From the NCBI GenBank assembly GCA_014730345.1, contig WJIJ01000047.1, positions 1-37,925 on the forward strand: a DNA stretch of 37,925 bases. Direction: 5' to 3'. Below the pieces are notes generated by a model. It was not told the origin of the DNA and searched no databases. It saw only the letters and a list, made by a program, of their open reading frames with translations. Source of the DNA: Candidatus Zixiibacteriota bacterium. Lineage in GTDB: Bacteria; Zixibacteria; MSB-5A5; UM-FILTER-46-8. The position numbers and the translations under genes are program-made. How positions within the stretch are numbered: the first letter of the stretch is position 1; the number at the start of each line of letters is the position of its first letter. This document shows, piece after piece, positions 1-37,925 of this stretch.

Positions 1-474
1 GGTTGCCCCCAAATCCGCTAATCGTAACCCTACTACACTATCAGAGAAACTGTTCACTTTTCCTCTTAAACGGTTGCGGGTGAATTCGGATTTGATCTCC
101 GCGCCGTCATAGTAAATCTTAACAACCGATGAATCCCCTGCGGTTACATTATCCTTCGCGCCTTCCCGCACTTCGATAGCGGAATTTATGTATTTAGCGC
201 CGATAGCCTCGGTAACATCATCTACATCCACGATAATAAAACTGGAATCCCGTGAAATATAGTTATATAATTCAGGGTAGTTCTCTTCTCCGATAAACGC
301 TATCTTCTGGGTTTCGGCGCGCGTTTTTTCGACCTGCGACCCCACAAATGCGCTGAAACCAATGGTCATAACCGGGAATAACACAATCGGCACCACCACC
401 ATAGAAATTATCGTCCTCCGGTCCCTGATTACATCCAATAGTTCCTTTTTGAATACAATGAAGATTTTTTTCAT
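1..474 (-). CDS. ABC-2 type / NatB-like transporter permease, N-terminal part (truncated by window start)
   Basis: Open frame on minus strand from ATG (474-472): MKKIFIVFKKELLDVIRDRRTIISMVVVPIVLFPVMTIGFSAFVGSQVEKTRAETQKIAFIGEE..., an N-terminal cytoplasmic segment plus TM helix typical of ABC-2 permeases. ATGA overlap with the upstream NatA-like ATPase. Not in the ORF track because it is cut by the edge. Confidence 0.8.
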   Translation of the reverse strand, partial: MKKIFIVFKKELLDVIRDRRTIISMVVVPIVLFPVMTIGFSAFVGSQVEKTRAETQKIAFIGEENYPELYNYISRDSSFIIVDVDDVTEAIGAKYINSAIEVREGAKDNVTAGDSSVVKIYYDGAEIKSEFTRNRLRGKVNSFSDSVVGLRLADLGAT

Positions 475-1208
475 TGGACCGACCTCACCGAGTTAACAAA
501 AATCTCATCGAGGTCATGGATACCGCTTTCCGCCCTGAGTTTTTCAATCGAACCTTCCCGGATTAATTTACCGCCGTCAATAATAATAATATTATCGCAT
601 ATTTTTTGGGCTTCGTGCATAATATGAGTTGAAAATATTACCGACCGGTTCATCGATTTTGCCCTTCCTATTAATTCAACGATATTAGCCGAAGCGATAA
701 TATCCAATCCCGCCGTCGGTTCATCCATTATCAACACCTGCGGGTCATGGAGCATCGTACGGGCAATCGATACTTTTTGCTTCTGCCCCGTCGACAGTTT
801 ATCGATTTTAGTATCCAGGTAATCGCGCATATCCAGCCGGTCAGCGAACTCATCGAGACGCTGTGCCGACTTCGCCCTGGGAATACCATAAAGGTCGCCG
901 AAATAACGGATGGTTTCCCGGGGGGTTAAACGACGGTACAATCCGGTGTCCCCGGAGATAAACCCGATATTTTCTTTAGCTTTATCCGGATGTTTTAAAA
1001 TATCAACTTCATTGACAAATGCGGTTCCCGCGGTAGGCCTTAGAAGGGTAGCCAGCATTCGCAGGGTGGTGGTTTTGCCGGCGCCATTCAAACCTAATAA
1101 ACCCATTATCTGCCCCGGTTTACACTCGAAGGATAAATTATCCACGGCAAGAATCCGCCCCCGCTTCTTATCCACGTAGACTTTGCTTAGTTTTTCCGCC
1201 CGTAGCAT
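471..1208 (-). CDS. natA: ABC transporter ATP-binding protein, NatA-like
   Basis: Walker A GLNGAGKTT, signature LSTGQKQKVSIAR, Walker B VLIMDEPTAGLD, H-loop STHIMHEAQ; adjacent to NatB-like permease. Confidence 0.85.
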   Translation of the reverse strand: MLRAEKLSKVYVDKKRGRILAVDNLSFECKPGQIMGLLGLNGAGKTTTLRMLATLLRPTAGTAFVNEVDILKHPDKAKENIGFISGDTGLYRRLTPRETIRYFGDLYGIPRAKSAQRLDEFADRLDMRDYLDTKIDKLSTGQKQKVSIARTMLHDPQVLIMDEPTAGLDIIASANIVELIGRAKSMNRSVIFSTHIMHEAQKICDNIIIIDGGKLIREGSIEKLRAESGIHDLDEIFVNSVRSVQ

Positions 1209-1231
1209 AATTATTTCTACCGCCTAAAAGC

Positions 1232-2656
1232 TTATCGAATCGTTTTAGACACCTGGAGCTTCTCCCTCCACTCCTGAACCCTTTTCTCGCCTTTTACATT
1301 CGAATGAAACAAGCGGTAGTCGCCATGTCCCTGGGGGTCGGTAAAAACAAAAATCGACTCGCCCCGTTCACCGGGTATATTATAATAACTCCAGATCTCA
1401 TAATTTTGAGTATCTATCTGAAGCCCGCTTAATTCTTTATCAGCGGGAGGACCGTATTTAATGAATATTCGTCCTTTATCCGTTAACCATCCTTCCTGGT
1501 AGGAACGGTTTGCGAATGATTGATTGGCGTAATCCCACCGGGCATAATGCTGGAGCACGAACTCGTTTATATTATTCGACTTATCCGGGTCTTTCTTTTC
1601 CCAGAATTCCTTCATGAAGTTGTTCTTGCCCCGCAGATTCAAGCTCTCGTAAATCTTGAGCTCCTCGGGCGATGCTATATATTTTATCTGGTTATAAACA
1701 AGCTCCGCCTGCTGTTCATCTTTTATTTCCATCGCCTCCGGATGAACTTCATAGAGGGAGCGCATCAACGGGCTTATGCCGTAAAACTCGGAATGCTGAA
1801 TTGTAAACGGTTTAACAGCTTCTACCGATTCCCCCGTTTCTAAATCGGTAACTTTTATATTCAAAATATAATTGCCATTGCCCAGTGTATACGCATTAAC
1901 GCCGTTGGAAAGTACCGCGGAGCTTCCGGGCTTGGGAAGGGTTTTACTGTAGAAATCCACTATCCTGTTGCCGTCTTTATCGGTGGCCCCGACCTCCACC
2001 ACGAAATTTCCCGCGGAGTCGGGGTTGAACTTAAATCCATGAGCTTCGGCGTAGAAAAATACAAAATTATCCTCGGGGGCGAATATACCCGAAGCGTTAG
2101 GTATAACGATCTTGCCTCCCTTCGCCGAGGAAGCGCCGGTTGTATCCGGATTCAAAGAATAGGCGAGCTGTATCTGGGATATCTTAAGGCCCGGACCGGT
2201 AAAATCGGGCACCGTTATATTTTTGCGCACTTTCGCGTTTCTTCCCGAATTAACATCTTTGATACCAAGGGTTAAAACATATTCCCCCGGACTGATCAAA
2301 GCCGGAACCGTATCGAAGAATTTATATTCCTTTCTTTCCAGTTCCTTCAGGTTTGCTATACTTGTTTTTCCCACCCATGATACCTGGTCGACGGAGTCTC
2401 CTTCAACAGTATCCAAATCAAGGCTGATTTCCATGGCCGCCGTATACTTATCCTCCTGCTTGATAAAATTAAGCTGGGACCTCGGAAGCGTGTAATAGAC
2501 TTCCAGCAGTACATTCGCCGAATCATCCACGCGCGGATAGCAAGCTGTATCGACGTTTAAACTCAGTTTTTCCTGGGCGTATCCGCCGGATAGATTAAAT
2601 AGTATGACGGCAATGAGAATGCCGGAGATTCTGAGAATATTCTTTAATACTACCAT
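1232..2656 (-). CDS. GWxTD domain-containing secreted protein
   Basis: N-terminal signal peptide and motif GWLTDKGRIFIKYGPPADKE...YEIWSYY...FVFTDPQGHGDYRLFHS, characteristic of the GWxTD family. Confidence 0.85.
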   Translation of the reverse strand: MVVLKNILRISGILIAVILFNLSGGYAQEKLSLNVDTACYPRVDDSANVLLEVYYTLPRSQLNFIKQEDKYTAAMEISLDLDTVEGDSVDQVSWVGKTSIANLKELERKEYKFFDTVPALISPGEYVLTLGIKDVNSGRNAKVRKNITVPDFTGPGLKISQIQLAYSLNPDTTGASSAKGGKIVIPNASGIFAPEDNFVFFYAEAHGFKFNPDSAGNFVVEVGATDKDGNRIVDFYSKTLPKPGSSAVLSNGVNAYTLGNGNYILNIKVTDLETGESVEAVKPFTIQHSEFYGISPLMRSLYEVHPEAMEIKDEQQAELVYNQIKYIASPEELKIYESLNLRGKNNFMKEFWEKKDPDKSNNINEFVLQHYARWDYANQSFANRSYQEGWLTDKGRIFIKYGPPADKELSGLQIDTQNYEIWSYYNIPGERGESIFVFTDPQGHGDYRLFHSNVKGEKRVQEWREKLQVSKTIR

Positions 2657-2671
2657 AACTCCTCCGTATGG

Positions 2672-4015
2672 TTACATCTTGATTCCATCGGCAAACGGAT
2701 AGAGCAGTTCATAATTGCCATACCCGGTATCATCCACGAAGACGAATTTACGGTGGTACTTGTAATAGTACCATATTTCGTAAGGTTTGGTGTTCTGCTC
2801 GAATGGGTGCCGTTCGATTTGATCGGGTTTGCCGTATGTAATATAAACTCTTCCAAAATCTGTAAGATAACCCGGCCTGCCGAATCCACTGAAGTTGACA
2901 TTCGCGTAACGAACGCGCCCATAATATTCGTCACGGAGTTCGTTTTCGGGTGTCGCCGGTGTCGGGTCGTGTTTTTTCCAAAATTTGCGTATCGCCGCCA
3001 ACCGGTATTTCTCGTTCACCTTTCTCAACGAATCGCGTTCTTCGGGAGTGGCTATATAGCGCAGTTGCTCAATAGCCGATTTATAGTCATTTTCAACCAG
3101 TGTTTTCAATGACCAGTCGATAGCGAATGACGCTTCTCTTTTTGCTAACTTGTTTTTAAAATCCACATCCCATATCTCAAGAACCAGTTTGTATCCGCCG
3201 GGGGGCAACTTGTCCAATTCAAGGCTGTCGGTTAACTGTACAACCTTGTCTTCCCTGCTTTGGATTACCACCTCTAACGTGTCCGGATCAGATTTCCATT
3301 TATTCTCCCGGGATTCTATACGTTCGATAACCTGCACTATGTCAGGGGTGTTTTTCCGCAAATACAACTCGCAATAGTAGCCCGGTTTATGGCGCTGGCT
3401 GTCGAAAGAACGGGAGACAGAGGGTATGATAACTTTGCCCCTTCTATTAAAATCGGATTCGATTATATCATTTCGATCCTGACCGCCCAGGCTGAACTCG
3501 ATGCTGGAAAGCATCATCGGTTCTTCATAATCATCCAGATTAATCGCTATCACGTTTTGGGATTTAAGGTTGGAGACCATATCGGTCAATGTTGTTTCGA
3601 TAGTATATTTACCTCTTTCGATATCGAAAACTTTACGTTCCAAAATAAAAGAGGGTGATTGGTGAGTATATTTGTCCGCCGATGGATTTTCCAGGCGTTC
3701 ATTCCAGCTCGTTCCGGTAACCTGGCGGCCATCTTCGCCGCGCACTATAATCGCCAGCTCGTACTCGGAAATCTCCTGACCGTCTTCGAGAACCGCGTAA
3801 AGCGCCCTCATAGGTATTCTCGAGTAAATTTCTATATTTATCTGCCGGGTATCAGGATTCCAGAAAACCGCGTAATCCGACGCGAATCGGGGCGTGCCCA
3901 CCTGCTCTTCACGGAATTGGTCATGCCGGCGCTGGGCTTCGGCACTGGAAAAAGCCGCGACCACGCATAATATGATTAAGACCGCTGCAATTGCTTTATA
4001 ATCTAATAGCCTCAT
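2672..4015 (-). CDS. GWxTD domain-containing secreted protein (paralogue, GYLTD variant)
   Basis: Signal peptide; RPGYLTDFGRVYITYGKPDQIERHPFEQNTKPYEIWYYY...FVFVDDTGYGNYELLYP parallels the preceding gene. Confidence 0.8.
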   Translation of the reverse strand: MRLLDYKAIAAVLIILCVVAAFSSAEAQRRHDQFREEQVGTPRFASDYAVFWNPDTRQINIEIYSRIPMRALYAVLEDGQEISEYELAIIVRGEDGRQVTGTSWNERLENPSADKYTHQSPSFILERKVFDIERGKYTIETTLTDMVSNLKSQNVIAINLDDYEEPMMLSSIEFSLGGQDRNDIIESDFNRRGKVIIPSVSRSFDSQRHKPGYYCELYLRKNTPDIVQVIERIESRENKWKSDPDTLEVVIQSREDKVVQLTDSLELDKLPPGGYKLVLEIWDVDFKNKLAKREASFAIDWSLKTLVENDYKSAIEQLRYIATPEERDSLRKVNEKYRLAAIRKFWKKHDPTPATPENELRDEYYGRVRYANVNFSGFGRPGYLTDFGRVYITYGKPDQIERHPFEQNTKPYEIWYYYKYHRKFVFVDDTGYGNYELLYPFADGIKM

Positions 4016-4062
4016 ATTTCACTCCATTGAATGTCATCCAAGCAAGTTATTATATCATATAC

Positions 4063-5307
4063 CTACTCATAACGCAACGCTTCTATGGGGTCGAGTTTCG
4101 CGGCACGGGTTGCCGGATATATACCGAAAAACAATCCAACACTCACCGAAAAACTGAACCCGACGATTATCGCCGTTATCGATACCGTCGCCGCCAGGGG
4201 AGTTGTCGCGTTCACTAACATAGCCGCCAGCAAACCGAAAGCGACGCCCAAAATCCCTCCGGTGCCGGTCATCGCCATGGCTTCCACCAAAAACTGCCAG
4301 AGTATATCACTCCTGCTGGCGCCGATTGCCTTGCGTATCCCTATCTCCCGCGTACGTTCGGTAACCGATACGAGCATTATGTTCATTACCCCTACTCCGC
4401 CAACAAGCAAGGCGATGGATGATATTACTATCATCACCAGGTAAATCGCGTTGGTTATCTGATGATAAAGATCCATCAATGCTTCCTGGGTGAAAACAGC
4501 GAAGTCATTTTCCGCGTCATATGCCAATCCCCGGCGCAGACGCAGAACCTGGGTTATCTCATCTATAGCATCGTCCATTAAATCGGGCGATTTAGGCTGG
4601 GCCGCTATATGAACCCCCTTATCAGTGGGGTGTATCTTCATAAAAGTACTCAATGGTATCAATATGTAGTTATCCATCGAGAAACCGAGCAATGCCTTTC
4701 TCTCAGCCGCAACTCCGATTACCATAAATTTGCCCGTATTGACAGTAATTACTTTGCCAATCGGGTCTTCGGCCGGAAACAGCGCCTCCGCCACATCTTT
4801 TCCAATTACTACCGTATAGGTCTTAAACTGCATATCGGTCTCGGTGAAAAACCTTCCTCTGTCCAGCTCGAGGTTATTAACCACGGCATAATCGGGCATT
4901 ACACCATTGTAATCCGGGTGATTGGCTTCCCTGCCCATGTATTTAACTATATTACCTTCAGGGGGTTGCCACCAGTGTTTCTCCGGCGAAACCGCCTTTA
5001 ACGACGGACAAAGCTCCTTTATGGCAATAGCATCCTCCACCTCGAGATGTTTACGGTTTCTATCTCTCCGGTGACCATCGCCAATCTGAATCCCCGGTTT
5101 ATAACGCTCTATATAGATCGCATTCGAACCCAGCGACTCTATCTGCTCCGCCATACTTTTATTAAGTCCCTGTACAATCGATACCATACCGATAACAGCG
5201 GAAACACCTATAAATACGCCCAGTATCGTTAAAAATGAGCGCATCTTGTTGGCAAGCATGGAAGCCCATGCCTGCAGTATAGATTCCGTTATGCCCTTTA
5301 GATTCAT
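4063..5307 (-). CDS. MacB-like ABC transporter permease (FtsX/MacB_PCD type)
   Basis: N-terminal ANKMRSFLTILGVFIGVSAVIGMVSI, C-terminal GGVGVMNIMLVSVTERTREIGIRKAIGASRSDILWQFLVEA and ...[18 protein letters not shown]. Confidence 0.92.
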   Translation of the reverse strand: MNLKGITESILQAWASMLANKMRSFLTILGVFIGVSAVIGMVSIVQGLNKSMAEQIESLGSNAIYIERYKPGIQIGDGHRRDRNRKHLEVEDAIAIKELCPSLKAVSPEKHWWQPPEGNIVKYMGREANHPDYNGVMPDYAVVNNLELDRGRFFTETDMQFKTYTVVIGKDVAEALFPAEDPIGKVITVNTGKFMVIGVAAERKALLGFSMDNYILIPLSTFMKIHPTDKGVHIAAQPKSPDLMDDAIDEITQVLRLRRGLAYDAENDFAVFTQEALMDLYHQITNAIYLVMIVISSIALLVGGVGVMNIMLVSVTERTREIGIRKAIGASRSDILWQFLVEAMAMTGTGGILGVAFGLLAAMLVNATTPLAATVSITAIIVGFSFSVSVGLFFGIYPATRAAKLDPIEALRYE

Positions 5308-5350
5308 ACCGCTAATTAAACCCGTTTAAGCATGCAAGTTGTTCCATATC

Positions 5351-6574
5351 CTACTCGAACCGCAAGGCCTCTATGGGATCCAAACGAGCCGCTTTCATCG
5401 CCGGATAAATGCCAAAAAAAGTGCCTATTACCGTCGATATGCCCACGCCGGCCAGAATCGACCACAGCTCTACTGATGAGGGGAGCGGAGTTGTACGGGA
5501 AACTATCTCTGCTATAGCAAAACCGAGAGCTATACCAATCGCCCCCCCGATAAGCGAAAGGGTCAACGCTTCGATTAAAAACTGCCAGAGTATATCCTTC
5601 CGCCGCGCTCCCAAAGCCTTGCGGATGCCTACCTCCCGGGTGCGCTCGGTTACCGCTACCAGCATGATATTCATTATCACGATCCCGCCCACTACCAGTG
5701 AAATCGAAGAGACGCCAATCAGCACCATCCACGCTACGCTGGTGAAATTATTGTATAAATCCATGAATGTCTCCGCGGTCATGATATCGAAATCATCAGG
5801 TTCATCGTATTTAACATGGTGTCTTGAGCGCAATATAACCCGGGCTTCATCCATAGCCTCATCCATCAAAGGATAGGAAACCGCTTTAACAAATATCTGC
5901 AGATGCTGTTTCCCTGAGTAATACTTGTAATATGTGGACAATGGCATAATTACCCAGTTGTCCTGGTTATTGCCCAGGAATGAACCCCGGCGTTCCGCCA
6001 CCCCGATAATTGTAAAGTAATAATTCCCCACCTTCAGTTTTTTCCCGATAGGATCCTCGCCGGGAAACAGGTTTTCGGTTACATCGGGCCCCACTACCGC
6101 TACGGCTCTTCTGTGCAACTCATCTGACTCAACGAAACTCCTGCCGAAATCAAGCTTTACATCGGAAATCTCGACATAATTATATGTAACCCCCTTTATA
6201 ATCGTACCCTCAATATTCCTGCTCCCGCGCTTTACGGTAACGCTCATGTTAAAAGAACTGCCTCCGACTATATCGCAATAATCGCAGTATTCATCAATGG
6301 ACCTCATATCCATCAACGTTAAATCCTTACGTTTTCTTTTTTCATACCATTCATCCTCAGAGGTAATTACCCCGTATTTATCTATAATGAATGTCGAGGA
6401 ACCCATCTGGTTAATCTGCTCGGCGACATAATTATTCATACCATTAATTACAGATACTACCGTTATAACGGTCATAACCCCGATAATCATCCCCAAGAGG
6501 GTTAATATCGCTCTTAGCTTATTAGCCAACAGCGAAGCGACTGCTATGGTAATGCTTTCAAAAATCCTTTGCAT
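5351..6574 (-). CDS. MacB-like ABC transporter permease (second paralogue)
   Basis: ORF 5351..6613; likely start [32 protein letters not shown] at 6574. Same MacB family motifs ([55 protein letters not shown]). Confidence 0.92.
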
Positions 6575-6578
6575 GTTA

Positions 6579-7283
6579 TCAATTCCGGACTTCTCTTTCC
6601 ACGGCGCCGTCACGGAGGTAAATCACTCTCCTGGCTAAATCAGCAATGTCCTGTTCATGGGTTACCACTATTATAGTATTGCCCTGCTTATGAAGCCGGT
6701 CGAATATGCCCATAATCTCCATTGATGTTTTGGAGTCAAGATTACCCGTCGGTTCATCGGCAAGTATTATCGATGGTTCATTCACCAGCGCGCGCGCTAT
6801 GGCAACCCTCTGCCTCTGCCCGCCGGACAACTCATTTGGTTTATGGTTTACCCTCTCGCCCAGATCTACCGCCTCAAGCGCCCTCCGGGCTTGTTCGGTC
6901 CTGTCGGCGGTCCTGGATGAATTGTATATCAGCGGAAGCTCAACATTATGCAATGCTGTAGCCCTGGGCAACAGGTTAAAGGTCTGGAATACGAAGCCAA
7001 TTTCCTTGTTGCGGATATGAGCAAGTTCATCATCATTCATCCCCGATACCGGCCGGCCGTTCAGGATATATTCACCCTGGGTAGGCGTATCCAAACAACC
7101 GATTAAATTCATAAGCGTGGATTTCCCCGAACCGGATGAACCCATTATAGCCAGGTATTCGCCCGTTTCAACCTGTAAATCCACGCCGCGAAGGGCGTGG
7201 ATTTGCTCACTGCCCATATCATAGGTTTTCCAAAGGTTGGTTGTCTTGATTAGCACTGCTTCACCCCCGCCTATGATTGCCAA
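6579..7283 (-). CDS. MacB/LolD-like ABC transporter ATP-binding protein
   Basis: [54 protein letters not shown]. Actual start may be the GTG at 7256, preceded by GGGGGTGA. Confidence 0.93.
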
Positions 7284-8536
7284 TTCTTACGTTTTTCGAC
7301 TTCAACAGCATCACCGCTTTTGAGAGTTCGCAATGTTTTGTAACTGCCGGTTACTATAGTTTTACCTTTCTCCAATCCTTCCTTGACCTCAATATATCTT
7401 TGATCGGCAATACCGGTTACTACTGGCACGAATTTCGCGGTGTTATCATCATTCACCACGAACACGCCTTCGATAGTTTCCTCCTCTTCCCCTTCTCCAA
7501 CATTGCTTTTTTCCTCTCCTTCATTGCTGTCGCTGACTCCGGCTATCGCCTCCTCCCCGTCCTTTTCTCCGGTACCGGTACTCAATGTATCTGAAGGTTT
7601 TCGCATCACGATAGCCTGTATTGGGACTTTAACTACATTTTCTTCTTTTGCCGTTACGATATCAACAGTAGCCGACATTCCCGGACGGATATTTCTAACA
7701 TCATCCTGTATTAATATAGTTACCAGGAAGTTAACCACCTGGTTCTGGGCGCTCGTACCGGTTACTATGGCGGAATTACCGATATCGGTAACCTTGCCGT
7801 TAAAAGTAGTGTCCGGAAAAGCATCGAGGCTGATATCCACGTGTTGTTCGGTCTCAATCAGGGCGATATCGGTTTCATCTACTTCCGCTTCAACTTCGAT
7901 CGCCGAAAGGTCCGATACTACCATTATCACCGTTCCGGGATTGTTCATAGTCCCGATTACCACATTCTCGCCCTTTTCCGAATACAATGCCGTGATAGTA
8001 CCATCTATCGGGGAGCGTATCGTTGTTTTCGCCAGCTCATCCCGGGCCTGTTCAACCTGGGCTTCGAACTGCCGCACACTCGCTTCCGCGGCCTGGAATT
8101 CGCTCCTCGAAAAATCGAGTTCTTCCTTGGAGATAAGGTTCCTTTTAAAAAGCGCCTGGTTTCGCTCATAGGCCAACTGCGCTTTCTCCAGCTGGGCGCG
8201 GTAAGACTTCAAGGCCGCCTTATACTGGCTGACCTTTGCCCGGTAGCTCGTGGGATCAATCTGGACCAGCAAATCACCGGTCTTTACTTCCTGCCCTTCC
8301 TTCACCGGCAGGTCTATAATCCGGCCCATAACATCCGCGGAAATATTGACCTCCGTGCGTGCCTTAACATTTCCTGTAGCGGTAACTACCGATACTATCT
8401 CTCCTGTCTCAGCGTCATCCACCTGTACTTCTACGGCCTTAGTCTTATTCTGGGAAACGGCGACAACACCCAGAACAACCAGAACCGCGACGACAATTAC
8501 CACTATAACTATCTTTTTCTTCTTTGACTTTGCCAT
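7271..8536 (-). CDS. Efflux periplasmic adaptor subunit (MacA/HlyD-like membrane fusion protein)
   Basis: N-terminal TM anchor, [42 protein letters not shown] lipoyl-like half, coiled coil, [22 protein letters not shown]. Confidence 0.92.
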
Positions 8537-8566
8537 ACTAACTCTCCAGCAACCTCGTTAACTATG

Positions 8567-9910
8567 CTATAAACCCATTGCTTTTTCCAGCTGGCTGACT
8601 GCCAGGTTATAATCGAACAATGCTTGTATCCTGTTAGTTTCCGCTTGCTTATAACTTACCTGCGCGTCTATCAATTCCAGTATTGTGGCCGCCCCCAGGT
8701 TATATTTCTCCTGGGCGAGATTGAAATCTTCCCGCGCCGCCTCTTCCGATTCCTCGGTCAGGCGCATGTTTTGCCTCGCTTTTTCCAGGTTCAAATACGC
8801 CTGTTTCACCTGCAAGGCGACACTATTCTTCATGGCATAATATGTATCCTGGGCGGTTTTATGCCGCAAACGGTAAATATTATGCTGGGCCTTGGTGTTG
8901 AAACCATTAAAGATATTGAAACTGACCGAACCCACTATGCTCCAGGTATAATCCTCATCGACAAAATTATCTATATTTCCGAAATCCTCATCATTCCATC
9001 CATAAGAAGCCCGCACCGTAATAGAAGGGAACCAGTCCCCGCGGGCGGATAATTTCTGGTACTTGGCGGATTCCATGCTGTACTCGGCATCCAGCAAATC
9101 CTGGTTGCGCTCCATGGCAACTTCGAACGCGGCATTGAAGTCGTAATCCAAAGCCCTCATGTCCAAATTTTCCACAGGCTCGATATCCAGGCTCACGTCT
9201 CTATCCATCACATAATTCAAATCCGCTTTTGCCAGTTCATAGGTGTTTTCAGCTTCCACAAGATCGAGCTGGTCCTGTCCATACTGAACCCTTGCTTTCA
9301 GAACATCGGACAACGCTGACGAACCAAGTTCATACCTGCTTTCCGCGGTCTTTAATTGCTCTTCACCCCGCTTAACCGCTTCCTTGCGGACCTCGACCAG
9401 CATCTTGGCTTGCAATAGTGAGAAATATCTCTCTTTTACTCTATAAATAATATCGCGTTTTGTTCCCTCGACATTGTAATGCTCCGCTTTGGCGTTCGCC
9501 TTGGCATCGCGGATATTATAAATGTTGCTTAGCCCATTGAATAATGTGTAATTCATTACGAAACCGGCGGAGTAGTTTTTGGATACCGATATGCCGGTTG
9601 AAGCATCGATTAGCTGATTGGTGTTCTGGTCATATCGCAGATAACTGGTTGGACCGTATACGGTCCGCGACGCGTTCAGGTAACTATCCAATGACGGCAA
9701 AAGCCCGCCATAAGCGCTCCATACGCTTTCCCGCGAAATCTTGTATTGATTCTTCGCGGACTTTATTTCCGGGTTATTTTCAACCGCGATATCTATACAC
9801 TGTTCCAATGTCAGCTTTTCCGCCATTACCGGATTAAAACTGAACAGCAATATCAACGCTCCAATTACCGTAATTAGTATTAGTGATTTTAAAGCAGGTT
9901 TAGTCAGCAT
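8567..9910 (-). CDS. TolC family outer-membrane efflux protein
   Basis: ORF 8567..9934; better start MLTKPALKSLILITVIGA at 9910 preceded by GGAGACCGTT. LTLEQCIDIAVENNPEIKSAKNQY and the C-terminal repeat YNLGAATILELIDAQVSYKQAETNRIQALFDYNLAVSQLEKAMG. Confidence 0.92.
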   Translation of the reverse strand: MLTKPALKSLILITVIGALILLFSFNPVMAEKLTLEQCIDIAVENNPEIKSAKNQYKISRESVWSAYGGLLPSLDSYLNASRTVYGPTSYLRYDQNTNQLIDASTGISVSKNYSAGFVMNYTLFNGLSNIYNIRDAKANAKAEHYNVEGTKRDIIYRVKERYFSLLQAKMLVEVRKEAVKRGEEQLKTAESRYELGSSALSDVLKARVQYGQDQLDLVEAENTYELAKADLNYVMDRDVSLDIEPVENLDMRALDYDFNAAFEVAMERNQDLLDAEYSMESAKYQKLSARGDWFPSITVRASYGWNDEDFGNIDNFVDEDYTWSIVGSVSFNIFNGFNTKAQHNIYRLRHKTAQDTYYAMKNSVALQVKQAYLNLEKARQNMRLTEESEEAAREDFNLAQEKYNLGAATILELIDAQVSYKQAETNRIQALFDYNLAVSQLEKAMGL

Positions 9911-9934
9911 AACGGTCTCCTGTAGTACAGCCAT

Positions 9935-10672
9935 TTATACTCCGAACATCCCGCCGAACATATTGCTGAAGACTTCGGATATAACAATCCATATTAGCCA
10001 TAGTATTCCGACGGATATGTAAGATTTGGTTCTTGAAAACTTGTATATTTCCGAAAATCCGATACTTGTTAAAACGAAAGTCCATATGGCAAAGAACTCA
10101 AAATGAGAAAGAAATCCATAGATGAACGTATCCTCCATGCTCAACGGCATGAACAACTCAGGGGATAAGGATATATCAAACGCGCCGCGCGCCTGTACCA
10201 ACACAGTATTTACTATTGCTCCCACAATACCCACCACCGCCGCGTGGCTGTAAACCCCGAGGTTTTCCTTAAAATTAGCGTTCCCCCCTCCTATTACCGA
10301 ACCGGTTAAATATAGAACACCGGCTACTACCAACATGGCGATAATTATTCCTATAGGGGTGAAAACGATAGCCATGATCCGGTTAGTCGACCATCCTTCA
10401 GAATCGCCCATCTGCTCCTGGACCCGCTCGAATTGTTCCTCCGTCATTCCGGGCCTGTCCCGTAATTGGTCAATCTGATGTTCAACTATATATTTCCATG
10501 AAACCTGCGCCGAAAGAATAGAAATAACAGATAAAAGTATCCATGGAAGAATCCAGCTCGGTTTAATCTTTATGTCCTTAAAAACCTCCGCCGGTTCCCA
10601 CAATACATTAAAAACCCGCGATAAGGCGCTATATCGAGGTTTTTGTTCCACAATTTCATTGCTATATTCCAT
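9935..10672 (-). CDS. YIP1 family membrane protein
   Basis: LSRVFNVLWEPAEVFKDIKIKPSWILPWILLSV followed by several TM helices, typical of bacterial YIP1-family proteins. RBS AAAGGAGTTTAAATG. Confidence 0.75.
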   Translation of the reverse strand: MEYSNEIVEQKPRYSALSRVFNVLWEPAEVFKDIKIKPSWILPWILLSVISILSAQVSWKYIVEHQIDQLRDRPGMTEEQFERVQEQMGDSEGWSTNRIMAIVFTPIGIIIAMLVVAGVLYLTGSVIGGGNANFKENLGVYSHAAVVGIVGAIVNTVLVQARGAFDISLSPELFMPLSMEDTFIYGFLSHFEFFAIWTFVLTSIGFSEIYKFSRTKSYISVGILWLIWIVISEVFSNMFGGMFGV

Positions 10673-10831
10673 TTAAACTCCTTTAGATACCGCGTAAATT
10701 ATCCTCCAAATAGAAATCCTGTTAATATAGCAGACGTTTAAGCATAGCCATAAGTTTCAAAAATCTGTAATCGTTAAGGTTTACTGCGTATCCTGCCCGA
10801 TTATAATATTGGACGCATTAATTTACAATAA

Positions 10832-10861
10832 ATTAAAAAGGACGGGCTAAAAAACCCGTCC
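10832..10861 (-). terminator. Rho-independent terminator downstream of the AlaX-like gene
   Basis: Minus-strand GGACGGG-TTTTTTAG-CCCGTCC followed by TTTTTAATTT, 30 nt after the stop codon at 10891. Confidence 0.85.
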
Positions 10862-10890
10862 CCATTTAAACAATACTATATTAGACTGAT

Positions 10891-11655
10891 TCAGGATACA
10901 ACGAAAGCCAGCCGTTTGTTTCCGCCTGCCTTCTCCTCGAAAAATTTGTTATGCTTGGGAAGCATGCGAATATGCCCTATCTCACGGGTGCTCCGCAGAA
11001 CCGTTCCATAACAAATATCCGAACACAGGCCTTCTATTGAAACCATGCGTACTTTCTCGACATTGCTCGGTATCACACAGCTTTCGGCTTTTCTCGGATC
11101 AATAAACTCCTGCACTTCTTTCAAAGGAATGTAGAAAATCTTGATCTTCCTGTCTTCCTGAATAATCTTGTTCGCTTCCCTTTCGATCCTCTTAGCCAGC
11201 GAATCCTCGGTCTTGCAATCGCGTAGATCGATATGCGTGATATGGTCACGGCACTCAAGGTTGCCGTTGATCCTGCCGCCGCATATATCCAGCGCTAACT
11301 GCGCCATAATATGCATCGCGGTATGGTTTCGCATAATTCGATACCTTCGCGCCCAATCAAGGTAACATCCGACCTCAGAACCGACGGGAGGCGGTTTTTC
11401 CTTTACATAATGAAGAATCCTATCTCCTTCGAGGATTGTTTTGGAAACTGAAAGTAGCTTCCGCCCCAGTACCAAAGTCCCTTTATCATGGGGTTGAGGA
11501 TGCGCTATGGCATCACCGTGCGGGTTGAGTACCGTGTGTGTGAGCTCTACCCTTCTCCCGGAGACGTTAAGAACTGTCGCCTTACAATCCTTAAGATATG
11601 AATCTTCTAAATACAATGCCTTGGTGGCATCGTTTATTTCTGTTTTGGTCGTCAT
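10891..11655 (-). CDS. Alanyl-tRNA editing protein (AlaX/AlaRS editing-domain family)
   Basis: [22 protein letters not shown] editing-domain signature and C-terminal ...[34 protein letters not shown] 10891..11682; start at 11655 ([24 protein letters not shown]) has a strong GGGGGAGATGTT RBS. Confidence 0.82.
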
Positions 11656-11684
11656 AACATCTCCCCCTGCATTAAAAGCCAAAG

Positions 11685-13685
11685 CTACCGCAGAAGCCAG
11701 CCGATATGGTCAGCGAACAACGGTGCCAGAACCAACGAAACAATTGCCATCAACTTAATTAAAATATTCATAGATGGCCCAGATGTATCCTTAAAAGGAT
11801 CACCCACAGTATCACCCACTACAGCAGCTTTATGCGCGTCGGAGCCTTTTCCTCCATGCGCTCCGCCTTCAATATATTTCTTGGCGTTATCCCACGCTCC
11901 GCCGCCATTGGCCATCATCAGCGCCATCATCACTCCGCCAAGAGTCGAACCGGCTAAAAGCCCGCCAAGGGCTTCTTTGCCAAGTAATAATCCGATAATT
12001 ACCGGGGCTATTACCGCGATTAAGCCGGGAACAAGCATCTCTTTAATCGCCGACGCGGCCGCGATAGCAACACACCTTTCCGAATCCGGTTTGGCCTTTC
12101 CTTCCATCAATCCGGTGATTTCCTTGAACTGACGGCGCACCTCGGTCACCATTTCGAATGCCGCTTTACCTACGGCTGTCATGGTCAGCGCCGCTATTAA
12201 AAACGGAAGCATGCCACCAATCAGCAATCCGATAACTACATTGGAACTGACCAGGTTAATGGAATCAATGCCCACCGCGGTAGTATAAGCCGCGAACAAC
12301 GCGAGGGCGGTAAGGGCCGCAGAACCGATTGCGAAACCTTTACCGATCGCGGCGGTTGTATTACCGAGCGCGTCAAGCCTGTCAGTAATACTCCGCACTT
12401 CCGGTCCCAGCCCGGACATTTCCGAGATACCACCTGCGTTATCGGCAATCGGCCCGTATGCGTCAACCGACATGGTTACACCTATAGTCGCCAGCATACC
12501 AACAGCCGCGATACCAATTCCATAAAGACCGGCAAGGCTGTAACCTATGAAAATAGCGATACAGATAGTTATAACAGGAAGCGCGACCGATTCCATACCG
12601 ACCGCAAGACCGGTAATAATATTGGTTGCCGCCCCCGTGTTTGAAGCATCCGCGATTTTGCGGATAGGCCCCGCGGCAGTATAATACTCGGTCAATAACC
12701 CGAGCGTTATCCCCGCCAGTGAACCGAACAACACAGCCCAGAACACCTTGGTGTCCACTCCGAATACACCGGTCAACCAGTACGCGGCTATCCACATCAA
12801 CACCGCGCCAACATAGGTTACTATCCTAAGCACCGCCGCCGGATTCATCTTGGCAAATACTCTCACCGAAAGGATACCCAGCATGGAAGCCACGATCCCG
12901 GCAGTCGGTATCATCAGGGGATATAATATATATCCGCTCATCGACGGATCGGTTGCGGCCATCGCCGCGCCCAAAACTATCGTCGCGATAATAGAACCTA
13001 CATAAGATTCAAAAAGGTCGGCGCCCATACCGGCGACATCACCCACGTTATCGCCGACATTATCCGCGATAACAGCGGGATTCCTCGGGTCATCCTCCGG
13101 TATCCCCGCTTCTACTTTACCAACCAGGTCCGCGCCGACATCGGCGGATTTTGTATAGATCCCGCCGCCGACACGGGCGAACAGCGCTATCGAGGAAGCT
13201 CCCATAGAGAAACCGGTAATAGCCTGGAGATTGTCCATGCCGGAGAAAAAGTAGAACAACACACCGACACCAACCAATCCCAGCGAAGCAACCGACATCC
13301 CCATAACCGCGCCGCCGGAGAAAGCGATAGTCAGGGCGGCTCCCTGACCCTTCTCCTTCGCCGCCTGGCATGTCCGCACATTAGCCTTGGTGGCCGCGGT
13401 CATTCCGAAGTAACCGGCAAGCATCGAGCAAATAGCGCCCGCAAGGAACGCGACCCCCGACCACAAACCGATAAATATAGTCAACAGCACAAAAACAGCG
13501 ATTACAAAAAATATGAGAATCGAATACTCCTTTTTAAGGAATACCATGGCGCCTTTGTAAATAGTGTTGGATATATCGGTCATTAATTCATTACCGGTCG
13601 AATTCCGCTTAATAGCGAAATACAGACCCATCGCGAATATAAGACCGACGACGCCCAACAAAGCCGCGAGCAATCCTGGTTCCAT
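11685..13685 (-). CDS. hppA: Membrane-bound cation-translocating pyrophosphatase
   Basis: [113 protein letters not shown]. Confidence 0.97.
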
Positions 13686-13848
13686 AAAACTGTATCCTTT
13701 CCTTAGCGTTTGTAGTTAAATAATAATCTGTATCTAAAATCCCCTGAACATCTAACAATTTCAAAAGGGTAAATAATCCCGCTACTCAATGTACGGGACA
13801 ACCTACCCTAACAGCGCATATCCTCCGCCCTCGTCGGAGATACGCGCA

Positions 13849-14571
13849 TTATTGATCAAGAGTAAATCTTACCGGGTACATTACCCAGATCGCCACCGGC
13901 TGTCCGTTAGCGATTGCCGGAGTGTAAACATACTTCATCGCGGCTTCCTTTGCCGCCTGTTCAAATCCCGCGTCTACCCCGGAATCTTTGGCGATTATCA
14001 CGTCACGTACTTCTCCGCTCTTATCCACCAACGCCTTCACCCACACAACGCCTTCCAATCCCATCCTCTGCGCCATCTCGGGATACGTGGGAGTTACCGC
14101 TTTTACTACCTGTGGCTGCTGTTCGACCGGAACAAATTCATCCGGCTCCGGAAAAAGATCCGCTTCATTCTCGATGATAATCTCTTCCACCGGCGCTTCC
14201 TCCACCTCTTCAACTGGAGGAGCATTTATAACTTTCAGCTCTTCCTGGGTAGCCACCTTGACATTTTCAGGAGCTTCCTCGTCGGGAACAGCTTCAGGAA
14301 TACCAACTGTCGGCGGGGCAACCTCCGGCACCTGATAAGCAGTCTGTTGCGGTAATTTCTGTAATTGCGGGGGAGGCGCTAAATCCGTCATAGATTTCAC
14401 GACCAGCACCCTGTCGGTCGCTTCAACATCCGGCTTTTGAGTCGCTATAATCGCCCCAACTATGAGGGCGAGATGGATAAAAGCCGAAATCAACGCTCCC
14501 ATTCCCATGTTCTTCTGGTAGGAACGTTTCAGCTCAAAAGCGCCGTATGGGGAGATACTTGTTGTGGTCAT
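13849..14571 (-). CDS. tonB: Energy transducer TonB
   Basis: N-terminal TM anchor, acidic/proline-rich spacer, C-terminal TPTYPEMAQRMGLEGVVWVKALVDKSGEVRDVIIAKDSGVDAGFEQAAKEAAMKYVYTPAIANGQPVAIWVMYPVRF. Confidence 0.93.
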   Translation of the reverse strand: MTTTSISPYGAFELKRSYQKNMGMGALISAFIHLALIVGAIIATQKPDVEATDRVLVVKSMTDLAPPPQLQKLPQQTAYQVPEVAPPTVGIPEAVPDEEAPENVKVATQEELKVINAPPVEEVEEAPVEEIIIENEADLFPEPDEFVPVEQQPQVVKAVTPTYPEMAQRMGLEGVVWVKALVDKSGEVRDVIIAKDSGVDAGFEQAAKEAAMKYVYTPAIANGQPVAIWVMYPVRFTLDQ

Positions 14572-15134
14572 TGTTCTTCACCTCCCATACCAAGCAATTG
14601 CTTGGCTTCATCAAGCTGCATTACATCGTATTGCGACATATCAACTAAACTGAATCGGTAGGAAAAATCCGGTATCTGTTGCTTGATCCGGGCTTCAACC
14701 ACCTTGATATCGTCAATGATATCCACCATCTTGCTATAGCGCGCGTCTTTATCTATCTTTACTACGGTTACCATTTTGTCAACATCCTGAGCCAACCACT
14801 CCATCAGAGAATCCCCAAGGTTTTCATAAATCATCAGCTGGGGATCATCTTTTCCGATGTTATAAAAAAGGTTGTCATCAGCATCCACTCGCAGGGTTAT
14901 CAAGTGCGATTCTCCAACCGGTATCGCGTTTTCCTCCGCTTCCAGCGGAGGCAGGTTCACTTCCAAAGCCTGCGGTTTGTTAAACACGGTCGTAACCATA
15001 TAAAAGATGAGCAGCAAAAACGCGATATCGACCATCGGCGTAAGGTCGTTGACGATACCCGTTCTCCTTTTTGGTCTTTTTAGACCCTTTTTCTTTGACG
15101 ATCCTCCCGAATCGCCTATCATAACTGCGCCCAT
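14568..15134 (-). CDS. exbD: ExbD/TolR biopolymer transport protein
   Basis: RTGIVNDLTPMVDIAFLLLIFYMVTTVF with the conserved TM aspartate; ATG overlaps with downstream tonB. Confidence 0.92.
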   Translation of the reverse strand: MGAVMIGDSGGSSKKKGLKRPKRRTGIVNDLTPMVDIAFLLLIFYMVTTVFNKPQALEVNLPPLEAEENAIPVGESHLITLRVDADDNLFYNIGKDDPQLMIYENLGDSLMEWLAQDVDKMVTVVKIDKDARYSKMVDIIDDIKVVEARIKQQIPDFSYRFSLVDMSQYDVMQLDEAKQLLGMGGEEQ

Positions 15135-15220
15135 CGTTTATCTCCTAAGTAATTGTATGTCCGAGAATAAACCTGGTTCCATTTTCAAGCAAACCTCTGT
15201 TACCCTCTCCAAATGGTCGA

Positions 15221-15688
15221 TTACGTTTCTCCCTCGTCCTTCTCCGTTTGAGTAACAAGCGAGAACTGGTTGATCTTCATTTCCTGCATCGAACGCATTA
15301 TCGCTCGCATCGTCCCGTAACTCGCGTCACGGTCGGCCTTTACAACTATTTCCGGATTTCCCATCTTGGCTCGTACCTTCAGCAATTCAACATTGAAATT
15401 ATCGAGCGTGGCGTGTTGGTAGATACGTTCGGGAACCGAAACGCTCTTCCCTTCTATCATCCTCTGCTCATTCATAATATACTCAATAAATATCGAATCC
15501 AAAGGCGATACCGTGATGTTAATAATATTTTTCTCCGGAATCTTGGCTTCTGCATGCGATGATGCCAGCGCGACCGATTTTCTTTCGGGCGGCTTAAACG
15601 ATGTTGTCGCCATATAAAAGATCAACAACAGGAATGCGATATCGACCATGGGGGTCATATCTATAACTATTCCTACTCGTTTGGCCAT
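15221..15688 (-). CDS. exbD: ExbD/TolR biopolymer transport protein (second copy)
   Basis: RVGIVIDMTPMVDIAFLLLIFYMATTSF; ...IVVKADRDASYGTMRAIMRSMQEMKINQFSLVT. Confidence 0.93.
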   Translation of the reverse strand: MAKRVGIVIDMTPMVDIAFLLLIFYMATTSFKPPERKSVALASSHAEAKIPEKNIINITVSPLDSIFIEYIMNEQRMIEGKSVSVPERIYQHATLDNFNVELLKVRAKMGNPEIVVKADRDASYGTMRAIMRSMQEMKINQFSLVTQTEKDEGET

Positions 15689-16422
15689 TACTTACTTCCC
15701 GCTTCTTTTGCTTTAACTATCTGGACTACTTCATAACTTGCTTCGTCAATTGTGTAGTTGAACGAGTCTACCTTATTAACGAACACATTATACATAATAA
15801 TTCCGAAAATCGCGTTGTACAGACCGCCGGCAGTGTTCACCAGCGCTTCGGAGATACCTACCGCGAGGCTTTCCGCGTCGATAACGCCGCCCGTACCGGC
15901 AGTCGCCGAGAACGCACGAATCATACCTATGGTAGTACCCAGCAGACCGGTCATGGTAGCGATGGACGCGATAGTCGATAGCGCGATAAGGTTCCTTTCC
16001 AACAGAGGAACCTCAAGCGCGTTGGCCTCTTCGATAGCCTTCTGCGTTTCCTCAATTCTTCTGTCACTGCTAATATCGGGGTCGCCCGCCACCTGGTTGT
16101 ATCTCTCGATACCGGCGCGGATAATGTTCGCCAGCGAACCGCGTTGCTTGTCACAAGCGGCGATAGCGCCTTCATAATCCCCGGTTCCCATTAACTCGAC
16201 CACTTTTTTGAAAAACGACTGAACAGATTGTTTCCCGCGAGCCTTCCTCAGGGTAATAATTCTCTCAATTACAAATAAGGTTGTCATAACCGAAAGAGCT
16301 ATAAGGACACCGACAAGAGGTCCGCCATCTCGGAGGTATTCCGGAAGCCAGGCGTACCAGATATAGAGTCCCACTGCTAATGAGAAGAGTATGTTTAGCG
16401 TTACGAATACCGATTGATTCAC
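15688..16422 (-). CDS. exbB: MotA/TolQ/ExbB proton channel family protein
   Basis: LERNLIALSTIASIATMTGLLGTTIGMIRAF...ISEALVNTAGGLYNAIFGIIMYNVFVNKVD. Confidence 0.93.
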   Translation of the reverse strand: MNQSVFVTLNILFSLAVGLYIWYAWLPEYLRDGGPLVGVLIALSVMTTLFVIERIITLRKARGKQSVQSFFKKVVELMGTGDYEGAIAACDKQRGSLANIIRAGIERYNQVAGDPDISSDRRIEETQKAIEEANALEVPLLERNLIALSTIASIATMTGLLGTTIGMIRAFSATAGTGGVIDAESLAVGISEALVNTAGGLYNAIFGIIMYNVFVNKVDSFNYTIDEASYEVVQIVKAKEAGSK

Positions 16423-16451
16423 CGAACAATCCTCCTAAATATGTTTAATTA

Positions 16452-17126
16452 TCAAAGTTCCGCTGCCATTAAAGAACAAAGTAAACTGCATGCCGCCGTT
16501 AAATAGAAACCTACTCCGGCAATCGATAGAAAACTCAACATTCCGAAACTGTCACCCAATTCCTCAACACCCAGATCGCCGAACGGCAAAGGATATCCAA
16601 TCGCCGCGAGTATCAACACAGCCACCCACAATACCAAAATGAGGAAAAACAACTTGGATACAGATTTAATCCTCGAATAATACTTTTCCGGATCTTTCCC
16701 CGGAGAACCCGCCATGACAACTATATATAATATTCCCAGGATCGGAGCTAAAAACATCAGTAAAGTCAATACAATCAACGAGGGCAATTCAAGGCCGGAA
16801 CCCCATGCCCCTAAAGATCCCAGGAATGATAATGATCCAAGGAAAGTTATTACATTAACCGAAATCACCTCCCCACCAAAGGTTATCATAAACCAGGGTA
16901 GAAAAAGAGATAGAACCAGCAACGCGGAGCTGGCCATCATTATATACTTAACCTTAACCGCTAATACCGGCTTGTAAAGAAACGACTGGTCTCTCTCGAA
17001 TGGCTCCGCCAGCCTCTCCTTAAATTTCTTCTCTTCTTCAGGAGAACCCCAGAACTCTTTCGCCCTGCCGGGGTAAACTCCAAACCCGATGTATTTATAC
17101 CTGTTACTCTCGTTTACTTCCGCCAT
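16452..17126 (-). CDS. Multi-pass membrane protein of unknown function
   Basis: 224 aa, several hydrophobic segments, between TPR and ExbB genes on the same strand; no family recognised. Confidence 0.7.
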   Translation of the reverse strand: MAEVNESNRYKYIGFGVYPGRAKEFWGSPEEEKKFKERLAEPFERDQSFLYKPVLAVKVKYIMMASSALLVLSLFLPWFMITFGGEVISVNVITFLGSLSFLGSLGAWGSGLELPSLIVLTLLMFLAPILGILYIVVMAGSPGKDPEKYYSRIKSVSKLFFLILVLWVAVLILAAIGYPLPFGDLGVEELGDSFGMLSFLSIAGVGFYLTAACSLLCSLMAAEL

Positions 17127-17163
17127 CTCGACTCCTGTAAGATTTGGACAGACAGATTCTATT

Positions 17164-18981
17164 CTACTGGAAAGTTATCTGCAATAATTTCTTGTTAGCT
17201 TCTTCAGCATCATCAGTGTTGGGAGCGCGGTCAATAATACGCTGATACCATTCCCGGGCCTCCTCGTATTTTTGACCCAGGCGATAAGAATCACCCAATC
17301 CCATCATCACGTTCAAATTCCCCGGGTCACATGCCACAGCCGCGCTGTAATGATCGATCGCGTCCCTCCATCGCCCGTTTGAAAGCCGGTTAGCTCCCAA
17401 AGATTTTTGCGCCGTGCATTTCTGCTCCGGACTGGCATTTGGATTATTCAATACCTTCGCCCATATCGCCGCCGCGGAATCGAACCTCTGCCACGATGAA
17501 TAAATCACCGCCAAATAATACTGGTTGTCAGCATCATCAGGATCTATCTCCAACGCTTTATTCAATATCTCCGCCGCCTCACCGTATCTCTTGCTGTAAC
17601 CAAGGGTATTAGCAAGCAACCCCATTATCTTAGTGTCTTCAGGGTTAGCCTCCAGAACACTGCGCAACCGGGATATGGCTTTGTCGAAATCTTTGACATT
17701 TATATAACAATAAGCGAGGTTTTTCAGCGTGTTTACATTACCAGGATTTATCTCCAGGGCCTTTTCGAAATTCTCAATTGCTTCTTCGTATTTCTTCTGC
17801 TGGTAAAACGCGAATCCAACATCAGAATAGCCCTGCGAAAAATCCGGTTCGAGTTCCAGAACTTTGTTATAGGAAACAATCGCCGAATCAAGATACGCCG
17901 TTTCAGTCGCGCCCATCCTTAACTGGGCCTGGGCCTTTTTCTTCCAAAACTCGGCATCGAGCTGATCCGGATTAGCCTCTTCAAATTTACGATACGCGTC
18001 GATAGCTTCTTTATACATCCCGTTCTCATAGTAAACACGGGCTAAATCGAAAAACGCCTCCGTTTCACCAGGATCCAATTCCACGGCCTTTACAAGCATA
18101 TCCGCCGCTTCATCGTATTTGCGCATCAGGATATAGATCTTTGATAATCTGGTTAAAGCCTCGACATTATCCGGTTCAAATGTTAACAGCTTCTCATAAG
18201 CCGCCTTGGCTTCCTGATACTTCTGCGCCGCATAGAAAATCACCGCCATACGACGATACGGTTCAGGATTGTTAGGCTCGATCTTGGCGGCCTTCTGGAA
18301 CTGCTCTACCGCCGCGGTGAAATTTCGCATATTGAAATACGCCTCGGCAAGATTGTAGTAAACGTCAGTACGAGTGGAGTCCAACTCCAATGCCTTTTCA
18401 TATTCAGTAATCGCCAACGCGTAAATCTTGCGCTCTACTTCAATATCCCCTAAATTCTTATGATATTCCGCGTTATCCGGATCGGCAATAATCGCTTCCC
18501 TAAGCTCCAAATCCGCCCTGACCAGATCGCCCTTCGCCGCGTACGTCAATCCCAATCCGTTATGGAACTCGGCGGTCATTTTCTTCCTTTCCAGCCCAAG
18601 CTCAAAAACTTCTATCGCTTCATCATACCGGCCCTGATGATAATATGCCATTCCTATTCCATACAACGCCTCTTCATTCTTCTTCTTGATTGCCAGCGCC
18701 CTGCTGAACGCGCCTTCAGCATTGCTCCAGTCCTCCATCTGTAAATAAATATTTCCTAACTGGTTGAGCGCGTCAATATTATTGGGGTCGGTGTTGATAA
18801 AATCGTTAAGCCTGGAGATGGCTTGGTCGTATTTGCCTTCGGCCGCAAGGGAGTTCGTCTCCTTTATCACCGGGTCGGCATCGGCACAAAAAGCATTGTT
18901 GATATAAAAAATACCCGCCATAAGCAGGGCAAAAACAACAATTCTAACAGTATTTAAACAACGATTATAAGTCATCCTCAC
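17164..18981 (-). CDS. Secreted tetratricopeptide repeat protein
   Basis: Signal peptide then a long run of TPR units (e.g. ALYGIGMAYYHQGRYDEAIEVFELGLERKK, AFYQQKKYEEAIENFEKALEINPGNVNTLKNLAYCYINVKDFDKAI). Confidence 0.92.
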   Translation of the reverse strand: MRMTYNRCLNTVRIVVFALLMAGIFYINNAFCADADPVIKETNSLAAEGKYDQAISRLNDFINTDPNNIDALNQLGNIYLQMEDWSNAEGAFSRALAIKKKNEEALYGIGMAYYHQGRYDEAIEVFELGLERKKMTAEFHNGLGLTYAAKGDLVRADLELREAIIADPDNAEYHKNLGDIEVERKIYALAITEYEKALELDSTRTDVYYNLAEAYFNMRNFTAAVEQFQKAAKIEPNNPEPYRRMAVIFYAAQKYQEAKAAYEKLLTFEPDNVEALTRLSKIYILMRKYDEAADMLVKAVELDPGETEAFFDLARVYYENGMYKEAIDAYRKFEEANPDQLDAEFWKKKAQAQLRMGATETAYLDSAIVSYNKVLELEPDFSQGYSDVGFAFYQQKKYEEAIENFEKALEINPGNVNTLKNLAYCYINVKDFDKAISRLRSVLEANPEDTKIMGLLANTLGYSKRYGEAAEILNKALEIDPDDADNQYYLAVIYSSWQRFDSAAAIWAKVLNNPNASPEQKCTAQKSLGANRLSNGRWRDAIDHYSAAVACDPGNLNVMMGLGDSYRLGQKYEEAREWYQRIIDRAPNTDDAEEANKKLLQITFQ

Positions 18982-19033
18982 AGTATCCTGCTCTATAATT
19001 TTAAGAATCTGCTAAATTAATATTAAAATTTCT

Positions 19034-19061
19034 ATATTATAAATTTCCTCATTAAAGTCAA
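19034..19061 (-). promoter_or_regulatory. Putative sigma70 promoter for the TPR-Exb-TonB operon
   Basis: Minus strand TTGACT-N16-TAATAT upstream of the TPR gene, within an AT-rich spacer with an upstream A-tract. Confidence 0.5.
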
Positions 19062-19093
19062 GTAATTTTTTTAAAATAATACCAAGCTTAATC

Positions 19094-19339
19094 TTAACTT
19101 CTTATCTTCTTTATTATCATTACTCCTCTAAATAGCCCGTAAATTAACATTATCCACCCAACCACATTTCTCAAACTATTATACTCCTCAGCCCATTTAA
19201 ATGGTCCCATGTTTAGCAAAAGCATGATCCCGATTACGAAAAACCCGACAACTATTAAAAGATGAAATCCATTCAATACCTTGAAAGCTGTACTGTTGCG
19301 ATGAGATACCAGATTGTTATCTTTCCTGCGCGTATTCAT
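19094..19339 (-). CDS. Small two-TM membrane protein
   Basis: ORF 19094..19396; likely start MNTRRKDNNLVSHRNSTAFKVLNGFHLLIVVGFFVIGIMLLLNMGPFKWAEEYNSLRNVVGWIMLIYGLFRGVMIIKKIRS. Two hydrophobic segments, Lys/Arg-rich ends. Confidence 0.6.
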   Translation of the reverse strand: MNTRRKDNNLVSHRNSTAFKVLNGFHLLIVVGFFVIGIMLLLNMGPFKWAEEYNSLRNVVGWIMLIYGLFRGVMIIKKIRS

Positions 19340-19533
19340 GATTCTAATATAATAAAAAAATAATGAAATACAACATTGAAATAAAACAAGGTTCAAATTA
19401 TGTCCAATACAATACGTAATATCGCTTATACATTCTACTATGAATCCCCTTATAATACTTCATTTTAGGAAATTGTTGTGTATATTTATATGGGCATTAT
19501 ATACGTATTATTACTATTTTTTTAAAAAACCGC

Positions 19534-19562
19534 TTGACAAATTCGCTAGTCTGTATTATCCT
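19534..19562 (+). promoter_or_regulatory. Strong sigma70-type promoter driving an intergenic transcript
   Basis: TTGACA (19534-19539), 17-nt spacer, TATCCT (19557-19562). Immediately upstream is an UP-element-like tract TATTACTATTTTTTTAAAAAACCGC. Confidence 0.7.
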
Positions 19563-19568
19563 TTTATC

Positions 19569-19677
19569 AAATAAAATTAAAGCTCTCGGGGAGCTATTTA
19601 AGATTTAAGGGTGATACCTCCTCACTTCGGGTAGTTCCAGCCCCCCTCTACCCAAGTAAAAGGTACACCCTTTTTTA
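19569..19677 (+). ncRNA. Candidate structured small RNA (unknown family)
   Basis: Hairpin AGCTC-TCGGG-GAGCT (19581-19595). Outer stem AAGGGTG(A)TACC (19607-19618) with GGTACACCCTT (19662-19672). Inner stem ACTT(C)GGGTAG (19624-19634) with CTACCCAAGT (19648-19657), loop UUCCAGCCCCCCU. U-rich 3' end TTTTTTATTT. No ORF. Confidence 0.6.
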
Positions 19678-20703
19678 TTTTAATCTAATATGATTACTAT
19701 ACACCCACCCTTTGCCCTGCTTGGTCGCTTCCACCCTGTAAATCCCGGGCGAAAATAACGGGATTTCACCTGAATCTCCACGGAATTTGCTGTAGCTCTT
19801 TCCATTTCGAACTACATTAACATCGGCCGCTTCCGGCAGAATAATTTTTAACACCGCTTCATCTTCATAGTCCCCTTCTCCGCCTATCTCCACCCTTGTC
19901 CTGGGAGTTTCCACCCACATCCGGAAATCCCTTGCGTCACCCCAACGGTAATTGGATATAAATATCCGGCATTCGCGGATAGCGTCATATATCTGCTTTT
20001 TTGCAGTCTCGAAATCCTCCGACAGCGGACCGGGCATCACCAGGTGGGAGCGAATCGATTTAAACTGCACTTTATATGGAAATATGGTAATGCTGAAAGG
20101 CCCTAATTTATAAGGGAAACCATGTACATCAATAGAACCGATTCCGGCTATCTTTTGATTTTCATTCAAAGCGTCCCATATCGAAAGAATCCTGTCCGTG
20201 GGCTTTTTTAGATATTTCCGGGGCCGGAGCGCCATCTTTATCTGGTTGTACTTCTTCAATCCCTCCATCCACTCGGACATATGATTCCATAATTCAATTC
20301 CATGAAATCCTCGGGCATTCCACTCAGTCCAGGGATATGACGGATACTTGGGCAGGTGTACCCGTACTTCATCAGGATGGGCTATTATCCCCAATCCGCC
20401 CAACCGGTCGGTTTCCGCCACATATTCCTTAGCGGTCAGTTCCGGGTCAAGAACATCCTCGAGCCCGAATATCAGGTAATGGTTCTTATTGGCGGCATCC
20501 TGCTCCTCATAACCTATCAAAGTCAGGGTTTTACCATAGAATCCTTCCTCGCCCTTTTTATAGCCTTTCAGGGTTAAATGATCGGTTATAAGTATAAAAT
20601 CGAGGCCGACCTCGCCGGCGATTTTAGATATCTCCTCCACGGTTTTTGTACCGTCAGAATAGGTAGTATGTATATGAATACATCCGGTAAGAACTTCAGA
20701 CAT
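19675..20703 (-). CDS. PHP domain metal-dependent phosphoesterase-like protein
   Basis: GCIHIHTTYSDGTKTVEEISKIAGEVGLDFILITDHLTLKGY (PHP motifs HxH and TDH), later GIIAHPDEVRVHLP, GIGSIDVHGFP. Confidence 0.85.
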   Translation of the reverse strand: MSEVLTGCIHIHTTYSDGTKTVEEISKIAGEVGLDFILITDHLTLKGYKKGEEGFYGKTLTLIGYEEQDAANKNHYLIFGLEDVLDPELTAKEYVAETDRLGGLGIIAHPDEVRVHLPKYPSYPWTEWNARGFHGIELWNHMSEWMEGLKKYNQIKMALRPRKYLKKPTDRILSIWDALNENQKIAGIGSIDVHGFPYKLGPFSITIFPYKVQFKSIRSHLVMPGPLSEDFETAKKQIYDAIRECRIFISNYRWGDARDFRMWVETPRTRVEIGGEGDYEDEAVLKIILPEAADVNVVRNGKSYSKFRGDSGEIPLFSPGIYRVEATKQGKGWVYSNHIRLK

Positions 20704-21964
20704 CTCTTCCTTCCGGTGGGAGTCTAAGCAGTATTAAATATCCGATAAGCATAAGCAGGAAAATTGTTCCCACGGCGATACGGTACTTAAAATCTCCCAG
20801 GGGTTCTCCGAACCGCACCGAAATGCCCCATAAAAGCGGTCCAATAACCGCCGCCAGCCTGCCGGAAAGGGCGTAAAGCCCGAAAAATTCAGCCCTGCGC
20901 TCCAGGGGTACGGTGTTAATCAGCCACGCCCGGTCGGTGGTCCAAACACCGCCCAATCCTATTCCTGCCAGCGGTCCAACTAACCAGAACAGCTCTTTCA
21001 ACGGATTAACCAGGGCGATAAACAAGGTTACAACCCATAAAAGTACACACAATTTCAATGCCTTTGCCGCGCCTATCCTGTCGGCCGCAATACCCCAGAT
21101 GAATGAACCGATCACAGCGAAAACAGTAGCGATGACCATAAAGAACATCACCTCATCCATGCCCGCGGCGACCGTGCGCTTCTGGTTGAAACCGCCCACA
21201 AAAACCACGAATACGGCCATAAAACTTATTACCGTTTCCATGGCTTCTACCACGAAAAATCTTCCTATCAGGAAACGCCTTACCGATGGAAATCCCGAAG
21301 ATGATTTGAATATCCGATACGGTTGGAGAAAAAGCTCTTTAACCGGCGGCATAGGACGTTTTTCCACAATCCTCTTTTCCTTTACGAACAGAAACAATGG
21401 TATAGCGAAAATCAGGAACAACACCGCCGTGGGCAGAAACGCCGCCTGCCGGGAGAATTCCGCGCCGGTTCCCACGAATGGCCGGATAGCCAGCATGCCG
21501 GCAATTGAGCCAACATAGCCAAGGGCTACCCCCATGCCGGAAACCTTGCCCTCTTTTCCGGGCGGGGAAACATCCGGAAGCAAAGCGTTATAGAAAACCA
21601 ATCCCGCCTGAAATCCAAAAACAGCTATCCCGAAAAACAACAGGTAGACGATCAAGCTGGCATCGAAAGCCAGCACCGCCGTAAAACCGACACATATTAT
21701 CGTAAAAAGCAAGATCAACGGTTTGCGTTTGCCGGAGAAATCAGAGAGCGCGCCCAAGAATGGCATTGTTACCGCTATTAACAGCATGGCCGAGGAACGG
21801 GCCGCCGCTACCATTAGATCGTCTCCCCCGAGATCCTCCACTACCCAAAGCGCAAAATAGAGGGATACCACGTTCATCGAAAAGATAGTGTTGGCGAGGT
21901 CATACAATCCCCAGCTAACCGATTGGAGCGAGTAAACTTTATGAGGGCGATGCATCTCCGGCAT
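20696..21964 (-). CDS. MFS transporter, UMF1-like
   Basis: SWGLYDLANTIFSMNVVSLYFALWVVEDLGG at N-terminus, FLGALSDFSGKRKPLILLFT, 12-TM pattern, GLGGVWTTDRAWLINTVPLERRAEFFGLYALSGRLAAVIGP. Confidence 0.85.
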   Translation of the reverse strand: MPEMHRPHKVYSLQSVSWGLYDLANTIFSMNVVSLYFALWVVEDLGGDDLMVAAARSSAMLLIAVTMPFLGALSDFSGKRKPLILLFTIICVGFTAVLAFDASLIVYLLFFGIAVFGFQAGLVFYNALLPDVSPPGKEGKVSGMGVALGYVGSIAGMLAIRPFVGTGAEFSRQAAFLPTAVLFLIFAIPLFLFVKEKRIVEKRPMPPVKELFLQPYRIFKSSSGFPSVRRFLIGRFFVVEAMETVISFMAVFVVFVGGFNQKRTVAAGMDEVMFFMVIATVFAVIGSFIWGIAADRIGAAKALKLCVLLWVVTLFIALVNPLKELFWLVGPLAGIGLGGVWTTDRAWLINTVPLERRAEFFGLYALSGRLAAVIGPLLWGISVRFGEPLGDFKYRIAVGTIFLLMLIGYLILLRLPPEGRDV

Positions 21965-21968
21965 ATAA

Positions 21969-22343
21969 TTACTGCCTCGTAATAATGAAAATGCCGACGG
22001 CTATTCCCAGGATATCTGCGGCTAAATCCTTGAAACTCGATGTTTCCAACGGATGGCGGGAATCATTAATCTCCTTCGCACCCCCTATCGTGAATGTAAA
22101 TCCGGCAGAAAGCATGACGGCGTCATTTTCGGACATCTCGAAATGGTGGCGGGAAAGCTGGTAGCTGAACATGGCCATAAACGCCGATACCCCAAAATGT
22201 TTCAATTTATCTTCAGCAATCCAACGGTCTTCGGCACAAACACACGGTTGAAAACAAATTATGAATAATATACATATTGCCGTAATCCGGGAAAGCCTGT
22301 GTTTAAAGACCGAGTTCATCGGAAATCGACTGCATCCCTTCAA
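21969..22343 (-). CDS. YfiM/DUF2279-like periplasmic or membrane protein
   Basis: DKLKHFGVSAFMAMFSYQL...GGAKEINDSRHPLETSSFKDLAADILGIAVG; likely start at 22319 (MNSVFKHRL). Confidence 0.55.
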   Translation of the reverse strand: MKGCSRFPMNSVFKHRLSRITAICILFIICFQPCVCAEDRWIAEDKLKHFGVSAFMAMFSYQLSRHHFEMSENDAVMLSAGFTFTIGGAKEINDSRHPLETSSFKDLAADILGIAVGIFIITRQ

Positions 22344-22848
22344 GGTTAAGCTGTAAAAACTCCTCTAATGGTAATCCGAAGTCCTCACAGGTGAGGATAT
22401 CCTCCCGCCGCGCTCCGGCGGCAAACCGTTTCTCCTTAAAACGCCTTAGCAGGAATTCAGTATCCAGGCCGGAAAGTTTTTTCGATGGATGCATCAGCGC
22501 CGCCGCGACTATCAACCCGGTAGTTGGATCGGCGGCATATATGGCCTTCTCCATCAGCGATTCGGGTACAACCTGGCCGGCATGCGCTTTAATCCCCCGT
22601 ATGATCTGGGGATCCAGCTCATATTCCTTAAGCCACATTTCGGTAATCAATGTATGTCTTTCGGCATCATCAACTGTTTCCTCATAGTCGAGGTCGTGCA
22701 ACATTCCGGTCAGCCCCCACAGTTCCTCATCCTCATTGAAACGCCGCGCTAACCGGCGCATAACCGCTTCCACCGCGAGTATATGTTTGCGGAGGTTTTT
22801 GTTGGAAATTTTCTGCTTGACTAATTCGTACGCCTGGTCTCTATTCAT
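22303..22848 (-). CDS. HD domain (HDIG-like) phosphohydrolase
   Basis: NLRKHILAVEAVMRRLARRFNEDEELWGLTGMLHDLDYEET...; start at 22848 preceded by GGAGGACAG. The longer ORF start (22902) is unsupported. Confidence 0.82.
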   Translation of the reverse strand: MNRDQAYELVKQKISNKNLRKHILAVEAVMRRLARRFNEDEELWGLTGMLHDLDYEETVDDAERHTLITEMWLKEYELDPQIIRGIKAHAGQVVPESLMEKAIYAADPTTGLIVAAALMHPSKKLSGLDTEFLLRRFKEKRFAAGARREDILTCEDFGLPLEEFLQLNLEGMQSISDELGL

Positions 22849-22962
22849 CTGTCCTCCGTTGGTTTCAACGGAAATAATAAACCATACTCCCGCGAATGAC
22901 AATGATAAATATTAAAGAAATGGTATTAATAGCCGTTTATAATGTTAGTTAGGAGACAATTT

Positions 22963-23151
22963 ATGAGCCAGAAAAAAATATCCCTGAAAAAACACGGGGA
23001 AATCGCGCATACTTATTTAATAAAGCATAAAAACCGGACAATCTGGGAAGGTACCGACCTGAAAAACCAGCTCAATAGAATTAAAAAGGAAATTCCCTTG
23101 CACGAACTCGCCGTAAGCTGGAAAACAGAAGAGGAGCATACTATTGGGTGA
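22963..23151 (+). CDS. Small basic protein paired with retropepsin-like protease
   Basis: ORF 22942..23151; start at ATG 22963 with RBS TAGGAGACAATTT. MSQKKISLKKHGEIAHTYLIKHKNRTIWEGTDLKNQLNRIKKEIPLHELAVSWKTEEEHTIG; overlaps the next gene. Confidence 0.7.
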   Translation: MSQKKISLKKHGEIAHTYLIKHKNRTIWEGTDLKNQLNRIKKEIPLHELAVSWKTEEEHTIG

Positions 23152-23548
23152 GGTAACATTTCGTTATCAAAATGAAAAATCGAATATTTTCGATAAAATC
23201 AGGCGTCCGCGGATGACCGTTTTCATCTACTCCAAGGTCTTTAAGGAATGGATAACCGTTGAAGACGTTCTCGCCGATACCGGCGCCGATATCTCCGTCC
23301 TCCCCAAAACCCTGGGTATCGTTTTGGTGGGTAAGGTTAAAAACCGTAAGCGCTACAAAATTACCGGGCTTGTTTCGGATACCTACGTCTACCTTCACGA
23401 ATTGAGAACTAAAGTAAATGGAAGGATAATCCGGGGATTGTTTGCGATAGCCAATAACGATGATATCCCCCCTACCCTCGGGCGCATGGGCGCGCTCGAT
23501 AAATTCACCATTTCCTTTGAAAAAGGCAAACTGATACGTATCAAATAA
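23144..23548 (+). CDS. Retropepsin-like (clan AA) aspartic protease domain protein
   Basis: VEDVLADTGADISVLPKTLGIV active-site motif (DTGA) and C-terminal TLGRMGALDKFTISFEKGKLIRIK. TTG start at 23144 with GAGGAG RBS. Confidence 0.8.
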   Translation: MGEVTFRYQNEKSNIFDKIRRPRMTVFIYSKVFKEWITVEDVLADTGADISVLPKTLGIVLVGKVKNRKRYKITGLVSDTYVYLHELRTKVNGRIIRGLFAIANNDDIPPTLGRMGALDKFTISFEKGKLIRIK

Positions 23549-25573
23549 CTAATTCCAGAAATCCCACTTGAATCCCCACCAGTAGATCCTTCCCAGGTTT
23601 GGATTACCACCATACGAATAGTAAATCTGCTCGGTTATATTTTCACCATTGTAGTAGAATGTAAGGTCCTTGTATGAAACCGACAGTGTGCTGTTTAAAA
23701 GCCAGTAAAAATCCTGGTACAATTCACGATAACGGGGAACATAACGCCAATCAGTGTAATCGAATTCTATGCCCGCCCGAAACACAAGGTCTTTAACGAA
23801 CAGGTGGCGCTTGATTAGCCCGGCTCCGTAAACTCTGTAGGCCGGAACAGGATGCCTTTCATAATCGTCATCATACGAAATTACCGAATATCTTACCCCG
23901 GCTTTAAAGCTTATCATATCCCATATTTCACCAACAGATAATCTCGAATAGTAGGATGTCATATCGAAATCAACCGCTTCAGGATAATACTCAATATCCT
24001 GGGGAGTACCGATGTTTGAGTATCGGATATTATCCTCGCATACGGAATATGACGCCCCGCCTTCTATATTCATGATACCATAAATAAATCTACCCCCGAC
24101 TTCCAATGTATTCCTGTAACCTGAAGGGAGATCAGGATTACCGTATTCTCGGTATGTAAACTGCCCCAGGTCGAAGGTATCGGGATAGGTATACGGCTCC
24201 CAATATAGGGTATGGAGGTCAGGATAGATAAGTTGACGGTATGCGCCCAGTCGCAGGTTTAGCTTTTCACTGATTTTATAATTTAATCCCCCGGAGCCGG
24301 AAAAACCATTATCCAATTCGTTGGAAACGTCGATTCTACCCAGCGCGAGGATATTTACCCTGCTGTTTAATTCAAAAATATCTCCAGCCACTACCGCGCC
24401 CCTAAGCATGGATGGTTCACCGATGTAATCAGACCTCATTTTTTCGTAGAAAGATTTTACCGACGCAAACCATGTGTGCCGTCCTCGATTCGTCTCATAG
24501 TCAGCGGAGACTCCCCCAATAGTATTAATGGTCCGGTAGAAAATCCCATACTGGCCATCTACTGCTGTATGGGGTCGGCGATTGATAAAGGCATTGAGCT
24601 TTAGCGATGAATTTTCGGACAGTGATAATTGGGTTTTCGCCGAAAGTGATATTAAATCCCTGCTGAACTTAGCGCCCTGGGATACAAAGTAGTCGAATAT
24701 TGTGTATTCGCCCCGGGCGCGGTAGCGATACCCGGATAATTCGACAGGCGTATTCCCGATTTTAAAAGCGGCTGTCAATCCATAGTAATGCGCGCGGTAT
24801 TCGGAGCGGGGAAGCCAGCCTGTCGAAGATACAATTCCTATTATAGCCCGAAGTTCCGATTTATAAGGCCCGTCCTTGTCCAGCTCTATTCCGGTTTTAT
24901 GGTAACTGTACGGCCCCCTCAGCACCGAAACAGAGGTAAGGGGAATATCCGAAGAAGAAGTATCGTAATCGATTTTCCTTTCGCGTACTTCGATAATCTC
25001 CGGTCCGGGATTAAATCCCCCGGCGATTACCGCCGCCCCATTGAGCACCGCCACTTCGCCTATGTTCTCGGTTGGGAACGAGTTTAAATCCGGCCCCCGG
25101 AAATGGGGAAGGTTCCAGAAGGTTTCCGGCACGATGCCGCCTTTGTAGTTGATATAAGGATTGGCGTTCGGATTTCCATTAAGAATTACCGTTCTCGATT
25201 GCCCTTTGGGCCCCACATTCACCGGCAAAAATGATGCTCCCGCGAGGATGTCATTAAATTCCCGTTGACGGATTACCAGGCTCTCCGGATGAATAATTTC
25301 CGTAGATGAAAAGCTGTATTCAACTTGTTGCTGGAATTTCATCCCATAAGGAATAAAAACCGCCGTATCAGCCGGAATCGCATCGAGTTCGGTTGTATCT
25401 ACATAAACTGTGTCGGTTTTGAAATATATGGTTTCGTCAACTTCCATAATTAGCGAGTCCGCATCGGTTGTGTCCTCCGGCGTTGCCGGTAAAGGTTGTT
25501 GAGCAAGTGACATCGTAATCCAGCCGGAAAACAGAACTATAAGTAATGATATTGAAAGACGAATCATACTCAT
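23549..25573 (-). CDS. TonB-dependent outer-membrane receptor
   Basis: Signal peptide, plug-like VGPKGQSRTVILNGNPNANPYINYKGGIVPETFWNLPHFRGPDLNSFPTENIGEVAVLNGAAVIAGGFNPG, then alternating beta-barrel strands (EYRAHYYGLTAAFKIGNTPVELSGYRYRARGEY...); C-terminal aromatic end KWDFWN. Confidence 0.78.
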   Translation of the reverse strand: MSMIRLSISLLIVLFSGWITMSLAQQPLPATPEDTTDADSLIMEVDETIYFKTDTVYVDTTELDAIPADTAVFIPYGMKFQQQVEYSFSSTEIIHPESLVIRQREFNDILAGASFLPVNVGPKGQSRTVILNGNPNANPYINYKGGIVPETFWNLPHFRGPDLNSFPTENIGEVAVLNGAAVIAGGFNPGPEIIEVRERKIDYDTSSSDIPLTSVSVLRGPYSYHKTGIELDKDGPYKSELRAIIGIVSSTGWLPRSEYRAHYYGLTAAFKIGNTPVELSGYRYRARGEYTIFDYFVSQGAKFSRDLISLSAKTQLSLSENSSLKLNAFINRRPHTAVDGQYGIFYRTINTIGGVSADYETNRGRHTWFASVKSFYEKMRSDYIGEPSMLRGAVVAGDIFELNSRVNILALGRIDVSNELDNGFSGSGGLNYKISEKLNLRLGAYRQLIYPDLHTLYWEPYTYPDTFDLGQFTYREYGNPDLPSGYRNTLEVGGRFIYGIMNIEGGASYSVCEDNIRYSNIGTPQDIEYYPEAVDFDMTSYYSRLSVGEIWDMISFKAGVRYSVISYDDDYERHPVPAYRVYGAGLIKRHLFVKDLVFRAGIEFDYTDWRYVPRYRELYQDFYWLLNSTLSVSYKDLTFYYNGENITEQIYYSYGGNPNLGRIYWWGFKWDFWN

Positions 25574-26124
25574 TATAAATTTAGCCTGTATTTCACCGGT
25601 ACTATCAGCGGCATAAGCACAGCAAAGATAATTGTGTTTACTCCCACATTTATCGCCATAAACGGTATTCCCACCACGAATGCTTCCTTCAACGCGCCAA
25701 ACAGGTATGCCCCCGCCGCGGTAACAATCATATTATAGAGAATCGCTAAAACCGCCCCAATTGCTCCCGCTTTTAAAGCTATAATCAAAGCGCCGGTTTC
25801 GAATATCCTTAAACGCGCGGTTAGTCCACCTGCCGCGCCTATTAGAGCCATGCAGAATATTTGGGCAAACAACATGGGCAGTGGCGGGAATGTACCGGCA
25901 TTGTATGGATTGAATATGCTGTAGATTGCCGAAGCCACGGCTCCCGAAAGAATTCCCGCATAAATCCCGCCGAATAATCCGGCGACGAAAATAACCAGGT
26001 TAAACAATTTCACATTGGGTATATAGATCAAAAGGTAGTTTAAGGCGATGGCTAAAGCGGCGAATAATCCAGCGAGGATTACTTTGAACAAAGGTGATCT
26101 GGTTCTGGACTGTCGATATTCCAT
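25573..26124 (-). CDS. ECF transporter S component
   Basis: ILAGLFAALAIALNYLLIYIPNVKLFNLVIFVAGLFGGIYAGILSGAVASAIYSIFNPYNAGTFPPLPMLFAQIFCMALIGAAGGLTARL. TAATG overlap with the receptor gene. Confidence 0.82.
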   Translation of the reverse strand: MEYRQSRTRSPLFKVILAGLFAALAIALNYLLIYIPNVKLFNLVIFVAGLFGGIYAGILSGAVASAIYSIFNPYNAGTFPPLPMLFAQIFCMALIGAAGGLTARLRIFETGALIIALKAGAIGAVLAILYNMIVTAAGAYLFGALKEAFVVGIPFMAINVGVNTIIFAVLMPLIVPVKYRLNL

Positions 26125-26134
26125 TCTCCTGATA

Positions 26135-27985
26135 TCATTCCTCGCGGATCAGGATAAGCTTTTTGATATCGGAACCGATTTCAGAGTAGATATGATAGAT
26201 ATAGATCCCCCCGGCGACTAATTCTCCCTCATTGTTTCTACCGTCCCACTGGAATTGGGAGTTATAAAATCCTGCTGGTATTTTACCAAAACCGGGAAGT
26301 TCTAAATTACGCACCAACTCCCCCGAAACCGTATAAATCCTCACCTCGGGCCGGGCGATTTGATGAATTTCGAAGGGGATATTGGTCAATTCGCCTCCTC
26401 CGGTAACTACGAATGGATTCGGGTAATTCTGGTAAAGCTTGACTTCGGTGGGCAAACTTTCTTCGCCAATCAATGAATCCTCGACCTGGTAGTGATAGGC
26501 ATACTGGGCGCTGTCGCGGTGGGAATCGATGCCCACGGGACAGGGAATCATGATAACATCCGTAAAAGTAAACCAGTTGCGAACGCCGATGGTGTCGGTT
26601 TTACTTACGGTGTTCAGGTCCAGGTGTTGAATCTCGGGCGCGGTAATGGTGTTCTGGATATGGTGTCCGAAGATAACTACTTCCCAGGCGAACCGGTCTT
26701 CGCCGTTAAAGGCGGCCAGGAGGCCTCCGGAGGTGATCTCGGGTACCTTAAAATCAATATAATTGGCGGCCAGGAATTCCGGTCCGGCGGGAATTTCATT
26801 GCCGAATAAGACCGTATCCGGATAGGATGTTATGTTTGCCATCACACTGTCCGGTATCTTCGTCCACAAGCTTGCCTCGGAATAGCCATAGGATTCATTC
26901 GCCCTTGACCCGGTAAAGTAGTTCCACGCGGCGAATTCGGCGAAGGCGGTGTTGAGGTCTAATTCTCCGCGGGAGGCGTTCAATATGGATTCGTCCATTG
27001 AAGTCAGCAAATTGTATCCCGGAGAGTTGCCGCATCCTTCCCAGATAGATTTAATAATTTCCGGACCAAGCCTTTCGGATAGATAAAAGGCCCACACACA
27101 ACTCGCGTATTTGTGAATTGATCGGACCGTACCCAGGGCGCCGTCGGCTTCCAGGCTGATATTTGGATAACGGTAAAAATACGGCATGTATTGCAAATAG
27201 TCGTTTATATCATCGAAAATAACTTCCTCGAGCCAAACCGAGCATACCTCGTACCACCATACCGAGAACCTGGAACCGCCGGGACTTCCGAGATATTCGC
27301 TGGCATCATAACCAAAGGCAATCGCGTGAAAGAACTCATGGGCCATGGTAACCTTGATGGCATCGATGGCGTTGGGAGCGAAACTGTAATCATTATCGAG
27401 GGCGATAAAGCTCGTATACACCGAATCTTCCCCGGGAACATTTCTCTCCCTTTCAGTATAGCCGTATATATTTTGGGCCTGGTTGATAATATAAAGGTCA
27501 TACTTGGAGTCTCCGCCATTAGGCGTGTACCAACCATCATCGGGAGGACGGTCAAATCCAACGCTGTCGATAGACTCCCGCCACACGAAATCCGCCAGCA
27601 GTCCAAGGTTATTGATGTAGTCGGGAACACCATCCACAGGGTCCATATCCAGGGGATCTACCGCGTTTTCTCCGGTGGTTGTGTAGTGGATTTTGAAAAA
27701 ACCGGCGGGAGAGTCGTACTCCCTGTCGAGGGTGGGACGCGCCTGTATATCTTTGAAATAAGAAGGCGCGTTCGGCTCATCACGGTTGACTGACATCAGC
27801 GCCGGCGTTCCACTTAACCTTATCCCTTTGACCTCGAAATCCATAGCCGACGGAAACATGCCCGGTGATTTGATATTTGCCGCCTGCCGCCAGCGGATAT
27901 CCTCATTCTGGGCGGAAACGGGTTTGGCAAGCAGTATGCCGATTAAAACCGTTATTAAAGTAATATACAGGCGCTTCATGTTCAT
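26135..27985 (-). CDS. Secreted metalloprotease-like protein (MXAN_6640-like) with C-terminal sorting-type domain
   Basis: Signal peptide; VTMAHEFFHAIAFGYD (HExxH); C-terminal VKLYQNYPNPFVVTGGG...VRIYTVSGELVRNL...FQWDGRNNEGELVAGGIYIYHI...KKLILIREE (FlgD-like/T9SS type A-like domain). Confidence 0.82.
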   Translation of the reverse strand: MNMKRLYITLITVLIGILLAKPVSAQNEDIRWRQAANIKSPGMFPSAMDFEVKGIRLSGTPALMSVNRDEPNAPSYFKDIQARPTLDREYDSPAGFFKIHYTTTGENAVDPLDMDPVDGVPDYINNLGLLADFVWRESIDSVGFDRPPDDGWYTPNGGDSKYDLYIINQAQNIYGYTERERNVPGEDSVYTSFIALDNDYSFAPNAIDAIKVTMAHEFFHAIAFGYDASEYLGSPGGSRFSVWWYEVCSVWLEEVIFDDINDYLQYMPYFYRYPNISLEADGALGTVRSIHKYASCVWAFYLSERLGPEIIKSIWEGCGNSPGYNLLTSMDESILNASRGELDLNTAFAEFAAWNYFTGSRANESYGYSEASLWTKIPDSVMANITSYPDTVLFGNEIPAGPEFLAANYIDFKVPEITSGGLLAAFNGEDRFAWEVVIFGHHIQNTITAPEIQHLDLNTVSKTDTIGVRNWFTFTDVIMIPCPVGIDSHRDSAQYAYHYQVEDSLIGEESLPTEVKLYQNYPNPFVVTGGGELTNIPFEIHQIARPEVRIYTVSGELVRNLELPGFGKIPAGFYNSQFQWDGRNNEGELVAGGIYIYHIYSEIGSDIKKLILIREE

Positions 27986-28062
27986 CTCTACTTTTTTTCA
28001 AAGTGCTGTTGGAAATATTGTTCCAACCGGCGACCGGCTTTTACCGCCGGTTATGGCGCGGA

Positions 28063-29595
28063 TCATTCCTGGATCTTGCTTTCTACAATTTCCTTGACCT
28101 TCACAGCCATCTCATCCGCTTCTCTTATTAACCCTTCCATCTCCGCGGTGGTTTCCTTTACGAAGGTTTCATCTTCGAAACCAAGAAGGTTTATTTTGAC
28201 ATTGTAACCGGCGCCGATCACCGCGCTGTTAGCCATCAAAGCGGCGCAACCGACATCGGTAATTGAGTTTACATTACCCTTTTCGGCGACAACGATAGAA
28301 TGCTTGAGGATTTCAACCGCCAGCCTCATCGTTTCAAGCGGCACCAGCGCGGCGTTTTTAGTCGCCTCGAACATCGCTTCCTTGCGCGCGGCTTTTTCCT
28401 CATCGCTGTTTTTGGGTAATTTACGCGCTTTCATCACCGCGTTAAAAGCATCGGAGTCCTTTACAATGAGCTTGGTTACCTCGGCTCGAAGCTTCTCGGT
28501 TTTGCCAAGAACCTCGCTGAGTTCTTCCTTTACCTCTTTGTATTTTTTCTTGCCTACGGTAAGTCTGCAAACCATCGATGCGAGCGCACCGGCAAGCGAT
28601 GCCGCCAACGCCGATACCGAACCTCCGCCCGGGGCCGGCGATGATGAAGCTACATCAGTTAGAAAATCATCCATGCTAACCTTGGTAGGGCTGGCGTCGC
28701 TGAGCATCTTGAATTCCAGGACCTGTCCGATATCAAAATTCTCGAGACGCAGATAATGGTCGGCGCAGTTAACCAGCGCCTGTAGCGGCGTAAGGCCCAC
28801 AATCTCGCTGGAGGTTACCCTCTCTCCCCATCTCTCGGCTTCATTTTTAATCGTATCGAAAACCCTGAATATGGGAGTTTTCTTGTAGTTGACCAGGTTC
28901 ATGGAAACCTGCACCTGGTTGCGCTCCTTAATCTCGAAACCGAGCGCTTTGCAATGGGTGAAACCGCCGCTTCGCGAACGTACTGCTTTGGCAATTTTCT
29001 TGGCGGCCGTTAAATTATTGGAGCCGAGATATACATTATACGCCACTAAGAAAGGTCTCGCTCCGATAGCTATCGCGCCCGCTGTCGGGTGCGTTTTACG
29101 CGGGCCGAAATCGGGAATACGGCTGTCATCGGTAGCTATGCTGTCGCGGATTCCTTCGTATTCGCCCCGGCGGATATCGGCAAGGTTCTCCCTTTCAGGC
29201 GTACGCGCCGCCTTTTCATATAAGTACACGGGTATCTGAAGTTTTTCGCCGACTTCCTTGCCCAACTCTTCAGCTAAAACCTTGCAGTCAGCCATACTAA
29301 CCCCGGAAACGGGTACAAAGGGGCATACATCCGTAGCGCCCATTCGCGGATGCTCCCCGCTGTGTTTCTCCAGATCGATTAACTGCGAGGCCTTTTCAAT
29401 CGCCAAAAACGCCGCTTGTTTAACTCCCTGGGGATCTCCGATGAAAGTTACCACCGCCCGGTTATGGTCGGCATCCATTTCCTTATCCAGAAGGCTGACC
29501 CCGCTGACGGTCAGGGCTGTTTGAATTATCTCGTCGATTATCTCGGGACGGCGTCCCTCGCTGAAATTCGGTACACATTCGACAATCTGAGCCAT
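28063..29595 (-). CDS. ftcD: Bifunctional glutamate formimidoyltransferase / formimidoyltetrahydrofolate cyclodeaminase
   Basis: MAQIVECVPNFSEGRRPEIIDEI (formimidoyltransferase N-terminus), C-terminal FLTDVASSSPAPGGGSVSALAASLAGALASMVCRLT (cyclodeaminase). Confidence 0.93.
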   Translation of the reverse strand: MAQIVECVPNFSEGRRPEIIDEIIQTALTVSGVSLLDKEMDADHNRAVVTFIGDPQGVKQAAFLAIEKASQLIDLEKHSGEHPRMGATDVCPFVPVSGVSMADCKVLAEELGKEVGEKLQIPVYLYEKAARTPERENLADIRRGEYEGIRDSIATDDSRIPDFGPRKTHPTAGAIAIGARPFLVAYNVYLGSNNLTAAKKIAKAVRSRSGGFTHCKALGFEIKERNQVQVSMNLVNYKKTPIFRVFDTIKNEAERWGERVTSSEIVGLTPLQALVNCADHYLRLENFDIGQVLEFKMLSDASPTKVSMDDFLTDVASSSPAPGGGSVSALAASLAGALASMVCRLTVGKKKYKEVKEELSEVLGKTEKLRAEVTKLIVKDSDAFNAVMKARKLPKNSDEEKAARKEAMFEATKNAALVPLETMRLAVEILKHSIVVAEKGNVNSITDVGCAALMANSAVIGAGYNVKINLLGFEDETFVKETTAEMEGLIREADEMAVKVKEIVESKIQE

Positions 29596-29684
29596 ATCTC
29601 AACCTCTCAAACTTTTTAATTCCAATTTTTCAAACCACTATATTATGAAATATAGCCCATAACAGCAAATTCTTTTTACAATTA

Positions 29685-30626
29685 CTAATGTTCCGAAAGG
29701 AGCGCCCAGGCGATTAAGGGGATGAGTATTTCAAAATGTCCGGTCAACGTATATCTACCGCCTCCGGAGAGAGTCGGCCTGTTGACCACGTTGGTAACCG
29801 GTCGGTAATGCTGGATCATGTCGATATTCGCCGCCGAGAAATTTTTTATCTCGCCGTGGATATTGCGGGCGGTATTTAAAGCTTTTAAAAATACCTCCGG
29901 AAGATTGACCGCCGAACCGAGGTTGATAACCACGCCTCCGTCATTCAATGAAATACAGCTTTCAGCGAGTATCCTAAAATCGTTACCGCTTAAAGCTCCC
30001 CACTTGCCGGCATCGAAATCGGGATGTTGATGTATCGTATCGGCGCCTATGGTTATATGGACAGTTGGAGAAAGACCATATTTTACGGCAGAGGCAACCA
30101 GGGAGTATTCAATAAAATCAGGTTTATCGGCATTAAAAGCTGTTCCGATAACCATCCCCAGGCCCGCCTCTGAATCGGCAGAATTAACAGCCTTATTCAG
30201 ATACTCCGGCGTCTCACTCACCATCCCGAACATACCGGTTTCGAGGGTCTCGGCAACATCCTCGGAACTTCTGCCGAAAAACGCGAATTCGTAATCATGA
30301 ATCAGTACCGCCCCGTTGCAGGCCAGATGGGTTATAAATCCCCGTTTAATCAACTCAATTAAAACCGGCGCGAGTCCCACTTTCAAAGAATGCGCCCCCA
30401 TCATCAGGATTACCGCCCTTCCCCTGGCTTTCGCCCTGTTGATATCGTTAACAAGATTTTTTAATTCCACGGCTTTCAGATAAGCCGGAAGCCCCTCAAG
30501 GAATTCATCCACTTCCCAATCGGAGGAGGGAATCTTGGCAAAAGAATCGACTTCGGCTTTGGTGGGACGTTCTTTGAAACTGTAGGTCCGGATCTTGTTC
30601 AGATCAATCTTTTTTGGTCCAGTCAT
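29685..30626 (-). CDS. Conserved protein of uncertain function, weakly deoxyhypusine-synthase-like
   Basis: ORF 29685..30677; ATG start at 30626 (MTGPKKIDLNKIRTYSFKERPTKAEV) preferred over TTG at 30677. AVILMMGAHSLKVGLAPVLIELIKRGFITHLACNGAVLIHDYEFAFFG; VHITIGADTIHQHPDFDAGKWG. Confidence 0.6.
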   Translation of the reverse strand: MTGPKKIDLNKIRTYSFKERPTKAEVDSFAKIPSSDWEVDEFLEGLPAYLKAVELKNLVNDINRAKARGRAVILMMGAHSLKVGLAPVLIELIKRGFITHLACNGAVLIHDYEFAFFGRSSEDVAETLETGMFGMVSETPEYLNKAVNSADSEAGLGMVIGTAFNADKPDFIEYSLVASAVKYGLSPTVHITIGADTIHQHPDFDAGKWGALSGNDFRILAESCISLNDGGVVINLGSAVNLPEVFLKALNTARNIHGEIKNFSAANIDMIQHYRPVTNVVNRPTLSGGGRYTLTGHFEILIPLIAWALLSEH

Positions 30627-31524
30627 CGGGTATTCTCGGTAACCTGTACCATTCGAGTTCTGTGGTAATATGCCCAATGATAACCTTGCTGGTCATCAAT
30701 ACGGGCATTTTATATTGATCGTCGGTAACCCATACCAAAAGCCTCCCCTTATTCTCGAAAATCGATGATGAACGCAACACCGGCTCCAGCAGGATACAAT
30801 TAAAAGTTCCCGCGCGGGTTTTTACCCGCTGTTTGCGATGCACCTTTACTTCGAGAGGATAGTTTTTGCGGTCGGTATGGTTATCTATAAACAAGGGTTT
30901 GCCGACTTCCAAATCCTGGGTACGCGCGTAATAAAACGCCGATAAAATATCCTGCACGAACGGATATGTCTTTATTGTATCCTTTCCGGTAATAGCCAAA
31001 TGATTGACCTGGTCAAAATTGGTTACCTTATCCGCTTTATAACCGCCTTCCCGGATGTGTTTCTCAAAGCGGCGGGTGTATATGCCCTCGGTGTCGATAT
31101 AACTCTCTACCCTGTCATCGACCTTGAAAAAGACTGAGAAAAATGCCGCGGACTGAGCGGTTGTGACTATATGGTAGGTATCATGTCCCCCGCAATCAAC
31201 AATTTTCTTTACGCTCATTGTGCCCGTACCCGCGCGGATTGGTCCATAACGGATAACAAACTTCAGGCTTTCTCCAACGGTCCAGGCTCTATTCTCAACC
31301 TTCCGGTGCCACCACTCCGGTGAATTATAAAGAGTATCATCCTCTTCGAAAACGACCCCGGAGCTGTCGATTATCGTCGCCAAAGAATCCTCGGGAAAAT
31401 CCTCGAGATCTTCGGCGGTAATCACATCCTCTTCCGACTGCAAACTGCCGAAATATCCAAATATTAGAATAACAACAATAACCGCCGTAAATCCAAAGCG
31501 CTTGTTCTCAATTGTCCTGTTCAT
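30604..31524 (-). CDS. DUF3108 domain-containing protein
   Basis: GESLKFVIRYGPIRAGTGTMSVKKIV...AQSAAFFSVFFKVDDRVESYIDTEGIYTRRFEKHIREGGYKADKVTNFDQ. Confidence 0.82.
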   Translation of the reverse strand: MNRTIENKRFGFTAVIVVILIFGYFGSLQSEEDVITAEDLEDFPEDSLATIIDSSGVVFEEDDTLYNSPEWWHRKVENRAWTVGESLKFVIRYGPIRAGTGTMSVKKIVDCGGHDTYHIVTTAQSAAFFSVFFKVDDRVESYIDTEGIYTRRFEKHIREGGYKADKVTNFDQVNHLAITGKDTIKTYPFVQDILSAFYYARTQDLEVGKPLFIDNHTDRKNYPLEVKVHRKQRVKTRAGTFNCILLEPVLRSSSIFENKGRLLVWVTDDQYKMPVLMTSKVIIGHITTELEWYRLPRIPDDWTKKD

Positions 31525-32017
31525 TATCTTCTTCTCTCTTGCTCATCTGGACCACATGCGGGAAAATCCTTTTTATTATCTCATCGAGCTCCAAAAACGT
31601 TTTCGCGTATGCCTCGGGCGGCCCTCCGATAGGGTCTTCTACGGCTAAATCACCCCGCCGTTCCGATTGAGGAGGGAAATCTTTTATTAAAAATACGTTT
31701 TGGGCAGAAGGATGAGTAGATTTTATGTACTTGTAGTGCTCCGGTGACATGACGAGTATCAGATCCGAGGAGTCGATCAGCCCCATGTCCAGCAACCGGG
31801 AACGATGCCCGCTTATATCAATCCCCCAGTCCCTGCAAACCGCAACCCCGTTGGAAGACGCGGGAAAACCATCGGCGGCGGAGACTCCGGCTGAACCGAC
31901 TTCTATGTTTTCGATACCCATCTCTTTTAACATATTCCTGAAAATCCCCTCGGCCATCGGCGAACGGCATGTATTTCCGGTGCATACGAACAGTACCTTG
32001 AACTTCTTATCAGGCAT
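31508..32017 (-). CDS. Low-molecular-weight phosphatase, protein arginine phosphatase-like
   Basis: VLFVCTGNTCRSPMAEGIF (CX5R P-loop with Thr, as in YwlE), GSAGVSA, VEDPIGGPPEAY acid motif. Confidence 0.88.
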   Translation of the reverse strand: MPDKKFKVLFVCTGNTCRSPMAEGIFRNMLKEMGIENIEVGSAGVSAADGFPASSNGVAVCRDWGIDISGHRSRLLDMGLIDSSDLILVMSPEHYKYIKSTHPSAQNVFLIKDFPPQSERRGDLAVEDPIGGPPEAYAKTFLELDEIIKRIFPHVVQMSKREEDNEQDN

Positions 32018-32642
32018 AATCTAACCGCTGTTTTATTCCTTGTTTACTTAATACTGAATTGATTCTCTCGACAGGTATCGCCCCTTCCCGAAGCACTTTA
32101 ATACTTCCTGCCTCGAAAAGAAGAGAGGTCGACGGTTTATCATATATCACAATCCCCTCGGGTTTGCCTATAATATGTACTTCGGATGCGGAAAACATCT
32201 TTTTAACATCATCCTCATCTAATGCCGGGGGAGAACCGCTTATATTCGCGCTGGTAGCCGTTAAAATCCTACCGCTTCTTTCCAGTAACTCGTTGACCGC
32301 CGGCATACTGCTCTTTCTCAAGCCTATTTTGTCATCAATGCAAACCGGTAAACGGGTAATATTTTCCCGCGCTCTTACTACTAACATCAACGGTCCCGGC
32401 ATAAACTCTTGTTCCAGTATTTGCATTATTTCCGATGAATATTCCGTATATTCGGAAAAAGGTGTTTCCGGGTGAATAAAGACCGGGATAGGCTCCGATG
32501 GCGGTTTTTGTTTAATTTTTCTTAAAAGTGAAACAGCTGATTGGGAACCGGCGTCGGTCACCAATCCGTAAACCGTCTCGGTAGGCATGGCGATGATTCC
32601 TCCCCTTTCGATAGTTGTTGTAAGCCTGTTGAAATCATACAT
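32010..32642 (-). CDS. tsaC: L-threonylcarbamoyladenylate synthase (TsaC/Sua5 family)
   Basis: GGIIAMPTETVYGLVTDAGSQSAVSLLRKIKQKPPSEPIPVFI, MPGPLMLVVRA, ILTATSANISGSPPALD. Confidence 0.92.
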   Translation of the reverse strand: MYDFNRLTTTIERGGIIAMPTETVYGLVTDAGSQSAVSLLRKIKQKPPSEPIPVFIHPETPFSEYTEYSSEIMQILEQEFMPGPLMLVVRARENITRLPVCIDDKIGLRKSSMPAVNELLERSGRILTATSANISGSPPALDEDDVKKMFSASEVHIIGKPEGIVIYDKPSTSLLFEAGSIKVLREGAIPVERINSVLSKQGIKQRLDYA

Positions 32643-32690
32643 TGCCGAAATCCCCGTATGTTCATGAACTATGGGAATTGACCCGGTGCC

Positions 32691-33206
32691 TTACTCCTGG
32701 CGGACCTTAACCAGCCAAACTTCAGTGTAACCAAGCTCGCGAACTCTGCTTAGAAATTCCTCGCCTTCCTCGGCAGTCTCAAAATTTCCAATGCGGATTT
32801 TATAATATGGCTCTTCGAAATCAAGGTATATAGTCTCATCGAATAAACCGAACATCTCATCCCGGGCCACTTCCGCTTCCTGGAGAAACCGGGAGGCAAA
32901 TACCTGCACGCGGTAGACATAATTCTCGCTGCTTTGCAGGCTGTCATCTTTACCGCCGATTAAGTTGTAGTTGCTCAACAGCGAATCGGGGGAAGAACCT
33001 CCGGTCGACCATTGGGGCACAATTGGCTCCGCGTCGCCATCGAAAGCCATGGGATCAAATTCTTTCTCCGCCATTGTGCGCTTATCTTTCTTTCCACCCT
33101 CGTCATAGTACGGCGAAACATTCGAGCACGCAACAAACAGCAATCCCCCGATGGCGATACCGGCAACCGCCAGGACAAGAAAACTGGAAAATCTATATTC
33201 GCGCAT
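32691..33206 (-). CDS. SPOR domain-containing lipoprotein
   Basis: Lipobox-like LLFVACSN; C-terminal YRVQVFASRFLQEAEVARDEMF...YYKIRIGNFETAEEGEEFLSRVRELGYTEVWLVKV. Confidence 0.85.
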   Translation of the reverse strand: MREYRFSSFLVLAVAGIAIGGLLFVACSNVSPYYDEGGKKDKRTMAEKEFDPMAFDGDAEPIVPQWSTGGSSPDSLLSNYNLIGGKDDSLQSSENYVYRVQVFASRFLQEAEVARDEMFGLFDETIYLDFEEPYYKIRIGNFETAEEGEEFLSRVRELGYTEVWLVKVRQE

Positions 33207-34294
33207 TATAAGTACTCCTGCAATGCATCATCTTCCGCGATACGGGATACGAAATCCTTTATCTCCGGGACCTTGGTCTTGTGAGCCACCATCACGATTC
33301 CCTTTGTTTTAACTATAACAAGGTCACTTACGCCGAAGGTTGTTATAATTCCGTCATCGTCATCATTTACAATGGTAGTCTCGAAAGTTTCCGCCTGGAA
33401 AGCCTTGCCGATGCTGACATTGTGATGCTTATCGCGCTGCTTGAAACGTTCCAGCGCCAGCCATGAACCGACATCATCCCAGATAAAGTTTGACTTTATG
33501 GTAAGTACATTATCAGCTCTTTCAAGAATGGCTACATCTATGGAAACATTCTCCGCCTGGCTGTAAACATCTTCTTTAATCGCCGCTTCTTCGGGCGTTT
33601 CTATACATTCTATCAGCTGGTCCATCAATTTGCCGATACGGGGGGCGTACTTTTTTATAGCCGCAACTATTGATTCCACGCTCCATATAAATATGCCCGA
33701 ATTCCAAAGGTGTTTACGGTCATAGTAATATTCCTGGGCGGCCATTCGCGAAGGTTTTTCCTTAAACCTGTTGATGCGGTAAATATCGATTCCATCGACG
33801 GTGTTGAAAATATCGGAAAGCTGGATATAACCATACCCGGTTTCCGCCCTGGTTGGTACAATCCCTATAGTAACCAGGTAATCCCCGGAGGTGGTTACTT
33901 TAATTGCCGCCTCCAACGCCTCTAAAAGTTTTTCCGCCGGACGGATCAAATGGTCGCAGGAAAGCACAATCATAACCGCGTTAGGGTCTTTGCGGTAAAC
34001 ATGCGCGGCGGCGTAAGCTATTGCCATACACGTGTTTTTACCAAACGGCTCGATAAGCACATTCTCGCGGGGCAAATCCGGAACATGCTCGTTTATCTTA
34101 TCGCTTATATTCTCCCCGGTTACTAATACCACCTTCTCCAGTGGTATCAATGGCCGGATCCTGTCCACGGTCTCGCTTATCATGGTCCGGTCCGATGTCA
34201 ATCTCAAAAACTGTTTTGGACGGTCGGTTCTCGAAAGGGGCCAGAAACGCTCTCCCTTTCCTCCCGCAAGTACAACAGCGTAAACATCTTTCAT
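33206..34294 (-). CDS. Mannose-1-phosphate guanylyltransferase
   Basis: AVVLAGGKGERFWPLSRTDRPKQFLRL; ENVLIEPFGKNTCMAIAYAA; RFKEKPSRMAAQEYY...WNSGIFIW. Confidence 0.93.
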   Translation of the reverse strand: MKDVYAVVLAGGKGERFWPLSRTDRPKQFLRLTSDRTMISETVDRIRPLIPLEKVVLVTGENISDKINEHVPDLPRENVLIEPFGKNTCMAIAYAAAHVYRKDPNAVMIVLSCDHLIRPAEKLLEALEAAIKVTTSGDYLVTIGIVPTRAETGYGYIQLSDIFNTVDGIDIYRINRFKEKPSRMAAQEYYYDRKHLWNSGIFIWSVESIVAAIKKYAPRIGKLMDQLIECIETPEEAAIKEDVYSQAENVSIDVAILERADNVLTIKSNFIWDDVGSWLALERFKQRDKHHNVSIGKAFQAETFETTIVNDDDDGIITTFGVSDLVIVKTKGIVMVAHKTKVPEIKDFVSRIAEDDALQEYL

Positions 34295-34329
34295 AATTCG
34301 ACCTTTCTATTTATCCAAATCAAAGGGTG

Positions 34330-34358
34330 AATTTATCACCAAGGACCCCTTAAGTCAA
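34330..34358 (-). promoter_or_regulatory. Putative sigma70 promoter for the mannose-1-phosphate guanylyltransferase gene
   Basis: Minus strand TTGACT-N17-TAAATT, about 36 nt upstream of the start codon. Confidence 0.6.
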
Positions 34359-34532
34359 GTTAATTACCGTTTTTAACCGTTCATGCCGGGAACGAAAATA
34401 TGAATAATCCAGTTACCAAATTACAGTAAAAATAACTAATATTGTCATTCGTTTAATCCGTCAGCGCCGGAAGTCCGACAATAATTATAGCGATTGGTTT
34501 ATAAGGGCAATTTTTTTATAAAGGGTATGAAA

Positions 34533-35723
34533 ATGTCAATTAAAAATGCTTTGATATTATTGATAATTACGCTTGTAGCGCAATCTTCTGTGAATTCCTT
34601 ATACGCGCAGGATGATGACGCCGTGTTCATTCACCATTCGGTTGGCGGACAATGGCTGGATAACAGCCTTAACAGCGCGTTGATCGCCAAGGATTATATC
34701 GACGAACGTAATGATATATATTACGGCGCCACGCTCTCCCCCGATTCCGGAAGACCCTCATCGCTGGGGAGCGTTCCCGGCGACCGCACCGATATGCACC
34801 ACTGGATATTATGGTTCAACGATTACCTGTTGGGCGTAAAAAGCCATGGCTGCGAGAACGGTTATAACCGGATTATAATGTTCAAAAGCTGTTATCCCAA
34901 CAGCAACATTATCGACGATGGCACCGAACCGGGTGATCCGTTCAGTTCCACCAAAACGACTGCTAACTACAAAGCAATTTACCGCCATCCCGACGGTCCC
35001 GGCAATACCTACATCAATAGCGGTTATGAATATAAACCCCTCGAAGATATATTCGCCGAACACCCGGAGATACTGTTCATACCGGTTACCGCGCCTCCTC
35101 GGCATTACGCGCCATCGGACCCTACCAATGACGATGAAGCCCACCGGGCGCGGGTTTTCAACAACTGGCTGAAAAATGACTGGCTCGATGATTATAACAG
35201 CCGTCATGCCGGTTATAACAATGTTGCCGTTTTCGACCTTTTCGATGTTATCGCCTATCCCGATGACCATTCCAGCCATCCTAACAGGTTGAAAGCCGAG
35301 TACGGCGGCGAGAGCGGCGATTCACATCCCAACGATTCGGCTTATGCCGATTTGACGAGGGTTTTCGCCACCAATACCGGCGATTTCCTCGATACGGCTT
35401 ACGATCAATTCAATAACAGCAGTGGGATAGATGGCGGCAAATATGGGATTAACCTGCCCCGCGAAGCACAGCTTCTCCCCAATTATCCCAATCCTTTCAA
35501 TGCCGGAACAACTATAGTTTTTTCGCTGGAAAAAAGCTCAACGGTCGATTTATCCGTTTACAATATCAATGGGCAATTGGTTGAGCCGTTGATAAAATCA
35601 TTTTACAGGCCCGGTTTACATCACATCAACTGGGATGGCTCCCGCCATTCCAGCGGCGTTTATTTTATCAGGATGAATGCGGGCGATAAGAACTTATCCC
35701 GCAGATTGGTTTTGATGAAATAA
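34533..35723 (+). CDS. Secreted SGNH-like protein with C-terminal sorting-type domain
   Basis: ORF 34494..35723; start at 34533 (MSIKNALILLIITLVAQSSVNSLYAQ, signal peptide). DDAVFIHHSVGGQWLDNSL, GDSHPNDSAYADLT; C-terminal LLPNYPNPFNAGTTIVFSLEKSSTVDLSVYNINGQLVEPL...HINWDGSRHSSGVYFIRMNAGDKNLSRRLVLMK. Confidence 0.72.
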   Translation: MSIKNALILLIITLVAQSSVNSLYAQDDDAVFIHHSVGGQWLDNSLNSALIAKDYIDERNDIYYGATLSPDSGRPSSLGSVPGDRTDMHHWILWFNDYLLGVKSHGCENGYNRIIMFKSCYPNSNIIDDGTEPGDPFSSTKTTANYKAIYRHPDGPGNTYINSGYEYKPLEDIFAEHPEILFIPVTAPPRHYAPSDPTNDDEAHRARVFNNWLKNDWLDDYNSRHAGYNNVAVFDLFDVIAYPDDHSSHPNRLKAEYGGESGDSHPNDSAYADLTRVFATNTGDFLDTAYDQFNNSSGIDGGKYGINLPREAQLLPNYPNPFNAGTTIVFSLEKSSTVDLSVYNINGQLVEPLIKSFYRPGLHHINWDGSRHSSGVYFIRMNAGDKNLSRRLVLMK

Positions 35724-35738
35724 TTTATTACAAGGAAT

Positions 35739-35840
35739 TAATGCGGCGCTATGTCTCCGCAAGCGACGCGTATATATTAGCGTCATGTCCCCGCGCATTA
35801 CGCCTTCAATAGTGCCCGGCAAGTGTCCCCACCTGCCGGG
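35739..35840. repeat. Structured intergenic palindromes
   Basis: TAATGCG(G)CG with CGCGCATTA; nested GACGC-N10-GCGTC; separate CCCGGCA...TGCCGGG hairpin. TGTC(T/C)CC recurs three times. Confidence 0.6.
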
Positions 35841-35867
35841 AATCCTGAAATGAATTCCATATTTCAC

Positions 35868-35897
35868 TTGACAAAAACGGTTAAAGTGTGCTTGAAT
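35868..35897 (+). promoter_or_regulatory. Possible promoter for the HoxE/HoxF-like genes
   Basis: TTGACA at 35868-35873 with a weak -10 (TTGAAT, 18-nt spacer). Confidence 0.3.
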
Positions 35898-35940
35898 AAA
35901 TCCTTAATATGCGCCGTTTATCCGGCATCTTGGCTACTTA

Positions 35941-36450
35941 ATGAAAAGAGAGGTTATGTTCGACTTCACCCGTCCCGACCCGCCATCCGATGACAAGCGA
36001 TGGAAATTAGTATTGGCGGAAATGCGTAAGAACGGCTACGCTCAAAATTCGCTTATTCAATGCCTTCATGCCGTGCAAAGTTCCTTCGGTTTCCTCGATG
36101 AAGAATCTATGCGCTTCGTTGCCAACGCCTTGCGTCTGCCCTTAAGCAAAGTTTACGGCGTGGCTACATTCTACCACTACTTCACCATGAAACCGCCGGG
36201 CAAGCACACATGCGTGCTCTGCACCGGAACGGCATGTTACATCAAAGGCGTGCCCGAACTGCTGAAGGCAATCAAGGAAAAATACAAAATCAAACTCGGC
36301 GAAACCACCGAGGATGGAGAATTGTCGTTGCTTTCAGCGCGGTGCGTGGGAGCATGCGGGTTAGCGCCGGTGGCGGTTATCGACGGAGAAGCTGTCGGGA
36401 AACTTACGCCCGATCAACTGCTTGGAAAGCTGAAGGAGGCGATTGGATGA
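35941..36450 (+). CDS. NuoE/HoxE-like [2Fe-2S] thioredoxin-fold subunit
   Basis: LRLPLSKVYGVATFYHYFTMKPPGKHTCVLCTGTACYIKGVPELL...LLSARCVGACGLAPVAVIDG (four Cys ligands). Confidence 0.92.
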   Translation: MKREVMFDFTRPDPPSDDKRWKLVLAEMRKNGYAQNSLIQCLHAVQSSFGFLDEESMRFVANALRLPLSKVYGVATFYHYFTMKPPGKHTCVLCTGTACYIKGVPELLKAIKEKYKIKLGETTEDGELSLLSARCVGACGLAPVAVIDGEAVGKLTPDQLLGKLKEAIG

Positions 36451-37925
36451 TTATCCTCGATGAACTCCAGGAGATGGCCCAGAAGGCCAGCGAACAATAC
36501 GAAACCGCCGAACATCATGTTCATGTATGCGTTGCCGCCGGATGCGTTTCCTCTGGAAGCCGGGAAGTGCTGGAGGCATTAACCGCGGAAGTCGAAAAGC
36601 GGGAGTTGGGCGGGAAATGCGTGGTAAAAGGGGTAGGATGTATGGGACCCTGCGCGGGCGGCCCGGTTGTATTGGTTGAATCCGAAAAAATAATGTATAA
36701 CAACGTGAGCGCCGCTGATGCCCCGGATATCATCGAAAATCTCGGCTCCGGTCCGGTGGAAAGGCTGGCAATCGATTTAAACGCGCCCTTTTTCACACGC
36801 CAGCAGAAAATCGTCCTCGAAAATTGCGGCATTATCAATCCGGAGAGTATCGAGGATTATCTTATAAACGAGGGTTACTTCGCCCTCGGCGAAGTATTGA
36901 CTTCATATACCGCCGGCGATATTATCGAACAGATAATGAAAAGCGGCCTGCGCGGCAGGGGCGGCGCCGGTTACCCAACGGGTTTGAAATGGAGCACCGT
37001 GGCCAAGGCGGGCGGATCCCGCAAGTTTATCGTATGCAACGCTGATGAAGGCGATCCGGGGGCTTTTATGGACCGAAGCGTACTCGAAAGCGATCCCCAC
37101 CGGGTCCTCGAGGGTATGGCTATCGCCGCTATAGCCGTAGGCGCCAACGAAGGATATATATATGTGCGCGCGGAATATCCATTGGCTATCGACCGGTTGA
37201 AGAAAGCGATACGCCAGGCGGAGCGCGCGGGAATTCTCGGCAACCGTGTCCTGGGCACCACCCATGATTTTCATATCCACATACGACTCGGCGCGGGGGC
37301 GTTTGTATGCGGCGAGGAGACCGCGCTTTTGGCATCGATTGAAGGCTCCCGGGGTACCCCCCGGCACAGACCGCCATATCCGGCCGAATCCGGCCTTTGG
37401 AAGCAATCAACTCTAATAAATAATGTGGAAACTTTTGCCAATATCCCCACCATTATACGCAAAGGCGCCGAGTGGTATTCAAAAATCGGCACCGATGACA
37501 GTAAGGGTACGAAGGTTTTCGCGCTCGCGGGCAGGATTAACAACACCGGGCTTATAGAAGTACCCATGGGCATGACCCTTCGGGAGATAATATTCGATAT
37601 TGGCGGAGGCATCCCCGACGGGCGAATATTTAAAGCGGTGCAAACCGGCGGACCCTCAGGCGGATGTATCCCTGAAAAACACCTGGACAAACCAGTCGAT
37701 TACAAAACCCTGACCGAGCTTGGCTCGATAATGGGATCCGGCGGCATGATAGTGATGGATGAAACATCGAACATGGTCGATGTCGCCCGCTATTTCATGG
37801 AATTTTCCAGGTCCGAGTCCTGCGGAAAATGCGTACCATGCCGTGTGGGTACTGTACATACATACAACATCCTGGAAAAACTCCTCGAAGGCGAAGGGGA
37901 TGAGGATGATATCGCCCGGCTCGAA
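36447..37925 (+). CDS. NuoF/HoxF-like FMN/NAD(P)H-binding subunit with N-terminal Trx-like domain (truncated by window end)
   Basis: ATGA overlap with the NuoE-like gene, RBS AAGGAGG. HVHVCVAAGCVSSG...GVGCMGPCAGGPVVLV Trx-like [2Fe-2S] part; RGRGGAGYPTGLKWSTV; NADEGDPGAFMDRSVLE; GAFVCGEETALLASIEG; ESCGKCVPCRVGT. Open to position 37925, so absent from the ORF track. Confidence 0.9.
   Translation, partial: MIILDELQEMAQKASEQYETAEHHVHVCVAAGCVSSGSREVLEALTAEVEKRELGGKCVVKGVGCMGPCAGGPVVLVESEKIMYNNVSAADAPDIIENLGSGPVERLAIDLNAPFFTRQQKIVLENCGIINPESIEDYLINEGYFALGEVLTSYTAGDIIEQIMKSGLRGRGGAGYPTGLKWSTVAKAGGSRKFIVCNADEGDPGAFMDRSVLESDPHRVLEGMAIAAIAVGANEGYIYVRAEYPLAIDRLKKAIRQAERAGILGNRVLGTTHDFHIHIRLGAGAFVCGEETALLASIEGSRGTPRHRPPYPAESGLWKQSTLINNVETFANIPTIIRKGAEWYSKIGTDDSKGTKVFALAGRINNTGLIEVPMGMTLREIIFDIGGGIPDGRIFKAVQTGGPSGGCIPEKHLDKPVDYKTLTELGSIMGSGGMIVMDETSNMVDVARYFMEFSRSESCGKCVPCRVGTVHTYNILEKLLEGEGDEDDIARLE

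Follow-up and report, generated by a model that had tools for sequence, protein, structure and literature searches.

In mycobacteria, ribosome-binding sites and G tracts are the pairing partners of the loops of the small RNA (sRNA) B11 (PMC10470900), and 6C RNA is described as "independent of RNA chaperones" in the title of Mai 2019, as cited in the same paper (PMC10470900). The alpha-r14 or cuckoo RNAs of Alphaproteobacteria, of which NfeR1 is an example, carry an ultraconserved C-rich loop motif on divergent stems (PMC10746234). FopS of Bacteroides, in the same FCB group as the Zixibacteria, is a set of multicopy paralogous sRNAs that end in a terminator hairpin (PMC11697453).

We analysed a 37,925-nt stretch of a Zixibacteria genome (the window; contig WJIJ01000047.1), which contains a predicted RNA gene, read on the plus strand, that shares features with each of these. 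Like the actinobacterial 6C/B11 RNAs, it is a stand-alone RNA with a cytosine-rich unstructured loop (PMC10470900); however, it comes from a different phylum and has no Rfam match, and whereas B11 has two C-rich loops, the Zixibacteria RNA has a single such loop, flanked by conserved residues other than C (GUUUCCUAG-CCCCC-UC). Since 6C RNAs have two stem-loops with C-rich loops, and Rfam was negative, we rejected membership of that family. The likeness to alpha-r14 lies in a constant loop on strongly differing stems. However, alpha-r14 RNAs carry CCUCCUCCC, an anti-Shine-Dalgarno (anti-S-D) motif, on three hairpins per RNA, whereas the Zixibacteria RNA carries a different motif, CCUAGCCCCCUC or CCAGCCCCCCUC across the family, on a single hairpin and gives no general anti-S-D signal; we therefore rejected this assignment too. 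With FopS it shares a multicopy paralogous family and a terminator-hairpin end, but the FopS seed is a single-stranded 5′ stretch, whereas here it is the tip of the terminator hairpin, its apical loop, that is conserved. In most homologues transcription appears to begin at the stem itself, and with Rfam negative we did not place the RNA in FopS. Like 6S RNA, it is a phylum-wide small structured RNA, but it has no promoter-mimic bubble.

Rfam gave no match in the window at gathering score and only chance matches (E ≥ 2) with a permissive threshold of E up to 10; scans of homologues and of one paralogue returned nothing beyond chance. The first-pass annotation, made from the letters alone, had recognised neither 6S nor SRP RNA, and this proved correct: the 6S model RF00013 has no match in the window or in 60 Zixibacteria genomes, and the RF00169 match to bacterial SRP RNA lies elsewhere in the genome, at C149:15380-15479. 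A literature search on small RNAs of Zixibacteria turned up nothing relevant. We conclude that the RNA represents a previously uncatalogued family outside Rfam, as no known family fits. As a kind it is not new: sRNAs that combine a constant C-rich loop with variable stems are known. The motif, the one-hairpin layout with the loop on the terminator, and the spread across the phylum appear to be new. Placing such a loop on a freely rewritten stem, a pattern found with other motifs in other phyla, looks like a recurrent solution.

Borders and genomic context of the gene

The first-pass annotation had proposed a promoter, three stems and a U-tract, and all were found where it had placed them (Table 1). 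Its picture of a transcript of nested hairpins holds for the outer and inner stems, which are conserved, but not for the small 5′ hairpin, which is part of a lineage-specific insertion. Within the window promoter a TATTAT at 19554-19559 overlaps TATCCT, and transcription probably starts near 19569. Alignment with the homologous locus L006 indicates that the two promoters are homologous and that ~40 nt carrying the 5′ hairpin have been inserted before the window stem; the window RNA should therefore be ~110 nt long. The predicted 114-nt transcript of the window has a folding energy of −35.8 kcal/mol (z = −3.9), and the core alone (19600-19682) one of −28.3 kcal/mol (z = −4.85), a stability equalled by none of 200 shuffles.

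Table 1. Features of the RNA locus in the window, with the other strong hairpins of the same genome
Feature	Position	Strand	Details and basis
Promoter TTGACA-N17-TATCCT	19534-19562	+	TTGACA 19534-19539, 17-nt spacer, TATCCT 19557-19562; aligns with the L006 promoter
5′ leader, lineage-specific, outside the conserved RNA	19569-19606	+	Absent in relatives; gap against L006
Small hairpin AGCUC-UCGGG-GAGCU, inside the leader	19581-19595	+	Sequence and fold
Conserved hairpin sRNA core	19607-19672	+	Covariance-model match 19600-19687
Outer stem, 5′ strand AAGGGUG(A)UACC	19607-19618	+	Pairs with 19662-19672; fold and compensatory changes
Outer stem, 3′ strand GGUACACCCUU	19662-19672	+	Pairs with 19607-19618
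Inner stem	19624-19634 with 19648-19657	+	Seen in sequence
Apical stem, 5′ strand GGGUAG	19629-19634	+	Pairs with 19648-19653; fold and compensatory changes
Apical C-rich loop UUCCAGCCCCCCU	19635-19647	+	Most conserved element; presumed functional site
Intrinsic terminator (outer stem 3′ strand and U-tract)	19662-19680	+	U-tract starts at 19671
Convergent PHP-domain protein gene, neighbour only	19675-20703	-	Same layout in several related families
Strong hairpins besides the window copy	C90:2762; C200:9838		TTGACA-17-TATATT, z = −5.97; z = −5.2 (respectively); fold

Across the homologues, exact TTGACA occurs in 31 of 47 upstream stretches, where composition predicts about one, and in 49 of 72 aligned rows it lies no more than 77 nt from the stem, mostly 35-48 nt ahead of it. 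Together with a −10 element that follows, this puts the likely start in most species at the stem or immediately ahead of it, which would give an RNA of ~75 nt. At least five Ts fall within the 8 nt past the stem in 65 of the 72 homologues on the plus strand, compared with 7 of 72 for the minus-strand equivalent. TTGACA upstream and the U-tract downstream thus fix the plus strand, and the earlier caveat that the locus might be a minus-strand terminator is weak. In the window, the U-tract (19671-19680) overlaps the stop codon of the PHP gene, so that the 3′ ends of both transcripts overlap.

A convergent PHP-domain gene, with an MFS transporter gene after it, lies opposite the RNA in the window and in several related families. 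In the largest families (L036, L044, L046, L054 and others) the RNA comes right after same-strand PALP (cysteine-synthase-like) and DUF1573 genes, sometimes with RtcB downstream, and in other families it has a two-component context, after a response-regulator gene that looks NarL-type when its sequence is read. Given that the neighbours are fixed within families and differ between them, we conclude that this is an independent gene and not the leader of one gene. As is expected of an sRNA gene, it is intergenic, has its own promoter and intrinsic terminator, and has no single fixed neighbour.

Distribution and covariation in the Zixibacteria

Among 58 relatives, a blastn-type search recovered the core (window ~19605-19682) at 90-96% identity from three same-family genomes, and also from numerous further families within the class. 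Scanning all 84,980 species genomes with a pattern for the apical hairpin gave 81 loci, nearly all labelled Candidatus Zixiibacteriota; a few bear other labels, and those that could be matched by contig recur in the phylum search (L082 = G113, L057 = G088). A pattern scan of viral contigs gave no match. A covariance model of the RNA, R1, had matches in 110 of 133 Zixibacteria genomes (about four fifths), comprising 66 of the 79 good-quality genomes and 74 of the 85 genera, with a best E-value of 1e-5 or lower in 109 of the 110. Its chance level is indicated by a Komeilibacteria family with matches near E 1e-3: of two weak hits there, L139, on inspection, was an ordinary terminator and was rejected as a chance match, and L140 was not confirmed. 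Where the model matches the antisense strand, it picks up a weak mirror image of the hairpin.

At L089:6890-6929 (minus strand; contig PCWQ01000014.1, Candidatus Komeilibacteria, CPR) the apical hairpin of the family, CUUCGGGUAGUUCCAGCCCCCCUCUACCCAAG, recurs; the long outer stem beneath it is different, and it has its own promoter, TTGACA-17-TAAGAT. A convincing copy of this kind was absent from 20 sister genomes, which raises the question of horizontal transfer or mis-binning.

Covariation was assessed in a plain MAFFT alignment of 57 sequences (A1) and in an alignment of 72 sequences, including paralogues, fitted to R1 (A3). Two-sided changes affect 7 of 14 base pairs in A1, and two-sided compensatory change affects 13 of 14 in A3; the latter leans towards the assumed structure because it was fitted to the model, and A1 agrees with it. 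In A3, 84 cells changed on both sides, against 15.4 expected by shuffling (0 of 500 shuffles; kinship is ignored in this comparison), and the covariation score reached 0.317, whereas slid controls did not exceed 0.096. The consensus fold of A3 is essentially the same structure with two extra pairs in the middle stem. Conserved secondary structure with compensatory changes is likewise expected of an sRNA gene, and the data support the view that evolution preserves pairing, though not sequence, in the stem, and in the C-rich apical loop the sequence itself. The first-pass annotation had suggested an Rfam scan, a search of related genomes and a test for covariation. All were run, and the absence of a family match, conservation across the phylum and strong two-sided compensatory change, together with the TTGACA promoter and the plus-strand U-tract, favour its proposal of a stand-alone sRNA.

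The invariant loop and its paralogues

The main feature of the family, missed in the first-pass annotation, is its invariant C-rich apical loop, which is shared by paralogous hairpins. The family loop, GUUUCCUAGCCCCCUC, is nearly invariant, with an invariant stretch of ~16 nt; the window version is given in Table 1. Copy number is mostly one to four per genome. Second copies in the same genome have stems that are fully paired yet hardly resemble the first copy in sequence, if at all, and still present UAGUUUCCUAGCCCCCUCUA at the hairpin tip. We conclude that selection maintains the loop rather than the stem.

Nine occurrences of the motif CCCCCCTCT were found in the window's genome. Three are the apical loops of strong hairpins (Table 1), of which the hairpin at C200:9838 has a homologue in genome G001; the others comprise one truncated copy, one uncertain hairpin and sites in coding or open-frame regions. 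The presence of the motif in some hairpin fails to separate members from chance, and membership was therefore decided on the strength of the stem together with promoter and homology. We predict at least three genes of this C-rich-loop sRNA family in the genome.

Two further variants were observed. L158, L159 and L160 form a third paralogue class, to which L149 is related, with the stem GAGAGUUCUUCUUUG...CAAAGAAAGCUCUC and the loop cut to about AAUCCCCUCU. At L016 (around 1550, minus strand) and L283 (G000:C145:5801), the loop and the 3′ strand are kept and the 5′ strand of the stem is lost, which may reflect decay, rearrangement or a different fold.

Candidate functions of the RNA

The comparative sequence evidence makes a strong case for a predicted promoter-driven, terminator-ended hairpin RNA whose conserved element is the loop. 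As to function, our best explanation, which we hold with about even confidence, is a stand-alone trans-acting sRNA whose C-rich loop would pair with G-rich mRNA sites without Hfq. The comparison of sequences supports a sigma-70-type promoter of its own and one long hairpin that forms both the whole RNA and its intrinsic terminator. The stem would hold the loop open and single-stranded, and the loop, as B11/6C (PMC10470900) and alpha-r14 (PMC10746234) suggest by analogy, would then pair with G-rich stretches of target mRNA leaders, by kissing or loop-linear contact, and lower their translation or stability independently of Hfq. The role of the paralogues would be to determine how much of this common loop activity there is, or under which condition it is expressed. 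A search for Hfq (Pfam PF17209) was negative in all 90 Zixibacteria genomes searched and positive in control genomes, which matches the chaperone independence named in the 6C title (Mai 2019, cited in PMC10470900).

Target searches did not support such pairing. At 1724 predicted starts of the relative G059 (2.0 Mb), loop complementarity was in no excess over shuffled loops or an internal control region, and G-runs matching the loop were not enriched. We rejected general anti-S-D action, as GGAGG is enriched at starts but loop-matching G-runs are not. Exact 13-nt complements of the loop in 130 genomes comprised only sRNA variants and scattered coding sites, none of them conserved; their small number does not amount to avoidance, since CTAG is itself rare. 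Few targets, or short pairing, would escape these searches. Complementarity to 16S and 23S rRNA was no better than that of shuffles, and several near-complements in the window's own genome were rejected as targets, being other hairpin genes of the family or a truncated copy.

The length of the invariant loop, which exceeds that of a typical seed, counts against antisense pairing and fits a recognition site for an RNA-binding protein, with the paralogues as decoys or scaffolds that titrate it in the manner of CsrB/RsmZ or 6S. A protein ligand accounts for the long loop and its paralogues equally well as mRNA pairing, and the same loop on several paralogues with unrelated stems, the lack of an enriched or conserved complementary mRNA site and the failure to detect Hfq all speak for it; however, no candidate protein was pinpointed, and the pattern of constant loop and variable stem also occurs in alpha-r14 RNAs, where it is described with an anti-S-D loop motif (PMC10746234). 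We regard the protein-binding reading as possible, at a tentative level. More doubtful is an extension in which the loop is the site for a new global RNA-binding protein or other fixed partner, and the paralogous hairpins form the phylum's central post-transcriptional hub. If true, this hub would be comparable in role to CsrB or 6S, yet unrelated to both, in a phylum without detectable Hfq.

That the locus is a plain or bidirectional terminator serving the convergent PHP/MFS operon, and lacks any function as an RNA, is very unlikely and largely refuted: the stem does lie at the PHP stop codon, and on the minus strand a hairpin is followed by TTTAATTTTATTT, but in most families the RNA is present where no PHP gene adjoins it, only the plus strand keeps a T-rich tail, upstream there is a conserved promoter, and the loop keeps its sequence although a terminator has no need of that. 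We consider it just as improbable that the RNA is a diverged housekeeping RNA (6S, SRP) or a riboswitch. It is phylum-wide, small and structured, and a diverged 6S-like role is conceivable where Rfam finds no 6S; against this stand the negative Rfam scans, the separate SRP RNA gene on C149, the absence of a 6S-like central bubble and, for a riboswitch or leader, the lack of a co-oriented downstream gene in the window. Several copies per genome and the truncated copies L016 and L283 might suggest a dispersed mobile hairpin repeat of the REP/RIT type instead of a gene, but same-genome copies differ strongly in stem sequence, remain few in number, occupy conserved positions within families and mostly have a promoter, making this the least credible reading.

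The predicted sRNA offers a concrete handle on post-transcriptional control in an uncultured phylum in which family models find neither Hfq nor 6S RNA, and metatranscriptomes can already be checked with the covariance model and the loop motif. In several related families (L003, L004, L005, L008, L009, L012 and L013) an inverted repeat like AATAGGGTNTTTACCCTATTG occupies the −35 region in place of TTGACA, and may act as the operator at which a regulator of the sRNA binds.
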